Positions 1 through 64,000 of a DNA stretch of 64,000 nt are shown here, piece after piece (the first letter of the stretch is position 1; every line of letters starts with the position of its first letter). The notes below the pieces were generated by a model that saw nothing but the letters and a program-made list of their open reading frames with translations, did not search any database and was not told the origin of the DNA. The position numbers were made by a program, and so were the translations under genes. This DNA comes from Actinoallomurus bryophytorum (GTDB lineage: Bacteria > Actinomycetota > Actinomycetes > Streptosporangiales > Streptosporangiaceae), in the NCBI RefSeq assembly GCF_006716425.1, contig NZ_VFOZ01000002.1:558001-622000 (forward strand). The letters run 5' to 3'.

Positions 1-744
1 CCCGCGGTACCAGTGCGCGTAGTACCGGTCGCGTACCGGTCCCGGCTCGACGTGCTCGTCGACGATGTCGAGCACCTCACGGAGCATGGCGAGGTAGTGG
101 ACGGGCTCGGGGAGGTTGCGGGAGTAGCTGCCGGGCCGCTTCACCCAGTGACAGCACGGGTAGTCCGCGACCACCGAGATCGTGTGGGCGTCGAAGTACG
201 CCTTGAGCACGAACCGGTGGTCCTCCAGGCGTACCGGGCCCTCGGGGAAGCGGATCTTGTGCTCGGTCAGGAAGGAGCGGCGGAACATCTTGTGCGGCGT
301 GAGGATGCCCAGCAGGGCGTCCTCCAGCACGTCGGCGCGGTCGTGGTTCACCTTGAACATGAGCCGGGGCACCCGGCGCCCGTGCCCGATCATCTTGCCG
401 ATCACGATGTCGGAGTCGTTGCGGAGCGCCATGGCGTGCATGCGCTCCAGCGCCTCCTCCCCGAGCCAGTCGTCATCGTCGAGGAAGTAGACGTAGTCGC
501 CGCGCGCGGCGTCGATGCCGGCGTTGCGCGGGCCGCCCGGGCCGCCGCTGGGCGGCAGGTGGATCACGCGGACGCGCTCGTCCCGCGCCGCCAGCTCGTC
601 CAGGCGCTTCTCGGTGCCGTCGCTGGAGCCGTCGTCGGCGAAGATCACCTCGTAGTCGTCCATGGTCTGGGACAGCACCGACCGGGCGCACTGGTCCAGG
701 TCCTCGCCGGTGTTGTAGACGGGGATGATGACGCTGACCTTCAC
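1..744 (-). CDS. Family 2 glycosyltransferase, C-terminus cut by window edge
   Basis: Transfers a sugar from a nucleotide-sugar donor, probably to a cell-surface glycan or glycolipid; acceptor unknown. The 248 visible residues open with the GT-A fold signature VSVIIPVYN (residues 3-11), then ADDGSSDGT (36-44) and an acidic DDDDW metal/nucleotide site around 89-93. No membrane segment or signal peptide is visible. The GTG start overlaps the TGA stop of the NUDIX gene by four bases (GTGA), so the two are translationally coupled; this overlap fixes the start. The C-terminus lies outside the window. The family assignment is firm, the substrate is not known. Confidence 0.88.
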   Translation of the reverse strand, partial: MKVSVIIPVYNTGEDLDQCARSVLSQTMDDYEVIFADDGSSDGTEKRLDELAARDERVRVIHLPPSGGPGGPRNAGIDAARGDYVYFLDDDDWLGEEALERMHAMALRNDSDIVIGKMIGHGRRVPRLMFKVNHDRADVLEDALLGILTPHKMFRRSFLTEHKIRFPEGPVRLEDHRFVLKAYFDAHTISVVADYPCCHWVKRPGSYSRNLPEPVHYLAMLREVLDIVDEHVEPGPVRDRYYAHWYRG

Positions 745-1124
745 CGCGTCAGCTCCAGGGCCGCCCGTACCGCGGGCGCGAGCCGATGATGATCGGCCGG
801 GTCCACGAACATCCACTCGTCGATCTCCCCCGTGGCGGTCAGTTCGCCGTGATATTCGGCCGTGTAGCAGGCCATACGTACGCGTGTGCCGGGCGGCTGG
901 TCGTGCGCGGGTGCCTCGACCACGCCGATCCCGCGAAAGCTCGCCTGGTCCAGCCGGACGCCGAGCTCCTCGTCCACCTCGCGCGAGAGCGCGGTCCAGT
1001 CGTCCTCGCCCGCCTCTCGCTTTCCACCGGGCAGGTAGAGCAGGTCACGGGAGCGGGCCCGTACGGCCAGCAGCCGGCCCCCGGACACGTGCACCCAGCC
1101 AACGACATCAAGCACAAGATCCAT
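741..1124 (-). CDS. NUDIX hydrolase
   Basis: Small (127 residues) pyrophosphohydrolase of the NUDIX family, which cleaves nucleoside diphosphates linked to another moiety. The complete NUDIX box is visible at residues 34-56: G-x5-E-x7-REVDEELGV, supplying the metal-binding glutamates. The start is the ATG of MDLVLDVVGW, after the upstream L,D-transpeptidase stop; a longer reading frame exists but would run into that gene. The gene sits between the transpeptidase and a GT2 glycosyltransferase, and its stop overlaps the glycosyltransferase start. Coupling suggests a role in nucleotide-sugar turnover, but that is inference; 8-oxo-dGTP or other substrates are equally possible. Confidence 0.9.
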   Translation of the reverse strand: MDLVLDVVGWVHVSGGRLLAVRARSRDLLYLPGGKREAGEDDWTALSREVDEELGVRLDQASFRGIGVVEAPAHDQPPGTRVRMACYTAEYHGELTATGEIDEWMFVDPADHHRLAPAVRAALELTR

Positions 1125-1177
1125 CCTGCCAGCGGTCGGTGCGGGGCGCCGCCACAGGGGCGGCGCGCCCGGCGCGA

Positions 1178-2332
1178 TCAGTGCAGCGCACTGCCCTTGG
1201 TCCAGTCGGTCCAGGACATCTGCCAGTAGCCGAACCCGTTGTCGGGCTCCAGGTCGCGGTCGGTGCCGCTGACGTTGACGATGTCGCCGCGGCGTGACAG
1301 GGCGTAGAACCACTTGGCGAACGCCGGCGGGGCGTTCACGCAGCCGTGGCTGACGTTCGTGTGCCCCTGCGAGCCGACCGACCACGGCGCGGAGTGGACG
1401 TACTCGCCGCTGGAGGAGATCTGCACGGCGTCCTTGACGGTCAGGCTGTAGTAGTTCGGGTCACTCTTGTTGGTCACGCCCTCCCAGCCGGAGGTCATCG
1501 TGACCGGGCTCTGCTTGCCCATCACCGCGTGGACGCCGTTGGTGGTGGTGTACTTGCGCAGCCCGCCCTTGCCCGCGCTGATCGGCGTGGTCTTCACCGT
1601 CTTGCCGTCGACCTGGACCTTCATGCGATGCGTCTTCACGTTGACGTCGCTGATGTGAGAGTCACCGATCTTGAACGACCGGCTGTAGTCCTTGGTGCCG
1701 TAGGTGTCCTTGGCGCCGCGTACGCCGGTCAGCAGGGCGCTCAGGTGCACGGCCTGATGCGGCTGCCAGTAGGTCTTCGTCCGGTACACCGCCTGCTGGC
1801 GGCCGAACCAGTGCCACGCGCCCTCGACGGGCTTGTCGGAGGTGACCCGCAGGGCGCGTTCGACGTCGGCCTGGTTGTAGACCGGCTTGCTGAACTTGAC
1901 GATGAGCGGCATGCCCACGCCGATCGTCTCGTCCGGCATCGGGGTGATGTCGGAGATCGCGAACGTCAGCTTCGGCGTGAGGGTCTGGAACGAGCTCGTC
2001 GTCGTGGTGGTCTTGCCGTCGTCGGTCGCGGTCGCGGTCACGGTGTACTTGGTGGCGGGCTTGAGCGCGCGGCTGGACTTCCACTGCTGGTGCGCCTGGT
2101 CGAAAGCGCCCGCGACCTGCGCTCCGCCTCCCTGGACGGCGACCGTGCCGAGCTTGCCGCTGGTCGCCTTGACGACGATCGGGAGTTCGGGACGGCTGTC
2201 GGCGGCACCGTTGACGGGTGAGATCGAGACCTTCGCGGCCGGCGACGATCCACCCCCTCCACCACATCCGGCGACCATCACCATCGCGGTGGCCCCGGCC
2301 ACCACTCCCCTGCTCAGCAAAGAAATTCTCAT
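1178..2332 (-). CDS. L,D-transpeptidase lipoprotein (LdtMt2-like, Ig-like plus YkuD domains)
   Basis: Makes 3-3 (L,D) cross-links in peptidoglycan or attaches proteins to it, outside the membrane. A lipoprotein signal ends at VMVAGC with the lipid-modified cysteine at residue 23. Two Ig-like domains (about 30-225) precede a YkuD catalytic domain with the signature HTNVSHGCVN; the nucleophile is Cys331 with His329 beside it. A tryptophan-rich tail (WQMSWTDW) follows, as in mycobacterial Ldt enzymes. Length 384 residues is normal for this group. It lies first in a minus-strand run with the NUDIX and glycosyltransferase genes, 53 bp upstream of the former. Ldt enzymes of this class are carbapenem targets (family knowledge). 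Confidence 0.95.
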   Translation of the reverse strand: MRISLLSRGVVAGATAMVMVAGCGGGGGSSPAAKVSISPVNGAADSRPELPIVVKATSGKLGTVAVQGGGAQVAGAFDQAHQQWKSSRALKPATKYTVTATATDDGKTTTTTSSFQTLTPKLTFAISDITPMPDETIGVGMPLIVKFSKPVYNQADVERALRVTSDKPVEGAWHWFGRQQAVYRTKTYWQPHQAVHLSALLTGVRGAKDTYGTKDYSRSFKIGDSHISDVNVKTHRMKVQVDGKTVKTTPISAGKGGLRKYTTTNGVHAVMGKQSPVTMTSGWEGVTNKSDPNYYSLTVKDAVQISSSGEYVHSAPWSVGSQGHTNVSHGCVNAPPAFAKWFYALSRRGDIVNVSGTDRDLEPDNGFGYWQMSWTDWTKGSALH

Positions 2333-2445
2333 ATCCCTCAGGCCCTATGGCCGCGATTGCACGTCTTATGGCGAGACATCCTCATAGAAGAAGACGTCGC
2401 CGAGCGGCTCTTTGTTCGCTCTTTGCCCGCTGTTGGCTCAGCTAC

Positions 2446-3069
2446 TCAGGCAGCGACCACTGCGACGCAGCGTTTGAATCCCCAGACCGAGATCACGACG
2501 GCGGCCGCACCGAGGAGCGCCACGGCAGGTGTGCGTATCCAGAGGTAGGCGGCGATCGAGTGCCGGAACAGGAGCCAGACGCTCAGCGCCGTGTTGAGCG
2601 TGAAGACCAGCGACCACAGCAGCGACATGCGCAGGAAGAACCGGTGGACGCGGTGGTGGGCCAGGAAGCCGGCCGGCAGCGGCATCAGGTCGGTGGCGAC
2701 CTTGGCGGCGAGCGGACGGCGCAGCGGCACCGAGGCCAGGAACGCCATCGCGACGAGCAGGGTGCCCAGCGTGGGCTGGAGGAAGTAGACGACGGCGCTT
2801 CCGGTCACGGCCGCCATCACGGCCCGCGCGGTGACGCCGAGTGCCGCGAGCAGCAGGGTGCCGGGCACCGGGCGGCGCCGGATCAGGCGGATCGCGATGC
2901 CGCCGTAGACCCAGGCGACGGCCGTGATCAGCGCGCCGTTCAGGCCCAGCAGGACGAGCCCGGCGTAGAACACCACCACCGGCGCGATCATCCCCTCGAA
3001 GACCCGTGGCAGCGCGTGCAGCGCGAGGTGGGTCAGACGCGGGATCTCGAACCGGTGCGTTGCTTCCAT
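2446..3069 (-). CDS. VC0807-like integral membrane protein
   Basis: A 207-residue membrane protein with about six hydrophobic segments spread from residue 25 to the C-terminus. It resembles the VC0807 family, related to intracellular septation protein A, whose function is not established. The start is placed at MEATHRFEIP, which gives a normal family-like N-terminus; the reading frame is open for a further 30 codons upstream but those run into the divergent promoter region and look non-coding. It is divergent from the DUF2786 gene and ends 113 bp from the start of the transpeptidase gene, so it may be a single-gene transcript. Confidence 0.75.
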   Translation of the reverse strand: MEATHRFEIPRLTHLALHALPRVFEGMIAPVVVFYAGLVLLGLNGALITAVAWVYGGIAIRLIRRRPVPGTLLLAALGVTARAVMAAVTGSAVVYFLQPTLGTLLVAMAFLASVPLRRPLAAKVATDLMPLPAGFLAHHRVHRFFLRMSLLWSLVFTLNTALSVWLLFRHSIAAYLWIRTPAVALLGAAAVVISVWGFKRCVAVVAA

Positions 3070-3236
3070 GGGCCGGGTGGCTCCTCCGGGTTGTCGACGG
3101 GGCGGAGACCGGGCCAACGGTACGCGAAGATCGCGATTCCCCAGCCCAAATCCCGGCAAACGTCATGATGAACGCGCGGATCGATGTTTGACCACATACA
3201 GGACAGCCCTATCACCGTCGATTACGCTCCGTCGTC

Positions 3237-4007
3237 ATGACGATCGACCACGAGGGCCGAATCCACGCGCTGCTCGCCCGCGCCGAGCACCCGGAGACCC
3301 CCGAGGCGGAGGCGCAGGCCTGTGCGGCCAAGGCGGCGGAGCTGATGATGCGCCACGCGATCGACGAGGCGGCCCTGCGCGCCCGGCGCGGCGAGCGGCC
3401 CGAGGCGGTCGTCTACTGGGAGCACCTCGTGTCCGGTGGCGACGGCCATGCCCGCGCCCGCTCGGCCGGCCTCACCGCGGTCGTACGTGCGTACGGCGGT
3501 GCGTGCGCCCTGCGCGGGGACGGCACCTACCGGCGGGACCTCGCCCTGCTGCTCGTCGCGACCAGATCGGCCCGCGACGCGCTCACGCTGCTGCTGCCGT
3601 CGCTGACTCTGCAGATGGACGGTGCGGGAACCCGCGCCACGGACGCGTACATGGACGGCTTTCCCCTGGAGCTGTTCCGCCGCAAGGCCGACCGCACCCG
3701 GTGGCGCAACGGCTACCTCAAGGCTTTCCTGGTGGGCTACGGGGACAGGGTCGCCGAACGCGTCGAGGCCGTGCGCGGGCGCCTCCGCGACGACGGCCCC
3801 GAGACGGGTGCCCTGGTGCTGGCCCGCGACGACGAGCGCGTACGCGAGGAGTTCGCCGCCCGGTTCCCCGACCTGGCGCGGGGGCGTGCGCAGCGGGTGC
3901 GAAGCGACGGGTTCAGCGCGGGACGCGACGCCGGACGCTTCGCCGACCTCGGCTCCGGCACCGTCACCGGGTCCCGCCCCGCCCTCGGCATGCCGGGCGG
4001 CAGATGA
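3237..4007 (+). CDS. DUF2786 domain protein
   Basis: A 256-residue soluble protein. Residues 1-45 (MTIDHEGRIHALLARAEHP onward) match the DUF2786 pattern, a short helical domain with a conserved LLA-(x)-AE-HPxTPxxEAxA motif, found in actinobacteria and phages and of unknown biochemical role. The remainder is alpha-helical and arginine-rich and resembles the C-terminal part usually found with this domain. It is divergent from the VC0807-like gene with 167 bp between them, and the DUF1876 gene follows 75 bp downstream. No catalytic motif is evident, so no function is assigned. Confidence 0.82.
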   Translation: MTIDHEGRIHALLARAEHPETPEAEAQACAAKAAELMMRHAIDEAALRARRGERPEAVVYWEHLVSGGDGHARARSAGLTAVVRAYGGACALRGDGTYRRDLALLLVATRSARDALTLLLPSLTLQMDGAGTRATDAYMDGFPLELFRRKADRTRWRNGYLKAFLVGYGDRVAERVEAVRGRLRDDGPETGALVLARDDERVREEFAARFPDLARGRAQRVRSDGFSAGRDAGRFADLGSGTVTGSRPALGMPGGR

Positions 4008-4082
4008 GGGGACTTTCGGCCCTGCCCGGACCGGCGATGTACGGCCAGCCTCGATGGTAGGAGGCGAGTCACGGGAGGAGTC

Positions 4083-4355
4083 ATGAACACCATCGATCGC
4101 TGGTCGATCGATATCTACCTGAGCGAGACAGAGGGCGAGACGCACGCCGAGGCACGGCTGGCCACGCGCGACGACGAGAGCCTGCGGGGGCGCGGGACGG
4201 CCCGATGCAACCCGGCCGACTGGGACGTCCCCGAGATCGGGGCCGAGCTCGCGGCGGCGCGTGCGCTGTCCGACCTGGCGCACCGGCTGCTGGAGACGGC
4301 GGCCTCCGACATCGAGGCCGTCACCCACGAACGCGTCCGGCTGGTCGACCGGTAG
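4083..4355 (+). CDS. DUF1876 (dsRBD-like) small protein
   Basis: A 90-residue protein of the DUF1876 family, common in actinobacteria and predicted to adopt a dsRNA-binding-like fold; function unproven. The family pattern is visible in WSIDIYLSE, the central RLATRDDESLRGRGTAR stretch and the helical C-terminus (LAAARALSDLAHRLL). The ATG follows a good ribosome site (GGGAGGAGTC), which fixes the start. It is in the same direction as the preceding DUF2786 gene and the following FAD oxidase, 86 bp before the latter; co-transcription is possible but not shown. Confidence 0.85.
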   Translation: MNTIDRWSIDIYLSETEGETHAEARLATRDDESLRGRGTARCNPADWDVPEIGAELAAARALSDLAHRLLETAASDIEAVTHERVRLVDR

Positions 4356-4441
4356 AGGCGTGCGGCGATGGGGGTCTGAGACGGCGACGGATGCCGTGAG
4401 CGAAGGTGGCGCGCGACCGCGCGCCGGGGCGAGGGGGCACT

Positions 4442-5803
4442 GTGGGCGGACAGAGACTCGCGCGGGACATCCGGCAGGCGCTGGTCGACCGGGGGGATCC
4501 GGACTACGACGGCGCGCGGGCGGCCATGCTCTGCGACGAGCCCACGCCGCCGCGCCATCCGGAGATGATCGTCCGGGCGGCCTCGGTGGACGACGTACGC
4601 GAGGCCATCGCCCTCGCACGTTCACGCGGGCTGAAGGTGAGCGTACGCGCCGGTGGGCCCGGCTGGTGCGGCTCGCCACTGGCGGACGGCGGCCTGCTGA
4701 TCGATCTTTCCCGGCTCCGCCGGCACAGCGTCGCCGAGGGCTCGGCGACCGTGGAGCCCGGCGTCACCGGCCGGGACCTCACCCGGGCACTCTCCGCGAG
4801 GGAGCACGCCTTCCCCGTCGCGCACCGGGGTTCCGTCACGGTGGGCGGGTCCGTCCTCGGTGGGGGTCTCGGGTGGAACTCCCGCGCCTGGGGGCCCGCG
4901 TGCGCGGGCCTGGAGGCGATCGAGGCGGTGACCGCCACGGGCGAGACGATCCGGTGCAGCGACCATGAGAACCCCGAGCTGCTCTGGGCCGCGCGCGGCG
5001 GCGGCCCCGGATTCTTCGCCGCGGTCACCTCGTTCCGGCTCGGCCTGCGGCACCTCCCCCGGGCGATCATGACGACGAGGTACGTCTTCCTCCTGACCGA
5101 TGTCGAGGACGTCGCGGACTGGGTCGACGCCGTGGCCGCCGCCGTACCCGCCAACGTCGAGCTCGGCGTGGCGCTCACGACGGCCGACCGGGGCACGGGG
5201 AACGGCTCGCCGCCGCCCCGGGTCATCGTCGTGACCGCGACCGCCTTCTCCTGCGCGTGGGACGACGCGATCCGCTGCCTCGAACCCCTGCGCGACTGCC
5301 CGTACGCCGAACGGGCGCTGATCCGGCAGGTGGACCAGCCGACGCCGTTCGCGGTGCTGTTCACCGGCTCGGACGCGCTCTGGCCGCCGGGCCGCCGCGC
5401 CGCCACCGACTCCCTCTGGCTGAACGGCGGTTTCTCGGCCCTCCTGCCGCTTCTCGCCCGCGACCTCGAGGGCGCGCCGTCCACGGAGTCGTTCGTCCTC
5501 GCCACCCCGGCCCCCGGCGGTCCGGGGCCGGAGATGGCGTTCTCGCCGCTCGGCCGGATCCACCTCGGCTGCCACGCGATGTGGACGGATCCCGCGGGCG
5601 ACGAGGCCAACCTGGCGTGGTTGCGCGAACTCGCGGCGTCCGCCGAGCCGTACACCGCCGGGCACTACGTCGCCGAGACCGACCTGTCCGCCACACCGTC
5701 CCGCGCGCGCCGCTCGTTCACCCCGCCCGCCTGGCAGCGCTTCCAGTCGCTGCGAGCCAGGTACGACCCCGACGGAGTGTTCGAGACCTACCCGCACCCC
5801 TGA
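4442..5803 (+). CDS. FAD-linked (BBE/PCMH-type) oxidoreductase
   Basis: Flavoprotein of the berberine-bridge-enzyme/6-hydroxynicotine-oxidase group, which oxidises alcohols, amines or glycosides with O2. The PCMH FAD domain spans roughly residues 35-210 and the BBE tail is seen at the C-terminus (RARYDPDGVFETYP). In the family the FAD is usually tethered to the His of an R-x-G-G-H motif; here it reads R69-A-G-G-P73, so that covalent bond cannot form. I place the start at GTG 4442 because GAGGGGG lies just upstream; an in-frame GTG 36 bases earlier is possible. No signal peptide. The substrate is unknown; the downstream amidase may be unrelated. Confidence 0.85.
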   Translation: MGGQRLARDIRQALVDRGDPDYDGARAAMLCDEPTPPRHPEMIVRAASVDDVREAIALARSRGLKVSVRAGGPGWCGSPLADGGLLIDLSRLRRHSVAEGSATVEPGVTGRDLTRALSAREHAFPVAHRGSVTVGGSVLGGGLGWNSRAWGPACAGLEAIEAVTATGETIRCSDHENPELLWAARGGGPGFFAAVTSFRLGLRHLPRAIMTTRYVFLLTDVEDVADWVDAVAAAVPANVELGVALTTADRGTGNGSPPPRVIVVTATAFSCAWDDAIRCLEPLRDCPYAERALIRQVDQPTPFAVLFTGSDALWPPGRRAATDSLWLNGGFSALLPLLARDLEGAPSTESFVLATPAPGGPGPEMAFSPLGRIHLGCHAMWTDPAGDEANLAWLRELAASAEPYTAGHYVAETDLSATPSRARRSFTPPAWQRFQSLRARYDPDGVFETYPHP

Positions 5804-5895
5804 GAACCGGCGGCCCACGTCCGAGGTGGACAGGGGGTGCGGCGACGCCAAAGATGGGAGGTGACAAGGTCGATGCCGGATTCTCGGAGGGCTCG

Positions 5896-7308
5896 TTGAC
5901 GGACGAGATCTGCTACCTGAGCGCGCGTGAGCTGGCACGCCGGATCCGTGCGCGCGAGATGTCGGCACGTGAGGTGACCGAGGCTCATCTGGCGCGGATC
6001 GAGGCGGTCAACCCGCGGATCAACGCGATCGTGACGCTCACTGCCGAACGTGCCCTGCGTGAGGCGGACGCGGCGGACGCCGCGCTGGCCGGCGGTGCCG
6101 AGCCGCCGCCGCTGCACGGCCTGCCCGTCGCGCACAAGGACACGCACGAGACCGCCGGAGTGCGGACGACCTCCGGCTCACCGCTGCTCGCCACCAATGT
6201 TCCGGCGCGGGACGAGCTCGTCGTCGAGCGGATGCGCGCGGCCGGCACGGTGATGCTCGGGAAGACCAACGTGCCCGAGTTCGCCGCCGGGTCCCACACG
6301 TTCAACCCCCTCTTCGGCACGACGCGCAACCCCTATGACCTGTCCCGCTCGGCGGGCGGCAGCAGCGGCGGCGGCGCGGCGGCCCTCGCGGCCGGGCTGC
6401 AACCGCTGGCCGACGGGAGCGACATGGGCGGGTCACTGCGCAACCCCGCCTCGTTCTGCAACGTCGTGGGGCTGCGGCCGTCGCCGGGCCGGGTGCCGAG
6501 CTGGCCGGACGAGGCGGCCTGGGGCACCATGGGCGTCCAGGGGCCGATGGCGCGCGACGTCGCCGATGTCGCGCTGCTGCTGTCGGTGCTCGCCGGCCCC
6601 GATCCCCGCTCGCCGATCGCGCTGGAGACGCCCGGATCGGCGTTCGCGGGCACGCTCGAGGCCGACCTCACCGGGCTCCGCGTCGCCTGGGCTCCCCGCC
6701 TGGACGGCTCGATCCCGTTCGAGCCCGACGTCGTCGCCACGCTCGAACCCACGGTCAAGGTCTTCGCCGAGCTCGGCTGCGTCGTCGAGGAGGCGTGCCC
6801 GGACCTGTCCGGTGCCGACGAGGTCTTCCGCGTCCTGCGGGCCTGGCGGTTCGAGCTCGGGCTCGGCACGGTCATGGACCGCCACCGCGATCGGATCAAA
6901 CCCGCGGTCGTGGCCAACATCGAGGACGGACGCCGCCTCACCGGCGCCGACCTCGGGCGCGCCGAGGTCCTGCACACACGCCTCTACCACCGCGTACGGG
7001 AGTTCTTCGAGCGCTATGACCTGCTGCTCGCGCCCGTCTGCCAGGTCGTGCCGTTCGACGCGGACATCGAATACCCCACCGAGGTCGACGGCGAGCCGAT
7101 GAGCTCCTACGTCGACTGGATGCGCTCGGCGTACCTCATCTCCGCGACCGGCTGCCCGGCACTGTCGGTCCCGGGCGGCTTCACCGCGGGCGGTCTGCCC
7201 GTCGGACTGCAGGTGATCGGGCCGCACCGCGCCGACCTCGCCGTGCTGCGGGCCGGGTACGCGTTCGAGCGTGCCACCGCGTACGGCGAGCGGCGCCCGC
7301 CACTGTGA
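5896..7308 (+). CDS. Amidase (amidase-signature family)
   Basis: Hydrolyses carboxylic amides to acid plus ammonia; substrate not predictable. The Ser-cis-Ser-Lys triad motifs are all visible: Lys in PVAHKDTHE, the cis-Ser in SAGGSSGGGAAA, and the nucleophile in GSDMGGSLRNPAS. The length of 470 residues is normal. The start chosen is TTG 5896 because GGAGG lies six bases upstream and it yields the usual family N-terminus MTDEICYLSARELARRI; an ATG at 5854 in the same frame would add 14 residues. The gene ends seven bases before the convergent flavoprotein gene. Confidence 0.9.
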   Translation: MTDEICYLSARELARRIRAREMSAREVTEAHLARIEAVNPRINAIVTLTAERALREADAADAALAGGAEPPPLHGLPVAHKDTHETAGVRTTSGSPLLATNVPARDELVVERMRAAGTVMLGKTNVPEFAAGSHTFNPLFGTTRNPYDLSRSAGGSSGGGAAALAAGLQPLADGSDMGGSLRNPASFCNVVGLRPSPGRVPSWPDEAAWGTMGVQGPMARDVADVALLLSVLAGPDPRSPIALETPGSAFAGTLEADLTGLRVAWAPRLDGSIPFEPDVVATLEPTVKVFAELGCVVEEACPDLSGADEVFRVLRAWRFELGLGTVMDRHRDRIKPAVVANIEDGRRLTGADLGRAEVLHTRLYHRVREFFERYDLLLAPVCQVVPFDADIEYPTEVDGEPMSSYVDWMRSAYLISATGCPALSVPGGFTAGGLPVGLQVIGPHRADLAVLRAGYAFERATAYGERRPPL

Positions 7309-7315
7309 CGGCGGG

Positions 7316-8770
7316 TCAGCGGCCCGAGATGAGACCGGCGAGCCGCGCGTAACCGGACGTACGGGAGCGCCCGGCGCTCTCCCGCCGGTCCGCCGCGCGG
7401 TAGAGCGTGTAGATGAGCTGCACGCCGATCCAGCGCAGCGGCTCGGGCTCCCACGGGCGTACTCTCCGGCCGACCCAGGGCAGGCCGGCCAGCGCCGTGT
7501 CCTCGCGGAGCACCAGGTCGCGGAGCGTACGCCCGGCCAGGTTGGTCGTCGCGACCCCCGTACCCACGTAGCCACCGGCCCAGCCCAGACCGGTGGCGTG
7601 GTCCACGTGGGCGGTCGAGCACCAGTCGCGCGGGACGCCGAGCACGCCGCACCACGCGTGGTCCACCGGAGCCTGTGCGGCGGCGGGGAACAGCTCGCCG
7701 AGCATCCGCCCGAGCGCGGCGACGGTCTTCGGCTGGGTGGCACCGCGGCGGTCCCAGCCCGAGCCGAACCGGTACGGGACGCCACGGCCGCCGATGGCGA
7801 TCCGGCCGTCCGCGGTGTGCTGCGCGTAGATGTACGCGTGGGCGTGGTCGCCCAGCAACTCGCTGCCCGCCCAGCCGATGCGCTCCCACACGTCCTCGCC
7901 GAGCGGTTCGGTGACGATCATGGAGCTGTTCATCGGCAGCCACTGGCGCCGCTGGCCGGCGAGGCCCGCGGTGAAGCCCTCGGTCGCCCGTATGACGTAC
8001 TCCGCACGCACATTGCCACGTGCGGTCACCGCCTCGGCCGGGCGGCCGCCTCGACGCGGCCGGATCTCGGTGACGGCCGTGGACTCGAAGATGTCCACGC
8101 CGAGCGCCTCGACCGCACGGGCGAGACCCTGGACGAGCCGGGCCGGCTGCACACGTGCGCAGTGGGGGCTGTACGTGGCATCCAGCGCCCCGGCGACGCG
8201 CAGCCGTTCCTCCCGCTCGTCCGCGCCGAGCAGACGCAGGTCCGCCTCGGTGAAACCCCACGCGCGGGCCTCGGCGAGCTCCTCGTGCAGCCGGCGGCGC
8301 TGCGCCGCGTTGGTGGCGACGTTGAGCACGCCGGACTTGACGATGTCGGCCTCGATCCCCTCGGCCGAGGCGACCCTGATGACCTCGTCGACACTCTCGA
8401 ACATGGCCCGCTGCTGTGCCACGACCGCCTGGCGGCCGTGCGCGCGTGCGTAGTGTGCGGGTGAGCCGGCCAGCTCGGCGGTGAGCCAGCCCCCGTTGCG
8501 CCCGGACGCGCCGAACCCGGCGAACTCCTTCTCCAGGACGGCGACGCGCAGGCCGGGCCGTGCGCGCTTCAGGTAGTAGGCGGTCCACAGACCGGTGAAC
8601 CCGCCGCCGACGACGCACACGTCGTACTCGCGCGGGCCCGGCAGCGGGCGGCGGGCGGACGGCAGGCCCGCCTGGCGGTACCAGAACGAGACGTCACCGT
8701 TGACGAAGCCGGCCGTCCTGCCGACGGCCTCCCCGCTCGCGAGCGGACCACGCACGACGCCCCCCGACAC
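7316..8770 (-). CDS. FAD-dependent oxidoreductase (DAO family, PuuB-like)
   Basis: Amine/amino-acid oxidase-type flavoprotein of the DadA/SoxA group, similar in layout to gamma-glutamylputrescine oxidase. The Rossmann dinucleotide motif is VCVVGGGFTGLWTAYYL, followed by an ADP-ribose-contacting acidic end (VLEKE) and the GASGRNGGW motif typical of PuuB-like enzymes. The C-terminal FAD-binding segment WAGGYVGTGVATTNLAG is present. The listed GTG gives 484 residues; a second GTG at 8755 has GGGGGG right upstream and may be the true start. Convergent with the amidase. A polyamine-related role is inference from family only. Confidence 0.85.
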   Translation of the reverse strand: MSGGVVRGPLASGEAVGRTAGFVNGDVSFWYRQAGLPSARRPLPGPREYDVCVVGGGFTGLWTAYYLKRARPGLRVAVLEKEFAGFGASGRNGGWLTAELAGSPAHYARAHGRQAVVAQQRAMFESVDEVIRVASAEGIEADIVKSGVLNVATNAAQRRRLHEELAEARAWGFTEADLRLLGADEREERLRVAGALDATYSPHCARVQPARLVQGLARAVEALGVDIFESTAVTEIRPRRGGRPAEAVTARGNVRAEYVIRATEGFTAGLAGQRRQWLPMNSSMIVTEPLGEDVWERIGWAGSELLGDHAHAYIYAQHTADGRIAIGGRGVPYRFGSGWDRRGATQPKTVAALGRMLGELFPAAAQAPVDHAWCGVLGVPRDWCSTAHVDHATGLGWAGGYVGTGVATTNLAGRTLRDLVLREDTALAGLPWVGRRVRPWEPEPLRWIGVQLIYTLYRAADRRESAGRSRTSGYARLAGLISGR

Positions 8771-9149
8771 TGTTCGCTAGGACCGCGACAAACCGTACAG
8801 TCGGCATGAAATACCCCACAAGGGCACCCCGGCTAGGGCCTAACGCGCCGTCGTCCCCGAAGACAAGGCCGAACACCCCGGCACCGAAATTGCGTTACGG
8901 ACGTCATAGGCGGTTATGAGAGGCTACGTCCGTTCGACGTTCATTGAAGTGTTGCTGCCTCGTTTCGCGGTCTGTCAAGGTATCGGTGCACACGTGCCAG
9001 GTGTAGGGAAATGGCTACCGGGTCCGCATCGGTCCTCCACCGGCCGGACGCCGCCCGATCCGGCGGCGGAGGCCCGCGGGGATTCTTCGCCGAGGCGAGC
9101 GACCGGGACGTGCGCGTCGAAATCACGGACAAGGGAACAGGGGAGATCC
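8771..9149 (+). other. 379-bp divergent intergenic region, probable promoters plus 5' leader
   Basis: Separates the minus-strand flavoprotein from the plus-strand S53 peptidase and must hold both promoters. Base composition is slightly less GC-rich around 8880-8960. A short inverted repeat, CGCCGCC / GGCGGCG at 9049-9068 with a six-base loop, lies in the likely leader of the peptidase gene. I looked for a c-di-AMP or other known riboswitch, since secreted enzymes in actinobacteria often have one, and saw no recognisable core. No convincing open reading frame is present. Confidence 0.4.
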
Positions 9150-10901
9150 GTGCGCAATCGCCGGGCCGCACTTATCCGGGTGGTGCTCGCACTCACGGTG
9201 CTGAGCGGATGCGGGGGATCGGGAAATTCGGCTAAGCCGTCACCGACACCGACCAAGGCGTCATCGCTGAAGTTCACCCCGCTGAACCTCGGCCTGCCCA
9301 AGCAGGCGCTGAGCGCACCGATCACCGGAAGGGTCCCGGACACCCAGACGCTTCACGTCGGCGTCACGCTGAAGATCAGCGACGCGGTGTGGAAGCAGAT
9401 GGGGCACGGTAAGAGCACCAAACAAGGCGCTCAGGGCCTGGCCCAGAAGCTCGGCGTCACCGACGACGAGATGAAGAAGATCAACGCCTACCTGGCGAGC
9501 GCGCACATCCAGGCCAAGCCGAGCAAGACCCGTACCAGCGTGTCCTTCGACGTCAAGGCGGGTGTGGCGGGAAAGCTCCTGCAGACCTCGTTCGTGACGC
9601 ACAAGCTGAACGGCCGGTCCTACTTCACACCCGACCCGGCCCACATGCCGGTCGTCCCCACGCAGATCGCAGGCTACATCCTGTCCGTCACGGGGCTCGA
9701 CAGCTACAGCATGGCGCCGCACTCCCGTGCCATGGCGCCCACGGCACTGGCCGCGCCGGCGAAGGCCGCCAACTGCGGGCAGTTCCCGGCGCAGGCCGCG
9801 ACGTACCAGAAGATCGCGGCGGCGTACGGGTACGACCGGCTGTGGGCCCAGGGCTGGCACGGCGAGAACATGACGGTGAACCTCGTCGAGATGGACGGGT
9901 ACGATCCCCGCGACATCGCGGCCTACAACGGCTGCGCGAACTCCCGCATCTCTCTGTCCAACGTGAACCTCGGGGCGACCGCTCCCCCGCCCGGCGGTGA
10001 GGCGACCCTGGACATCGAGATGCTGGCCGGCCTGGCGCCGGGCGTCCGGGTCGTCGACTACCAGGAGGACCCGGCGCTGCTGAGCACCGGCTCCGGCTCG
10101 GACTCGTGGACCGCCTTCAACAACGCCCTGCAGCGGATCATCGACGACAACTACGCCGCCCCGCACCCGGGCAGCGTCGTCAGCATCAGCCTCGGTGGCG
10201 CGGAGGGCTTCATGTCGCAGGCCACCATGCAGGCGGTGGACCAGAACCTGCGCATCCTGACCGAAGCAGAGCACATGACGGTGTTCGTGGCCACCGGTGA
10301 CTGCGGCGCGTACGGCGACCGCATGTACGGGCCGCTGGACGTGTCCTTCCCCTCGACGTCCTCGTGGGCGGTCGCGGTCGGGGGTACGCGGATGCAGTTC
10401 GGCGCCCCCGGCACACGGGCGCAGGAGCAGGTCTGGTCGGACCGGTCGAACCTGTCCAAATGTCAGAACCAGTGGGGCAGCGGCGGCGGCGTCAGCAAGG
10501 TCTTCCCCAAGCCCGCGTTCCAGGCGGCGCCCGGCGTCGCCAACCAGTACTCCACCGGATACCGGCAGGTGCCCGACGTGTCCGCCGCCGCGATCGATCT
10601 GCCGGTGTTCTACAAGGGCCAGTGGCACGGCTTCGGCGGCACGAGCGCGGCGACCCCGATCTGGGCCGCCGGCATGGTGCTGATGAACCAGGGCATGCTG
10701 ACCCGCAAACAGGCCTACTGGTACGCGCCGGACACCTTTTACCACGTCGTGGGCCAGGGAGGGACGAACACCCCGTACTACGACGTGGTCACCGGCAACA
10801 ACCTCTACTACCCGGCGACCGCGGGGTATGACCTGTCGAGCGGGCTCGGCACCCCGAACGCGGCGAACCTGTTCAACATCCTGCTGAACTCCCCCGCGTA
10901 G
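9150..10901 (+). CDS. S53 (sedolisin/pseudomonalisin) family peptidase, lipoprotein
   Basis: Secreted acid serine-carboxyl endopeptidase made as a proenzyme. A lipoprotein-type signal ends VLSGC at about residue 23. Pro-kumamolisin activation domain covers roughly 45-190; the catalytic domain follows. The catalytic set is visible: Glu284 and Asp288 in GGEATLDIE, oxyanion Asp384 in TGDCGAYG, and nucleophile Ser499 in GGTSAATP. The C-terminal calcium site is suggested by YDVVTGNN and YDLSSGLGTPN. The GTG start is set by GGGGAG five bases upstream. A strong hairpin after the stop probably ends transcription. Membrane anchoring through the Cys is unusual for S53 members, which are mostly free secreted proteins. 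Confidence 0.93.
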   Translation: MRNRRAALIRVVLALTVLSGCGGSGNSAKPSPTPTKASSLKFTPLNLGLPKQALSAPITGRVPDTQTLHVGVTLKISDAVWKQMGHGKSTKQGAQGLAQKLGVTDDEMKKINAYLASAHIQAKPSKTRTSVSFDVKAGVAGKLLQTSFVTHKLNGRSYFTPDPAHMPVVPTQIAGYILSVTGLDSYSMAPHSRAMAPTALAAPAKAANCGQFPAQAATYQKIAAAYGYDRLWAQGWHGENMTVNLVEMDGYDPRDIAAYNGCANSRISLSNVNLGATAPPPGGEATLDIEMLAGLAPGVRVVDYQEDPALLSTGSGSDSWTAFNNALQRIIDDNYAAPHPGSVVSISLGGAEGFMSQATMQAVDQNLRILTEAEHMTVFVATGDCGAYGDRMYGPLDVSFPSTSSWAVAVGGTRMQFGAPGTRAQEQVWSDRSNLSKCQNQWGSGGGVSKVFPKPAFQAAPGVANQYSTGYRQVPDVSAAAIDLPVFYKGQWHGFGGTSAATPIWAAGMVLMNQGMLTRKQAYWYAPDTFYHVVGQGGTNTPYYDVVTGNNLYYPATAGYDLSSGLGTPNAANLFNILLNSPA

Positions 10902-10916
10902 CGCGCGGCAGGCTCT

Positions 10917-10953
10917 CGGTGCGCGGCCGCCGGACTCCAGGCGGCCCGCACCG
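10917..10953. terminator. Hairpin terminator between convergent genes
   Basis: A near-perfect inverted repeat: CGGTGCGCGGCCGCC pairs with GGCGGCCCGCACCG, 14 pairs with one bulged C and an eight-base loop. It lies in the 60-bp gap between the ends of the S53 peptidase and thioesterase genes and would serve both. There is no U-tract, as is usual for actinobacterial terminators. Confidence 0.7.
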
Positions 10954-10961
10954 ATCCCTGC

Positions 10962-11552
10962 TCACAGGTCCGGGTCGGTGTCCTTGGCGTTGTCCATCGG
11001 GCGCAGCGGCTTGCGCAGCGGAACGATCATCATGCTGAAGTCCGCCGAGGCGATGAGGCGGTCCTCGGTGTCGGTCACCCGGCACTCGACCACGATCAGC
11101 TGGCGGCCCGCCTTCAGGATCTCGGCGCGTGCGTAGACGGCATCGCCGTGCGGCCGGCCGAGATAGCGCACATGCAGGTCGGCGGTGACCAGGCTCTGCC
11201 GGCCGGGTTCGAAGCCGCTCCCCCGCGCCGCGGCCGTTCCGGCCGCCACGTCGATGAGCGTGGCGATCGCGCCGCCGTGCAGGTTGCCGGTGCTGTTGAA
11301 CGCCTCCGGGCGTACCGGCATGGACAGCACGGCGTGGCCTTCGCCGATCTCGACGATCTCCAGGCCGAGCAGCTCGTGGAGCGGCGTGGCACGGCGGAGC
11401 GCGGAGCGTACGAACTCCCGGTCGGACTCCGGCAGGTCGACGATCCGCACCGTGCCCGAGGGCATCTCCGGCGGCCGGGACACCCGGATCTCTGGCTGGT
11501 CGGCCACCGGCTGGTCCGCCACCGGTTGCTCGGCCACTGGTTGATCGGCCAT
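10962..11552 (-). CDS. PaaI-family hotdog thioesterase with N-terminal repeat
   Basis: Acyl-CoA thioesterase of the hotdog fold, PaaI type; hydrolyses acyl- or aroyl-CoA esters in the cytoplasm. The family signature NLHGGAIATLIDVAAG is clear in the middle of the 196-residue protein. The start is ATG with AAGGAG upstream. The N-terminus is odd: residues 2-20 are a repeat of A-(D/E)-Q-P-V units, encoded by a 15-bp tandem repeat, and are probably disordered. A longer upstream frame was rejected because it lacks a ribosome site and is proline/tryptophan-rich nonsense. Next gene upstream is on the opposite strand. Confidence 0.88.
   Translation of the reverse strand: MADQPVAEQPVADQPVADQPEIRVSRPPEMPSGTVRIVDLPESDREFVRSALRRATPLHELLGLEIVEIGEGHAVLSMPVRPEAFNSTGNLHGGAIATLIDVAAGTAAARGSGFEPGRQSLVTADLHVRYLGRPHGDAVYARAEILKAGRQLIVVECRVTDTEDRLIASADFSMMIVPLRKPLRPMDNAKDTDPDL
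11494..11552 (-). repeat. 15-bp tandem repeat, about four copies, inside a coding region
   Basis: Four adjacent units: GGCTGGTCGGCCACC, GGCTGGTCCGCCACC, GGTTGCTCGGCCACT and GGTTGATCGGCCAT. Read on the minus strand they encode ADQPV-AEQPV-ADQPV-ADQPE at the extreme N-terminus of the thioesterase. The unit length keeps the frame, so copy number can vary without breaking the gene. Confidence 0.85.
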
Positions 11553-11913
11553 CGGACTCCTTCTGCTTCGCGCCGGGCGTTTCCACGCCCACGACCTGCG
11601 TACCCAGCACGCCGGGCACGACCACAAGGATCTCAGCAACGGGCCGACGTGTCCCGTTACGCGCCCGGGCACGTCGGGTATCGACCGGCGCACCCACGGT
11701 GCGCGCGGGACGGCTGGGACCACTGGATCGCCGGTTCACCAGCCGATATGACGGCGTCGGCGTGTCACGCCACGCAATGTAATTAATTTGCAACCTGTAG
11801 TTCGGCGAAACAACCAAAATCCACCCGGATTTCATTGCAGAGTGCGTGAACCTGATGCGTTGAGACGACGTGATCAGGACGGGGATGAGACACACAGGCG
11901 AAGGGGATCCGCC
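11553..11913. other. 361-bp divergent intergenic region with an AT-rich core
   Basis: Lies between the thioesterase (minus) and an unknown gene (plus). The segment 11765-11835 is much richer in A/T than its surroundings (TGTAATTAATTTGCAACC and following), which fits a promoter region; I could not assign convincing -35/-10 pairs. No protein-coding frame with normal third-position GC is present. Confidence 0.35.
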
Positions 11914-12492
11914 ATGAGGCATGCACGTGATGAGGTGACCGCGGCGATCGAGGCCGCGACCGGGGTTCTGGCGATCAGTGGCCGCTCGGAACCTCCCGAA
12001 TACGAGAATCCGGACGTCAGCTGGGGGGAGCTGGCGAGTGAGGGCGTCTGGGCGCCGACGCGTGACGGGCAGCGCATCCACATCGGCGTCGCGGGGACGT
12101 CCGAGGACCGCGCGGCCACGATCGTCAGGCCGAGCCTGCGCGTCTTCGCGGGGCTCGAGACCGACACGGACGTGATGGGGCAGACGACGGCCGCGGGGGT
12201 CCGGTTCGTCACGGTGCTGAACGGCCCGGACGCCCCGGAGGAGTTCCGCTTCCCGGTACGGCTCGGCGACGGGCTGTCGCTGGACACGACGCCGTCCGGC
12301 GGGTACGACGTGGTGCACGAGCGGTACGGGGCCACGGTCGGCCGGTTCTACGCGCCCTGGGGCTGTGACTCGCTGTACCGCACGATCCCGGCGGAGTACC
12401 GCCTGGAGGGCACCACGATCGTCATGACCGTGCGCCACCGGGACGCCGACGCGCTCTACCCCGTGATCGCCGACCCTCATTACGTTCGCTGA
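11914..12492 (+). CDS. Uncharacterised protein
   Basis: A 192-residue protein I do not recognise. It has no signal peptide or membrane segment. The N-terminal third is helical (DEVTAAIEAATGVLAI); the rest looks beta-rich. The C-terminus ends DADALYPVIADPHYVR; a YPV-x-x-DP ending of this kind is often seen in extracellular actinobacterial proteins, although this one has no export signal. The start is the ATG after AAGGGGATCC; the open frame upstream lies in the AT-rich promoter region. The next gene (CGNR regulator) begins 100 bp downstream in the same direction. Third-position GC is normal, so it is a real gene. No function is assigned. Confidence 0.7.
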   Translation: MRHARDEVTAAIEAATGVLAISGRSEPPEYENPDVSWGELASEGVWAPTRDGQRIHIGVAGTSEDRAATIVRPSLRVFAGLETDTDVMGQTTAAGVRFVTVLNGPDAPEEFRFPVRLGDGLSLDTTPSGGYDVVHERYGATVGRFYAPWGCDSLYRTIPAEYRLEGTTIVMTVRHRDADALYPVIADPHYVR

Positions 12493-12592
12493 CCGCACGT
12501 ACGGGGCCGGTAAGCATCACGGAAGGAATACGGTGATGTCAGAGGCAACGTCAGCGAAGTCGGCGACAGGTCGGCGTTGAACGGGAGTTCCA

Positions 12593-13156
12593 GTGCTTTT
12601 CAGTCATGACACGGAGCACGCGCTTGGGACCGTGGTCGATCTGGTCAACACGGGGCCGTCCGTGGCCGGGGAGGATCACCTCCCCGACCTGACGACACTC
12701 CAGGAGTTCGTCGACCATAACGAGGTGAGCGACGTCTGCGACCTGGACGCCACCGACCTGGAGGCGACGCTGCGCCTGCGCGACCGGTTCCACGAGCTGT
12801 TCCAGGCGCCGGAGGACACCGAGGGCACCGTACGCCGGGTCAACGCGATCGTCGGTGAGGCGCGTACGTCGCCGCACCTCACCGACCACGACGGCTACGA
12901 CTGGCACGTGCACTTCTTCGCCCCCGGGTCGCGGCTGGCCGAGCACCTTGCCGCCGAGTGCGGCATCGCGCTCGCCTACGTCGTCGCCGCCGGCGAGCTC
13001 GACCGGCTGCGCGTCTGCGAGGCCCCGGACTGTTCCCGTGTCCTCGTCGACCTGTCACGCAACCGCTGCCGCCGTTACTGCGACAGCCGTACGTGCGGCA
13101 ACCGCATGCACGTCGCCGCCTACCGGGCGCGGCAGCGCGAGTCCGCCGCGCGCTGA
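12593..13156 (+). CDS. CGNR zinc-finger / ABATE domain putative regulator
   Basis: A 187-residue putative stress-responsive transcriptional regulator. The N-terminal half is the ABATE domain (DLVNT near residue 16-20, then helical). The C-terminal CGNR zinc finger is intact: C-x4-C in CEAPDC, then CRRYCDSRTCGNR with the family CGNR tetrad, ending in a basic YRARQRES tail. Starts at GTG with GGGAG upstream. Its 3' end overlaps the convergent FolP2-like gene by 37 bases, so simultaneous expression could produce antisense interference. Target genes unknown; proteins of this family are sometimes called RNA polymerase-associated or DNA-binding without proof. Confidence 0.88.
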   Translation: MLFSHDTEHALGTVVDLVNTGPSVAGEDHLPDLTTLQEFVDHNEVSDVCDLDATDLEATLRLRDRFHELFQAPEDTEGTVRRVNAIVGEARTSPHLTDHDGYDWHVHFFAPGSRLAEHLAAECGIALAYVVAAGELDRLRVCEAPDCSRVLVDLSRNRCRRYCDSRTCGNRMHVAAYRARQRESAAR

Positions 13157-13980
13157 CCCGCCAGGGAGTCGAGGGCCTGGCGCGCCGCGGCGACGTCGTG
13201 CACGCGAAAGACGCGCGCGCCCAGCCACGCGGACACGCCGAGCACGGCCATGGTCCCGACGCCGCGCTTCTCGACCGGCTCGCCGAGCGTCTCGCCGATG
13301 AAGTCCTTGTTGGAGACCGCGACGAGCACGGGCCAGCCGGTGGCGGACAGTTCGCCCAGCCGCCGCGTTATCTCCAGTGAGTGCCAGGTGTTCTTGCCGA
13401 AGTCGTGGGCCGGGTCGATGAGGATCGCGTCCCGGCGTACCCCTAGGGAGACGGCGCGCTCCGCCTCGGCGGTCACGTACCGGATCACGTCCGCGACGAC
13501 GTCCTCGTAGCCGGCCCGGTGCGGGCGGGTGCGCGGGTCCAGGCCGCCCGCGTGGGCGCACACGAGCCCGATGCCGTGTGCCGCGGCGACCTCGGCCAGC
13601 CGGGGGTCGACACCGCCCCAGGTGTCGTTCAGCAGGTCCGCGCCGGCCTCCGCGACGGCCTCGCCCACCTCCGCGCGCCAGGTGTCGACACTGATCACGA
13701 CCTCCGGGTGACGCTCGCGTACGGCCACCACGAGGTCGACGACACGCCGCAGCTCCTCACGGACGTCGACCTCGGCGCCGGGACCGGCCTTGACGCCGCC
13801 GATGTCGATGATGTCCGCGCCCTCCGTGACCGCCGTATCGACCGCGGTGAGCGCCGCGTCGAAGCCGTACGTCGCGCCGCGGTCGAAGAAGGAGTCAGGG
13901 GTGCGGTTGATGACCGCCATGACCGTGGGGCCCTCCAGCGACCGGCCGTGCAGCCGCAGGGGAGCGTCCGCTCCGGTCAC
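13120..13980 (-). CDS. folP2: Dihydropteroate synthase-like protein (FolP2 type)
   Basis: TIM-barrel protein of the dihydropteroate synthase family (286 residues). Present are NRTPDSF near the N-terminus, GADIIDIGG, the ISVDTWR strand, LLNDTWGG and SNKDF. However, the conserved pterin-site sequence GGESTRPG of true DHPS is replaced by GGVKAGPG, and the loop after TPDSF is altered. These changes mark the actinobacterial FolP2 paralogue; the M. leprae FolP2 is reported not to have DHPS activity, so a folate role is doubtful. The start is GTG 13980 because it overlaps the Rieske gene stop (GTGA) and has GGGGAG seven bases upstream; a GTG 15 bases earlier is less likely. Confidence 0.85.
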   Translation of the reverse strand: MTGADAPLRLHGRSLEGPTVMAVINRTPDSFFDRGATYGFDAALTAVDTAVTEGADIIDIGGVKAGPGAEVDVREELRRVVDLVVAVRERHPEVVISVDTWRAEVGEAVAEAGADLLNDTWGGVDPRLAEVAAAHGIGLVCAHAGGLDPRTRPHRAGYEDVVADVIRYVTAEAERAVSLGVRRDAILIDPAHDFGKNTWHSLEITRRLGELSATGWPVLVAVSNKDFIGETLGEPVEKRGVGTMAVLGVSAWLGARVFRVHDVAAARQALDSLAGQRAADSRCRAR

Positions 13981-14408
13981 CGGCGGGCTCCCCACGGGCG
14001 GCGGGTCGCCCGGCCCCGCCGTCGCGGGCGCCGCGAGACATAGACGAGACCCTCACGCACCACGACATCGTACGCGGGCACACCGTGGCTCGCGGGACCG
14101 CTGCGCACGCTCCCGCCGTCGAGCGCGAACCGCCCGCCGTGGAGCGGGCACTCCAGGCAGTCCTCGACGATCGTGCCCTTGCTGAGCAGGGCGCCCGCGT
14201 GCGAGCAGCGCAGGCCGAGGGCGTACAGCCGTCCACCGGCCCGGCAGAGCACGGCCGGGGGCTCCCGCAGCCGGCGGATCTCCCCGTCCGCGAGATCGCC
14301 GTCCGCGCAGACGCGGACCAGCCCCCCGTCGCCGCGACGCCGCCACCTGAAGATCCGCACGCCCAGCATGATGCGGTGATCTTCTCGCACTTCGGCGGCG
14401 CATTCCAT
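13977..14408 (-). CDS. Rieske [2Fe-2S] ferredoxin-like protein
   Basis: Small Rieske electron-transfer protein. The cluster ligands are CSHAG and CPLHGG, 16 residues apart, in the standard C-x-H...C-x2-H pattern. There is no signal peptide or anchor, so it is a soluble ferredoxin rather than a bc1 subunit. The first ATG gives 143 residues; an internal ATG at 14369 (MLGVRIFRWRRRG) would give 130 and is a plausible alternative, since neither has a strong ribosome site. The C-terminus is an arginine-rich tail. Its stop overlaps the folP2 start, so the two are co-translated; what redox partner a DHPS-like protein would need is not obvious. Confidence 0.85.
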   Translation of the reverse strand: MECAAEVREDHRIMLGVRIFRWRRRGDGGLVRVCADGDLADGEIRRLREPPAVLCRAGGRLYALGLRCSHAGALLSKGTIVEDCLECPLHGGRFALDGGSVRSGPASHGVPAYDVVVREGLVYVSRRPRRRGRATRRPWGARR

Positions 14409-14539
14409 AGCCGTCGCGCGCGGTGAGCGGCGGTCCGCGTACGCCCTGCCTCGAACCGGATTCGGTCTCAGCGCCTCCCGCTGTCGCTTCGGGCCCGGCG
14501 GGACGGCTAATCTCTGTGAGACGAAACGGGCATAGTCCC

Positions 14540-15592
14540 GTGAGCTTGGAGGTTCCGCTGACCACGCGAGCGCTCATCACCGGGATCACCGGGCAGGATG
14601 GCTCCTACCTCGCCGAGCATCTGCTCGAACGGGGGTACGAGGTCTGGGGTCTGGTCCGGGGCCAGTCCAACCCGCACGTCTCCAGGCTGCGCAAGCACAT
14701 CGGTGACGTGCGGCTCGCCTACGGGGACCTGCTCGACCAGGGCAGCCTCATCTCCGCCGTGGAGAAGGTGCGGCCCGACGAGGTGTACAACCTCGGCGCC
14801 ATCTCGTTCGTGCCGATGTCGTGGCAGCAGGCCGAGATCACCGCGGAGGTCACCGGCATGGGCGTGCTGCGCATGCTCGAGGCGATCCGGGTGGTCAGTG
14901 GCATCGGCGGATCACGCACTCCCGCCGGCGGCCAGATCCGCTTCTACCAGGCGTCCTCCTCGGAGATGTTCGGCCAGGTGCGCGAGACCCCGCAGAACGA
15001 GCGCACGCCCTTCCACCCGCGCAGCCCGTACGGCGTCGCTAAGACCTACGGGCACTTCATCACGCAGAACTACCGCGAGTCGTACGGCATGTTCGCGGTC
15101 AGCGGCATCCTGTTCAACCACGAGTCGCCGCGCCGCGGGTCGGAGTTCGTGACCAGGAAGATCACTCTCGGCGTGGCCCGGATCAAGCTCGGCATGACCG
15201 GGAAGCTGACGCTCGGGAACCTGGAGGCGCGGCGGGACTGGGGTTACGCGGGTGACTTCGTCGGGGCGATGCGGCTCATGCTCGCCGCCGAGACGCCCGA
15301 GGACTATGTGATCGGCACCGGACAGACCCAGTCCGTACGCGAGCTGGTCGAGCTCGCCTTCGCCACGGCCGGCCTCGACTGGCGTGACCACGTGGTCACC
15401 GACCCCGCGCTCACCCGGCCGGCAGAGGTCGACCTGCTGTGCGCCGACCCCAAGAAGGCCCGCGACCAACTGGGCTGGGAGCCGAAGGTCTCCTTCGAGG
15501 AACTCGTCACGATGATGGTCGATTCCGACCTGGCGCTGCTGTCGCGCTCGGACCGGCCCGAGGACGAACCACTGAGTTTCGACCACTGGTAA
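14540..15592 (+). CDS. gmd: GDP-mannose 4,6-dehydratase
   Basis: Converts GDP-D-mannose to GDP-4-keto-6-deoxymannose, the first step to GDP-fucose, rhamnose or deoxytalose for glycans. Extended SDR fold: NAD(P) motif [15 protein letters not shown], catalytic SSSEMFG and Y-G-V-A-K in [12 protein letters not shown], and the nucleotide-sugar loop [17 protein letters not shown]. About 350 residues, normal. The start is uncertain: GTG 14540 is in frame but has no ribosome site, whereas GGAGG is ideally placed for a CTG six codons later (14558) that begins at the exact usual N-terminus. No reductase partner is adjacent; the glycosyltransferase at the left end is over 13 kb away. Confidence 0.93.
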
Positions 15593-15624
15593 GCAGTGTC
15601 GGCCCGGCATGCGACCATGGCCGG

Positions 15625-17166
15625 GTGTCCTCCCAACACGGGTCCCCGGATCCCGCGGTGATCGTCCCGTCGAAACCTCTGCGGCTCTCGGAGGCGAGCG
15701 GTCGATGGGTGCTGGCCGCCACCGTGCTCGGCTCCAGCCTGGCGATGCTCGACGCCACGATCGTCAACGTCGCGCTGCCGCGCATCGGCCGCCAGTTCGA
15801 CTCCTCGGTCGCGGGTCTGCAGTGGACGGTCAACGCCTACACCCTCACCCTCGCCGGCCTGATCCTGCTCGGCGGCTCGCTGGGCGACCGCTTCGGGCGC
15901 CGCAAGGTCTTCATGATCGGCGTCGTCTGGTTCGCCCTGGCCTCCGCGCTGTGCGGCCTGGCGCCCAGCATCGGCGTGCTCATCGGGGCGCGTGCGTTGC
16001 AGGGCATCGGCGGCGCTCTCCTGACACCGGGAGCCCTCGCCATCATCCAGGCGTCCTTCACGCCTGCGGACCGGCCGCGGGCGATCGGCGCCTGGTCCGG
16101 CCTCGGCGGCGTCGCCGGGGCGATCGGGCCCTTCCTCGGCGGCTGGCTCATCGCCGCGGCCGGCTGGCGCTGGGCCTTCCTGCTCAACCTCCCGGTCGCG
16201 GCCGTCGTGCTGCTCGTCGCGGCGCGGCATGTGCCAGAAAGCAAGGACGAGTCCGAACACCACGGCTTCGACGTGCTCGGCGCCGCACTCGCCGCCCTGA
16301 CGCTCGCCGGGGTGACCTACGCGCTCACCGAGGCCCCCTCGAAGGGATCGATGACGGCCGTCGTGGTCGCGGCCGTGCTGGGAGTGGCGGCGGGCGTGGC
16401 GTTCGTCGTGGTCGAACGGCGGCGGTCCGGCGGGCGTGGCCCGAGCCCCATGCTGCCGCTCGGCATCTTCCGGTCACGCCAGTTCACCGCCGTCAACGTG
16501 GTGACCTTCATCGTGTACGGCGGCATGGGGGTGCAGTTCTTCCTCCTGGTCGTCGACCTGCAGGTCGTGGCCGGCTACTCCCCCGTGGTCGCGGGCACGG
16601 CCCTGCTGCCCGTGACGATCCTCATGCTGTTGCTGTCCTCCCGCATGGGCGCGCTGGCCCAGCGGATCGGCCCGCGCTACCCGATGACGGCCGGACTGAT
16701 CCTCGCCGCCGCCGGCATGGCGCTGACGTACCGCATCGGCCCGAACGCCTCCTACGTCGCCGACGTGCTGCCCGCCGCCCTGGTGTTCGGCCTGGGCCTG
16801 TCGATGGTGGTCGCGCCGCTGACCGCCACGGTGCTGGCCACGGCCGACATGCAGCACGCGGGCGTGGCCAGCGGGGTCAACAACGCGGTCGCCCGCGCGG
16901 CCGGCCTGCTGGCCGTGGCGGGGGTCCCGCCCGCGGTCGGGCTCACCGGCACCGCGTACAACGACCCGGGCGTGTTCGACCACGGGTTCCACACGGCGAT
17001 GACGATCGGGGCGCTGCTGCTGGTCGTGGGCGCGGCACTGAGCTTCTTCATCGTCCACGACGACGTGCTCAGCCCCGACCTCGCGACCGCGAGCCCCGAA
17101 TGCGACTTCAACTGCCCGATCGGCGCACCGCCCCTCGAGCCCGGCACCACCCACCAGCCCGCCTGA
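15625..17166 (+). CDS. MFS drug exporter, DHA2 (14-TM, EmrB/QacA) family
   Basis: Proton-driven exporter of the cytoplasmic membrane. The 513-residue sequence carries about 14 hydrophobic helices. DHA2 signatures: motif D1/A region LDATIVNVALPRIG, GDRFGRRKVF in the first loop, and the antiporter motif C-like stretch LGGVAGAIGPFLGGWL. Start GTG after a short spacer from the gmd stop (32 bases), possibly co-transcribed with it. A remnant of a PadR-type regulator lies just beyond its end on the opposite strand, suggesting that the exporter once had a dedicated repressor. Substrate unknown. Confidence 0.9.
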   Translation: MSSQHGSPDPAVIVPSKPLRLSEASGRWVLAATVLGSSLAMLDATIVNVALPRIGRQFDSSVAGLQWTVNAYTLTLAGLILLGGSLGDRFGRRKVFMIGVVWFALASALCGLAPSIGVLIGARALQGIGGALLTPGALAIIQASFTPADRPRAIGAWSGLGGVAGAIGPFLGGWLIAAAGWRWAFLLNLPVAAVVLLVAARHVPESKDESEHHGFDVLGAALAALTLAGVTYALTEAPSKGSMTAVVVAAVLGVAAGVAFVVVERRRSGGRGPSPMLPLGIFRSRQFTAVNVVTFIVYGGMGVQFFLLVVDLQVVAGYSPVVAGTALLPVTILMLLLSSRMGALAQRIGPRYPMTAGLILAAAGMALTYRIGPNASYVADVLPAALVFGLGLSMVVAPLTATVLATADMQHAGVASGVNNAVARAAGLLAVAGVPPAVGLTGTAYNDPGVFDHGFHTAMTIGALLLVVGAALSFFIVHDDVLSPDLATASPECDFNCPIGAPPLEPGTTHQPA

Positions 17167-17401
17167 CGTCCGATCCGGTGCCCGAGACGCGGTTCATCCC
17201 TGCGACGACGGTCCGGCGGCCGGTGGCGCTGCGTGTCGGCCACGCTCCGGCGAGGAGCGCGGCGTACAGCGTGCCGGCCCGCAGCCGGACCCTTCCGTCA
17301 GAAATCAGCTCGGCGTCGCGCATGATCCCGTAGCCGTGCTGAGCCCGATCGGCCAGAGCCGTAAGGATCAGGAACGTCGGCTCCTGCATCTGCCTGCTCA
17401 T
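17108..17401 (-). pseudogene. PadR-family regulator, 5' fragment only
   Basis: The first 49 residues are a good PadR winged-helix N-terminus: EPTFLILTALADRAQHGYGI then LRAGTLYAAL, with the HGY and GTLY signature. After TLYAAL the sequence leaves the family (LLAGAWPTRSATG...) and no frame restores the expected wing or the C-terminal dimerisation helices. The frame then runs into the 3' end of the MFS gene on the other strand. I read this as a gene cut by deletion, with the useful part at 17258-17401. A frameshifted intact gene was looked for and not found. Confidence 0.75.
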
Positions 17402-17484
17402 GTCAGCTTTATCTACCGATCATCGGTACATGACAAGATCGACCCCGTTGACGTGCCCGTTCGCCCGATCATGGATTCCCGGCG
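17167..17484. other. 318-bp spacer holding a PadR remnant and the nitronate monooxygenase promoter
   Basis: Contains no intact gene. Most of it is the truncated PadR frame on the minus strand. The last 80 bases, between the PadR start and the nitronate monooxygenase start, are less GC-rich (TCAGCTTTATCTACCGATC) and include the short inverted repeat CGATCATCGG-like sequence typical of operator regions; they probably carry the divergent promoter left from the PadR gene. Confidence 0.4.
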
Positions 17485-18453
17485 ATGATGGATCGCATGT
17501 CACTGACGACGGCGTTCACCGCCTCCCTGGGGCTCCGGCATCCGATCGCGCTCGCGCCGATGGGCGGCTCCGCCGGCGGCGCGTTGGCGGCCGCGGTATC
17601 CAACGGCGGCGGGCTGGGTCTGGTCGGGGGCGCCCGAGGTGACCGTGACTGGCTCGAACGAGAGCTCGCGCTGGTCAGCGGCCAGACGACAGACCCCTGG
17701 GGCATCGGCTTTTGGGCCTGGGCCGTCGACGCCGAGACCATCGCATGGGCGCTGGAGTACGAACCGGCCGCGCTGATGCTCTCCTTCGGCGACCCCGCCC
17801 CCTTCGCGCCACTCGTCCGCGACGCGGGCGTCAAGCTGATCGTGCAGGTCACCGACCTTGACGAGGCGAGGCGGGCGCTCGATGCCGGCGCCGACGTGAT
17901 CGTCGCGCAGGGAGGCGAGGCCGGAGGGCACGGTGGGTCTCGCGCCACTCTGCCGTTCGTGCCCGCGGTGGTCGACCTGGTCTCGCCGACTCCCGTACTG
18001 GCCGCGGGCGGGATCGCCGACGGGCGCGGACTGGCCGCCGCTCTGGCCCTGGGAGGGGCCGGCGCGCTGCTGGGCACGCGCTTCCAGACGAGTCTGGAAG
18101 CGCTCGTTCCGCCGGAGGTCACCAAGGCGCTCCTCGACGGCCGAGGGGAGAACACCGAGCGCAGCCGCGTGCTGGACATCGCCCGGGGCGCACCGTGGCC
18201 CGAGCGCTACACGGCACGGACACTGCGCAATGAGTTCCTCGACCGGTGGAAGGACCGGGAAGGCGAACTCGCCCAGGACACGGCCGTCCAGCAGGCATAC
18301 CGCGCCGCCGCGGCACGGGGTGACCTCGACGTCGTTCCGGTCTGGGCCGGCGAGGCTCTTGACCTCATCACCTCGGTCGGCTCGGCGGCCGAGATCGTCG
18401 CCGACCTGGCGGCCGAGGCCGAACGCGCCCTCGCCTCGGCGGGTAACGGCTGA
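17485..18453 (+). CDS. Nitronate monooxygenase (2-nitropropane dioxygenase-like)
   Basis: FMN-dependent TIM-barrel enzyme that oxidises alkyl nitronates. FMN-binding features: APMGGSAGG at the N-terminus, the VIVAQGGEAGGHGG loop containing the catalytic His, and phosphate-binding LAAGGIADG and GALLGTRF. 322 residues. Start: ATG 17485 (MMDRMSLTTAFT); ATG 17497 is possible. It is convergent with a LysR gene 64 bp away, and may use the divergent promoter left beside the PadR remnant. Nitronate detoxification is the best-known role of the family, but many members are uncharacterised. Confidence 0.9.
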   Translation: MMDRMSLTTAFTASLGLRHPIALAPMGGSAGGALAAAVSNGGGLGLVGGARGDRDWLERELALVSGQTTDPWGIGFWAWAVDAETIAWALEYEPAALMLSFGDPAPFAPLVRDAGVKLIVQVTDLDEARRALDAGADVIVAQGGEAGGHGGSRATLPFVPAVVDLVSPTPVLAAGGIADGRGLAAALALGGAGALLGTRFQTSLEALVPPEVTKALLDGRGENTERSRVLDIARGAPWPERYTARTLRNEFLDRWKDREGELAQDTAVQQAYRAAAARGDLDVVPVWAGEALDLITSVGSAAEIVADLAAEAERALASAGNG

Positions 18454-18474
18454 CCGAGGCCAGAGCGATCCCGG

Positions 18475-18497
18475 CGGGCCGCGAGCGATCGCGCCCG
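18475..18497. terminator. Putative bidirectional hairpin terminator
   Basis: CGGG-C-CGCGA, loop GCGA, TCGCG-CCCG: nine pairs with one bulged base, in the 64-bp gap between the convergent nitronate monooxygenase and LysR genes. No U-tract. Confidence 0.5.
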
Positions 18498-18517
18498 GGT
18501 CCTCCTTCTACGACGGG

Positions 18518-19378
18518 TCAGCTGCGGCTCTTGGCGAACGCCAGGAAGTCGCGTGCCACCGGAGGCAGCGGGCGGCGGACGTGGACTAAGCCGATCGTCG
18601 TCGTGATCGGCGGCATGAACGAGCGGACCGCCAGGCCGTCCACCGCCTCGACCTGGTTGCGGTACCAGAGCAGTGATCCGACGCCCGCGCGTACCCAGGC
18701 GAGCCAGGAGCCGCGTTCGTTGGACTCCACGGCGGGGACCGGGGTGACGCCGATGCGGGACAGCACCCCGTCGAGCTCGGTCCGGCGGGCGCTGCCACGG
18801 GCCGGCATCACCAGCCGCAGGCCCTCGAGCGCGGACAGCGGGACCGGCTCACGGAGGTTCAGGCCCGGCGGGGAGATCAGCACGATCTCCCGCTGCTCCA
18901 GCGGATGCGCGGCCAGGTCGCCCGGGACCGGCAGGTCGGTCAGGGCCAGGTCGGCGCGGCCGTCGCGTACGGCGGCGCCGACCGACTCGCGGCCGTCGCA
19001 GCGGACCACCCGGATCCGCGTCGCCGGCTGTTCGCGGGCGAACTCCGGCAGCAGGCGCGCGGTGAGCTCGGGTTCGAGTGTGGAGGTCGACGCGACCCGC
19101 AGCTCCCCCGGCCGGCCGCCGGCGGGCGCGGCCGAGAACGTCTCGATCGCGTCGACCGCCTGCAGGGCGTCGCGCGCGTACCGGACGATCTGCTCGCCGG
19201 AGTCGGTGAGCACGACCCCGCGGCCGGCGCGGGCGAACAGTTCGACGCCCAGCTCACGCTCGAGCTCCCTGATGGCACGCGACAACGCCGGCTGTGCGAC
19301 GAACAGGGCCTGCGCCGCCGCGGTCATGGTGCCGTGGTCGGCGGTCGCCACGACGTAGCGCAGCTGCCGCAGATTCAT
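18518..19378 (-). CDS. LysR-family transcriptional regulator
   Basis: A 286-residue LysR protein: winged HTH at residues 1-60 (LRQLRYVVATADHGTMTAAA, then VAQPALSRAIRELERELG) followed by a periplasmic-binding-protein-like effector domain. Start ATG at the usual position; an upstream extension in the same frame is arginine-rich and lacks family similarity. A 14-bp inverted repeat AGCCG-GAAT-CGGCT at 19421-19434, 43 bp upstream of the start, is a candidate autoregulatory site. The convergent nitronate monooxygenase is a possible target only by proximity. Effector unknown. Confidence 0.92.
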   Translation of the reverse strand: MNLRQLRYVVATADHGTMTAAAQALFVAQPALSRAIRELERELGVELFARAGRGVVLTDSGEQIVRYARDALQAVDAIETFSAAPAGGRPGELRVASTSTLEPELTARLLPEFAREQPATRIRVVRCDGRESVGAAVRDGRADLALTDLPVPGDLAAHPLEQREIVLISPPGLNLREPVPLSALEGLRLVMPARGSARRTELDGVLSRIGVTPVPAVESNERGSWLAWVRAGVGSLLWYRNQVEAVDGLAVRSFMPPITTTIGLVHVRRPLPPVARDFLAFAKSRS

Positions 19379-19492
19379 GGCTCGACGGTAGGGCAATGCG
19401 CCGGGCCGAGTCCTGGACATAGCCGGAATCGGCTCGGACATTCGCCCACCGGGGACGATGCTCAGAGCCCCCCGGGTGGACGCGCGTGGCGA

Positions 19493-19522
19493 GCGGTGTC
19501 CAGGCCGCCGCCTGGACACCGC
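19493..19522 (-). terminator. Perfect 13-bp hairpin terminator of the Lrp-type gene
   Basis: GCGGTGTCCAGGC and GCCTGGACACCGC are exact reverse complements around the loop CGCC. It lies 76 bases beyond the stop of the double Lrp/AsnC gene and before the LysR promoter, so it probably ends the former transcript. Confidence 0.65.
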
Positions 19523-19597
19523 GCAGTATCGCCGTCCTGTCCGTTCGAACTCTGACGAGCCCGCGCGGGTAGGGCGCGCGCCCGTCCGTGCGGGCCC

Positions 19598-20488
19598 TCA
19601 GTCGAGGTCGGCCCCGTACGTCTGCTTCACCACGTCGAGGTGGTGCCACGACTCCCCGACCCAGACGCCCGGCACCGCGCGTACCGCCTCGAGGGTGCTC
19701 AGCAGCAGGTCACGGGACGTGGCGTCGATCCCGCAGACCAGGTCGTAACGGCCGAAGCCAGTGACCACGTAGTTGATTCCCGACAGCCGCGCGATGCGGC
19801 CGGCGGCGGTCTCCACGTCCGACGAGACACGGACCCCGACCCCGGCGAGCTCGCCGGAGCCGAGGGCACGTGAGTCGACGATGCCGCTCACGTGGATCAC
19901 TCCGGTGCGCATGAGCCGTACGGCACGCGCGCGGGTCGCCGCCTGGGAGAGGCCGACGACCTCCGCCAGCCGGGTGTACGGCGTGCGGCCGTCGTGGGTG
20001 AGTTCGCGCAGCAGCCGCCAGTCGATCTCGTCCAGGGAGACGTCGGGGAGTTCGGTGACGACCGAGTGCGCGTCCTTGACCACGGAGATGACGCGAAAGA
20101 CCTCCACGCCACGTACGCCGGGCAGTGACCGGACCCCGTCGACCTCCTGGGCGAGCTTCGCGTCGTCGCGGACGCGTACCTCCGCGACGACGGCGTGCGC
20201 TCCGGTGGCCAGGGCGGCGAACCAGGCCGCGGACTTTCTGGCGACGGCGTCGACCACGTGACGAGCGGGGCCGTCGACGTCGATGAAGAGATGACCGATG
20301 GCGCCGGTTCCGATCACGGACGCGTGCACGATGCCGACCACGCGCACGATCCCCGAATCCAGAAGATGCTGCACGCGTGTGCGCACGGCCGTGCGCGACA
20401 GGCCCACACGGTCGGCGAGCGCCTGGAAGGTCGCCCTCCCATCCCGCTGTAGCTCGCGTACGAGCACAGCGTCGACCGCATCCAGCAC
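19598..20488 (-). CDS. Double-unit Lrp/AsnC-family regulator
   Basis: A 296-residue regulator made of two Lrp/AsnC units in tandem, about twice the usual 150 residues. Unit 1: HTH at 1-55 (DAVLVRELQRDGRATFQALA, LSRTAVRTRVQHLL) plus a RAM-like domain to about 140. Unit 2: HTH at about 150-200 (DWRLLRELTHDGRTPYTRLA, LSQAATRARAVRLM) and RAM domain with GINYVVTGFGRYDLV. The start is GTG because AGGAGG is six bases upstream. The operator candidate TGCAA-CCGC-TTGCA lies 29 bp before the start. Such proteins usually sense amino acids; the ligand here is unknown. Confidence 0.9.
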   Translation of the reverse strand: MLDAVDAVLVRELQRDGRATFQALADRVGLSRTAVRTRVQHLLDSGIVRVVGIVHASVIGTGAIGHLFIDVDGPARHVVDAVARKSAAWFAALATGAHAVVAEVRVRDDAKLAQEVDGVRSLPGVRGVEVFRVISVVKDAHSVVTELPDVSLDEIDWRLLRELTHDGRTPYTRLAEVVGLSQAATRARAVRLMRTGVIHVSGIVDSRALGSGELAGVGVRVSSDVETAAGRIARLSGINYVVTGFGRYDLVCGIDATSRDLLLSTLEAVRAVPGVWVGESWHHLDVVKQTYGADLD

Positions 20489-20516
20489 GGGGGTCCTCCT
20501 AGAGCCTGTATGTTCC

Positions 20517-20530
20517 TGCAACCGCTTGCA
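20517..20530. promoter_or_regulatory. Palindromic operator candidate for the Lrp-type regulator
   Basis: TGCAA-CCGC-TTGCA, five-base arms with a four-base spacer, 29 bp upstream of the GTG of the double Lrp/AsnC gene. Lrp-family proteins usually bind dyads of about 13-15 bp near their own promoter, which fits in size and position; binding is inferred. Confidence 0.45.
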
Positions 20531-20685
20531 TGATCATTTCATTACTGACGTCTTCGTCGCGAAAACGGAGCGTTGTTCGTGTTCGTCCGTGCGAGGACCA
20601 CGGATCTGTCGGTGTGGCGCGGAGTCGGTGCCGAAAGCCGCGCGGTTCGTCTTCCGGCGGCATGGCAACGTCCGGGATCATGGTC

Positions 20686-23661
20686 CTAGAACTCGCGTCC
20701 CAATTCGGCGAGGATTTCGCGAGCCTCGTCTCGTGCGGTTATAGCTGCCTCTTCGTTCCCTTTCGTCGCATGTGTGTCGGCGAGACAGCGAAGCGTCTCG
20801 GCGACGTCCAGCGACTCCTGAAGGTCGCGGAAGATCCGCAGAGACTCCTCCAGTTGCCCGGCGGCCGCGTCGGCGTCGCCGTCGGCGAGGAGCATCTCCC
20901 CCGCGAGCCGCAGCACATGCCCCTCACACGTGCGCCAGCCGACGTCGCGAAAAGTCGTCATCACCAGATCGAGCAGTGGCCGCGCCTCGTCGTGGCGTTT
21001 CTGCCGGACCAGGCACTCCCCCATCCGCATCTGCACCACGGCCTCGCTCAGCCGGTCACCGATCGCCCGGAACGTCGGCAGCGCCTGTTCGAGCAGCCGC
21101 AGCGCCTCGGCGTAACGACCCAGCTCGAGCTCAACGGTCGCCAGCCGCCGTAGCGCGTGCGCCTCGCCCATGGCGTTGCCCGCGCTCTGGTAGAGCCGGA
21201 GCATCTCCTCGAACCGCGCCCGCGCCGGCTCCGCACGTCCCTGGTCCAGGTCGCACAGGCCGAGGCCCTCGACGGCGTACGCCTCGGCGCGCCGGTCGCC
21301 CAGCTCACCGAACAGCCGCAGCGCCTCCGCCCACAGCGGCCTGGACGCCTCGGGGTCGCCGTTGATGCGCACCGTGCCCGCGACCCCGCAGAGCGCGCCG
21401 GCCCGGCCGTACCCGTCGCCGATGCGTTCGCACAGGGCACCTGCACGCTCGAAGTGCCGCCGCGCCTCGCCGAACTCGCTCTGCACGTAGAGCATCGCGC
21501 CCAGGTTGATCTCCGATGCGGCCTCCCCGCGCAGGTCGCCGGACTCGCGCGCGGCCGAGAGCGCGTCGTCGCAGCAGCGGCGCCACTCGACCACGTCCCC
21601 GCAGAACTCGAAGAACGGCAGGCTCGCGCTGGCGAGCTCCCAGCACAGCCCGGGAAGGCCGGCCGAGCGCGCCTGTCCGACCATGGCCGTGATGGCCGAG
21701 CGCTCGCTCTCGAACCAGCCGAGGGGGTCGCCCAGCAGGGCGTCCGCGGCCTCCTCGTCAAGTGGCCGGCGGGGCGCGTCGCCGGACAGCGGCGCGTAGT
21801 AGCAGTTGGGGAGCCGGCGTTCGGCCTCGTCGGCCAGGGCGAGCCAGGCCGAGAGCGCCCGGCTCAGCGCCGCCCTGCGCGCCTCCGGCGGCTCCTCGGC
21901 CACCGCGCGCTCGCGCGCGTACACGCGCAGCAGGTCGTGGAAGCGATAGCGCGGCTGGTCGGTCGCGTCACGGCCGGCGACCTCGAGCAGCCGGGCGTCG
22001 ACCAGCTCCTCGACCAGGTCCTCACCCTCCGGCATCGGCACGTCGACCAGTGCCGCGGCGGCCCACGCGGCGAAGTCGGTGACCTCGAGCAGCCCGAGCA
22101 GCCGGAACGCCCGCTGGGCGACGGCGGACAGGCCGCGATGGCCGAGCGCGAGGCTGCCGCGCACCTCCAGGTCGGCGTGGACCAGCTCGTCGAGGCGCCG
22201 GTGCTCGTCGGCGAGCCGCCGGGCGAGACGGTCGAGCGTCCAGTGCGGCCGCGCGGCGAGCCGCGCCGCCGCGATCCGCAGCGCCAGCGGCAGCCGGTCG
22301 CACAGAGCCGCGACGCGGTCGGCGGCCTCGGGCTCGGCGGTCACCCGCTCGGCCCCCGCGACCCGCGTCAGCAGCTCGGCCGCCTGCGCCGGCTCGAAGG
22401 CGTCCAGCTCGATGCGGGTGGCCCCGGCCAGTCCGGTGAGACGCCGCCGCGAGGTGACGATGACCGCGCACAGCGGGCTGCCGGGTAGTAGCGGCCGGAC
22501 CTGACTCTCGTCCGCCGCGTTGTCCAGCACGATGAGGGCACGCCTCGCGTCGAGGCGGGTGCGGTAGAGGTCGGCGCGCTCGTCCGGGTCGGCGGGAATG
22601 GCCGCCCCGTCGACGCCGAGCCGGCGCAGCAGCCGTCCGAGCACGCCCGACGGGTCCGCCGGGGTCGCCTCGGTGCCCCGCAGGTCGACGTACAGACGCC
22701 CGTCGGGGAACTCCCGCCGCAGCCGGTGGGCCACGTGCACGGCGAGCGTGGTCTTGCCGACACCGCCACGTCCGCTGATGGCGATGATCGGCACCGCGCC
22801 GTACGGCTCGGGCCGCCAGGTCAGCGCGCCGGCGATCTCGGCGACCTGTTTGACGCGGCCGGTGAAGTCGGCGATGTCGGGCGGCAGCGGCGACCGCCCG
22901 GCCGCGGGCACCGGCTCGGCGGCCGGGCCCGGCGAGGTGTCGTCGGCGAGGATCGACTGCTGGATCCGGCGCAGGTCGGGGCCGGGTTCGAGGCCGAGCT
23001 CGCCGACCATCGTGTCGCGCGCGTCGTGATAGGCGTCGAGGGCCTCCGAACGCCGGCCCGCACGGTGCAGCGCGCGCATCAGCTGGCCGCGGAAGCGCTC
23101 GCGCAGCGGATGCGCCGCGACCAGGGAGACCACCTCGGGGATGAGGTCGCCGGCACGGCCGAGGGCGAGATCGGCGTCGATCCGCTCCTCGATGGCCGTC
23201 AGCCGCCGCTCCTCCAGGCGCGCCGCCTCCGCGGCGAGGCCGGGCAGGCCGCCGAGCGCCGGCCCGCGCCACAGGGCGAGAGCGGTCCGCAGCTCCTCCG
23301 AGGCGCCTGCGGGGTCGAGACGGCGCGCCACGGCGATCCGGCGTTCGAACTCCAGCAGGTCGACCTGGCCGGTCCGCAGCACGTAGCCGGGAGGGACGGT
23401 CACGATGACGTCGCGCACCGGCTCTCCGCCGGGGTCGGCGACCCGCCAGGCGCGGCGAAGCGCGGACACGCACGCCTGGATCTGCGCGGTCGCGGTCGTC
23501 GGCGCGCGATCACCCCACACCGCCTCGATCAGACGGTCGACGCTCCGCACACGTCCGGGGTCGAGTGAGAGTGCGGCGAGTACGGCACGGGCGCGCGGAC
23601 CGAGGGGAACCGACGCTGCGCCGTCCCACAGCTCCACCGGACCCAAGAGCCTGACCTGCAT
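20686..23661 (-). CDS. SARP/AfsR-type transcriptional regulator (BTAD, NB-ARC, TPR)
   Basis: A 991-residue signalling regulator of the AfsR group. Domains in order: OmpR-like winged helix (about 1-92), bacterial transcriptional activation domain BTAD (about 97-240), NB-ARC ATPase with Walker A SGRGGVGKTTL near residue 295-303 and Walker B ALIVLDNA, then a C-terminal TPR superhelix (from about 650; repeats such as LGLCDLDQGRAEPARARFEE). Such proteins activate secondary-metabolite or developmental genes in actinomycetes, with activity gated by nucleotide and often by phosphorylation. No biosynthetic cluster is present in this window, so its targets are elsewhere or the adjacent deacetylase. The palindrome at 23800-23814 lies in its promoter region. 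Confidence 0.94.
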   Translation of the reverse strand: MQVRLLGPVELWDGAASVPLGPRARAVLAALSLDPGRVRSVDRLIEAVWGDRAPTTATAQIQACVSALRRAWRVADPGGEPVRDVIVTVPPGYVLRTGQVDLLEFERRIAVARRLDPAGASEELRTALALWRGPALGGLPGLAAEAARLEERRLTAIEERIDADLALGRAGDLIPEVVSLVAAHPLRERFRGQLMRALHRAGRRSEALDAYHDARDTMVGELGLEPGPDLRRIQQSILADDTSPGPAAEPVPAAGRSPLPPDIADFTGRVKQVAEIAGALTWRPEPYGAVPIIAISGRGGVGKTTLAVHVAHRLRREFPDGRLYVDLRGTEATPADPSGVLGRLLRRLGVDGAAIPADPDERADLYRTRLDARRALIVLDNAADESQVRPLLPGSPLCAVIVTSRRRLTGLAGATRIELDAFEPAQAAELLTRVAGAERVTAEPEAADRVAALCDRLPLALRIAAARLAARPHWTLDRLARRLADEHRRLDELVHADLEVRGSLALGHRGLSAVAQRAFRLLGLLEVTDFAAWAAAALVDVPMPEGEDLVEELVDARLLEVAGRDATDQPRYRFHDLLRVYARERAVAEEPPEARRAALSRALSAWLALADEAERRLPNCYYAPLSGDAPRRPLDEEAADALLGDPLGWFESERSAITAMVGQARSAGLPGLCWELASASLPFFEFCGDVVEWRRCCDDALSAARESGDLRGEAASEINLGAMLYVQSEFGEARRHFERAGALCERIGDGYGRAGALCGVAGTVRINGDPEASRPLWAEALRLFGELGDRRAEAYAVEGLGLCDLDQGRAEPARARFEEMLRLYQSAGNAMGEAHALRRLATVELELGRYAEALRLLEQALPTFRAIGDRLSEAVVQMRMGECLVRQKRHDEARPLLDLVMTTFRDVGWRTCEGHVLRLAGEMLLADGDADAAAGQLEESLRIFRDLQESLDVAETLRCLADTHATKGNEEAAITARDEAREILAELGREF

Positions 23662-23799
23662 GCCTGCCTCTCAGCGAGGGGTTCCGGCCTCGACGTACGG
23701 CGCCAGGGGAAGCGCCGTGAGAGAAGGCCGGCAAGATCCTTAGCTCAGCTCAGAACTTAAGTGTCGCATGAAGAAATCACTCATGGTCAACACTGAAGG

Positions 23800-23814
23800 T
23801 AGGAAAGGTTCCTA
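23800..23814. promoter_or_regulatory. Palindrome TAGGAA-AGG-TTCCTA
   Basis: Exact six-base arms with a three-base spacer in an AT-richer stretch about 140 bp upstream of the SARP start. Size and symmetry fit a dimeric repressor or activator site; the protein is unknown. Confidence 0.4.
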
Positions 23815-23892
23815 TTCGCGGTTTCTCACCCCCGTTTCGGAGGTGACTCGAGTCGTCTCGTGACCGTTATGTCCCAGGGGGCGCCTCCGGTA

Positions 23893-23927
23893 GCCCCCGA
23901 TGTGGGGGTTGCCCCCACATCGGGGGC
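23893..23927. repeat. Perfect 16-bp inverted repeat with three-base loop
   Basis: GCCCCCGATGTGGGGG and its exact complement CCCCCACATCGGGGGC flank TTG; CCG/CGG outside adds three more pairs across a two-base bulge. It lies 232 bp from the SARP start and 244 bp from the deacetylase start, not after any gene end, so a normal terminator role is unlikely. Each arm is itself nearly palindromic (five C, five G). Confidence 0.7.
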
Positions 23928-24171
23928 CGGGGTCCGCCGGATGATCCCAGCGGCGTTGGCCGGACACGGACTCGACCGAGCGGCGGCCGGTGACACCGTT
24001 GTTGTGTGCCGCCGCCGGCGGCGGTCCGCCCAGGTGCCGCAGCCGCTCTCGTGTTCTCTCGATGGAGGGTGTCGCCGTCGAGTACAAGTTTTGTGCGCGT
24101 GACCTGGTCGTCCGTGGCCGGGTAAACGATCGCTAGGTCCACGTTCTGATGGTTCGCGGCACACTGTCCGG

Positions 24172-25023
24172 ATGCGATGGCGACGTCTTGCCGCGGCGGT
24201 GCTCCTCCTGGTGGCCGGCGGCGCGCTCGGAGGCTCGGCCGGGCGCACTCACGCGGACATCCGCCCACCCGTACGGCCGCGGCGTCCGGCCCGTCCGGTA
24301 CGTGCCGCGGCACCGCGCGTCACGCCCTCGCCCACACCGCCGCGCCCACACGGCATGGTCTTCCATGGGGCGCGCGGCTCCCGGATGGTGGCGCTCACCT
24401 TCGACGCCGACATGACACCCGGCATGTGGCGCTCGCTCGACGCGAAACGGGTCAGATCCTCCTACGACCACCGGATCATCAAGACGCTGGACGCCACGCA
24501 CACCCCGGCGACCATCTTCGCGACCGGGATGTGGATCAAGCGCTATCCGGACGTGACGAGAACGCTGGCGGCCGACCCGCTGCTGGAGTTCGGCGACCAT
24601 TCCTACCAGCACAGCGCGTTCTCCACGCCGTGCTACGGCCTGCCCGTACTGGCGCCGCGGAAGCGCACGGCGGACGTCCGGCACGCCGCGTCGATCCTCG
24701 ACCGGTACGTGCCCGGCCACACCGCCTACTTCCGGTTCCCCGGCGGCTGCCACGACAAGGCCGCGGTACGCGCGGTCCTGGCGGCGGGGGTCACGCCGGT
24801 GCAGTGGGACGTGATCAGCGGCGACGCGTTCGGCCACGACCCGCACGCGATCACGCGCACCGTGCTGCGCGAGGCGAAAGGGGGCTCGATCGTGGTCATG
24901 CACCTGAACGGCCCGCCCAACGCCCCCGAGACGCACGCCGCCCTGCCGGGTGTCATCCGGGGCCTGCGCGCCAGGGGACTGCGGCTGGTGACGGTCTCGA
25001 AGCTCCTCGCCGATTCCTCTTGA
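24172..25023 (+). CDS. Polysaccharide deacetylase (NodB homology), exported
   Basis: Carbohydrate esterase family 4 enzyme that removes N-acetyl groups from peptidoglycan or another glycan. An N-terminal signal/anchor (RRLAAAVLLLVAGGALGGSA) is followed by a Pro/Arg linker to about residue 60. NodB motifs: TFDADM (catalytic Asp and metal Asp), HSYQH (metal His pair), RFPGGCHD, DVISGDAFG and VVMHLNG (catalytic His). 283 residues. Start ATG 11 bases after a purine-rich stretch. It is divergent from the SARP gene. In motif 1 the usual DDG is DAD, a variant seen in related actinobacterial enzymes. Confidence 0.9.
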   Translation: MRWRRLAAAVLLLVAGGALGGSAGRTHADIRPPVRPRRPARPVRAAAPRVTPSPTPPRPHGMVFHGARGSRMVALTFDADMTPGMWRSLDAKRVRSSYDHRIIKTLDATHTPATIFATGMWIKRYPDVTRTLAADPLLEFGDHSYQHSAFSTPCYGLPVLAPRKRTADVRHAASILDRYVPGHTAYFRFPGGCHDKAAVRAVLAAGVTPVQWDVISGDAFGHDPHAITRTVLREAKGGSIVVMHLNGPPNAPETHAALPGVIRGLRARGLRLVTVSKLLADSS

Positions 25024-25088
25024 ACCGGGCACTCGCGGGTATCCATCAGAATGGAGGATGGCCCTTTCCGGGCTATTCGCCCAGATGA

Positions 25089-26543
<1,455 letters not shown>

Positions 26544-26621
26544 TCGCCGGCGGGTCGCTCGCGTTCGAGCATGTCCGCGATGGGTGGATCATAGAAGGGA
26601 CGTCGAGTCGAGGACGGTGAC

Positions 26622-27665
26622 ATGCCCCGCATCGAGGGGTTTGAGGCATATCGCATGGCGATGCCGCGTGGCCGCCGGCCAGAGAGCATCGTCGTCCGGG
26701 TCACCGGCGACGACGGCCTCTCGGGCTGGGGCGAGGTGGCGGGCTCCGATATGTGCTGGGCCGACATCGAGGATCGTGTCGGACCCGCCCTGCTCGGTCT
26801 CGAATGGGAGCTGCCCGAGGAGGTCGGCGGCGTGGGCGGCCTGGGGGGCAGCGCCGCGGCCTCCGCGACGGACATCGCCTGCTGGGATCTGTGGTGCCGC
26901 CGTCAGGGCAGCCCGCTCTCCCACTCGCTCGGCGGCACCCGTACCTCGATCATGGCGGGGGCCCGGCTGAGCGCCGAGCCGACCCTCGACGTGCTGCTGA
27001 CCCGCGTCAACCGCCTCGTCGGCGGTGGCTACACACGCGTGACCCTCGCGGTGCACCCCGGCTGGGACGTCGAGCCGGTCCGCGCGGTGCGCCACGCCTT
27101 TCCCGCCATCGCCCTGCAGGCCGACGCGGGCGAGGCCTACACCGAGTCACCGGAGCACCTCAAGGCGCTGGAGGCCCTGGACGCGTACGGCCTGCTGGCG
27201 ATCGAGCGCCCCTTTCCCGGCGGCGACCTGCCCGCGTACGCGCGCCTGCAACGGCAGATCGGCACGGCCGTGTGCCTGGACCCGGCCGACCTGGAGACCG
27301 TCGACACCGCCATCGCGATGAACGCCGGCCGGATGCTGGGCCTGCGCATCGCACGGCTCGGCGGCCTGACCGCCGCACGTGGCGCGCACGACCGTGCGCT
27401 CGCGGCCGGATGGGACACCTGGTGCGGGGGCGCGGACGGGTTCGGCATCGGCCAGGCCGCCGCGGTCGCGCTGGCCAGCCTGCCGGGCTGTGACCTGCCC
27501 AGTGACGTGACCGAGACGCCGACGGCCACCGCCGTCGTGACGCCACCGGTGGCCATCACCGGTGGCGTCGTCGCCGTGCCGCTCACCCAGCCGGGCCTGG
27601 GCCACGCGATCGACGAGACCCGGGTGGCGCGGCTCGCCCGGCAGTCCCTCCGCATCCCCGCCTGA
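26622..27665 (+). CDS. Enolase-superfamily (OSBS/NSAR-like) protein lacking catalytic lysines
   Basis: Overall sequence follows o-succinylbenzoate synthase/N-succinylamino acid racemase: GYTRVTLAVHPGWDVEPVRA, ADAGEAYT, IERPF, CLDPADL, WCGG and VTPPV. The three metal ligands Asp168, Glu195 and Asp220 are kept. However, the KxK base pair of the family is T141-L-A143, and the second catalytic Lys (family NIKPGR) is Arg242. The acid/base machinery is therefore gone, so menaquinone synthesis or racemisation is unlikely. 347 residues, start ATG after GAGGACGGTGAC. It ends two bases from the convergent narK stop. It may be a pseudoenzyme, a binding protein, or have new chemistry. Confidence 0.8.
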   Translation: MPRIEGFEAYRMAMPRGRRPESIVVRVTGDDGLSGWGEVAGSDMCWADIEDRVGPALLGLEWELPEEVGGVGGLGGSAAASATDIACWDLWCRRQGSPLSHSLGGTRTSIMAGARLSAEPTLDVLLTRVNRLVGGGYTRVTLAVHPGWDVEPVRAVRHAFPAIALQADAGEAYTESPEHLKALEALDAYGLLAIERPFPGGDLPAYARLQRQIGTAVCLDPADLETVDTAIAMNAGRMLGLRIARLGGLTAARGAHDRALAAGWDTWCGGADGFGIGQAAAVALASLPGCDLPSDVTETPTATAVVTPPVAITGGVVAVPLTQPGLGHAIDETRVARLARQSLRIPA

Positions 27666-27667
27666 GG

Positions 27668-28999
27668 TCAGACGCCCGGCAGCCTGCGCGGCGAGTCGCG
27701 CAGGTAGACCGCCCACGTCACGGCCGCGCAGAGCGTGTAGAACGCGATGAAGGCGGCATAGGCGCCGTCGCCCGACCCGTACGCGAGGAAGGACTGCCGG
27801 AAGGCCAGGTTGACCAGGACGCCACCGAGGGCGCCGATCGCGCCGGCGAGGCCGATCAGGGCCCCGGACAGCCTCCGGGCCTCCGCTTCCACCGGCGTCT
27901 TCGCGCGGAAGATCGCCGGGATCATCTTGTACGTCGAGCCGTTGCCGATCCCGCTGAGCACGAACAGCGCCACGAAGCCGGCGATGAACAGCGGCAGCGA
28001 GCCCCGTGCCGAGGCGAGCAGGACGACCGCGGCGCCGAGCGCCATCGCGACGAAGCCCGCGAACGTGATCCTGGCGCCGCCGAGCCGGTCGGCGGCCCAG
28101 CCGCCCACCGGGCGGACCAGCGAGCCCAGCAGCGGCCCGAGGAAGGTGAGGTAGGCGGCCTTCACCGGGGTGTCGAAGTCGGTGGCGAACTGCACCTGCA
28201 GCACCTGGCCGAAGGCGAAGCCGAAACCGATGAACGAGCCGAACGAGCCGACGTAGAGCAGCGAGACGATCCAGGTGTGCGCGTCCCCGGCCACGTCGCG
28301 CATGGCCCGCCGGTCGTTGCGGACGCCCGTGAGGTTGTCCATTCCGAACGCGGCGCCGAGGGCGGCCAGGACGATGAGCGGCACGTAGACGCCGGCCACC
28401 AGCCGCGGATGGCCGGCTCCCGCCAGGGCCAGGACGGCCAGGCCGACGAGCTGCACCGCGGCCACGCCCAGGTTCCCGCCGCCGGCGTTGACGCCCAGGG
28501 CCCAGCCCTTGAGGCGCTGCGGGAAGAAGGCGTTGATGTTCGCCATCGAGGAGGCGAAGTTGCCGCCGCCGACGCCCGCGACCGCGGAGATCGCCAGCAG
28601 GGTCCCGTAGGAGACGCCGGGTCTGATCAGGACGGCGGCGAGCAGGGCGGGGACGAGCAGCAGCGCCGCGCTGACCATGGTCCAGTTTCGGCCGCCGAAC
28701 CTGGCGACCGCGAAGGTGTACGGCAGCCGCAGCACCGCTCCGAGGGCCGTCGGAACGGTGGTGAGCACGAACTTGCCGGCCGGGTCGACGTGGTACTCCG
28801 GCCCGAGGAAGAGCACGAGCACCGACCACAGGCTCCAGACCGAAAACCCGATGTGCTCGGAGAAGATGGAGAAGACGAGGTTGCGCCGTGCGATCCCGGC
28901 GCCGGTCCCGGCCCAGAACTCCGGGTCGTCGGGTCGCCAGTCGGCGATCCACCGGCCGTCCGTGCCGGTGGCCGGTGGGCGTTGCTCAACGGTGGTCAT
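27668..28999 (-). CDS. narK: Nitrate/nitrite MFS transporter
   Basis: Imports nitrate (and/or exports nitrite) across the cytoplasmic membrane for assimilation. 443 residues with about 12 helices and the NarK nitrate signatures: GGGNFASSMANINAFFP with GWALGVNAGGGNLG in the first half and the second-half glycine-rich counterpart (GLAGAIGALGGVLVN). The ATG of MTTVEQRPP has no ribosome site (CCCCCTCC precedes it), so translation may be leaderless. It diverges from nasA; one degenerate copy of the shared 18-bp motif lies 45 bases upstream. Its job in the module is to feed the NasA/NirBD pathway. Confidence 0.92.
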   Translation of the reverse strand: MTTVEQRPPATGTDGRWIADWRPDDPEFWAGTGAGIARRNLVFSIFSEHIGFSVWSLWSVLVLFLGPEYHVDPAGKFVLTTVPTALGAVLRLPYTFAVARFGGRNWTMVSAALLLVPALLAAVLIRPGVSYGTLLAISAVAGVGGGNFASSMANINAFFPQRLKGWALGVNAGGGNLGVAAVQLVGLAVLALAGAGHPRLVAGVYVPLIVLAALGAAFGMDNLTGVRNDRRAMRDVAGDAHTWIVSLLYVGSFGSFIGFGFAFGQVLQVQFATDFDTPVKAAYLTFLGPLLGSLVRPVGGWAADRLGGARITFAGFVAMALGAAVVLLASARGSLPLFIAGFVALFVLSGIGNGSTYKMIPAIFRAKTPVEAEARRLSGALIGLAGAIGALGGVLVNLAFRQSFLAYGSGDGAYAAFIAFYTLCAAVTWAVYLRDSPRRLPGV

Positions 29000-29044
29000 G
29001 GAGGGGGACGGTAGGAAGCTGCCGTTTCCCGGCCGTGTGCCGCG

Positions 29045-29062
29045 TGATTCGGCGGCGATACG
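29045..29062. promoter_or_regulatory. Nitrate-module motif, copy 1 (narK promoter)
   Basis: TGATTCGGCGGCGATACG matches each of the other two copies at 14 of 18 positions. It lies 45 bases upstream of narK. The inner pattern GATTC-n6-GATAC keeps the five-six-five spacing of GlnR-type sites. Confidence 0.5.
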
Positions 29063-29140
29063 TTCCGCGCACCCGGCGGAGACACGCGTTGTGAGCGCAC
29101 CGCTGGGCCGCGCCTCCGGTGAGCCGCTTGTTGCCGCCGG

Positions 29141-29168
29141 GTAATACACGGGACTCAGCGGCGAAACG
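29141..29168. promoter_or_regulatory. Nitrate-module motif, copy 2 (nasA promoter), with extra upstream half
   Basis: GTAAT-n6-GACTC-n6-GAAAC; the core is GGACTCAGCGGCGAAACG at 29151-29168. It ends 21 bases before the nasA ATG, so the transcript start must be very close to the start codon if this is a normal activator site. Spacing agrees with the actinobacterial GlnR pattern gTnAC-n6-GaAAC, though the GACTC half is unusual. Confidence 0.6.
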
Positions 29169-29189
29169 TCCCGGCCGCACGATCGGCGC

Positions 29190-31283
29190 ATGCCGCCGAC
29201 ACCCACGCACTGCCCGTACTGCGCGCTGCAGTGTGGCATGTTCGTCGACGCCGAGGCGATGATCACGCCACGCGAGGACGTCCCGGCCAACGCCGGCGGG
29301 GCGCTGTGCCAGAAGGGCTGGACCGCCGGGGAGCTGCTGTCGGCCCCGGACCGGGTGACGGCACCGCTGATGCGGGCGCACCGCGACGCCCCGTTCGAAC
29401 GGGTCTCGTGGGAGGCCGCGCTGGACCGGATCACCGCCGAGGTGGGACGGGTCCAGGACAGGCACGGCCGCGACGCCGTCGCGGTCTTCGGCGGGGGCGG
29501 GCTCACCAACGAGAAGGCCTACCAGCTCGGTAAGTTCGCGCGGGTCGCGCTGCGCACCGCCAACATCGACTACAACGGCCGGTTCTGCATGTCCTCCGCC
29601 GCGGCGGCGCAGAACCGTGCGTTCGGCCTGGACCGCGGCCTGCCGGTGCCGGTCACCGACGTTCCGGAGGCCGGCGCGATCCTCCTGGCCGGGGGCAACG
29701 TCGCCGAGACGATGCCGCCGTTCGTACGGCATCTGGCCGCCCAGCGGGAGCGGGGCGGGCGGCTCATCGTGGTGGACCCTCGGGAGACCCCTACGGCGCG
29801 GCTCGCCGACCTGCATCTGCAGCTCACGCCGGGCACCGACCTGGCGCTGGCGAACGGGCTGCTGCACCTGGCGATGACCGAGGGGCTGATCGACGAGGCG
29901 TACCTCGCCCGGCGCGTGTCGGGCCTCGAGGCGGTCCGTACGGTGGTCAACGCGTACTGGCCGGAGCGGGTCGAGCGGATCACCGGCGTGCCGGTGCCCC
30001 GGTTGCGCGAGGCCGTCCGGCTGCTCGGCACCGCCGCCCGCGCCCTCATCCTCACCGCGCGCGGCGCCGAACAGCACGCCACCGGCACCGACACGGTCAC
30101 CGCGTTCGTCAACCTGGCCCTCGGGCTGGGACTGCCCGGCCGGCCCGGCTCCGGCTTCGGCTGCCTCACCGGCCAGGGAAACGGGCAGGGCGGCCGCGAG
30201 CACGGCCAGAAGGCCGACCAGCTGCCCGGATACCGCAGGATCGACGACCCGGCGGCGCGGCGGCACGTCGCCCGTGTGTGGGGCGTCCGCCCGGAGGACC
30301 TGCCCGGCCCGGGGCTGTCCGCGGCCGAGCTGCTCGGCGCACTGGGCACCGAGGACGGGCCGCGTGCCCTGCTGGTCTTCGGCTCCAACCCGGTGGTGTC
30401 CGCGCCGGACTCGGCGCGCGTCGAGAAGCGCCTGGACGCGCTGGAGTTCCTCGCGGTCGCCGACTTCGTGCCGTCGGAGACCGCGATGCGCGCCGACGTG
30501 GTGCTGCCGACCGCCCAGTGGGCCGAGGAGACCGGCACGGTCACGAACCTGGAGGGCCGGGTGCTGCTGCGCCGCGCGGCCCGTCCCAGGCCGGCCGGGG
30601 TCCGCGACGACCTGGAGATCATCGCCGCGCTGGCGGAGCGGCTGAAGGCCCCTGGCCGGTTCAGCACCGAGCCGTCGGAGGTGTTCGAGGAGCTGCGCGC
30701 GGCCAGCGCGGGCGGCATCGCCGACTACTCCGGCATCACCTACGAGCGAATCGTCGCCGAGACCGGGGTGTTCTGGCCCTGTCCGGGCGAGGGACACCCG
30801 GGTACGCCTCGCGTCTTCCTCGACAGATTCGCCACGCCCGACGGCCGCGCCCGTATGGTGCCGGTCGAACACCGGGGCCCGGTCGAGCGGCCCTGCGCGG
30901 ACTATCCGCTGCACCTCACCACGGGACGCGTGCTCGCGCACTACCAGAGCGGGGCGCAGACCCGGCGCGTCCGCGCGCTGGTCGATGCCGTGCCGGAGGC
31001 CTTCGTCGAGCTCCATCCCGACCTGGCCGGGCGGCTCGGCGTCGACGACGGCGCGACCGTCCGGGTCACCAGCCGGCGGGGAAGCGCGGTCGCCAAGGTC
31101 CGGGTCTGCGCCACGATCCGGCGCGACACCGTCTTCATGCCCTTCCACTGGGCCGGCGCCGCACGCGCCAACCTGCTGACCAATCCCGCGCTCGATCCGA
31201 TCTCACGGATGCCGGAGTTCAAGGTGTGCGCCGTACGCGTGGACGCCGTGGACCAGGACAGAGGAACGGGGAGCCGGGGATGA
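29190..31283 (+). CDS. nasA: Assimilatory nitrate reductase catalytic subunit
   Basis: Reduces nitrate to nitrite in the cytoplasm using a bis-MGD molybdenum cofactor and one [4Fe-4S] cluster. The cluster ligands are CPYCALQC with a fourth Cys in ALCQKG near residue 40. The molybdopterin domains follow, including NIDYNGRFCMSSAAAAQ (the Mo-ligand Cys region), LTGQGNGQGGREHGQKADQ and the C-terminal dinucleotide-binding fold LHLTTGRVLAHYQSG. 697 residues, normal for NasA/NasC without the C-terminal Fe-S extension. Its TGA overlaps the flavoprotein ATG (ATGA). Under GlnR/NnaR control by analogy with streptomycetes. Confidence 0.95.
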   Translation: MPPTPTHCPYCALQCGMFVDAEAMITPREDVPANAGGALCQKGWTAGELLSAPDRVTAPLMRAHRDAPFERVSWEAALDRITAEVGRVQDRHGRDAVAVFGGGGLTNEKAYQLGKFARVALRTANIDYNGRFCMSSAAAAQNRAFGLDRGLPVPVTDVPEAGAILLAGGNVAETMPPFVRHLAAQRERGGRLIVVDPRETPTARLADLHLQLTPGTDLALANGLLHLAMTEGLIDEAYLARRVSGLEAVRTVVNAYWPERVERITGVPVPRLREAVRLLGTAARALILTARGAEQHATGTDTVTAFVNLALGLGLPGRPGSGFGCLTGQGNGQGGREHGQKADQLPGYRRIDDPAARRHVARVWGVRPEDLPGPGLSAAELLGALGTEDGPRALLVFGSNPVVSAPDSARVEKRLDALEFLAVADFVPSETAMRADVVLPTAQWAEETGTVTNLEGRVLLRRAARPRPAGVRDDLEIIAALAERLKAPGRFSTEPSEVFEELRAASAGGIADYSGITYERIVAETGVFWPCPGEGHPGTPRVFLDRFATPDGRARMVPVEHRGPVERPCADYPLHLTTGRVLAHYQSGAQTRRVRALVDAVPEAFVELHPDLAGRLGVDDGATVRVTSRRGSAVAKVRVCATIRRDTVFMPFHWAGAARANLLTNPALDPISRMPEFKVCAVRVDAVDQDRGTGSRG

Positions 31284-32728
31284 GAACGGTGATCGTGGGC
31301 AACGGCATGGCCGGCTCACGGCTGGTCGGTGAGCTGAGAAGCCGGGACCGGCGGATGCCGATCACCGTCTTCGGCGCGGAGAAGGCCAGGCCCTACAACC
31401 GCGTGATGCTCTCGAACGTCCTGGCCGGGGCGTCGGCGCCCGGCGACATCCACCTCACCGATCCCGGGTGGTACGCCGACAACGACGTCGACGCGCGGCT
31501 CGGCCTGCCGATCACCCGGATCGACCGGCGGGAGCGGACCGTCACGTCGGCCGACGGCGACGTCACGCCCTACGACGCGCTGGTGCTGGCCACCGGGAGC
31601 ACGCCGGTCGTGCCCCCGCTGCCCGGACTGGACGCCGAGGGTGTCGTCGTGTTCCGCACCCTCGAGGACTGCCGGGCCATCGTCCGGCACGCCGAGAGCG
31701 CGCGGTCCGCGGTCGTCGTGGGCGGCGGGCTGCTCGGCCTGGAGGCCGCGCGCGGGCTGGCCGGGCGGGGCGTACCGGTGACCGTCGTCCACCGGGCCGG
31801 GCATCTGATGGACCGGCAATTGGACCCCGAGGCCGGCGGCGTCCTGCGCCGCACGCTCCACGACCTGGGCGTCCGCACTCTCCTGAACGCCCGCCTGAGC
31901 GCCGCGCGCGCCGAGGTCGGCCGCGTGAGCGGCGTGGAGCTCGACGACGGCACGGTCCTGGCGGCCGATCTGGTCGTGCTCGCCTGTGGTGTCAGGCCGG
32001 AGACCGGCCTGGCCACGGCCTCCGGCCTGACCGTGGACCGCGGTGTCCTGGTCGACGACCGGCTGCGGTCCGTCGACGACCCCGGCGTCCACGCGATCGG
32101 CGAGTGCGCCCAGCACCAGGGCACGGTGTACGGGCTGGTCGCGCCGGCGTGGGAGCAGGCACGGGTGGTCGCCGACGTCCTGACCGGCCGTACCGCGCGC
32201 TATCGGGGATCCCGGCTGGTCACGCGGCTCAAGGCGACCGGGATCGAGCTGGCCGCGATGGGCGAGACGGGCCTGGGCGACGACGAGGCCGAGGTCGTCC
32301 GCTTCACCGACCCCACGCGCGGCACGTACAAGAAGATCGTGATCAGGGACGGTCTGCTGGTCGGTGCGATCCTGCTCGGCGAGACCGGTACGGCCGGGCT
32401 GCTCACCCAGCTGTACGACCGTGCGGAGCCGCTGCCCGCCGACCGGCTGCACCTGCTGTTCGACGGCCTGGGCACGGGCACCCCGGTGGACACGCCGGTA
32501 CGGATCCCGGACACGGCGACCGTCTGCCGGTGCAACAACGTCACCAAGGGACGTATCCGGGCGAGCTGGGAGGCCGGTGCGCGCGACGTGCCGGGCGTCG
32601 CGGCCGAGACCAGGGCCACCACCGGCTGCGGCGGCTGCCGGGACACCGTGGTGGGAATCCTGGAGTGGCTGGACCGCCAGGACCCGGGCCCTCACCACGA
32701 GCCGGGGGCGGAGGTGAGCCGGTTGTAG
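31280..32728 (+). CDS. nasB: Nitrate reductase electron-transfer flavoprotein (NasB-like), FAD/NAD(P) plus BFD domain
   Basis: Carries electrons from NAD(P)H to NasA. Pyridine-nucleotide oxidoreductase fold: FAD motif VIVGNGMAGSRLVGEL at the N-terminus, NAD motif VVVGGGLLGLEAARGL, and a second FAD segment in HAIGECAQ. A BFD-type [2Fe-2S] domain closes the protein (CRCNNVTKGRI ... TTGCGGC). 482 residues, equal to the N-terminal half of NirB, so it probably arose by duplication of it. Start ATG overlaps the nasA stop by four bases. The symbol follows the Klebsiella/Bacillus usage for this role and is tentative. Confidence 0.85.
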   Translation: MRTVIVGNGMAGSRLVGELRSRDRRMPITVFGAEKARPYNRVMLSNVLAGASAPGDIHLTDPGWYADNDVDARLGLPITRIDRRERTVTSADGDVTPYDALVLATGSTPVVPPLPGLDAEGVVVFRTLEDCRAIVRHAESARSAVVVGGGLLGLEAARGLAGRGVPVTVVHRAGHLMDRQLDPEAGGVLRRTLHDLGVRTLLNARLSAARAEVGRVSGVELDDGTVLAADLVVLACGVRPETGLATASGLTVDRGVLVDDRLRSVDDPGVHAIGECAQHQGTVYGLVAPAWEQARVVADVLTGRTARYRGSRLVTRLKATGIELAAMGETGLGDDEAEVVRFTDPTRGTYKKIVIRDGLLVGAILLGETGTAGLLTQLYDRAEPLPADRLHLLFDGLGTGTPVDTPVRIPDTATVCRCNNVTKGRIRASWEAGARDVPGVAAETRATTGCGGCRDTVVGILEWLDRQDPGPHHEPGAEVSRL

Positions 32729-32735
32729 CACGGCG

Positions 32736-32763
32736 GCAACGGCGCGGACTCGGCGGTGAAACG
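32736..32763. promoter_or_regulatory. Nitrate-module motif, copy 3 (nirB promoter)
   Basis: GCAAC-n6-GACTC-n6-GAAAC, with core GGACTCGGCGGTGAAACG at 32746-32763, 16 of 18 identical to the nasA copy. It sits in the 91-bp gap between the NasB-like gene and nirB, 56 bases before the nirB ATG, showing that nirB has its own promoter in addition to read-through. Confidence 0.6.
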
Positions 32764-32819
32764 CCTCCTCGCCAGGCTCGATGTCACGATCCCATGCCAC
32801 GTCAAGGAGGGTCCAGCGA

Positions 32820-35276
32820 ATGTCCGGCCATCTCGTCGTCACAGGACACGGCCCCGCGGCGCATCGCCTGGTCGAGGCGGTGCGCGCACGGGACACCGGC
32901 GGCCGCTGGCGGGTCACCGTCGTCGGAGAGGAACCCCGGCCCGCGTACGACCGGGTCGCGCTGACGTCCTACCTCACCGACGGCGCGGACCTCGCCTATC
33001 CCCCGCACGACGAGGCCGTGACGTTGCGGACCGGCGACCGGGTGACCGCGATCGACCGCGCGGCACGTACGGTCACGACCGAGGCGGGCACGGCCCTCCG
33101 CTACGACGCCCTGGTCCTGGCCACCGGATCGGTCCCCTTCGTGCCACCGGTCCGGGGTGCCGACACCGCGTTCGTCTACCGGACGATCGACGACCTCGAC
33201 GCGGTACGCGCGCACGTGCCCCCCGGCGGCCGCTCCACGGGAGTGGTCGTGGGCGGTGGCCTCCTGGGTCTGGAGGCGGCGCGTGCCCTGCAGGGACTCG
33301 GCGTCGAGACGCACATCGTCGAGGTGGCTCCGTGGCTCATGTCCCGCCAGCTCGACGAGGGCGGCGGGGCGATGCTGCGCCGCCACATCGAGGCGCTCGG
33401 CCTGCACGTGCACACCGGCACGGTCCTGGAGGGCATCGAGCCGGGGGCGGTCCACCTCGCCGGCGGCGCCGTCCTGGCCGCCGGCGTGGTCGTGTTCTCG
33501 GCCGGTATCCGGCCGCGCGACGAGCTCGCCCGCGCCGCGGGGCTGACGGTCGGCGCGCGCGGGGGCATCGTCGTGGACTCCTCCTGCCGCACCGAGGACC
33601 CGGACATCTTCGCGATCGGTGAGTGCGCGCTGGTGGACGGGCAGGTCTACGGGCTGGTCGGCCCGTGCTTCACCATGGCCGAGGTGGTCGCGGACCGCCT
33701 GCTCGGCGGGGAGTCGGAGTTCAACGGCGCCGACCTGTCCACCCGGCTCAAGCTCATGGACGTCGACGTCGCGAGCTTCGGCGACCCGAACGCGGACGCG
33801 CTGAACGTGAGCTACACCGACCCGGTCGCCGGAACGTACAAGCGGCTCGTCGTCAGCGACGACGCGAAGACCCTCCTAGGCGGTGTCCTCGTCGGCGACG
33901 CCTCCGCGTACCCCACTCTGCGCGCCTCCGTCGGAACGGAACTGCCCGCACCGCCTGAACAGCTCCTGTTCGGCGGCACCGAGCCGGCCGGCGGCCCGCT
34001 GCCCGAGTCGACGATGGTCTGTAGCTGCAACAACGTCAGCGCCGGCGCCATCCGGTCCGCGATCGGCGACGGAGGCCTCACCGACGTGCCCGCCGTGAAG
34101 GCGTGCACCAGGGCGGGCACCGGCTGCGGAAGCTGCGTCCCGCTGGTGAAGAGGCTGCTCGACGAGGAGCTCACCGCCGCGGGGGTCGAGGTGAGCACGG
34201 CGCTGTGCGAGCACTTCGACCACGGCCGCGCCGAGCTGTTCGACATCGTCCGGGTGCGGGGCATCACGACGTTCAGCCGGCTGATCTCCGAGCACGGCAG
34301 GGGCCGCGGCTGCGACATCTGCCGGCCGGTCGTCGCGTCGATCCTGGCCAGCCTCGGCAACGGTCACATCCTCGACGGGGAGCAGGGCAGCCTCCAGGAC
34401 ACCAACGACCAGTTCCTCGCCAACCTGCAGAAGAACGGCACCTACTCCGTGGTGCCGCGCGTGCCCGGCGGCGAGATCTCCCCCGACAAGCTCATCGTCA
34501 TCGGCGAGGTCGCACGCGACTTCGGCCTCTACACCAAGATCACTGGTGCGCAGCGGATCGACATGCTCGGGGCCCGCGTCGAGCAGCTGCCACGGATCTG
34601 GAAGCGGCTGAGCGACGCCGGGTTCGAGTCCGGGCACGCGTACGGCAAGGCACTGCGCACGGTGAAGTCGTGCGTCGGCTCCACCTGGTGCCGGTACGGG
34701 GTGCAGGACTCGGTCGGCATGGCGATCCGCCTCGAATTGCGCTACCGGGGCCTGCGCGCCCCCCACAAGATCAAGTCGGCGGTCTCCGGGTGTGCGCGCG
34801 AGTGCGCCGAGGCGCAGAGCAAGGACTTCGGCGTCATCGCGACCGAGAACGGCTGGAACCTCTACCTCGGCGGGAACGGCGGGATGCGGCCGCGGCACGC
34901 GGACCTGTTCGCCACCGACCTCGACGAGGACTCCCTGATCCGCAGCGTCGACCGGTTCCTGATGTTCTACATCCGCACCGCCGACCGGCTGCAGCGCACC
35001 GCGTCCTGGCTGGAGGGCCTCGACGGCGGGATCGAGTACCTGCGCGAGGTCATCGTGGCCGACCGGCTCGGCATCTGCGCCGAGCTGGACGCCGCCATGG
35101 CCCGGCACGTCGAGGACTACACCGACGAATGGCGCGCGACGCTGGAGGACCCGGACCGGCTCCGCCGCTTCGTCTCGTTCGTCAACGCCCCGGGGACGCC
35201 CGACCCCAGCATCGCCTTCGAGCCCGAGCGCGACCAGATCAAGCCCGTCCTACCGGAGGTAGTGATCATGCCGTGA
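32820..35276 (+). CDS. nirB: NAD(P)H nitrite reductase large subunit
   Basis: Six-electron reduction of nitrite to ammonium in the cytoplasm. 818 residues: FAD/NAD oxidoreductase (1-400; VVVGGGLLGLEAARAL), BFD [2Fe-2S] domain (CSCNNVSAGAI, CTRAGTGCGSC), a second Fe-S-like region (GRGCDICRP), then ferredoxin-like and sirohaem/[4Fe-4S] domains with the four ligands in CVGSTWC and SGCAREC. Start ATG with AAGGAGG nine bases upstream. The stop overlaps the nirD start (GTGA). Sirohaem supply is not encoded here except for a HemD-like regulator. Confidence 0.96.
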   Translation: MSGHLVVTGHGPAAHRLVEAVRARDTGGRWRVTVVGEEPRPAYDRVALTSYLTDGADLAYPPHDEAVTLRTGDRVTAIDRAARTVTTEAGTALRYDALVLATGSVPFVPPVRGADTAFVYRTIDDLDAVRAHVPPGGRSTGVVVGGGLLGLEAARALQGLGVETHIVEVAPWLMSRQLDEGGGAMLRRHIEALGLHVHTGTVLEGIEPGAVHLAGGAVLAAGVVVFSAGIRPRDELARAAGLTVGARGGIVVDSSCRTEDPDIFAIGECALVDGQVYGLVGPCFTMAEVVADRLLGGESEFNGADLSTRLKLMDVDVASFGDPNADALNVSYTDPVAGTYKRLVVSDDAKTLLGGVLVGDASAYPTLRASVGTELPAPPEQLLFGGTEPAGGPLPESTMVCSCNNVSAGAIRSAIGDGGLTDVPAVKACTRAGTGCGSCVPLVKRLLDEELTAAGVEVSTALCEHFDHGRAELFDIVRVRGITTFSRLISEHGRGRGCDICRPVVASILASLGNGHILDGEQGSLQDTNDQFLANLQKNGTYSVVPRVPGGEISPDKLIVIGEVARDFGLYTKITGAQRIDMLGARVEQLPRIWKRLSDAGFESGHAYGKALRTVKSCVGSTWCRYGVQDSVGMAIRLELRYRGLRAPHKIKSAVSGCARECAEAQSKDFGVIATENGWNLYLGGNGGMRPRHADLFATDLDEDSLIRSVDRFLMFYIRTADRLQRTASWLEGLDGGIEYLREVIVADRLGICAELDAAMARHVEDYTDEWRATLEDPDRLRRFVSFVNAPGTPDPSIAFEPERDQIKPVLPEVVIMP

Positions 35277-35599
35277 CACGTTGGCTCGTGGTGTGCGACT
35301 ACGACGACCTGCCGCCCGAGCGCGGCACGTGCGCGCTCGTCGAAGGGGACCAGATCGCGCTGTTCCGTACGCACGACGGGCGGGTCCACGCACTCTCCAA
35401 CCGTGACCCGTTCAGCGGCGCGTACGTCCTCGCACGTGGCATCGTCGGCTCCCGGCGGGGTCTGCCCACGGTGGCCTCTCCCATGTACAAACAGGTCTTC
35501 GACCTGACCACGGGCCACTGCCTGGACGACCCCGCGGTCCGCGTGCCGACGTTCGGTGTACGCCTCAGCGGCTCCCGTGTGGAGGTGGGCCGGCCGTGA
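35273..35599 (+). CDS. nirD: Nitrite reductase small subunit (Rieske-like)
   Basis: Small subunit of the NADH-dependent nitrite reductase, 108 residues, with a Rieske-like fold. As expected for NirD the Rieske Cys/His ligands are absent: the positions are NRDPFSGAYVLARG and PMYKQVFDLTTGHC. The GTG start overlaps the nirB stop and the stop overlaps the nnaR start (both GTGA), so NirB, NirD and the regulator are translationally linked. NirD is needed for normal nitrite reductase activity in related bacteria; the structural reason is not clear. Confidence 0.93.
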   Translation: MTRWLVVCDYDDLPPERGTCALVEGDQIALFRTHDGRVHALSNRDPFSGAYVLARGIVGSRRGLPTVASPMYKQVFDLTTGHCLDDPAVRVPTFGVRLSGSRVEVGRP

Positions 35600-36747
35600 G
35601 CGAAGAGCCGCTGGCCGGTTTCACCGTGGGCGTGACGGCGGCCCGCCGGCATGAGGAGCTCTCGGCGCTGCTCGAACGCCGGGGTGCGCGGGTGGTCTGC
35701 GCGCCCGCGATCCGGCTCGTGCCGCTCACCGACGACGCCGTGCTCCTCGCGGCCACCCGCGAGATGCTCGCCAGACCCGTCGACGCCGTCGTCGTCACCA
35801 CCGCCATCGGCCTTCGCGCGTGGCTGGAGACCGCCGACGGCTGGGGGCTCCGCGACGACCTGATCAAGAGCCTCGGTGACGTGCGCGTCCTCACCCGCGG
35901 CCCGAAGGCGCGCGGGGCCGTACGCGCGGCCGGGCTGACCGAGGCGTGGTCGCCGGAGTCCGAGAGCTGCGAGGAGGTCCTGCGCCACCTCCTGGAGGAG
36001 GACCTCACCGGTCGCAGGATCGCCGTGCAGCTCTACGGTGAGCCTGCTCCGGAGCTGACCGATGGGCTCCGGCGTGCGGGGGCCGAGGTGCTGGAGATCC
36101 CGGTGTACCAGTGGGCGCGGACCGAGGACACCGAGCCGCTGCGGCGCCTCGTCGGGCAGGCCGTGGCCGGGACGCTGGACGCGATCACCTTCACCAGTGC
36201 GCCGGCCGTCGCGGCGACGCTGTCCACGGCCGCGGAGCACGACGCCGAGGAACCCCTGCTCGACGCTCTGCGCACCCGGGTGGTCGCCGCGTGCGTCGGG
36301 CCGGTGACCGCGGCCGGGCTGGAGCGCAGGGACGTGCCGACCGTACGCCCGGACCGGGCACGGATCGGCGCGCTCGTCCGCGCGCTCGCCGCCGACCTGC
36401 CCGCACGCCGGGCCGGCCGGATCGTCGTCCAGGGCCACACTCTGGAGATTCGCGGGCACGGCGTGATGCTCGACGGCCGGCTACGGCCGATCGCCCGCGC
36501 GCCCATGGCGATCCTGCGGGCACTGGCGGTCCGGCCCGGCCACGTCGTGTCCCGGACCGAACTCCGCGGTGCGCTGCCCGGCGGATCCCCTTCCGCCGGT
36601 CCGTTCACGGCGCGTCCGCAGCCCGACGAGCACGCCGTGGAGATGGCGGTGGCGCGGCTGCGGCGCGGCCTCGGCCACCAGTACCTCGTCGAGACGGTGG
36701 TCAAGCGCGGTTACCGGCTCGCCTGCGCCCTCCCGGCGGCGCGGTGA
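35596..36747 (+). CDS. nnaR: HemD-like / winged-helix regulator of nitrate assimilation
   Basis: Two-domain protein (383 residues): uroporphyrinogen-III synthase fold at about 8-265 ([44 protein letters not shown]), followed by an OmpR-type winged helix at about 285-378 ([33 protein letters not shown]). This is the architecture of NnaR of Streptomyces, a co-activator of nitrate/nitrite assimilation genes with GlnR. It is last in the nas/nir operon, with a GTGA overlap with nirD, which supports that role. Whether the HemD half is still catalytic or only senses a tetrapyrrole cannot be judged here. Confidence 0.9.
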
Positions 36748-36842
36748 CATCGCCGGCGGCCGGCCACCCTGTGCTCCCCGCCAGAGGCAAAGGCTTCGGT
36801 ACGCGGGCCGCCTCACCCGGCCGGGCAGTGGATGATTCGAAC

Positions 36843-37415
36843 ATGCGCAACGAACCTCGTCCGGCCGCGGTGTGGATCGTGGCCGGCCCCCCGGGCGGCG
36901 GAAAGTCGACCGTGGCCGCGCTGCTCCTGGCCCGGCTGCGCCCGGTACCCGCACTGCTGGACAAGGACACCCTCTACGGCCCGTTCGTCTCCGCGACGCT
37001 GCGCGCGAGCGGACGTCCGGAGAGCGAACGTGAGGGGCCCTGGTACGACGAGAACGTCAAGCCGCACGAGTACGCGGGGATGACGGCGGCCGCACGCGAG
37101 ATCCGGTCGTACGGGTGCCCGGTGCTCCTCAGCGCCCCGTTCACCCGGCAGATCCACGAACCCCGCCGGTGGCGTACCTGGGCCGAGGAGCTGGGCGGGG
37201 CACCGATCAACCTGGTCTGGGTACGCGCGGACCGCGAGACGCTGCGCGAGCGCCTCGAGAAGCGCGGCCTCGAACGCGACGCGCGCAAGCTCGAGCGCTT
37301 CGAGGAGTTCGCCGACGCCGTACGCGCCGGTGAGGCACCACCGGTCCCGCACATCGAGCTCGACAACCGCGTGACCGCCCGTCCGCTCGCCGACCAGCTC
37401 GACGAGGTCTTCTGA
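36843..37415 (+). CDS. P-loop AAA/kinase-like protein
   Basis: A 190-residue nucleotide-binding protein of the AAA_33/zeta-toxin-like kinase group. Walker A is GPPGGGKST at residues 15-23; a downstream VLLSAPF strand and the arginine-rich [16 protein letters not shown] lid helix are typical of small-molecule kinases. Start ATG preceded by a weak ribosome site; a longer open frame upstream overlaps nnaR and lacks family sequence. Placed 95 bp after nnaR in the same direction, but no functional link is clear. Substrate unknown. Confidence 0.82.
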
Positions 37416-37451
37416 CGCCGGCGTACGCCAGGGCGTGTCCGGCAGATGGCC

Positions 37452-39278
37452 CTAGCGGTGGAACAGCTCCCGCAGGTTGGCCACCAGCAGGAAGCCGGCC
37501 ACCACGACCATCGGGACCAGCAGCACGTAGCGGCCGCCGTACACCACCGCGATACTCAGTCCCGCCACGACCGCCACCGCGCCGAGCAGCATGAGCAGGC
37601 CCGTCGCGAACGCCAGCAGCCGCCGGCGTGCCCACGCCTCCAGCAGGACGAACATGAAGACGATGCCGGCGAGCAGGATCGCGACCGGCTCGTGGGGCAC
37701 GACGAAGACGCCGACGATCGCGAGGATGAACAGCGGTGTGCTCAGCGCCGCCCAGGCGTGCAGGAAGCGTGTCCGCGGGCCGCGCGTCGGCGTGTAGGGC
37801 AGATGGGGTTCGCGCAGATGCTCCTGCGGCTCCTCGGCGTCGGGCGGACGGGCGAGCGTCGCCTCGTGCGCGGCGCGTTCCTCGGCCAGGTCGGTACGCG
37901 TGCGGACCAGCACCGCCAGGGCGATCTCGGCCTTGGCCACCTCCGCGGACCGCCGTCTGGCCAGGCCGCGGGAGTTCTCGTGGTGACCGAGCGAGACGGC
38001 GGTCGCCCGGAGACGGCGGAGCTCCTCCCGGTCCCGCGCGACGGCGGTGTCGGCGTCCTCGATCTCCTTGTCCAGGATCGCGATCCTGGACCGCAGCTCC
38101 CGGCGGTCGTCCTCCGGGTCGGGCAGGATCTTCTGCAGCCCGGCCCAACCGAGCGGGTCGGCCCACAGCGTGCGGACGCGGCCGTCGCGCTCGTAGCGCG
38201 GACCCGCCGGGGCGCGCTCGCCGCCGACCCAGTCACGGGTGTCGCGGCCCCACAGCCCGTGAAAACCGCTCACCCAGGGCGTCTCGTCGGAGATCACGAC
38301 CGGATGCCAGGCGCGCGTACGCGAGGGCCCGACCTCCTCGCCGTTGCCCATCGCGTAGTCGATGAAGGGGATGCCGACCCCGCCGTCCCGCCGGCCCCCT
38401 CGCAGCCACGGGAAGGCGAAGTCCTTCACCCGCCTCGTGCCGCGGAGCACGGGCCGCAGCCGCACCGGGTTGACGGTGACGAGGTACTGACCGGGCACGA
38501 AGGCACCGGAGTGCGAGCCCGCGCCGACGAAGACCACCGGGTGGTCGCCGACGATGCGCAGGTCGGGATCGTCCCAGCGGCGGCGCAGGTTGTCGCCGGC
38601 GCCGTCGTGCGCGGACACCGCGAGCCACGAGGGCCGCAGACCCTCGGCGGTCTCGGCGAGGTAGACGGTGACCGCCTCCCAGTCCGCCTCGTGGTCGTTG
38701 ACGCCGCTGAAGGTCGTCCGCCAGTCGTTCATGGCGTACAGGAACCAGTACTGCAGGACGACGTAGCCGCCCTCGCGTACGACCCGGCCGTAGTAGACGC
38801 ACCGGGACGGATCCATCTGGTGTTCGTACCGGTCGGCGGCGGCCGCCGCGACGCCGCCGGGGACCGAGCCGCGCAGGAACAGCGACGCGCGCAGGAGCAC
38901 GTCGAAGACCCGGCCGAACAGCCCGACCGCCGCCAGCCGCCCCGACTTGGCGATGCGCGGCCGTGCGCGGGAACCGTTCGAGCGCCGGACCTCCTTGCGG
39001 CGGAGCGGTTCGCGCACCAGCAGCAGCGAGAGTCTCGACTCCGGATACCGCCCGGCCTCCGTGACCAGGCGCTCGGCGGTGAGCTCTCCGGCCGGGACGA
39101 GTTTCTCCTCCCCCCGCCAGAGGTCGCAGCAGCGCAGATAGCGCTCGACATCGACCGGGAAGAAGCGCTCGCCCTCGGTGTAGGCCAGGACGGGCTCGAA
39201 CCTCTGCAGCAACTCCAGGTCCGGGTCGTGCGGAATCGTTTCGCCCGTTTCAGTCACCGAACCCCCTGTAACACCCAT
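37452..39278 (-). CDS. Vps62-like domain membrane protein with coiled coil
   Basis: A 608-residue protein with an unusual layout. Residues about 20-390 contain a Vps62-like region: the signatures YWFLYAMNDWRTTFSGVNDH and EADWEAVTVYL, then DHPVVFVGAGSHSGAF. A charged coiled coil follows at about 395-490 (RSRIAILDKEIEDADTAVAR), then four closely spaced membrane helices in the last 95 residues. The Vps62 part has no signal peptide and would face the cytoplasm. Function unknown; the fungal name comes from a vacuolar sorting screen. Convergent with the kinase gene and divergent from a membrane protein gene with 116 bp between. Confidence 0.72.
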   Translation of the reverse strand: MGVTGGSVTETGETIPHDPDLELLQRFEPVLAYTEGERFFPVDVERYLRCCDLWRGEEKLVPAGELTAERLVTEAGRYPESRLSLLLVREPLRRKEVRRSNGSRARPRIAKSGRLAAVGLFGRVFDVLLRASLFLRGSVPGGVAAAAADRYEHQMDPSRCVYYGRVVREGGYVVLQYWFLYAMNDWRTTFSGVNDHEADWEAVTVYLAETAEGLRPSWLAVSAHDGAGDNLRRRWDDPDLRIVGDHPVVFVGAGSHSGAFVPGQYLVTVNPVRLRPVLRGTRRVKDFAFPWLRGGRRDGGVGIPFIDYAMGNGEEVGPSRTRAWHPVVISDETPWVSGFHGLWGRDTRDWVGGERAPAGPRYERDGRVRTLWADPLGWAGLQKILPDPEDDRRELRSRIAILDKEIEDADTAVARDREELRRLRATAVSLGHHENSRGLARRRSAEVAKAEIALAVLVRTRTDLAEERAAHEATLARPPDAEEPQEHLREPHLPYTPTRGPRTRFLHAWAALSTPLFILAIVGVFVVPHEPVAILLAGIVFMFVLLEAWARRRLLAFATGLLMLLGAVAVVAGLSIAVVYGGRYVLLVPMVVVAGFLLVANLRELFHR

Positions 39279-39394
39279 CTCGGCTTTTATACCGGATGGC
39301 CACAGTGGGTGAAGAGTCCGCCTTAGAGGTGCATGAACGGATTTTCATCGGGTACCCCGTAGGCGCCCCACCCGTCCAGGGAGTTGATCGCGAT

Positions 39395-40132
39395 ATGACC
39401 GCAACACTACGAGTCCCGCGCAGCCGCGGTGCCCTCAGTGGGCTGCTGCTCGTGCTGCTCGGCCTTTGGGGCGCACTCGTCCCCATTATCGGCCCTTATT
39501 TCCACTTCGGCTTCACTCCGGACAAGGCGTGGGACTTCACGTCCGGCCGGATGCTGCTGCAGATCGTTCCCGGTTGCGCCGTGTTCCTCGGCGGTCTGGT
39601 CGCGCTGGCCAGCGCCAACCGCGCCTTCGCGGCGTTCGGCGCCTGGCTCGCCGCGGTCGGAGGTGCCTGGTTCGCGGTCGGCGTACCGCTCAGTGCCCTC
39701 TGGGCCGACCAGGGTGACATGCGACTCGGCCAGGCCGTCGGCGGTACGACGCGTCAGGTGGTCGAGCAGATCACGCTGCTGTACGGCCTCGGTGTCGTCG
39801 CCGTCTTCCTCGCCGCCGTCGCGCTGGGCCGCCTCGCCGTCGTCGGGGTCAAGGACGCTCGCCTCGCCGAAGAGGCGTCGGCCGCACCCGTGGCCGGCGA
39901 CGACTCCGAACTCGAGCCCTCCCCGGGGCCGCGCCCGCCGCTGATCCGGCGCCGGGGCGGAACCAAACGCGACAACGTCCCGCCGCCCCGTGGCCCCTGG
40001 CCCGAGGAGGTTCCGGCCACGCCGTCCGACTCGACGACGCCGCGTACGACGAACCCGTCCGACGTCAAGGTCGCCGGCACTCCGGGCGCCGAGGAGACCC
40101 ACAGCACCGACCGCCCGGGGGCGAACGCCTGA
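39395..40132 (+). CDS. Four-helix membrane protein with disordered tail
   Basis: Uncharacterised 245-residue protein: four hydrophobic helices in the first 160 residues (GLLLVLLGLWGALVPIIG, VFLGGLVALA, FGAWLAAVGGAWFAVGV, LYGLGVVAVFLAAVALG), then a cytoplasmic Pro/Ser/Thr/Asp-rich tail. I chose ATG 39395 rather than an ATG 99 bases upstream: the extra codons include a TTA and have poor third-position GC, unlike the rest. It is divergent from the Vps62-like gene; a functional pairing of two membrane proteins is possible but unsupported. Confidence 0.7.
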   Translation: MTATLRVPRSRGALSGLLLVLLGLWGALVPIIGPYFHFGFTPDKAWDFTSGRMLLQIVPGCAVFLGGLVALASANRAFAAFGAWLAAVGGAWFAVGVPLSALWADQGDMRLGQAVGGTTRQVVEQITLLYGLGVVAVFLAAVALGRLAVVGVKDARLAEEASAAPVAGDDSELEPSPGPRPPLIRRRGGTKRDNVPPPRGPWPEEVPATPSDSTTPRTTNPSDVKVAGTPGAEETHSTDRPGANA

Positions 40133-40382
40133 CCATTCGCTCCGAAGCCCGCTCCTTCACGGCCCCGTCCGCGCCCGCCGCGGCCGGGGCCGTGGAGTGC
40201 CCGCCGGGGCTCAGCCGCGCCGTACAGCTCGAGTACGGCGCACGGAGGCGACCATCCGGTCGCGCGGCTCGGTGAGCCCGAGCAGTAACAGTGGACGGCC
40301 TTGCGGACCAGACCCAGCGGATCGATCGTCCGGGTCACCGGGGTGCGGGTCTTCCAGCGCCGGTAGCGCGGGTGGCCAAAAG

Positions 40383-40413
40383 AAAATGCAAGGAGGTCCA
40401 CTCCTCGCATTTT
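40383..40413 (-). ncRNA. Hairpin with U-tract at the start of a predicted short transcript
   Basis: AAAATGCAAGGAG and CTCCTCGCATTTT pair over 13 positions with one mismatch around a five-base loop. On the minus strand the stem is followed by TTTTCTTTT, a normal intrinsic terminator tail, and the predicted promoter lies only a few bases upstream. This predicts a transcript of roughly 40 nt or an attenuator. On the plus strand it could also end the upstream membrane-protein transcript. Whether it is an RNA gene is uncertain. Confidence 0.4.
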
Positions 40414-40416
40414 CAG

Positions 40417-40445
40417 GTTATAGCGCACCAGGGGGCTTGCCGCAA
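40417..40445 (-). promoter_or_regulatory. Sigma-70-like promoter facing left
   Basis: On the minus strand TTGCGG, 17 bases, TATAAC: close to TTGACA-17-TATAAT with ideal spacing. No gene starts downstream on that strand; the first thing transcribed is the hairpin at 40383-40413. The -35 half is part of the dyad TTGCcGCAA, so the same bases could serve a rightward promoter for the GT1 gene. Confidence 0.5.
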
Positions 40446-40510
40446 GACCCGGGTCGTGCCTCATGATTGCCGACCGAAAGGCCAGAACCTGCGGAAACGG
40501 GGAACGCGAA

Positions 40511-41746
40511 ATGCGTGTGTTGTTGTCGACGTGGGGATCGCGCGGGGACGTCGAACCGCTGGCGGGACTCGCGGTGCGGTTGCGGGAACTCGGCGCGGAC
40601 GCCCGGGTGTGCGCGCCGCCGGACGAGGAGTTCGCGGCGCTGCTGGCACGTGCCGGCGTGCCGCTGGTGCCGCTCGGCCCGACCGTGCGCTCGGTGGTCG
40701 CCGGCACGAGACCGCCCTCGGCGAAAGACGCGTTCCGGCTCGCTCCCGAGCTGGTCGCCGCGCGGTTCGAGACCCTCACCACGGCGGCCGAGGGATGTGA
40801 CGTGCTGCTGGCGACCGGCCTGATGCCCGCGGGCGCACGGGACGTGGCCGAGAAACTGGGCATCCGCTACGTGTGCGCCTGCTTCCACACCGCCGGACTG
40901 CCGTCGCGGCACTTTCCACCGGGGGCGCGGCCGGGCAAACCGTCCCCGCGGGAGGAGACCGACAACCGGGTGCTGTGGCAGCAGGACGCCCAGCGCGTGA
41001 ACGCACTGTACGGCGAGGCGCTCAACGGCCACCGGGCGGCGATCGGCCTGCCACCGGTGGACGACGTCCGTGACCACGTGCTCACCGGCCGGCCGTGGCT
41101 GGCGGCGGACCCGGCGCTGTGGCCGTCGAAGGGCAGGACGGACCTGGACGTCGTGCAGACCGGGGCGTGGATCCTGCCCGACGACCGCCCGCTCCCGCGA
41201 GAGCTGGAGGCGTTCCTGGACGCGGGCGAACCACCGGTGTACGTGGGCTTCGGCAGCATGGCCGCGCACGCCCCGAAGGACATCGCCCGGGTGGCCATCG
41301 AAGCGGGCCGCGCGCAGGGCCGCCGCGTGATCCTCGCCCGCGGCTGGGCGGACCTGGCCCCGGTCGACGACGCCGGCGACTGCTTCGTCGTCGGCGAGGT
41401 CAACCAGCAGGCGCTGTTCCCCCGGATGGCCGCCGTCGTCCACCACGGCGGCGCCGGCACCACGACGACGGCCGCCCGTGCCGGCGCGCCCCAGGTCGTG
41501 GTCCCCCAGATCGCGGACCAGCCGCGCTGGGCCGCCCGGGTGGCCGAGCTGGGCATCGGCACGGCACACGAAGGCCGGGCCCCGACCTTCGAGTCCCTGT
41601 CCGCCTCGCTCAGGACGGCCCTGACGCCCGGGACCCGCACACGAGCGAGGGCCGTGGCCGGCACGATCCGCACCGACGGGACGACCGTGGCCGCGAACCT
41701 GCTCCTCGACGCGGCCAGCCGGGAGAGGCCGCCCGTCTCCGCGTGA
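40511..41746 (+). CDS. Family 1 glycosyltransferase (UGT/MGT type)
   Basis: GT-B transferase of the macrolide/sterol glycosyltransferase group, 411 residues. N-terminal LLSTWGSRGDVEPLAGLA is the typical acceptor-domain start; the C-terminal donor-binding part has VYVGFGSMAAHAP, VGEVNQQALFPRMAAVVHHG and GGAGTTTTAARAGAPQV, close to the family PSPG-like signature H-x2-G-AGT. Such enzymes often inactivate macrolides or decorate natural products by adding glucose; acceptor unknown. Start ATG after GGGGAACGCGAA. The compact promoter element upstream suggests tight or inducible control. Confidence 0.92.
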   Translation: MRVLLSTWGSRGDVEPLAGLAVRLRELGADARVCAPPDEEFAALLARAGVPLVPLGPTVRSVVAGTRPPSAKDAFRLAPELVAARFETLTTAAEGCDVLLATGLMPAGARDVAEKLGIRYVCACFHTAGLPSRHFPPGARPGKPSPREETDNRVLWQQDAQRVNALYGEALNGHRAAIGLPPVDDVRDHVLTGRPWLAADPALWPSKGRTDLDVVQTGAWILPDDRPLPRELEAFLDAGEPPVYVGFGSMAAHAPKDIARVAIEAGRAQGRRVILARGWADLAPVDDAGDCFVVGEVNQQALFPRMAAVVHHGGAGTTTTAARAGAPQVVVPQIADQPRWAARVAELGIGTAHEGRAPTFESLSASLRTALTPGTRTRARAVAGTIRTDGTTVAANLLLDAASRERPPVSA

Positions 41747-41792
41747 GCCACGCCGGGCCGGGACCTGCGGGCGTCCGGCTTCCCGTGAGTCG

Positions 41793-42530
41793 TCAGGCCG
41801 CTCCGTCATGGGCGTGTTCGGCGGCCTCGGCCGCGGAGCCGTGGTGGGCCGGTCCGTGGCCGGGGAGCAGGACGTCCGCGTCGAGCCGTCCGAGCGTGCC
41901 GAGTGCCTCGCGTGCCCTGTCCCGGTCGTGGTGGAAGAACCGCGGGAGCAGCTGCGGCCCCCGCGTACGGGAGGTGGGGTGGCCGGTGACGAGCGCGTCC
42001 CCGGTGATCAGGACGCCCGCCTCGGGCAGGTGGTAGCCACAGTGTCCGAGTGTGTGTCCCGGCGTGTGGACGGGGACCGGGCGGCCGGGCACGTCGAGCG
42101 CGTCCGGGAAGGCCTGCGGCCCTGTGACGCGCACGTCCTGCTTGCCTCCCGAGCGCAGGGCGCGCACCGCCCACGGCACCACGCCGGGCCGCCAGGCGTT
42201 GCCCAGGACCTGGCCGATGGAGACCTGGTGGAGGAACTCCCGTCGCGCGTGCGGCACCTCCTCCTCGTGCATCAGGACGGGCACGTCGTAGGTCGTGGCG
42301 AGATACTCGGCCGACCCGATGTGGTCCGAGTGGGCATGCGTGACAAGAATCGCCGTCAGGTCCTCGGGCCGCCGGCCGACGGCCCGCAACGAGTCCAGGA
42401 CCCGTTCGCGGTCGGCCGGATAGCCGGTGTCCACGAGCGTGACGGCATCCCCCTCCGTGAGGATCACCCAGTTCGTATCGCTGCCGCGAACGAGGTGAAC
42501 ACCTTCGCGGATCTTCGTGACGTCGTCCAT
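41793..42530 (-). CDS. MBL-fold metallo-hydrolase
   Basis: A 245-residue metallo-beta-lactamase fold hydrolase of unknown substrate. The metal-binding motif is THAHSDHIGS, with HTPGHTLGHCGY and TGDALV supplying the further His and Asp ligands and PGHGPAHHG at the end, all in normal order. No signal peptide, so cytoplasmic. Convergent with the GT1 gene (46 bp) and 28 bp downstream of the quinone-oxidoreductase gene on the same strand, so the two are probably one transcript. Roles such as glyoxalase II or lactonase are possible but not supported. Confidence 0.9.
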   Translation of the reverse strand: MDDVTKIREGVHLVRGSDTNWVILTEGDAVTLVDTGYPADRERVLDSLRAVGRRPEDLTAILVTHAHSDHIGSAEYLATTYDVPVLMHEEEVPHARREFLHQVSIGQVLGNAWRPGVVPWAVRALRSGGKQDVRVTGPQAFPDALDVPGRPVPVHTPGHTLGHCGYHLPEAGVLITGDALVTGHPTSRTRGPQLLPRFFHHDRDRAREALGTLGRLDADVLLPGHGPAHHGSAAEAAEHAHDGAA

Positions 42531-42558
42531 GAGTGGATTGTCGCGTATTTTCGCCAGC

Positions 42559-43467
42559 TCAGATGACGATCACCGTCTTGCCGCGCGCCCGGCCGGCGCG
42601 GCTGCGGGCCAGGGCGTCGGGGGCCTGGGAGAGTGTCACGGTGTCGCCGATGACCACTCGGACGTGCCCGGCGTCGATCTCGCGAGCGAGGCGTTCGAGG
42701 AGGCCGGCGCTTGCCGCGTTGCTGAAGTTGGCCGCGTCCACACCCGGCAGGCCCTCCTCCGGCACCGCGAAGACCGGGCTGAGGACGACACCACCCGGGC
42801 GGACCACCGGGAGCAGACCGCGCAGCCCCTCGGTGTCGCTGACCAGGTCGATGAGGGCGTCCACCTGCGGATCGACCTGCTCGGCGATCGGGCCGGCATG
42901 GTGGTCGACCACCTCCGTGGCGCCCAGGGCCCGCATCAGGTCGGCCTTCTCCTCGGACGCGGTGGCGATCACCGTGATGCCGCGGGCGGAGGCGAGCTGC
43001 GTGACGAAGGTGCCGACTCCCCCGGTGGCACCGACGACCAGCAGCCGGCCCGCGTCGCCGACCCGGTCGACGAGGTTGAGCGCGGTCATCCCCGCCGTCG
43101 GCACGGCGGCGGACTCGCTCAGCGCGACCGTACGCGGGGCCACCGCGATCGCGCCTTCGGACGCGACGGCGAGCTCGGCGTACGATCCGCGGCCGTCCTT
43201 GGCCCTGCTGAACTGGCCGAAGACGGGATCGCCGGGCTGGAAGCCGGTGACGTCGGCACCGACCCGCTCGACGGTGCCCGCCCCGTCCGTCCCGACGGTC
43301 AACGGGAACGCCGCGTCCTTGATGGCGCCGTCGATGACCTTCCAGTCGAACGGGTTGAGCCCGGCCGCCGTCATCCGGACCAGCACCTCACCACGGTCCG
43401 GCTCGGGCACCGGCCGTTCGGTCACCTCCGGTACCGCTCCGAAGCCAGCAATGGTGACAGCACGCAT
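42559..43467 (-). CDS. NADP-dependent quinone oxidoreductase (MDR family)
   Basis: Medium-chain dehydrogenase of the zinc-free quinone oxidoreductase type, 302 residues. GroES-like N-terminal domain (VLVRMTAAGLNPFDWKVIDG) and Rossmann domain with LLVVGATGGVGTFVTQLA; the catalytic zinc cysteines are absent, as expected. The family reduces quinones or enones with NADPH. Start ATG following GGGGGGACAAATGC on the minus strand. Likely co-transcribed with the MBL hydrolase downstream; divergent from the beta-lactamase-like lipoprotein with 171 bp between. Confidence 0.92.
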   Translation of the reverse strand: MRAVTIAGFGAVPEVTERPVPEPDRGEVLVRMTAAGLNPFDWKVIDGAIKDAAFPLTVGTDGAGTVERVGADVTGFQPGDPVFGQFSRAKDGRGSYAELAVASEGAIAVAPRTVALSESAAVPTAGMTALNLVDRVGDAGRLLVVGATGGVGTFVTQLASARGITVIATASEEKADLMRALGATEVVDHHAGPIAEQVDPQVDALIDLVSDTEGLRGLLPVVRPGGVVLSPVFAVPEEGLPGVDAANFSNAASAGLLERLAREIDAGHVRVVIGDTVTLSQAPDALARSRAGRARGKTVIVI

Positions 43468-43638
43468 TTGTCCCCCCGAAACGTCAACGCGGACGGTCCA
43501 TACCCTCAGCCGTCTAGGCTCATCCTCCGGGATTCGGCCATGATCCCACTTTCCGCGACGGCCGGTAGCCTGCCGAGCACGGCAGTGGCGGATTCTTGGT
43601 GCGGCCGAACGGTAGGGGCGACAGGTGACGGGGGAACG

Positions 43639-44838
43639 ATGAAGAGTGTGCAGGCTGTCCGATCCTCCGTAGCGGTCGTCGGCGCCCTCGCCGCGATCGC
43701 CGCGTGCAGCGGCGCACCCAGCGGGGGCGGCCGGGCCGACCCGCCTCCCGCCCGTCCCGTTCCCTCACTGGCCCCGACCGACCCGCTGGCCACCTCCGCC
43801 CCGCCGGCGGGCGACAAGACCGCCGCGGCGATGCAGTCCTACCTGCGAGGACTGGCCGCGAAGAAGAAGTTCACCGGTTCGGCACTGGTGATCCGGCACG
43901 GGCAGGTGCTGGCACGGTTCGCCGCGGGCGAGGCCGACGAGGCCAAGCACATCCCGGTACGCCCGGACACGATCTTCCGTCTCGCGTCGGTCAGCAAGCA
44001 GTTCACCGCCATGCTCGTGCTCAAGCAGCGCGACCGGGGGCAGCTGCGCCTCGACGACAAGATCTGTCCCTACCTCGTGCCGAAGTACGTCAAGGCCTGC
44101 CCGAAGGCGTGGAAGTCAATTACGATCCGCCAGATCCTCTCCCACACCTCCGGTATCCCTGACATCTCTGAAATGCCTGACTTCTTCCCTAAGCTCTCGA
44201 AGCCGACGACGACTCAGGAGATCATTTCCCGGTTCTCGTCCAAGCCACTGGACTTCAAGCCGGGGACGAACTGGAAGTACAGCAACTCCGGCTACATCCT
44301 GGCCGGCGCGATCATCGAGAAGGTCACGAACAAGCCGTACGGCACGGTGCTGCACGATGACATCACCGGCCCGCTGGGCCTCACGCACACCGGCTACAGC
44401 AACGGCAGCCCGCCCGCCGGGTACGCCAAGGGCTACCTCAAGCTCGGCTCGCCCGCGGGTTCGATCAACGGTTCCCAGGCGAACGCCGCCGGCGGCGTGT
44501 ACTCCAACGTCGACGACCTCGGGCGGTGGGACCGTTCGTTCGGCTCGAACAAGGTCGCGCCGGCGGCCACGGTCAAGGACGCGTTCGGCTCCCAGGCGCG
44601 TTGCCCGTCCGGCGGCTGTCTCGACTCGCCCTCCAGCGCCTACGGCTTCGGCTGGCTGGTCGACACGCTGCGAGGCCACCGGTACCGCTACCACCCGGGT
44701 CTGCTGCAGGGCTACCACGCGAGCAACGGCTACCTGCCCGACGACGACATCGCCGTCGTGGTGCTCAGCAACGTGCAGGACACCGATGTCAACGGCATCA
44801 ACCGCCACCTCGCCACGCTGGCCCTGACCGGCGGCTGA
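43639..44838 (+). CDS. Beta-lactamase-family serine hydrolase, lipoprotein
   Basis: Exported serine hydrolase of the class C beta-lactamase/D-Ala-D-Ala carboxypeptidase/esterase superfamily, 399 residues. A lipoprotein signal ends AAIAACSG (Cys near residue 25), then a Pro-rich linker. Catalytic motifs: S-V-S-K in RLASVSKQF, Y-S-N in WKYSNSGY, and HPG near the C-terminus (RYHPGLLQG). Start ATG with GGGGGAACG upstream. The segment 44114-44215 uses several T- and A-ending codons (CCT, TCT, GAA) unlike its surroundings. Substrate unknown; peptidoglycan peptide or a beta-lactam/ester are options. Confidence 0.9.
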   Translation: MKSVQAVRSSVAVVGALAAIAACSGAPSGGGRADPPPARPVPSLAPTDPLATSAPPAGDKTAAAMQSYLRGLAAKKKFTGSALVIRHGQVLARFAAGEADEAKHIPVRPDTIFRLASVSKQFTAMLVLKQRDRGQLRLDDKICPYLVPKYVKACPKAWKSITIRQILSHTSGIPDISEMPDFFPKLSKPTTTQEIISRFSSKPLDFKPGTNWKYSNSGYILAGAIIEKVTNKPYGTVLHDDITGPLGLTHTGYSNGSPPAGYAKGYLKLGSPAGSINGSQANAAGGVYSNVDDLGRWDRSFGSNKVAPAATVKDAFGSQARCPSGGCLDSPSSAYGFGWLVDTLRGHRYRYHPGLLQGYHASNGYLPDDDIAVVVLSNVQDTDVNGINRHLATLALTGG

Positions 44839-44990
44839 GGCCTGGTCGAGGCCGGTGGCCCGATCGGTGGCGTACGCGTCCCGATCACGTCTGATGACCG
44901 GGTGGACACGTACCGTTGAATCGGGTGGGAGCGCGGACGGCACCGGTGCCCAGCGGAGGGTCCGGCCGCTCTCCGAGAGGGGGAACGACC

Positions 44991-45632
44991 ATGTCTGCCA
45001 CCGTCATCGCCGGTATCGAGGTCCCGGCCTCGTCCCTGATGCGCGACGTGACCGAGCTGGTGCAGAGCTCCGCCAGCCCGTTGATCTACCACCACTCCCG
45101 CCGGGTCTTCTTCTGGGGCTCGATGCGCGGGCGCAACCGCGGCATGGCCTACGATCCCGAGCTGCTGTACGCCGGGGCGCTCTTCCACGACCTGGGGCTG
45201 ACCGACCGGTTCTCCGGCTCCGACCGGCGCTTCGAGATCGACAGCGCCGACGAGGCCCGCCGCTTCCTGCTCGACGGCGGCGTACCGCCGGAGCGTGCCC
45301 ACCTGGTGTGGGAGGCGATCGCGCTGCACACCACGCCGGAGGTCCCCTGGCACATGGCTCCCGAGATCGCCCTGGTCACCGCCGGTGTCGAGCTGGACGT
45401 GCTCGGCCTCGGCTACGACGAGATCTCCGCCGAGGAACGGGCCGAGGTCACGGCGACGCACCCGCGTCCCGACTTCAAGCAGGAGATCCTGCGGGCCTTC
45501 ACCGACGGGATGGCGGGCCGTCCCCACACGACGTTCGGCACGGTGAACGCCGACGTCCTCAGCCACTACCTGCCCGGGTTCGAGCGGGGCGACTTCGTCG
45601 AGACGATCCTGGCCTCGAAGTGGGCCGGGTGA
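44991..45632 (+). CDS. HD-domain phosphohydrolase-like protein
   Basis: A 213-residue HD-superfamily protein similar to the group annotated as cyanamide hydratase-like/HD family. Motifs: HHSRRVFFW (first His), AGALFHDLGL (the HD pair) and IALHT, with the C-terminal Asp in VELDVLG. Start ATG after GGGGGAACGACC, more credible than a start 75 bases upstream. Metal-dependent hydrolysis of a nucleotide or small molecule is the family norm. It lies between the lipoprotein and the GlxA regulator, all on the plus strand, 45 bp before the latter. Confidence 0.88.
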   Translation: MSATVIAGIEVPASSLMRDVTELVQSSASPLIYHHSRRVFFWGSMRGRNRGMAYDPELLYAGALFHDLGLTDRFSGSDRRFEIDSADEARRFLLDGGVPPERAHLVWEAIALHTTPEVPWHMAPEIALVTAGVELDVLGLGYDEISAEERAEVTATHPRPDFKQEILRAFTDGMAGRPHTTFGTVNADVLSHYLPGFERGDFVETILASKWAG

Positions 45633-45677
45633 CCCTCCCCCTTGCCCGACCGGCACGCCTTGGCGCAGGCTGCGAGT

Positions 45678-46703
45678 ATGGGGGATCGTAAGGACGCAGG
45701 TCAGCGGCCCCACACGGTGGTGATGGTGCTCCTGGACGAGGCCCAGACGCTCGATGTCATCGGCCCGCTGGACGTCTTCGCCGCGGCCAACGACAACGGC
45801 GCACGGTACCGCCTGTGCACGGCCTCACCGGGAGGGCGCGAGGTCCGCACCACGTCGGGAGTCCGCCTGGCCCCGGACCTGGCGCTGGAGAGCCTCTCCG
45901 GCCCGATCGACACGCTGCTCGTGCCCGGACGGACCGACTGGCGTGCCGCGCTCCGCGACACCCGTTTGCTGAACGGGATCGCGCAGCTGTCACAGACGCC
46001 CCGCCGCATCGCCTCCGTGTGCTCGGGCGCCTTCTACCTGGCCGCCATCGGGTTGCTCGACGGCCGCCGTGCCGCGACCCACTGGGCACTGGTGGACGAT
46101 CTGGCCCGGGAGTTCCCCAAGGTCAAGGTGGACCGTGACGCGATCTTCGTACGGGACGGCAACGTCGCCACCTCGGCGGGTGTCACCGCGGGCATCGACC
46201 TCGCCCTGTCACTCGTGGAGGAGGACTTCGGACCGGCGGTGGCGCGCGCCACCGCGAAGTACCTGGTCGTCTTCATGGCACGCCCCGGCGGGCAGTCGCA
46301 GTTCAGCGTCCGGATGGACTCGCCCCCGCCGCGCAATCCCGTGGTGCGGACCATCCTGGACGCGGTGACCGCCGACCCGGGCGGCGACCACACGCGTGAC
46401 ACCCTGGCCGCACGTGCCGGCGTGAGCGTACGGCACCTGACCCGGCTGTTCCGCACCGAGCTCGGTACCACCGCCACCCGTTTCGTCGCACGGACCCGCG
46501 TGGAGGCGGCGACGGGACTCCTGGAGGCCGGCACCGACACCTTGGAGGTCGTCGCGCGGCGGTCGGGCTTCGGCTCGGAGGAGACGATGCGGCGCGCCTT
46601 CAAACGCGAGCTGGGCATCGCGCCGAGCGCGTACCGCGCCCGCTACCGCACGACGTACGTACGGGAGTGCCAGGCACGGCCCGACCATGAGGGTGCCCTT
46701 TGA
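45678..46703 (+). CDS. GlxA-type AraC-family regulator (DJ-1/PfpI plus HTH)
   Basis: A 341-residue transcription factor: an N-terminal DJ-1/PfpI-like domain (LLDEAQTLDVIGPLDVF; nucleophile-elbow Cys in ASVCSGAFYLA) and a C-terminal AraC double HTH (about 235-330; LAARAGVSVRHLTRLFRTE, VARRSGFGSEETMRRAFKRE). GlxA-like proteins typically control amidase, betaine or antibiotic genes. Start ATG after TGCGAGT. Its TGA abuts the TCA (stop) of the convergent exporter gene exactly, the two stop codons forming TGATCA. Target unknown. Confidence 0.93.
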   Translation: MGDRKDAGQRPHTVVMVLLDEAQTLDVIGPLDVFAAANDNGARYRLCTASPGGREVRTTSGVRLAPDLALESLSGPIDTLLVPGRTDWRAALRDTRLLNGIAQLSQTPRRIASVCSGAFYLAAIGLLDGRRAATHWALVDDLAREFPKVKVDRDAIFVRDGNVATSAGVTAGIDLALSLVEEDFGPAVARATAKYLVVFMARPGGQSQFSVRMDSPPPRNPVVRTILDAVTADPGGDHTRDTLAARAGVSVRHLTRLFRTELGTTATRFVARTRVEAATGLLEAGTDTLEVVARRSGFGSEETMRRAFKRELGIAPSAYRARYRTTYVRECQARPDHEGAL

Positions 46704-48326
46704 TCACTCGGCGGTGGCACTGACGGGTTCGGCGGACACGGGCTCGTGTACCGGAGCGCCGCCGCGGCGTAGCAGCAGGCAGAGGGCGGCACCGGCCAGC
46801 AGCACGGCCACGGATACGCCGAGCGTCGGGCGCAGGGCGGTCGCGAACCCGTGGGTGAAGACGTCCTCGATCAGGTTCCGGACCTGTGCGACCAGGGGCC
46901 CCGGCGTGTCACGTGGCACCTGCGCGATCGACTGGCCGGGGCCGATGCGCAGTCCGCCCGCGGCCGCGTGGGAGAAGGCGCCGGTGAACCCCGCGCGCGC
47001 CGTCGCCGGAAGGGCGGCGGAGTCGTGGACGGCACGGGCGTGCATGGCCGCGGTCAGGCGGCCGGCCATGACCGCGCCGGTGACCGCGCCGCCCAGAGTC
47101 GCTCCGAGCTGGCGGCCGGTGTTGAGGATCCCGGACGCCGCAGCGGCGTGGCCCGGCGGGGCGGCCCGCATCGCCTCCGTGGCCAGCGGGGCGAAGACGG
47201 CCCCCATTCCGAGGCCGCCGATTAGGAGCGGAACGGTGAAGGTGAGCGAGGTGGCGTCGGTGGAGTTCACCGCGGCGACTCCGGCGATGCCGACGGCATA
47301 GACGAACAGGCCGGTGAGCAGGACGAACTTGCCCCCGAAGCGGTCGGTCAGACGGCCGGCGAACGGCGCTACCCCCGACAGCGCGATCGTGAACGGGAGC
47401 GCGGTGAGCCCGGAGCGCACCGCCGTCATCCCGAGCGCCGACTGGAGGTTGATCGCATTGACCAGCATCATGCTGAGCAGGGCGAACTGCACCAGGACGT
47501 TGAGCACGACCATGATCGTGAAGGTCCGGTCGGCGAACAACCGCAGTGGCATCAGGGGCTCTGGGCGGTGCCGCTCCCAGACCACGAACGCGGCCAGGAT
47601 CACCACGCCGGCCCCGATGATCTCGGGGATGGTGATGCCGTCGCGGATCTCCGCCCAGGAGTAGCGCTGGCCCTCGATCAGGCCGAAGACCACCGCGGAG
47701 AGGCCGAGCGAGGCGAGCAGCACGCCGACCAGGTCCAGCCGGTGGCGGCGCCCGGTCCGGATGTCCGGGACATGGATGAGGGCGAGCGCGATGCCGGCGG
47801 CCGCGATCGGCAGGTTGACGAAGAAGACCCAGCGCCAGTTCGCGTACGTCGTGAGGACCCCGCCGATCGTCGGGCCTGCCACCGCGGCCAGTCCCGCCAT
47901 CGAGGAGAACACGCCGAAGGCGGCGCCCATCCGCTCCCGGGGGAAGACCGACTGAATGACGACCATGCCCTGAGGGGTGAGGGCCGCCGCACCGACCCCT
48001 TGCAGGACACGCGCGGCGATCAGCTGGCCGGGTGTCTGTGCCACCCCGCACAGCGCGGAGGCCACCGCGAACACCGCCAGCCCGCCGACGAACAGCCGCC
48101 GCGGCCCGAAGATGTCGCCCAGCCTGCTCGCCACGATCAACAGCGCGGTGAACACCAGCAGGTAGGAGTTGACCACCCAGACGGCCTGGTCGAGGGAGGC
48201 GTGCAGGTCCGTGATCAGGCTGGGGATCGCGACGTTCACGATCGTGGTGTCCAGCAGGATCGCGAACGTCCCCAGGCACAGGACGATCAGGGACAGCCAG
48301 GGGCGCGCCGTGCTTCGTTCGGTCAT
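46704..48326 (-). CDS. MFS drug exporter, DHA2 family
   Basis: A 540-residue 14-helix proton antiporter of the EmrB/QacA group: LLDTTIVNVAIPSLITDL in helix 1, GDIFGPRRLF in the first loop, motif C-like GLAAVAGPTIGGVL, and a C-terminal extra pair of helices. Start ATG (MTERST) with GGGAG close upstream. It is divergent from the HxlR-type regulator with a 93-bp shared promoter region that contains a perfect dyad; the regulator probably represses it. Substrate unknown, likely a toxic organic compound. Confidence 0.93.
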   Translation of the reverse strand: MTERSTARPWLSLIVLCLGTFAILLDTTIVNVAIPSLITDLHASLDQAVWVVNSYLLVFTALLIVASRLGDIFGPRRLFVGGLAVFAVASALCGVAQTPGQLIAARVLQGVGAAALTPQGMVVIQSVFPRERMGAAFGVFSSMAGLAAVAGPTIGGVLTTYANWRWVFFVNLPIAAAGIALALIHVPDIRTGRRHRLDLVGVLLASLGLSAVVFGLIEGQRYSWAEIRDGITIPEIIGAGVVILAAFVVWERHRPEPLMPLRLFADRTFTIMVVLNVLVQFALLSMMLVNAINLQSALGMTAVRSGLTALPFTIALSGVAPFAGRLTDRFGGKFVLLTGLFVYAVGIAGVAAVNSTDATSLTFTVPLLIGGLGMGAVFAPLATEAMRAAPPGHAAAASGILNTGRQLGATLGGAVTGAVMAGRLTAAMHARAVHDSAALPATARAGFTGAFSHAAAGGLRIGPGQSIAQVPRDTPGPLVAQVRNLIEDVFTHGFATALRPTLGVSVAVLLAGAALCLLLRRGGAPVHEPVSAEPVSATAE

Positions 48327-48379
48327 GTCTCCCACCGAGATCAGTTAGTCGCTTGAGGAGACTGAGCATGTCAGGGAGT

Positions 48380-48402
48380 GTAAGTCTTTACAAGAGACTT
48401 AC
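48380..48402. promoter_or_regulatory. HxlR-type operator candidate
   Basis: GTAAGTCT-ttacaag-AGACTTAC: exact eight-base arms and seven-base spacer, in the 93-bp region between the exporter and its divergent regulator, 17 bases from the regulator ATG. The sequence around it is AT-rich compared with the window. Position and symmetry fit a winged-helix dimer controlling both genes. Confidence 0.65.
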
Positions 48403-48419
48403 TTTGATAGAGTCATCGC

Positions 48420-48908
48420 ATGCGCTTCACGAGCCTGGCCGACATGCACTGCTCGATCGCCCGCACACTCGACGTGGTGGGCGAATGGTGGACGCTGCTG
48501 ATCCTGCGGGACGCCTTCAAGGGCATCCGGCGGTTCGATGACTTCCAGAGCAGCCTCGGCCTGGCCCGCAGCGTGCTGACCGCCCGCCTGCGCCGCCTCA
48601 CCGAGCACGGCGTCCTCGAACGCCGTGCGTACCAGGAACGCCCGGCGCGCTACGAGTACCACCTCACCGACAAGGGCCGCGCGCTGTTCCCGATCATCGT
48701 CGCGATGCTGAAGTGGGGCGACGACTGGGCCCCCGGCGAGTACGGCCCGCCGGTGATCCTGGTCCATGACACGTGCGGCGAGGCGATGCACCCGGTCCTC
48801 ACCTGCCCGCACTGCCGGGGAGACGTCACGACCGCCAACACGCACGGCGAGGCCGGACCGGGCCGCCTGGCCCGCGAGAAGGCAACCACGGTACCCGCCG
48901 CCGACTGA
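48420..48908 (+). CDS. HxlR-family winged-helix regulator
   Basis: A 162-residue HxlR/MarR-like regulator. The family start CSIARTLDVVGEWWTLLILRD, the recognition region GLARSVLTARLRRLTEHGVL, and the wing ERPARYEYHLTDKGRAL are all clear. The C-terminus carries two CxxC-like pairs (TCPHC and DTCGE), a possible metal or redox site, as in some family members. Divergent from the DHA2 exporter; it probably senses a drug, quinone or aldehyde and derepresses the exporter through the dyad in the shared promoter. Confidence 0.93.
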   Translation: MRFTSLADMHCSIARTLDVVGEWWTLLILRDAFKGIRRFDDFQSSLGLARSVLTARLRRLTEHGVLERRAYQERPARYEYHLTDKGRALFPIIVAMLKWGDDWAPGEYGPPVILVHDTCGEAMHPVLTCPHCRGDVTTANTHGEAGPGRLAREKATTVPAAD

Positions 48909-48957
48909 CGGCGGTCACCTCGATCGACGCCGTCGGCCGGCCGGGGGGCCGCCGGCT

Positions 48958-49285
48958 TTAGCGGCCGGCCGCGCGCAGGCCGTCGAAGACGACCGCCAGG
49001 GCGCGGGCGCGGACGTTCTGGTCGCCGCCGACGTGCTCGGCGGCCTGCGAGGCGCCGACCAGCAGGGTCATCACCTCCGGCAGGCCGACATCGCGGCGCA
49101 CCGCGCCGGTCTCCTGTGCGCGGGTGAGCAGTGCGGCAAGGGCGCGCTTGAGGTCCTGACCGGTCTCGGCCGTGGCCTCGCGCACGTCCACGCCCGCCTC
49201 CATCAGCGCCGCGGAGAAGGCGTTCTTGTTGGCGGCGTGGCCGGCGACGCGGGAGAAGAAGGCGAAGAACGCCTCACCCGGCCAG
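48958..49285 (-). pseudogene. TetR-family regulator, C-terminal fragment
   Basis: About 109 residues match the ligand-binding half of TetR-type regulators (SbtR-like): AFFAFFSRVAGHAANKNAFS, ALLTRAQETGAVRRDVGLPE, MTLLVGASQAAEH and the end ALAVVFDGLRAAG. The N-terminal HTH is absent: upstream on this strand the sequence is the ribosome site and coding region of the plus-strand SnoaL-like gene. The gene was therefore cut at about 49285. The reading frame remains open upstream to 49347 but that part is antisense to the SnoaL gene. Confidence 0.75.
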
Positions 49286-49294
49286 GAGTTTCCC

Positions 49295-49732
49295 ATGTCC
49301 GATCCGACCAGCCCGCGCGCGGTGTTCGAGCGTCTCAGCCGGGGCATCTCCGAGGGCCGCTGGCATGACCTCGCCGACCTCTACGCCGAGGACGCCGTGG
49401 TCGACCAGCCCTTCGTCTCGGCCGCCCCCGGCCACATCGAGGGCCGCGAGACCATCCGCGCCCACTTCGCCGGCGCGGCCGGGATGGGGCTGAGCCTCGT
49501 CGCGCACAACGTGGTGATCCACGAGACGGCGGACCCCGAAGTGGTCATCGCCGAGTTCGACTACGCCGTCACCGGCAGGGAGGGCACGGCCACGGCCGCC
49601 AACATCCAGGTCCTACGGATCCGCGAAGGCCTGATCAGGGCCACCCGCGACTACCACGACCACCTCGCCATCGCCCGCGCCACCGGCGGCGTGCCCGCTC
49701 TGGTCACGGCGCTCACCGAGGCGACCGCATGA
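49295..49732 (+). CDS. SnoaL-like / NTF2-fold protein
   Basis: A 145-residue cone-shaped NTF2/SnoaL-fold protein. Typical features: RLSRGISEGRWHDLADLYAE at the N-terminus, GRETIRAHFA, VVIAEFDYAVTG and the closing strand LRIREGLIRATRDYHDH. Members act as small hydrolases, isomerases or polyketide cyclases or only bind ligands; function here unknown. Start ATG with CAGGAG seven bases upstream. The end overlaps the next, truncated, paralogue start by four bases (ATGA). It abuts the TetR fragment, so the original regulator was probably its repressor. Confidence 0.85.
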   Translation: MSDPTSPRAVFERLSRGISEGRWHDLADLYAEDAVVDQPFVSAAPGHIEGRETIRAHFAGAAGMGLSLVAHNVVIHETADPEVVIAEFDYAVTGREGTATAANIQVLRIREGLIRATRDYHDHLAIARATGGVPALVTALTEATA

Positions 49733-49956
49733 GGAGTCCGCGTGAGGTGGTCGAGCGACTCGTCGAGGGCGTCTCGCACGTGCGGTGGGACGAGCTGCCC
49801 GGCCTGTACGCCGAGGACGCCGTGGTGATGCACCCTCTCGATCGCGCCGGACCCCTGACCGGGCGTGAGGCGCTACGGCGGCACTTCGCCGCCGCGGCCG
49901 GCAGGCTGCCGTCACTCGTCGCGGCCGAGGTCAGGACAGGGCCCGCCAGCGGCTGA
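49729..49956 (+). pseudogene. Second SnoaL-like gene, truncated
   Basis: A 75-residue frame starting with ATG in a four-base overlap with the preceding SnoaL-like gene. SPREVVERLVEGVSHVRWDE, YAEDAVVMHPL and GREALRRHFA match the first half of that neighbour, showing tandem duplication, but after LPSLVAAEV the reading frame passes into the antisense of allantoicase and stops. Normal members are about 130-145 residues, so the beta-sheet half is lost. The junction, near 49930, coincides with the end of the purine operon. Confidence 0.7.
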
Positions 49957-50938
49957 CCAGGTCCCGTTCGCCGTCGCCCGTGAGCTCCCCGTGCAGGCGT
50001 ACGCGGGCCAGGCCGCCGTCGGGGTAGATGTCGACGCGGGCGTGGGTCGCGGCCCGCCCGGTCTCCTCGAGGCGGAAGCGGTGCGCGGTGTCGGGCCGCA
50101 GGCGCGTCCGCGGCAGGAGGTCGAACCACGCCGCCTCGTCCTCCAGCGGCGCCGTGCGCGCGTCGATGCCGCGGATCCGTGCCTCGCCCGGGGCGTTGAA
50201 CACCAGGTTCGTCGTGTCCAGCTCCACGAGCCGCACGAGCCCGGGACCGGCGAGACGCAGCACGATCCAGTCGTTGCCCTCGTCCCGGCGGCGCGCGGTC
50301 TCCCAGCCCTCGGCCTGGTGCCGGGCGAGGCCCGGCATGATCGCGTTCGTGGGCGATGAGTAGAACATGTCGGAGCACGCGGTGACGGCGCCGCCGTTCG
50401 CCAGCGCGGCGAGGTCGATCGTCAGCCCGCTGAGCAGCCACGGATCCGGCACGACCTCGCCGTGCACACGCAGTCGTGCGACGCCGCCGTCGGGGAAGAT
50501 GGCGAGCCGCACATGGGTGAAGCGCCGCTCGGCGGAGACCCCGAACTCATGCGCCGCGTCGCCGGTGAGCGGGCTTCGCGGCACGATCTCCGTCCATCCC
50601 GTCAGCTCCTCGGCGGACGGATGACCCTCGGCCGCGCACGCCTCCACCGTGGCGTACGGCGGGTAGTTGCCGGTGAACCAGGCGGTGTCGACGACCACAC
50701 CGCGTATCACCCCTGGCAGGCCGAGGCGTACGACCGCCCAGTCATGGCCGGCCGAGCGGCGCCGGCGGGTCTCCCAGCCGTCGTACTCCTGGCCCTTGAC
50801 GCCGAAGGTGTGCTCGCGGAAGCCGGGCGGTCCGGGAGTGAGGAGGTTCTCCTTCGCCGCGAACGACTCGTCGCTCGCGGCCATCACGGAGCCGCCGAGC
50901 GTGCGCAGGGCGAGGTCGGGCAGCGCGGTGAAGCTCAC
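49931..50938 (-). CDS. alc: Allantoicase
   Basis: Hydrolyses allantoate to ureidoglycolate and urea in the ureide pathway. 335 residues with two similar beta-jellyroll halves: AASDESFAAKENLLTP and TACSDMFYSSPTNAIMPG each start a half, and GWETRRRRSAGHDWAVVRLG is echoed by GWETARRRDEGNDWIVLRLA; the metal/substrate RxxxHDW or NDW motifs are kept in both. Starts at GTG after GAGGAGGGAGCC, four-base overlap with the allantoinase stop (GTGA). It is the last gene of the operon; its 3' end overlaps the truncated SnoaL frame by 26 bases. Confidence 0.93.
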   Translation of the reverse strand: MSFTALPDLALRTLGGSVMAASDESFAAKENLLTPGPPGFREHTFGVKGQEYDGWETRRRRSAGHDWAVVRLGLPGVIRGVVVDTAWFTGNYPPYATVEACAAEGHPSAEELTGWTEIVPRSPLTGDAAHEFGVSAERRFTHVRLAIFPDGGVARLRVHGEVVPDPWLLSGLTIDLAALANGGAVTACSDMFYSSPTNAIMPGLARHQAEGWETARRRDEGNDWIVLRLAGPGLVRLVELDTTNLVFNAPGEARIRGIDARTAPLEDEAAWFDLLPRTRLRPDTAHRFRLEETGRAATHARVDIYPDGGLARVRLHGELTGDGERDLVSRWRALS

Positions 50939-52233
50939 GGCTCCCTCCTCAGCAGGCGGCCGGGCCGGTCCGTCGCGCCGCGCAGCCAGACCGTCTCGAC
51001 CACGCCGGTCAGCTCCCGCCCGGCGTACGGGGTGACGGGATGCCGCTGGCGCAGCATGCCCGGGTCGACGACGAAGCGACGGTCGGGGTCGAACGCGACG
51101 AGGTCGGCGTCGCGGCCGGCCGCGATGCGCCCCTTGGCGGCGAGCCCGACCAGCTCGGCGGGCCCGGCCGCCATCCAGCGGACCACGTCGGCCAGGCCGT
51201 ACCCGCGCCGCCGCGCCGCGCTCCACACGACCGGCAGGCCGAGCTGCAACGAGGAGATCCCGCCCCAGGCCGAGTCGAACCCGCCCTCTTTCAGCTCCGG
51301 AACGCACGGCGAGTGGTCGGAGACGACGCAGCCGATCACTCCACGGGCCAGGCCACGCCACAACCCGTCCTGGTTGGCGGCCGCGCGGATCGGCGGGCAG
51401 CACTTGAACTCCGTGGCCCCGGCCGGCACCTCCTCGGCGCTCAGAGTCAGGTAGTGGGGGCAGGTCTCGGCGCTGATCCGGACGCCCTCGCTCCGCCATC
51501 GCCGCAGCATCCGCAGGGACCTGGCGTTGGACAGGTGCACGATGTGCACCCGGCAGCCGGTCTCCCGGCTGAGCCCGGCCACCCCCGCGATGGCCGCGCC
51601 CTCGGCCTCCGGCGGCCGGGAGGCGAGGAACTCGGCGTACCCGGGCCCGGCCGGCTCGGACAGGCACTCCGGGTCCTCGGCGTGAACGATCAGCAGGCCG
51701 CCGAACGCGGCGATCTCCCGCATCGCGGCCCGCATCCCGGCCTCGTCCAGCGCGGGGAACTCCTCCACCCCGGACGGTGAGACGAAGCACTTGACGCCGA
51801 ACACGCCGGCCTCATGGAGGTCGCGCAGGTCGCCGGCGTTGCCGGGGATCGCGCCGCCCCAGAATCCGACGTCGACCGAGCACAGGCCCTCGGCGGCGGC
51901 GCGCTTGGTCTCCAGCGCGTCCACCGTGACCGTCGGCGGCAGCGAGTTCAGCGGCATGTCGACGATCGTGGTGACCCCACCGGCGAGCGCGGCGGCCGTG
52001 GCGGTGGCGAACCCCTCCCACTCGGTACGGCCCGGCTCGTTGACGTGCACGTGGCTGTCGACCAGGCCGGGCAGCAGCGCGACGTCACCCAGTTCGACGG
52101 CGTCGTCGGCGTCGAGCGCCGCGTCGTACGAGGCGACCGCGGCGATCCGGCCGTCGCGCACCGCCACGGCCGCGGGCCGCTCACCGTCCGGCAGGACGGT
52201 ACGGCGCGAGCGGATGACCAGGTCGTAGGTCAC
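50935..52233 (-). CDS. allB: Allantoinase
   Basis: Opens the hydantoin ring of allantoin to allantoate; cytoplasmic, binuclear metal centre. 432 residues of the cyclic amidohydrolase family: DSHVHVNEPGRTEWEGF (metal His pair), carboxylated Lys in FGVKCFVS, IVHAED, VHIVHLSNA and VSDHSPC (catalytic Asp). Start GTG, overlapping the glycerate kinase stop (GTGA). Placed before allantoicase and after the enzymes that make allantoin from urate, as expected for the pathway. No allantoin transporter is seen in the operon. Confidence 0.95.
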   Translation of the reverse strand: MTYDLVIRSRRTVLPDGERPAAVAVRDGRIAAVASYDAALDADDAVELGDVALLPGLVDSHVHVNEPGRTEWEGFATATAAALAGGVTTIVDMPLNSLPPTVTVDALETKRAAAEGLCSVDVGFWGGAIPGNAGDLRDLHEAGVFGVKCFVSPSGVEEFPALDEAGMRAAMREIAAFGGLLIVHAEDPECLSEPAGPGYAEFLASRPPEAEGAAIAGVAGLSRETGCRVHIVHLSNARSLRMLRRWRSEGVRISAETCPHYLTLSAEEVPAGATEFKCCPPIRAAANQDGLWRGLARGVIGCVVSDHSPCVPELKEGGFDSAWGGISSLQLGLPVVWSAARRRGYGLADVVRWMAAGPAELVGLAAKGRIAAGRDADLVAFDPDRRFVVDPGMLRQRHPVTPYAGRELTGVVETVWLRGATDRPGRLLRREP

Positions 52234-53384
52234 CGGGCCGCCTCGGCATCGCGCGGGTCGTCCAGCCAGACCTCCCCGATCCGCTCGGCGAGGCGTTCGA
52301 GCAGCGGGCCCGCCTGCTCCATGCACCGGGCCGGGTCCGGCTCGATGTCGGTGAGCGCGTACGCGTCGCGGAAACCGGCTCCCCGCAGTTCGTCGGGTGA
52401 CAGCGTGTTGCGCCCGGCGACGGCGAGCACCGGGACGCCGGCACGTGCGGCCGCCCGCGCCACGCCCGCGGGCGCCTTACCTCGCAGCGTCTGCCGGTCC
52501 AGCGCGCCCTCGCCGGTGATGACGAGCCGTGCCCCGTCCAGGTGTGCCTCGAAGCCCAGCAGGTCGAGCAGGTACGTGATGCCGGGCTCGACCGTCGCGG
52601 ACAGGAACACCATCGCCCCGAACCCCGCACCACCCGCCGCTCCGGCGCCCTCCCGCTCGGCCGCGTCGATGCCCAGGTCACGGCGGACGACCGCGTCGAG
52701 CCGCGCGAGGCCCTCCTCCAGCACCCGCACGTCGTCCGGCCCGGCGCCCTTCTGCGGCCCGAAGACCTGGGCGGCGCCGTCCGGCCCGAGCAGCGGGCTG
52801 TCCACGTCGCTCGCGACGACGACCGTGACGCCGGCGAGGCGGTCCGCCAGGGCCCCGGCCTCGATCCGCGCCAGGCCGCGCAGTGCTCCGCCGCCCTGCG
52901 GCAGCTCCCGGCCGTCCGCGTCGAGCAGCCGGGCGCCGAGTGCGGCGGCCATGCCCGCGCCTCCGTCCGTACAGGCGCTGCCGCCCAGGCCGAGTACGAT
53001 CCGCCGGGCGCCGCGGTCCACGGCGTGGCCGATGAGGTCGCCGGTGCCCCGGCTGGAGGCGGTGAGCGCTTCGAGCCGCCCGCCGGGCAGCACCCGCAGT
53101 CCCGACGCCTCGGCGAGCTCGACCACGGCGACCTCACCCCGCATCGCGTAGGAGGCGGTGACGGTCTCGCCCGTCGGGCCGCCGGCCTGGGCGCGTACCC
53201 GCTCGAAACCCGCGGCCACGGCGGAGTCCACGGTGCCGTCGCCGCCGTCGGCCACCGGCAGCTCCAGGAGCGGCACGTCCGGCCGCGCCCGCCGAAGGCC
53301 CGCGCCGATGTGCGCGGCCACCTCGGGCCCGCCGAGCGAGCCCTTGAACTTGTCCGGCGCGATCACCACGTGCCCGGCGTTCAT
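52230..53384 (-). CDS. glxK: Glycerate kinase (GlxK/GarK type)
   Basis: Phosphorylates D-glycerate, the last step of the route from glyoxylate (released from ureidoglycolate) through tartronate semialdehyde to central metabolism. 384 residues: VIAPDKFKGSLGG at the N-terminus, LPVADGGDGTVD, GLGGSACTDGGAGM and ITGEGALDRQTLRGKAP are family signatures. Its ATG overlaps the 8-oxoguanine deaminase stop (ATGA), its stop overlaps the allantoinase start. The glyoxylate carboligase and reductase needed to reach glycerate are not in this window. Confidence 0.93.
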   Translation of the reverse strand: MNAGHVVIAPDKFKGSLGGPEVAAHIGAGLRRARPDVPLLELPVADGGDGTVDSAVAAGFERVRAQAGGPTGETVTASYAMRGEVAVVELAEASGLRVLPGGRLEALTASSRGTGDLIGHAVDRGARRIVLGLGGSACTDGGAGMAAALGARLLDADGRELPQGGGALRGLARIEAGALADRLAGVTVVVASDVDSPLLGPDGAAQVFGPQKGAGPDDVRVLEEGLARLDAVVRRDLGIDAAEREGAGAAGGAGFGAMVFLSATVEPGITYLLDLLGFEAHLDGARLVITGEGALDRQTLRGKAPAGVARAAARAGVPVLAVAGRNTLSPDELRGAGFRDAYALTDIEPDPARCMEQAGPLLERLAERIGEVWLDDPRDAEAAR

Positions 53385-54724
53385 GCCCGGCCGCCGACCA
53401 GCCGGCGGCGGGCCCGTTCGCCCGCTCGTGCGGGGTCGGCCGAGGTGGTGCGCAGCTCTCCGCGCTCGACCACCGTTCGGCCGCCGACCAGCAGGAGCTC
53501 GACCGGCGGAGCGGGGCCGAACACGAGCGCGCAGACCGGATCCTCCACGGCGGCGCGGTAGCCGTCGACCCGCCAGACCGCGACGTCGGCGAGCTTGCCG
53601 GGCTCCAGAGTGCCGATCTCGTCCTGGCGGCCGAGGCAGGTCGCGCCGCCGAGGGTGCCCAGCTCCAGTGCCTGCCGCGCGGTCAGCGCGCGAGGTCCGC
53701 GCACCGCACGCTGGAACAGCAGGGCCTGGCGCATCTCTCCGGCGAGGGAGGTCAGCTCGCTGGACGCGGCACCGTCGACGCCGAGGCCGACCGGCGCGCC
53801 CGCGGCGAGCAGGTCGCCCACCCGCGCGATGCCCGCGCCGAGCCGCCCGTTGGAGGTGGGGCAGTGGGCGACGCCGGTGCCGGTCGCGGCGAACCTCCGG
53901 ATGTCGGCGTCGTGCAGGTGCACACCGTGCGCGAACCACACGTCCGGACCCAGCCAGCCGAGCTTGTCCATGTACTCGCCCGGCGTGCAGGCGAACTGCT
54001 CACGGCAGTGCTCCTCCTCGTCGAGGGTCTCGGCGAGATGCGTGTGCAGGCGTACGCCCTTGCGGCGGGCCAGGGCGGCCGAGTCGCTCATCAGTCCCTC
54101 GCTCACCGAGAAGGGCGAGCAGGGGGCGACGGCCACGCGCAGCATCGAGGAGAACGACGGGTCGTGGTAGGCATCGATGGCCGCCTCGGTGGCCGCGAGG
54201 ATCTCGTCGCGGTCCTCGACGATCTCGTCGGGCGGCAGCCCGCCGTCGGAGCGGCCCCGGTCCATCGACCCCCGGCACGGGTGGAACCGCAGGTGCAGCT
54301 CGCGGGCGGCGGTCACCTCGGCGTCGAACAGGTCGCCGCGGCCCTTCGGGAACACGTAGTGGTGGTCGGTGCTGGTCGTACAGCCGCTGAGGGCGAGCCA
54401 GCCGAGCCCCGCGACGGCCGCGTCGTGGACCACCTCCGCGTCGATACCGGCCCAGGTGTCGTACAGGCCGGTCAGCCACTCGAACAGGGTGGCGTCCTGG
54501 TAGAGCCCCTGCGTCGCCCACTGGTAGAGGTGATGGTGCGTGTTGACCAGGCCGGGCGTCACGAGGCAGCCGCTCGCGTCGACGCGCCGGGCCGGACCGG
54601 GGTCGGGAGCCGGGCCGGGGCCGACGGCGGTGATCCGGTCGTCCTCGATGACAAGGTGGCCGTCCGGGATCTCCGGGCCGCGTACGGGTGCGATGTGGGC
54701 GTTCTCGATGACGATCCGCGTCAT
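53381..54724 (-). CDS. 8-oxoguanine deaminase-like amidohydrolase
   Basis: Amidohydrolase-superfamily enzyme, 447 residues. Signature NTHHHLYQW (metal His pair plus the Gln/Trp substrate region), HTHLAETLDEEEH, WFAHGVHL, CPTSNGRL and LGVDGAASSE (metal Asp) match the ATZ/TRZ group member 8-oxoguanine deaminase, which converts 8-oxoguanine or isocytosine to urate-like products plus ammonia. Starts with ATG overlapping the XdhA stop (ATGA). Inside a urate operon it would feed 8-oxoguanine directly into urate, bypassing xanthine. Exact substrate is inferred; guanine deaminase is an alternative. Confidence 0.88.
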   Translation of the reverse strand: MTRIVIENAHIAPVRGPEIPDGHLVIEDDRITAVGPGPAPDPGPARRVDASGCLVTPGLVNTHHHLYQWATQGLYQDATLFEWLTGLYDTWAGIDAEVVHDAAVAGLGWLALSGCTTSTDHHYVFPKGRGDLFDAEVTAARELHLRFHPCRGSMDRGRSDGGLPPDEIVEDRDEILAATEAAIDAYHDPSFSSMLRVAVAPCSPFSVSEGLMSDSAALARRKGVRLHTHLAETLDEEEHCREQFACTPGEYMDKLGWLGPDVWFAHGVHLHDADIRRFAATGTGVAHCPTSNGRLGAGIARVGDLLAAGAPVGLGVDGAASSELTSLAGEMRQALLFQRAVRGPRALTARQALELGTLGGATCLGRQDEIGTLEPGKLADVAVWRVDGYRAAVEDPVCALVFGPAPPVELLLVGGRTVVERGELRTTSADPARAGERARRRLVGGRA

Positions 54725-55191
54725 ATCGCCGCCTTCCGCCGCGCCGCGAGGCGTACGGCGTCGAGGATCTTCTCATAGCCGGTGCACCGGCACAGGTTGC
54801 CGGCGAGGGCCTCGCGGATCTCCGCGTCGGACGGGTCCGGCCGGCGTTCGATCAGGTCGTGGGCCTGGACCAGCAGCCCCGGCGTGCAGAATCCGCACTG
54901 TACGGCGCCGGCCTCGACGAACGCCTCCTGGATGGGTGCCAGCCGGTCGCCCTCGGCCAGGCCCTCGACCGTACGGACCTGGCGGCCCTCGGCCTGGCCG
55001 GCCGCGACGAGGCACGCGCAGACCGGCGTGCCGTCGAGGTAGACCGTGCACGATCCGCATTCTCCCTGCTCACAGGCGTTCTTGGAGCCGGGCAGGCCCA
55101 TACGCTCCCGCAGGACGTACAGCAGGCTCTCGCCCTCCCAGACGTCGTCCGCGGTCTCCGACGCGCCGTTGACGATGAAGCTCACCCGCAT
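54721..55191 (-). CDS. Xanthine-dehydrogenase-type 2Fe-2S subunit
   Basis: A 156-residue iron-sulfur subunit with two [2Fe-2S] clusters. Plant-ferredoxin-type ligands in CEQGECGSCTVYLDG and helical-domain ligands in CGFCTPG and CRCTGY, all present. Start ATG overlaps the FAD-subunit stop (TGATG). In xanthine dehydrogenase or CO-dehydrogenase-type hydroxylases this subunit passes electrons from the molybdenum site to FAD. The expected molybdopterin subunit gene is not in the operon, so the partner is either encoded elsewhere or a different protein. Confidence 0.93.
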   Translation of the reverse strand: MRVSFIVNGASETADDVWEGESLLYVLRERMGLPGSKNACEQGECGSCTVYLDGTPVCACLVAAGQAEGRQVRTVEGLAEGDRLAPIQEAFVEAGAVQCGFCTPGLLVQAHDLIERRPDPSDAEIREALAGNLCRCTGYEKILDAVRLAARRKAAI

Positions 55192-56066
55192 CAGGCGGCC
55201 CCCCTTCCCGATCGTCCGGTGCCGCCGAGATGGTCGCGCCACGCCCAGGTCAGGGTGCGGCGCGCCATCACCGACAGCGCATGCCGGCGGTAGCCGGCCG
55301 TGCCGCGTACGTCGTCGATGGGTGCGGCGGCCGCCGCGACGAGGGCGCCGAACTCCCGCGCCACGGCCTCGTCCAGCGGGGCGTCCCAGTCGAGCTCCCG
55401 GGCGAGGAACTCCTCGGCGGCGGTCGCGCGGAGCGGCGTGGGCGCGGCCGAGCCGATACCCGTGCCGACACGGCGTTCCTCCGGGTACAGCGCGATGGCG
55501 AAGGAGCAGACCGCGATGACCATCGCGTTCCGCGTGCCGATCTTGGAGAAGTACTGGGGTCCGGCCGCCGGCGCCATCCAGAAGGCGCGGATCAGCTCGT
55601 CCGGCTCCAGCGCGCTGCGCTTGACCCCCCGGTAGAAGTCGGTGGCCGCGATCATACGGATGCCGCGGCGGGACTCCACCTCGATGACGGCGTCCCCGGC
55701 GAGCAGCGGCGGATGGCTGTCACCGGCCGGCGAGGCGGCACCGAGGTTGCCGCCGACCGTGCCGCGGTTGCGGATCTGCGGCGAGCCGACGGTGCGCGCG
55801 GCCTGGGCGAGCCCGGGCAGCCGGTCGCCGAGGGCGTCGATGACCGTGGCGTACGGCACCCCCGCCCCGACCCGCAACCGGTCCCCCGCCGGGTCCCAGC
55901 CGGTCAGCTCGGTGACCCGGCCCAGGTCGAGGAGTACGGCCGGCCGGCGCATGTCGAAGTTGAGCTCCACCATGACGTCGGTGCCGCCCTGGATCGGCAC
56001 GGCGCCGGGGTGCTCGGCCTTGGCGTCGAGCGCTTCTTCCCAGGTCGCGGGTTGCAGGAATTCCAC
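55191..56066 (-). CDS. Xanthine-dehydrogenase-type FAD subunit
   Basis: A 291-residue FAD-binding subunit (CoxM/XdhB type). FAD motifs PIQGGTDVMVELN and TVGGNLGAASPAGDS are clear, as is the C-terminal domain CO_deh_flav_C (FSKIGTRNAMVIAVCSFAIAL). GTG start one base after the uricase stop. With the 2Fe-2S subunit it makes two thirds of a molybdenum hydroxylase. The enzyme would oxidise hypoxanthine/xanthine to urate for the adjacent uricase, but the catalytic large subunit is absent here. Confidence 0.92.
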   Translation of the reverse strand: MEFLQPATWEEALDAKAEHPGAVPIQGGTDVMVELNFDMRRPAVLLDLGRVTELTGWDPAGDRLRVGAGVPYATVIDALGDRLPGLAQAARTVGSPQIRNRGTVGGNLGAASPAGDSHPPLLAGDAVIEVESRRGIRMIAATDFYRGVKRSALEPDELIRAFWMAPAAGPQYFSKIGTRNAMVIAVCSFAIALYPEERRVGTGIGSAAPTPLRATAAEEFLARELDWDAPLDEAVAREFGALVAAAAAPIDDVRGTAGYRRHALSVMARRTLTWAWRDHLGGTGRSGRGAA

Positions 56067-56067
56067 A

Positions 56068-56934
56068 TCAGCTCCAGGCCGGACCGGGATCGGGCGCGCC
56101 GTCGCGTACGACGGCGCCCTCGATCAGTCCGTACGGCCGGTCGGCCGCGTAGAAGATCTCATTGTCGTTCTCCAGCGCGAAGGGCTCAAGGTCGACGGTG
56201 AAGTGATGCTTGTTCGGCAGCACCAGGCGTACTTCGCAGACGCCCGGGAGCCCATCCAGCAGCCGGTCGCCCATCGCGTACAGCGTCTGCTGGAGCGACA
56301 GGCTGTAGGTCCCGGCGAACGCCGCCAGCAGGTGACCTCGGGCCTCCGGATAGGACCCTTCCCAGTCGGCGTCGGCGGAAGCATGGCGCCACTGGGCGGT
56401 CACCTCGGTGGCGAGGATCCGGTCGCGGGTCTCCGGGAGCGTCGTGTACTCGTCTTTGACATAACCCCAGAACTCCGAGTCCGCAGAGTTGAGGACGACG
56501 AGGTCCTTGAGGCCGGAGACGACGTGCGTGGCCGCGTCGTCATGGTGGACGACCGCGGTACGCGTCTCGCCGCCGCGGCGCGCGAACGAATGGCCCGTCG
56601 CGGTGATCCGGTCCCAGGCGTGCTCCTCGATCGACACCTTCGCGTGGTGGATCGCCGGCTGGGAGCCCACGAAGTGCCGGGCGAGCAGCAGCCCGAACGC
56701 CTCGGGCGACTCGATGCCGTACTTCCCGGCGAACGCGAAGATGGTGTTCTTCTGCGTGTCCGTCGTGAGCACGGCGGAGTTGTCACCGGTCAGGTGTACC
56801 GCCTCCATGTCGCCGGAGATCGCGACGCTGACGGTGAGGTCCCTGATGTGGTAAGTCCCCCCGTCTCTCGTCACCCGGACGACGTGGGTCTCCGCCTTGC
56901 CGTAGCGGTTGGGGCCGAGCCGGCTCCGTGACAT
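56068..56934 (-). CDS. pucL: Uricase (urate oxidase)
   Basis: Cofactor-free oxidation of urate to 5-hydroxyisourate. 288 residues, two T-fold halves: VAISGDMEAVHLTGDNSAVL with the catalytic Thr region TTDTQKNTIF, FVGSQPAIHHAKVSIEEHAW, and the second-half LVLPNKHHFTVDL with its active-site His. Its start codon lies close after the uraH stop (TGA, then two bases, then ATG on the minus strand). No peroxisomal-like tail, as expected in bacteria. It is followed by uraH and uraD upstream, so the operon carries urate through to S-allantoin. Confidence 0.96.
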   Translation of the reverse strand: MSRSRLGPNRYGKAETHVVRVTRDGGTYHIRDLTVSVAISGDMEAVHLTGDNSAVLTTDTQKNTIFAFAGKYGIESPEAFGLLLARHFVGSQPAIHHAKVSIEEHAWDRITATGHSFARRGGETRTAVVHHDDAATHVVSGLKDLVVLNSADSEFWGYVKDEYTTLPETRDRILATEVTAQWRHASADADWEGSYPEARGHLLAAFAGTYSLSLQQTLYAMGDRLLDGLPGVCEVRLVLPNKHHFTVDLEPFALENDNEIFYAADRPYGLIEGAVVRDGAPDPGPAWS

Positions 56935-56936
56935 GG

Positions 56937-57245
56937 TCAGCTCCCGCGGTAGGTGGAGTAGGCGTACGGGCTGAGCAGCAGCGGCACGTGGTAGTGCTCC
57001 CCGGGATCGGTGACGGTGAAGGCCACGGCCACCTCGGGGTAGAAGTCGGAGTAGCCCGCGGTGTCGAAGACCAGGCGATAGATCCCTTCTTCGGGTGGCG
57101 GCAGGTCGCGTACCCGTCCGTCGTCGTCGGTACGGCCCTCGGCGACGCGGCTCCAGCCGTCTCCGCCGCGCCGTTCCAGGCGTACGGGCACACCGCGCGC
57201 GGGCCGTCCACGCGCGGCGTCCAGCACATGGGTGGTAAGGCTCAT
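56937..57245 (-). CDS. uraH: 5-Hydroxyisourate hydrolase (transthyretin-like)
   Basis: Hydrolyses 5-hydroxyisourate to OHCU, preventing slow spontaneous racemic breakdown. 102 residues, a normal size. N-terminal LTTHVLDAARGRPA carries the catalytic His, and the C-terminal YRGS tetrapeptide is the hallmark that separates the enzyme from vertebrate transthyretin. Start ATG overlaps the uraD stop by four bases. Confidence 0.96.
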   Translation of the reverse strand: MSLTTHVLDAARGRPARGVPVRLERRGGDGWSRVAEGRTDDDGRVRDLPPPEEGIYRLVFDTAGYSDFYPEVAVAFTVTDPGEHYHVPLLLSPYAYSTYRGS

Positions 57246-57718
57246 GCCATCAGCTTCCTCAGCCTCAGCTCGGTGATCTCGGCGAGCTCGCGGTGGACGA
57301 CCGTGCGTTCGGTCTCGGGGTCGTTGGTCAGGCGTTCGCGCAGGTCGGCGAGCATCTCGCCAGCGCCACGCCCGCTCGCGCAGATCAGGAACACATGGCC
57401 GAAGCGCGTCTCGTAGGCGGCGTTGCCCTCGGCGAAGGCCGCCCGGTCCGCGTCGCCGACGCCGGACTGCTCCCCGCGCGACCACGCGGACGCGCGATCG
57501 CCGCCCGGCGGCCGGTCACCGATGCGCGGATGGGCGTTCAGCGCCTCCTCGACGTCGGGCCACTCCAGCGCGCGCACCGCGGTCACGGCCGCGGCGAACA
57601 GGTCCTCGGCTGAGCCGTACGGACGGCCGGCCGCGACGTCCGCCGCCCAGCGCCGCGACGCGCAGCAGGTGAGCAGCTCCGCCTCGGCCTGCGCACGTGA
57701 CAGCGCGTTGAACCGCAC
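57242..57718 (-). CDS. uraD: OHCU decarboxylase
   Basis: Decarboxylates 2-oxo-4-hydroxy-4-carboxy-5-ureidoimidazoline to S-allantoin. 158 residues, all helical; catalytic His in ALNAHPRIGD, and a conserved YETRFGHVFLICASGR stretch. GTG start with GAGGAGGGCCG upstream. It is the first gene of the nine-gene operon. The 135-bp region before it carries a small dyad CGGAG-AAA-CTCCG (57776-57788) and must hold the operon promoter, since the neighbouring SDR gene ends there in the same direction. Confidence 0.95.
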   Translation of the reverse strand: MRFNALSRAQAEAELLTCCASRRWAADVAAGRPYGSAEDLFAAAVTAVRALEWPDVEEALNAHPRIGDRPPGGDRASAWSRGEQSGVGDADRAAFAEGNAAYETRFGHVFLICASGRGAGEMLADLRERLTNDPETERTVVHRELAEITELRLRKLMA

Positions 57719-57775
57719 CGGCCCTCCTCGTCTGTGGTCCCGCCAGTACACACACCCTGGTGAGCTGGGGTCCAG

Positions 57776-57788
57776 CGGAGAAACTCCG
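57776..57788. promoter_or_regulatory. Small dyad in the purine-operon promoter
   Basis: CGGAG-AAA-CTCCG, five-base exact arms, 58 bases upstream of the uraD start. A repressor or activator of the operon may bind it; no regulator gene is linked here, so the assignment is weak. Confidence 0.3.
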
Positions 57789-57853
57789 AACCAGACCGCC
57801 TCTTAACGGCAACTTTTCCCGTGTCGGAGGGAACATGCCCGGTTCGGGGCCGC

Positions 57854-58618
57854 TCAGTTCGTCTGCTCGGTCGGCCGGATGAGCATCTCGTTGACCGCGA
57901 CGTGCCGGGGCCGGGTGACGACGTAGCCGATCGCGTCCGCGATGTCCTCGGCCCGCATCCGCTCCACGCCGCTGAACCGCTTCTTGATGCCCTCCAGGAC
58001 CTCGGGCCGGTTGTGCCCGGACAGCTCGGTGTCGGTCGCACCGGGCTCGACCAGGGACACGCGTACGTGCCGGCCGGTGACCTCCTGGCGCAGCCCCTCG
58101 CTGAACGCGCCGACACCGTGCTTGGTGGCGTTGTAGACCGCACTGCCCGAGCGCGCCACCCGGCCGGCCACCGAACTGATGTTGACCAGGTCCGCGACGT
58201 GCCGCGGGTCGTCGTCGGCCGCGCTCAGCAGGTGCGGCAGCGCCGCGTGCGCGCAGTAGAGCAGCCCGAGCACGTTCACCTCGACCATGCGCTGCCACTC
58301 CTCCACCGGCGCGCCGACGACCGGGCCGAGGAGCATCACTCCCGCATTGTTGATCAACGTGTCGAGCCGGCCGAGCTCGGTGACCGTACGCTCCACCACC
58401 TCACGCGCCTGCCGCTCCACGGTGACGTCGCCGGCCAGCACCAGGGCCGTCCCGCCATCGTCACGGATCTTTCCGGCGAGCTCCTCGAGCCGCTCGGCGC
58501 GCCGGGCGACGAGCGCGACCGCCGCACCCTGGTCGGCGAGCGCCACCGCGGTGGCCTCCCCGATACCGCTCGAAGCCCCGGTGACGAGCGCCACCGTCCC
58601 ATCCAGCCGATCGGACAT
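57854..58618 (-). CDS. Short-chain dehydrogenase/reductase
   Basis: NAD(P)-dependent SDR of the classical type, 254 residues. Cofactor motif TGASSGIGEATAVAL, NNAGVM, catalytic Ser in VNISSVAG and Y-N-A-T-K in SAVYNATKHG. The arginine pair at the end of beta-2 (ARRAERLEE) suggests NADP preference. Start ATG (MSDRLDGT), with GGAGGGGCG upstream. Its own transcript probably runs toward the purine operon; substrate not predictable. The long open frame continuing upstream is antisense to the secreted hydrolase. Confidence 0.92.
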   Translation of the reverse strand: MSDRLDGTVALVTGASSGIGEATAVALADQGAAVALVARRAERLEELAGKIRDDGGTALVLAGDVTVERQAREVVERTVTELGRLDTLINNAGVMLLGPVVGAPVEEWQRMVEVNVLGLLYCAHAALPHLLSAADDDPRHVADLVNISSVAGRVARSGSAVYNATKHGVGAFSEGLRQEVTGRHVRVSLVEPGATDTELSGHNRPEVLEGIKKRFSGVERMRAEDIADAIGYVVTRPRHVAVNEMLIRPTEQTN

Positions 58619-58819
58619 CGCCCCTCCTACGGATCTGTGAACGCAGCGTTTCACGCGGCGCCGTACCCGGCACCTCGGGCGGACGCCGGGGCGCGTGGCC
58701 GCTCCCGGCCGGATCGACTCGATGATCTTGCTGCGGGGAGGACGCGGCCCTATCGTGCGGCGAGATCTTCCGCGGCGTTCCGTTCGCCACGCGGCCCCTG
58801 CACCGTAAGGAGTCCCCGG

Positions 58820-60184
58820 ATGCGCCTGCGCCGATTCGTCTCGCTGGCGGCGGGTGCCGTCATGGTCCTCTCGCTGGGAGCCGCCGTCCCGTCGGCCGCC
58901 GCGTCGGTGCCCGACGACCGGCCGCTGCCGCCGTACACGATCAGCAACCCGCCGCTTCCGCCGCTGACCTCGGGCGGCCGGGCGACGACCGTACGCCAGG
59001 GCGTGTACCACCACGCGGCGTACGACATCGAGATCCCGGCGCGCTGGAACGGCGAGCTCGTCATGTGGGCGCACGGCTACCGCGGCCAGGACACGGTGCT
59101 GACGGTCGACCCGCCGGACTTCGGCCTGCGGGAGAAGCTGATCGGCGAGGGCTACGCGTGGGCCGCCTCGTCGTACGCGGACAACGGGTACGACGTGCGC
59201 GCGGGCGTCGTCGGCACCCACGACCTGGCGGGCCTGTTCGCGCGGTTGCGGCAGCGGCCCCGGCGCACCTACATCGCGGGCGTGTCGATGGGCGGCCACG
59301 TCATCGGCCGGTCGCTGGAGCAGTACCCGTTCGCCTACTCCGGCGCGCTGCCGATGTGCGGGGTGCTCGGCGATGACCGGCTGTTCGACTTCTTCCTGGA
59401 CTACAACGTGGTCGCCCAGGACCTGTCCGGTGTGCGCGCCTATCCCCCGCAGGCCGACTACCTGACGAACGCGGTGCCGCGCATCGAGAAGGCCCTGGGC
59501 CTGGACGGCCTGACGCCGGGCGGCCCGGACACCACCAACGCCCTGGGCAAGCAGCTGCGCGCCATCACCGTCGACCGCTCGGGCGGACCACGGCCGGGCG
59601 CGGAGGCGGCGTTTTCGGTCTGGAAGGACTTCCTGTTCACCCTGGGAGCGCCGCCGACCGGCACGACCCTGGCCGAGGACCCGGGACAACTGGCGACGAA
59701 CGTGGGCACCGTCTACTCACCGAACGCGCCGGTCGACGTGAACCGCACGGTGCAGCGCGTCCCCGTCGCCGACCGGGCGGACCGCGAATCGGCGCGTCTC
59801 TCCCAGATCCCGCGCGTCTTCGGCCTGCCGACCGCCAAGACGCTGACCCTGCACGGGCTGGGCGACATGTTCGTCCCGTTCTCGATGGAGGAGACGTACG
59901 GGTCGGAGGTCGCACGGCACCACCTGTCCGGGCTCGTCGTGCAGCGGGCCATCCGCAGCGCCCAGCACTGCGAGTTCTCCCCTTCGGAGGCCGGGCGCGC
60001 ATGGGACGACCTGGCCGGATGGGTGCACGGCGGGAAACGCCCGGCGGGCGACGCGGTCACGAACCCGCGGGCGGTCGCCAAGCCGGACTTCGGCTGCCGC
60101 TTCAGCGACCCGGCCGCCTACCCGACCGGCACCCGCGGCCTGTTCCCTCCCTGCCCGGCCGGCGCCGGCCGGCGTCAGAACTGA
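58820..60184 (+). CDS. Secreted alpha/beta hydrolase
   Basis: Exported hydrolase of 454 residues. A Sec signal (RRFVSLAAGAVMVLSLGAAV, cleaved near PSAAA) is followed by an alpha/beta-hydrolase core: GELVMWAHGYRGQD, nucleophile elbow AGVSMGGHV, and a late acid/His region (LHGLGDMFVPFSME, SAQHCEFS). Such proteins are often annotated as alpha/beta hydrolases or tripeptidyl-type esterases of unknown substrate. Start ATG with AAGGAG eight bases upstream. Its 3' end overlaps the convergent LysR gene by ten bases. Divergent from the SDR gene with about 200 bp between. Confidence 0.88.
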   Translation: MRLRRFVSLAAGAVMVLSLGAAVPSAAASVPDDRPLPPYTISNPPLPPLTSGGRATTVRQGVYHHAAYDIEIPARWNGELVMWAHGYRGQDTVLTVDPPDFGLREKLIGEGYAWAASSYADNGYDVRAGVVGTHDLAGLFARLRQRPRRTYIAGVSMGGHVIGRSLEQYPFAYSGALPMCGVLGDDRLFDFFLDYNVVAQDLSGVRAYPPQADYLTNAVPRIEKALGLDGLTPGGPDTTNALGKQLRAITVDRSGGPRPGAEAAFSVWKDFLFTLGAPPTGTTLAEDPGQLATNVGTVYSPNAPVDVNRTVQRVPVADRADRESARLSQIPRVFGLPTAKTLTLHGLGDMFVPFSMEETYGSEVARHHLSGLVVQRAIRSAQHCEFSPSEAGRAWDDLAGWVHGGKRPAGDAVTNPRAVAKPDFGCRFSDPAAYPTGTRGLFPPCPAGAGRRQN

Positions 60185-61086
60185 GACGGGCGGCCGGCGA
60201 CCTGTTCGCAGGCGTGTAGGTAGTCCAGGACCAGCCGTCGGTGGTCGTCGCTGCGGCGTGCGACCGCCAGCCGGCTCGGGGACAGGCCGCGGACCGGGCG
60301 GGCGACCACGCCTTCGAGGCAGATCAGGGGCACGTTGCCCTCGGCCACGAGGCAGATGCCCCGGCCGTCGGCGAGGGCCTCGTACGTTTCGTCGGTGCCG
60401 GCGATCTCGGCGCCGATACGCGGCGGTGAGCCGCCACGCGCGTCGGTGGCGAGCCAGTGGTCGCGCAGCGGGCCGGCGCTCTCGGGCAGCGCGAGAAAGG
60501 GCTCGTCCAGCAGTTCGGCGAAGTCGACCGTCTCGCGGCCGGCCAGCGGATGGGTCTCGGCCATCGCGACGAGGCGGGGTTCCTCGGCGACCACGACCCA
60601 CGTGAAGCGGCCGGGGCCGGGGACCGGCAGCCAGACGAAGGCCACGTCGGCCGTGCCGTCCGCGAGTCCGGCCGTCACGTCCTCCCAGCCGGCCTGGCGC
60701 AGGTTCACCGTCGCCTCGGGGTGCGCGGCGCTGAACCGGGACCTGATCGCGGGCAGCAGGCCGCCGCGCCCCGGACTCGTGCTCATCCCCACGACGAGGG
60801 TCGACCGCTGCTCGCTCCTGGCGCGCTCGACGGCCGCCCAGGCGGTGTCCCATTCGGCCAGCACGCGGCGGGCGTGCGGCAGCAGTGCCGCTCCCACGGG
60901 CGTCAGCCGCACACCCCGGCGGTCGCGCTCGAACAGCGGCGCGCCCAGCCGGCGTTCGAGCATCCTGACCTGCTTGCTCAGCGCGGGCTGTGAGACGAAC
61001 AGCCGCTCGGCGGCGCGAGTGAAATGCAGCTCCTCGGCCACCGTCACGAAGTAGCGCAGATCCCGTACATGCACATCCATAACCAT
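60175..61086 (-). CDS. LysR-family transcriptional regulator
   Basis: A 303-residue LysR regulator: HTH at about 3-62 (RDLRYFVTVAEELHFTRAAE, FVSQPALSKQVRMLERRLGA) and an effector-binding domain (LVVGMSTSPGRGGLLPAI). The start ATG at 61086 is preferred because AAGGTGA lies at the right distance; an ATG two codons later is possible. A 15-bp palindrome covers the start codon. Divergent from the second SDR gene (84 bp), a typical LysR arrangement, so it probably controls that gene. Confidence 0.93.
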   Translation of the reverse strand: MVMDVHVRDLRYFVTVAEELHFTRAAERLFVSQPALSKQVRMLERRLGAPLFERDRRGVRLTPVGAALLPHARRVLAEWDTAWAAVERARSEQRSTLVVGMSTSPGRGGLLPAIRSRFSAAHPEATVNLRQAGWEDVTAGLADGTADVAFVWLPVPGPGRFTWVVVAEEPRLVAMAETHPLAGRETVDFAELLDEPFLALPESAGPLRDHWLATDARGGSPPRIGAEIAGTDETYEALADGRGICLVAEGNVPLICLEGVVARPVRGLSPSRLAVARRSDDHRRLVLDYLHACEQVAGRPSQF

Positions 61087-61093
61087 CGGTTAT
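61079..61093. promoter_or_regulatory. LysR box (T-N11-A palindrome) over the regulator start
   Basis: ATAACC-ATC-GGTTAT, a perfect dyad with the T-N11-A core of LysR sites. It overlaps the ATG of the LysR gene and is 78 bases from the divergent SDR start, so it could give both autorepression and control of the SDR. Confidence 0.6.
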
Positions 61094-61170
61094 CACCTTA
61101 AGTCTTGGACGCGCCTCTCGAGGCCCGGCAGGGTCGTGACCACAGGGACACCGAGCGAACGGAGAGCACG

Positions 61171-61998
61171 ATGAACAGAGTCTGGCTGGTCACCGGAGGG
61201 AACAGCGGTTTCGGCCGGGCCATCACCGAGGCGGCGGTCACCGCCGGCGACGTCGTCGTCGCGACCGCCCGCCGGACGACGACGCTGGACGACCTGGTGG
61301 CGGCCCATCCGGACCAGGTCGAGGCGGCATACCTCGACGTCACCGACACCGGCGGTGTCGAGGCGACGGTACGGGACGTCGTGCGGCGCCACGGCCGGAT
61401 CGACGTACTGGTCAACAACGCCGGGCGCACCCATGTCGGCGCGGCCGAGGAGACCACCGACGAAGAACTTCGCTCGCTGTTCGACGTCCACGTGTTCGGT
61501 CCGGCGGCGCTGGTACGCGCGGTGCTGCCGTACATGCGCGAGCGCCGGTCCGGGGCGATCGTGCAGATGAGCAGCATGGGCGGGCAGCTGTCCTTCGCCG
61601 GGTTCTCCGCGTACAGCGCCACGAAGTTCGCGCTCGAGGGGATGTCCGAAGCGCTGGCGGACGAGGTGGGCCCGCTCGGGATCAAGGTGCTGATCGTGGA
61701 GCCGGGCGCCTTCCGCACCGCGCTGTTCGGCGACCCCGGCTCCAGCGAGCCGATCGCGGACTACGCGGCCACCGTCGGGCCGACACGGGAGATGGTCCGT
61801 ACCGGCGACGGCACGCAGCCCGGCGACCCGGCCAGGGCCGCGGCCCTCATCCTCGCCGCGCTGGACGAGGAGAAGACTCCCCTGCGCCTGCCGCTCGGCG
61901 ACGACGCCGTCGACGCCATCCTCGGCCACCTCGACGGCGTACGGGCGGACGTCACGACGTGGGAGAGCCGCGCGCGTGACACGCGGTTCGCGGACTGA
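61171..61998 (+). CDS. Short-chain dehydrogenase/reductase
   Basis: Classical SDR, 275 residues: LVTGGNSGFGRAITEAAV (cofactor loop), VNNAGRTHVG, QMSSMGGQLS (Ser) and Y-S-A-T-K in FSAYSATKFALEG. The phrase YDVTDxxxV-like LDVTDTGGVEATV is typical of NAD(P) binding. Start ATG after GGAGAGCACG. Divergent from the LysR gene and likely under its control. Substrate not predictable. Confidence 0.93.
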   Translation: MNRVWLVTGGNSGFGRAITEAAVTAGDVVVATARRTTTLDDLVAAHPDQVEAAYLDVTDTGGVEATVRDVVRRHGRIDVLVNNAGRTHVGAAEETTDEELRSLFDVHVFGPAALVRAVLPYMRERRSGAIVQMSSMGGQLSFAGFSAYSATKFALEGMSEALADEVGPLGIKVLIVEPGAFRTALFGDPGSSEPIADYAATVGPTREMVRTGDGTQPGDPARAAALILAALDEEKTPLRLPLGDDAVDAILGHLDGVRADVTTWESRARDTRFAD

Positions 61999-62004
61999 GG
62001 GGGC

Positions 62005-62511
62005 TCACACCCGGTCGAACGGCTCGGGATAGGCGAACATGCCACGGACCCCGGGGTCGTACGCGGACAGCGCGCGTACCTGGAAGTGCGGCCGCCACTC
62101 CGGCACCGCCGGGACGATGCCGTACTCCTCGGCGAGCCGGAACCCGAACCGCTCGTAGTAGCGCGGGTCCCCGAGCAGCACGACCATCGGCTCGCCCAGC
62201 GCGTCCGCCGCGCCCAGCACCGTGTGCACGAGCGCGAGTCCCACGCCGCGCCGCTGGTGGCCGGGGTGCACGCTGAGCGGCCCGAGCGCGAGCACCGGCG
62301 CGGAGCCCACCCACCCGCGGCTGCACACGACATGGCCGACGACACCCGCGGCGTCCGCGACGAACGACAGGGCGGGCAGCCACGCGTCACCGGCGCGCAG
62401 CTCGGTGAGCAGGCGCGCCTCGGGCACCTCCCCACCGGACCGCGCGAACGCGGCGGCGGTCACGTCGTACACGGCCGCGACGTCCCCGGCCGTCTCACGC
62501 CTGATCAGCAT
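62005..62511 (-). CDS. GNAT-family N-acetyltransferase
   Basis: A 168-residue acetyltransferase. Acetyl-CoA motif A is LSVHPGHQRRGVGLALVHTV (Q/R-x-x-G-x-G/A) preceded by a beta-4 strand LALGP; the C-terminal GDPRYYERFGFRLAEEYGI matches the GNAT subgroup that acts on small molecules. Start ATG (MLIRRETAGD); the reading frame extends upstream without family similarity. Convergent with the SDR gene (6 bp) and divergent from the methyltransferase. Substrate unknown. Confidence 0.9.
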   Translation of the reverse strand: MLIRRETAGDVAAVYDVTAAAFARSGGEVPEARLLTELRAGDAWLPALSFVADAAGVVGHVVCSRGWVGSAPVLALGPLSVHPGHQRRGVGLALVHTVLGAADALGEPMVVLLGDPRYYERFGFRLAEEYGIVPAVPEWRPHFQVRALSAYDPGVRGMFAYPEPFDRV

Positions 62512-62556
62512 GGCCCCACGCTGCCGAACCGGCGCCGCACGCGTCAACGCGTTATC

Positions 62557-62588
62557 TGGGATTCCAATATTTGAGACCAACTATCCCA
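62557..62588. promoter_or_regulatory. AT-rich dyad between acetyltransferase and methyltransferase
   Basis: TGGGAT and ATCCCA, 20 bases apart, around an AT-rich core (CCAATATTTGAG) in the 118-bp divergent spacer. It likely marks the promoter region of both genes; the wide spacing makes a specific regulator uncertain. Confidence 0.3.
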
Positions 62589-62629
62589 ATCTACGAGACG
62601 CAGGTAAGGTGATCACGAAAGGCAGGGTG

Positions 62630-63379
62630 ATGATGATGCTCCGAGAATGGGACGCCGAGACGTACGACTCTCTCCCGTTGCCGCACCTCCGCTGGGGAGC
62701 GCGGACGCTCGAACGCTTCTCCTTCGCCGGCGACGAGACCGTGCTGGAGGCGGGCTGCGGCACCGGCCGCGACACCGAGGCGCTGCTCGGGGTGCTCCCC
62801 CGCGGCCGTGTCATCGCGGTCGACGGATCGGCCCGCATGCTGGAACGCCTGCGCACACGGCTCGCGGGCCGGCTCGACCGGGTGGAGGCGATCCAGGCCG
62901 ACCTCACCGCGCCGCTGCCGCTCACCGAGAAGGCCGACGCGGCGTTCAGCGTGGCGACGTTCCACTGGATCCGCGACCACGACGCGCTGTTCGCGAACAT
63001 CGCCGGCGCGCTACGGCCCGGAGCACGGTTCGCGGCCGACTGCGGAGGAAAGGGCAACGTGGCCGCCGTGCAGGCGGCGATCGACGACGTCCTCGGCGAA
63101 CGGACCGACACCTGGAGTTTCGCCGGGGCCGAGGAGACCGGTGAGCGGCTCGAACGCGCCGGGTTCACCGACGTCGAGGTGGCCCTGGTGCCCGACCCCG
63201 CCCGGCTGGAGCCCGGTGCGCAGTTCCACAGCTTCCTGGCGACCGTGGTGCTCGGCGCCCATCTGGACCGGATGCCGCCCGCCGAGCACGAGGAGTTCGT
63301 GACGGCGGTGGCGGACCGGCTCTCCGAGCCGGTCGTGGACTACGTGCGGCTGGTCTTCTCGGCGCGGCGAGCCGGCTGA
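62630..63379 (+). CDS. Class I SAM-dependent methyltransferase
   Basis: A 249-residue methyltransferase of the trans-aconitate methyltransferase-like group. Motif I is VLEAGCGTGRDTEAL, motif II VIAVDGSARML, then AIQADLTAPLP and the motif-post region FSVATFHWIRDHDALFANI. Three consecutive ATG codons at the start (62630-62638) leave the exact first residue open; AGGG upstream fits them. The C-terminus (VVDYVRLVFSARR) resembles trans-aconitate/biotin-type BioC relatives. Divergent from GNAT, convergent with the TPR protein at 12 bp. Confidence 0.9.
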   Translation: MMMLREWDAETYDSLPLPHLRWGARTLERFSFAGDETVLEAGCGTGRDTEALLGVLPRGRVIAVDGSARMLERLRTRLAGRLDRVEAIQADLTAPLPLTEKADAAFSVATFHWIRDHDALFANIAGALRPGARFAADCGGKGNVAAVQAAIDDVLGERTDTWSFAGAEETGERLERAGFTDVEVALVPDPARLEPGAQFHSFLATVVLGAHLDRMPPAEHEEFVTAVADRLSEPVVDYVRLVFSARRAG

Positions 63380-63391
63380 CGGCCGCGCCGC

Positions 63392-63892
63392 TCACTGCGC
63401 CGGATCGGGCTCGATCAGCAGCCGCGCGTAGTTGGCCATCGAGCGCTGGTATCGCGGCAGGTGCCGCGCGAGCGCGCCGACGGCGAGCGAGACGGCCTCG
63501 CGCTCGCGTCCCACATCGGTCAGCGCCAGGGCGAGCGTGGCGCGTACGGCGTCGTCCAGGTGGTCCGACCCGGCGTCCAGCTCGGCGGTGAGCAGCGCGA
63601 CGCTCTCCTCCGGCCGGCCGAGGTTACGCAGCGAGCTGGACATCTGGATCACCGCGCGGCGCCGGTTCTCGCCCGTCAGCCCGGCCTCCAGTGCCTCCCG
63701 GTACAGCGGCACCGCGCGATCCGAATGGCCGGTCGAGTCGAGCGAGCACGCGCGCTCGAAGGCCGCCCGTGCACTGCCCGGCGGCAGCTCGGCGGCGAGT
63801 CCGTCGATCAGCGCCAGGAACTCCGGCTCACTCCGCTCGTCGATCGACGCCCACGCGTCGGCCACCCGCCGTTCCCAGTCCGCATCGCTCAT
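63392..63892 (-). CDS. Tetratricopeptide-repeat protein
   Basis: A 166-residue helical protein of the TPR_5-like family. Repeat-like helical pairs are visible in ERACSLDSTGHSDRAVPLYR, RRAVIQMSSSLRNLGRPEES and VRATLALALTDVGREREAVS. No enzyme motif; such proteins mediate protein contacts. Start ATG (MSDADWERRV); the frame extends 13 codons upstream without support. Ends 12 bp from the methyltransferase stop; the next gene on the same strand ends 43 bp upstream of its start. Confidence 0.82.
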   Translation of the reverse strand: MSDADWERRVADAWASIDERSEPEFLALIDGLAAELPPGSARAAFERACSLDSTGHSDRAVPLYREALEAGLTGENRRRAVIQMSSSLRNLGRPEESVALLTAELDAGSDHLDDAVRATLALALTDVGREREAVSLAVGALARHLPRYQRSMANYARLLIEPDPAQ

Positions 63893-63935
63893 CGGCCCAG
63901 CCTCACACATGCCCCGGTCCGTCATGATCACCGGG

Positions 63936-64000
63936 TCAGTCCGAGAGCTGGGCCACCTGGCGCATCTTGTTGATCGTGTCGAGGGCCGCGACCTTGTAGG
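63936..64000 (-). CDS. 3' end of a gene, product unknown
   Basis: Only the last 20 codons are in the window, ending YKVAALDTINKMRQVAQLSD then TGA. The helical, amphipathic end and 43-bp distance to the TPR gene suggest a real gene in the same transcript. Too short to identify; the bulk lies beyond base 64000. Confidence 0.5.
   Translation of the reverse strand, partial: YKVAALDTINKMRQVAQLSD

Follow-up and report, generated by a model that had tools for sequence, protein, structure and literature searches.

A composite NnaR-GlnR-type promoter layout upstream of narK, nasA and nirB in Actinoallomurus bryophytorum

The closest described systems are the nitrate promoters under NnaR/GlnR control in Streptomyces coelicolor, Mycobacterium smegmatis and M. 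abscessus; the literature passages used in this work come from PMC6277429, PMC11162112, PMC10704036, PMC3087709 and PMC1906773. According to these passages, the NnaR motif published for mycobacteria is the palindrome CTCACM-N16-KGTGAG; in M. smegmatis it is accompanied by a similarly spaced GlnR motif and by leaderless features, and the promoter of msmeg_5360 carries the motif, yet is not shifted by NnaR alone. A review among these sources states that NnaR and GlnR bind cooperatively at nirB of S. coelicolor.

The locus analysed here lies in a window of 64,000 nucleotides and resembles these promoters, as far as they are described in the passages, in its targets (narK, nasA and nirB), in the palindrome itself, in a nearby GlnR motif at a similar spacing and in putative leaderless features. 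Sites in M. abscessus are placed 63 and 66 bp before the annotated starts, as compared with 68 (narK) and 66 (nasA) here. Unlike in those Streptomyces and Mycobacterium promoters, nasA and nirB belong to one cluster with narK divergent, the palindromes of narK (29068..29095) and nasA (29096..29123) abut, and nirB has a predicted leader. Base-exact spacings of 41 and 10 nucleotides, as reported below, were not found in the published NnaR/GlnR promoter descriptions consulted. Judged by its letters, the composite is a new instance of an already known type of nitrate promoter, its spacing being tightly constrained.

Layout of the three promoters

The initial annotation had drawn attention to three copies of an 18-bp motif. 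Their sequences and coordinates (29151–29168, 32746–32763 and 29045–29062) are correct, as are the 16/18 identity between the nasA and nirB copies, the 14/18 identity of the copy at 29045–29062 with each of these, the elements GTAAT, GCAAC and GTGTG six bases 5' of the respective 18-mers, and the 21 bases between the nasA copy and the ATG at 29190. It had overlooked an NnaR-type palindrome, CTCACM-N16-KGTGAG, upstream of each of the three genes. All three promoters share a common layout, in which the palindrome is followed by four half-sites, spaced so that GTG-N41-GAAAC is followed by N10 and a putative -10 element, for which YANNNT is the usual pattern. The half-sites of 5 bp are separated by 6-bp spacers and form a ladder with a pitch of 11 bp; the final one is GAAAC in each case, the remaining rungs being degenerate, such as GACTC, which deviates from the GlnR consensus gTnAC. 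From the end of the palindrome to the 18-mer there are 27 bp. GGGACT was considered as a -35 element and dropped, its spacer to the -10 being 22 nt (by eye). The features are as follows:

27668..28999, minus strand: narK, major-facilitator transporter (Pfam MFS_1)
29008..29013, minus strand: putative -10 of narK, TACCGT, 10 bp 3' of GAAAC and 8 nt before the ATG at 28999
29024..29061, minus strand: GlnR-type ladder of narK, GTATC, GAATC, CACAC, GAAAC
29068..29095, minus strand: NnaR-type palindrome of the narK promoter, CTCACA-N16-GGTGCG, one mismatch to the published motif
29096..29123, plus strand: NnaR-type palindrome of the nasA promoter, CGCACC-N16-GGTGAG, one mismatch to the published motif
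29130..29167, plus strand: GlnR-type ladder of nasA, GTTGC, GTAAT, GACTC, GAAAC, 11-bp pitch
29178..29183, plus strand: putative -10 of nasA, CACGAT, 10 bp 3' of GAAAC and 6 nt before the ATG at 29190
29190..31283, plus strand: nasA, molybdopterin nitrate reductase (Pfam)
31280..32728, plus strand: FAD/NAD(P) oxidoreductase with a BFD domain, between nasA and nirB (Pfam)
32691..32718, plus strand: NnaR-type palindrome of the nirB promoter, CTCACC-N16-GGTGAG, in full agreement with the published motif
32725..32762, plus strand: GlnR-type ladder of nirB, GTAGC, GCAAC, GACTC, GAAAC
32773..32778, plus strand: putative -10 of nirB, CAGGCT, 10 bp 3' of GAAAC
32804..32811, plus strand: Shine-Dalgarno-like AAGGAGGG ahead of the nirB ATG at 32820
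32820..35276, plus strand: nirB, nitrite reductase large subunit (Pfam)
35276..35599, plus strand: nirD, Rieske-type small subunit (Pfam)
35596..36747, plus strand: nnaR, HemD-like domain and OmpR-type DNA-binding domain (Pfam HEM4, Trans_reg_C)

The name narK is taken from the initial annotation and from gene order in homologues; the nirB palindrome overlaps the 3' end of the preceding gene. The last two rungs at nasA and at nirB (GACTC, GAAAC) form the core of the copies at 29151–29168 and 32746–32763, and by their sequence these 18-mers are promoter-proximal GlnR-type boxes. The third copy had to be rejected as the narK site: narK is transcribed leftwards, and the copy is in the wrong strand and register. 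Indeed, the minus strand from 29061 to 29024 reads GTATC-n6-GAATC-n6-CACAC-n6-GAAAC, and the reported copy spans the first two of these rungs, the distal pair GTATC/GAATC, from the opposite strand and thus as their reverse complement; it resembles the other two because the 11-bp pitch is equal on either strand. At narK, the proximal box is CACAC-n6-GAAAC (minus strand, 29039–29024), and its sequence GCACACGGCCGGGAAACG shares 13 of 18 positions with the nasA box, 14 with that of nirB and 16 with that of glnA.

The putative -10 elements lie 6 nt (nasA), 8 nt (narK) and 41 nt (nirB) before the start codons. A distance of 6–8 nt from the -10 to the start codon is the rule for leaderless starts. 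Since the -10 ends 6–8 nt before the start codon in 42 of the 45 nasA promoters of composite type in relatives, and 6 nt before it here, nasA is probably leaderless. The earlier suggestion of a leaderless or very short-leader transcript suits nasA and is plausible for narK, but does not extend to nirB, whose start lies behind AAGGAGGG.

Occurrence in the genome and in relatives

Searching the 64-kb window with GGACTCRGCGGYGAAACG and up to three mismatches yields four matches against 0.66 expected, a count reached by none of 100 window shuffles; the fourth match, at 33294, is within nirB. In the 9.47-Mb genome, a 17-mer core modelled on the copies has three exact matches, all being the reported copies, and five with one mismatch; one match appears in the reversed control. 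This test is circular in that the pattern was derived from the same three copies. The composite CACM-N16-KGTG-N41-GAAAC-N10-YANNNT has exactly three matches in the 9.47-Mb genome, those at narK, nasA and nirB; allowing one mismatch adds no other. Random frequency elsewhere in the genome, which the initial annotation had named as an argument against its motif, was observed neither for the 17-mer nor for the composite. The palindrome alone was rejected as evidence, since with up to two mismatches the window shows no enrichment of it (8 versus 9.9 expected).

The initial annotation had also proposed scanning related genomes, and there the composite spacing recurs in relatives from Actinomadura, Micromonospora and Streptomyces; in a subset of Streptosporangium type the palindrome is placed 9–10 bp further out. 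Within the family, 9 of 150 genomes carry the exact composite, with 12 matches altogether and none in the reversed control; 11 of these lie upstream of narK, nasA or nirB and one at another gene. A looser form occurs in 45 of 394 genomes of the class, with 51 matches (control, 6) comprising 30 examined loci, the window's own three and 18 others; 25 of the 30 are upstream of narK, nasA or nirB homologues and five at other genes. Among 18 fetched regions of relatives, 16 contain the composite, the best per region being at N41 and N10, and the two from L149 and L153 do not.

A wide scan covered 108 nasA, 62 narK and 55 nirB upstream regions (of which public genomes supplied 78, 48 and 41 and family genomes the others), after exclusion of tblastn matches starting after residue 40, of nirB matches below 50% identity, of regions with less than 150 nt upstream and of identical duplicates. 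The peak is at a distance of 44 and a gap of 10, a pair absent from all dinucleotide shuffles scoring at least 8. This score is reached by 66/108 nasA, 40/62 narK and 5/55 nirB regions, counts that, like those above, are not independent because the sequences share ancestry; the few nirB cases are due in part to nirB often having no promoter of its own. Among the regions reaching it, a distance of 53 accounts for 15.5 of 66 at nasA and one of 45 for 7.5 of 40 at narK, and a looser half-site scan puts the top distance at 45 for narK and 22 for nirB. An alignment model (R1), built from 24 of 46 rows that include the window's three promoters, which match it by construction, has matches in 121/150 family genomes at E <= 0.001; nnaR is present in 113/150 and nasA in 115/150. 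It was rejected as an NnaR-specific detector, for its matches include glnA promoters (the genome's own and those of L211, L213 and L214).

Regulators, glnA and rival explanations

As stated in the initial annotation, nnaR closes the operon, and GlnR is also encoded in the genome (Pfam GlnR_1st; PDB matches). With considerable confidence, we interpret the motif as a GlnR box, the promoter-proximal one within a composite promoter that would be activated by NnaR and GlnR and that occurs three times here (narK, nasA and nirB-nirD-nnaR). As a GlnR promoter of the a-b-a-b type (gTnAc-n6-GaAAc repeated), glnA of this genome has a ladder of four half-sites with an 11-bp pitch, whose final GAAAC is separated from the -10 by 10 bp; its box agrees with that of nirB at 14/18. 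It is nearer to the GlnR consensus than the nitrate promoters and no NnaR palindrome was seen there, the score at distance 44 being 4 of 10 as against 9–10 of 10 at the three nitrate promoters.

Because glnA has the ladder and the -10 spacing without the palindrome, the 18-mer would be a GlnR box rather than an NnaR site, a role for which we rejected it. The original view that the 18-mer itself is an NnaR-specific or hybrid NnaR/GlnR pair of half-sites could appeal to its recurrence at three nitrate promoters and to GACTC being off the GlnR consensus, but we consider it quite improbable, given the glnA box and the position, upstream of the 18-mer, of the palindrome published (in the passages seen) as the NnaR motif. 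What survives of that view is joint control, which fits the regulators present; its NnaR component would most likely be the palindrome located 27 bp ahead of the 18-mer.

It seems highly improbable that the ladder is mainly bound by another OmpR-family regulator, MtrA or PhoP, for instance one that represses in the presence of ammonium, GlnR playing a secondary part. Antczak et al. (in the part consulted) describe near-identical motifs for GlnR and MtrA and binding of MtrA to mycobacterial nirB; nevertheless an NnaR palindrome next to nitrate genes is the GlnR/NnaR setting of the passages cited above, and such competition would supplement control by GlnR, not replace it. As to chance likeness or base composition, the motifs are short and degenerate and the likeness of the third copy is a coincidence of register, but the shuffles of the window, the three exact genome composites at the three genes, the pair 44/10 never found in shuffles and the retention of the composite in relatives make this explanation scarcely credible.

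Possible mode of activation

From the layout we infer which protein would occupy which element. NnaR would bind the palindrome, the inner half of which (GTG[AC]G) keeps register with the ladder further downstream, and would help GlnR to occupy the four rungs with their 11-bp pitch, of which several are off the GlnR consensus. GAAAC 10 bp before the -10 would take the place of the PhoB boxes of E. coli, which, as described, are likewise tandem repeats for an activator of the OmpR family and stop 10 bp short of the -10, with another half-site and signal and, in that description, without a second palindromic regulator. At this position GlnR would therefore probably replace a -35 element and recruit RNA polymerase, and the transcript would begin at or next to the start codon at nasA, nearly so at narK, and with a short leader at nirB. 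Most likely, two nitrogen regulators side by side switch on nitrate assimilation in this manner in many actinobacteria.

A broader proposal, which taken as a whole we rate as somewhat short of probable, is that actinobacterial nitrate promoters follow one rigid plan. The NnaR half-site would be the fifth rung of the 11-bp GlnR ladder, lying 44 bp ahead of the final GlnR half-site and hence on one face of the helix, lineage variants would be shifted by about one helical turn with the polymerase site fixed 10 bp downstream, and NnaR would touch GlnR, weak ladders being licensed only with nitrate or nitrite. Independently of this proposal, a base-exact rule for annotating actinobacterial nitrate regulons takes the place of the loosely described pair of motifs, and the spacing makes an NnaR-GlnR contact testable. 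Moreover, the layout provides a way to read the GlnR site of S. coelicolor nasA, an unusual one quoted in PMC3087709 as two GTAAC copies 18 bp apart: Streptomyces nasA promoters examined here have GTAAC-type copies two rungs apart, for which the ladder gives 17 nt between copies as against the quoted 18, with a degenerate third rung and an inner palindrome half CTGAG or GGGAG instead of GTGAG. As a separate observation, the amtB upstream region of the Actinoallomurus genome contains one TTCAC-n6-GAAAC pair.

Architecture of the narK, nasA and nirB promoters

Scanning the window with CAC-N18-GTG-N38..44-GAAAC yields three matches, all with N41 and directed at narK, nasA and nirB. Each starts with a palindrome of the NnaR type, given as ctCAC[ac]-N16-[tg]GTGag close to the GlnR motif of M. 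smegmatis in the accessible text of Antczak et al. 2018; that of PMC11162112 quotes a related motif derived from S. coelicolor and M. tuberculosis. Four 5-bp half-sites follow at 11-bp pitch, the first one pitch unit after the inner palindrome half, then 10 bp and a putative -10:

29096-29123, + strand: NnaR-type palindrome, nasA promoter (motif scan); ladder GTTGC/GTAAT/GACTC/GAAAC, putative -10 CACGAT
32691-32718, + strand: NnaR-type palindrome, nirB promoter (no mismatch); ladder GTAGC/GCAAC/GACTC/GAAAC, putative -10 CAGGCT
29095-29068, - strand: NnaR-type palindrome, narK promoter (motif scan); ladder GTATC/GAATC/CACAC/GAAAC, putative -10 TACCGT

These are the three palindromes with 0-1 mismatch in the window, where the palindrome alone, at up to two mismatches, is not enriched (8 vs 9.9 expected). 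Those of narK and nasA adjoin without a gap (29068-29123); in three regions from relatives the gap is about 1 (L150), 11 (L151) and 17 bp (L148).

The initial annotation had reported three 18-mers, whose positions and identities are borne out by the window sequence, and had overlooked the palindrome upstream of them. The 18-mer is indeed above chance in the window (four matches at up to three mismatches, the fourth inside nirB, vs 0.66 expected; none of 100 shuffles reached four), and a 17-mer core fitted to the three sites has its only exact matches in the 9.47-Mb genome there (with one mismatch, five matches; reversed control, one). At nasA and nirB the reported copy coincides with rungs three and four of the ladder; the copy at 29045, taken for the narK box, corresponds to narK rungs one and two as seen from the other strand.

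The putative -10 of nasA ends 6 nt before the start codon; in 42 of 45 nasA promoters of relatives picked by the composite (score at least 7, distance 43-45, gap 9-11), 6-8 nt separate it from the first start codon in frame. For narK the interval is 8 nt (a few to about 30 nt or more in relatives), for nirB 41 nt, with AAGGAGGG. Palindrome-to-start distances are 68 (narK), 66 (nasA) and 101 (nirB), compared with 63 and 66 bp ahead of annotated starts, one of them doubted by the authors, for the M. abscessus NnaR sites in the available part of PMC11162112. In the portion of Antczak et al. 2018 at hand, palindrome-GlnR motif spacing is similar in most M. smegmatis targets and transcripts have leaderless features.

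The glutamine synthetase promoter and the 18-mer class

Model R1, a sequence-only promoter model built from 24 such promoters including these three, has five matches in the genome: narK (54.8 bits), nirB (50.3), nasA (48.7), C3:197349 (38.9) and C1:244817 (33.1). The last directly precedes a glutamine synthetase gene (Pfam Gln-synt) and reads GTAAC/GAAAC/GACAC/GAAAC-N10-TAGCGT; its proximal box and that of narK are 16/18 identical. The palindrome score at distance 44 is only 4 of 10 at this glnA promoter (best nearby 6) and 4-6 at those of three relatives (best 6-7), vs 9 for nasA, 10 for nirB and 9 for narK. Thus, judged by sequence, the 18-mer class is that of GlnR rather than NnaR-specific, one of the two readings initially proposed, and it is the palindrome that distinguishes the nitrate promoters.

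Spacing and exclusiveness among relatives

Of 18 family regions fetched, 16 contain the composite (scan range 38-44 from GTG to GAAAC, 9-11 to the -10), the best of each being N41 and N10. Among 108 nasA, 62 narK and 55 nirB upstream regions, a GTG-GAAAC distance of 44 is the commonest for each gene, with 32, 14 and 13 regions vs means per distance of 2.10, 0.76 and 0.74. With the looser pair GTGA-G[ACT]AA[CT] the commonest distances are 44, 45 and 22, respectively (44 being second for nirB). A wider scan (distance 28-60, gap to the -10 4-16, palindrome gap 10-22) gave scores of at least 8 of 10 in 66 nasA, 40 narK and 5 nirB regions, of which 65.0, 38.0 and 4.0 have the gap of 10; the weight at distance 44 with gap 10 is 37.0, 21.8 and 4.0. 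Shuffled regions reached this score in 14/540, 5/310 and 4/275 cases, none at that combination. Because all these regions are related by descent, none of the counts represent independent events. A second class, shifted outward by about one helical turn, has distance 53 in 18 nasA regions and 54 in two (Streptosporangium, Microbispora, Planotetraspora, Acrocarpospora and further family genomes); two Nocardioides narK regions, whose left half is not clear, also show 53. In narK promoters of relatives the consensus keeps TTCC immediately 5' of TAnnnT, which is not seen at nasA or nirB.

Allowing up to two mismatches, the strict composite CACM-N16-KGTG-N41-GAAAC-N10-YANNNT occurs 20 times in the genome: three sites match exactly, no site has a single mismatch and 17 have two (reversed control 7). 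In 150 family genomes it has 12 exact matches in nine genomes (control none), 11 of them upstream of narK, nasA or nirB, the exception being in genome G090. A looser form (GNAAC) gave 51 matches in 45 of 394 class genomes vs 6 in the control; among 30 loci examined, 25 lie upstream of narK/nasA/nirB homologues and 5 elsewhere. Other gene arrangements can follow the composite as well: in G037 (L210:3804-3875; C7:207303-207374) it precedes a nirD-like gene, with nnaR separate and further on, which suggests independent control of nnaR in that genome.

In Streptomyces nasA promoters CTCAC is retained, as are GTAAC-type rungs at positions two and four and the 10-bp gap, but the third rung and the inner half of the palindrome (CTGAG, GGGAG) are degenerate. 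This degenerate ladder may be the unusual nasA site quoted in the accessible part of PMC3087709, although its two GTAAC copies are 18 bp apart, compared with 17 in the ladder.

Proposed roles and genes of the regulators

In the partial text available, E. coli PhoB boxes lie 10 bp ahead of the -10. The last GlnR half-site at the nitrate promoters and glnA is placed likewise and GlnR belongs to the protein family of PhoB, so that GlnR probably replaces the -35 contact. NnaR at the palindrome would most likely steady GlnR on weak rungs; a review, as far as accessible, describes cooperative NnaR-GlnR binding at S. coelicolor nirB. From their sequences, these promoters are a well-formed further instance of a known co-activated type. 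The base-exact spacing (N41, N10) was not found in the portions of the NnaR/GlnR literature covered, which did not include the original S. coelicolor papers, and we claim no priority.

Both regulators are encoded in the genome:

nnaR, in the window: HEM4 and Trans_reg_C (Pfam)
C1:1968980-1969717, upstream of mshD: GlnR gene, GlnR_1st and Trans_reg_C (Pfam)

This GlnR matches PDB entries 8hih, 8hig, 8hml and 4o1i, as well as 4o1h, an entry that bears the name GlnR. A second nnaR (L207:8850-10348, C3:197349 onward; HEM4 and Trans_reg_C), 74% identical to the window copy, has no adjoining nirB or nirD. Its promoter is nirB-like, with the inner half GTGAG and the GlnR ladder intact and the left palindrome half missing; a short reading frame (about 70 codons), which might be a remnant, precedes the gene. 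In the congener G135, too, there is a second nnaR, and the model matches upstream of it (C5:121977). The window further encodes an AfsR-like regulator (20686-23661, - strand) with Trans_reg_C, BTAD, NB-ARC and TPR domains.
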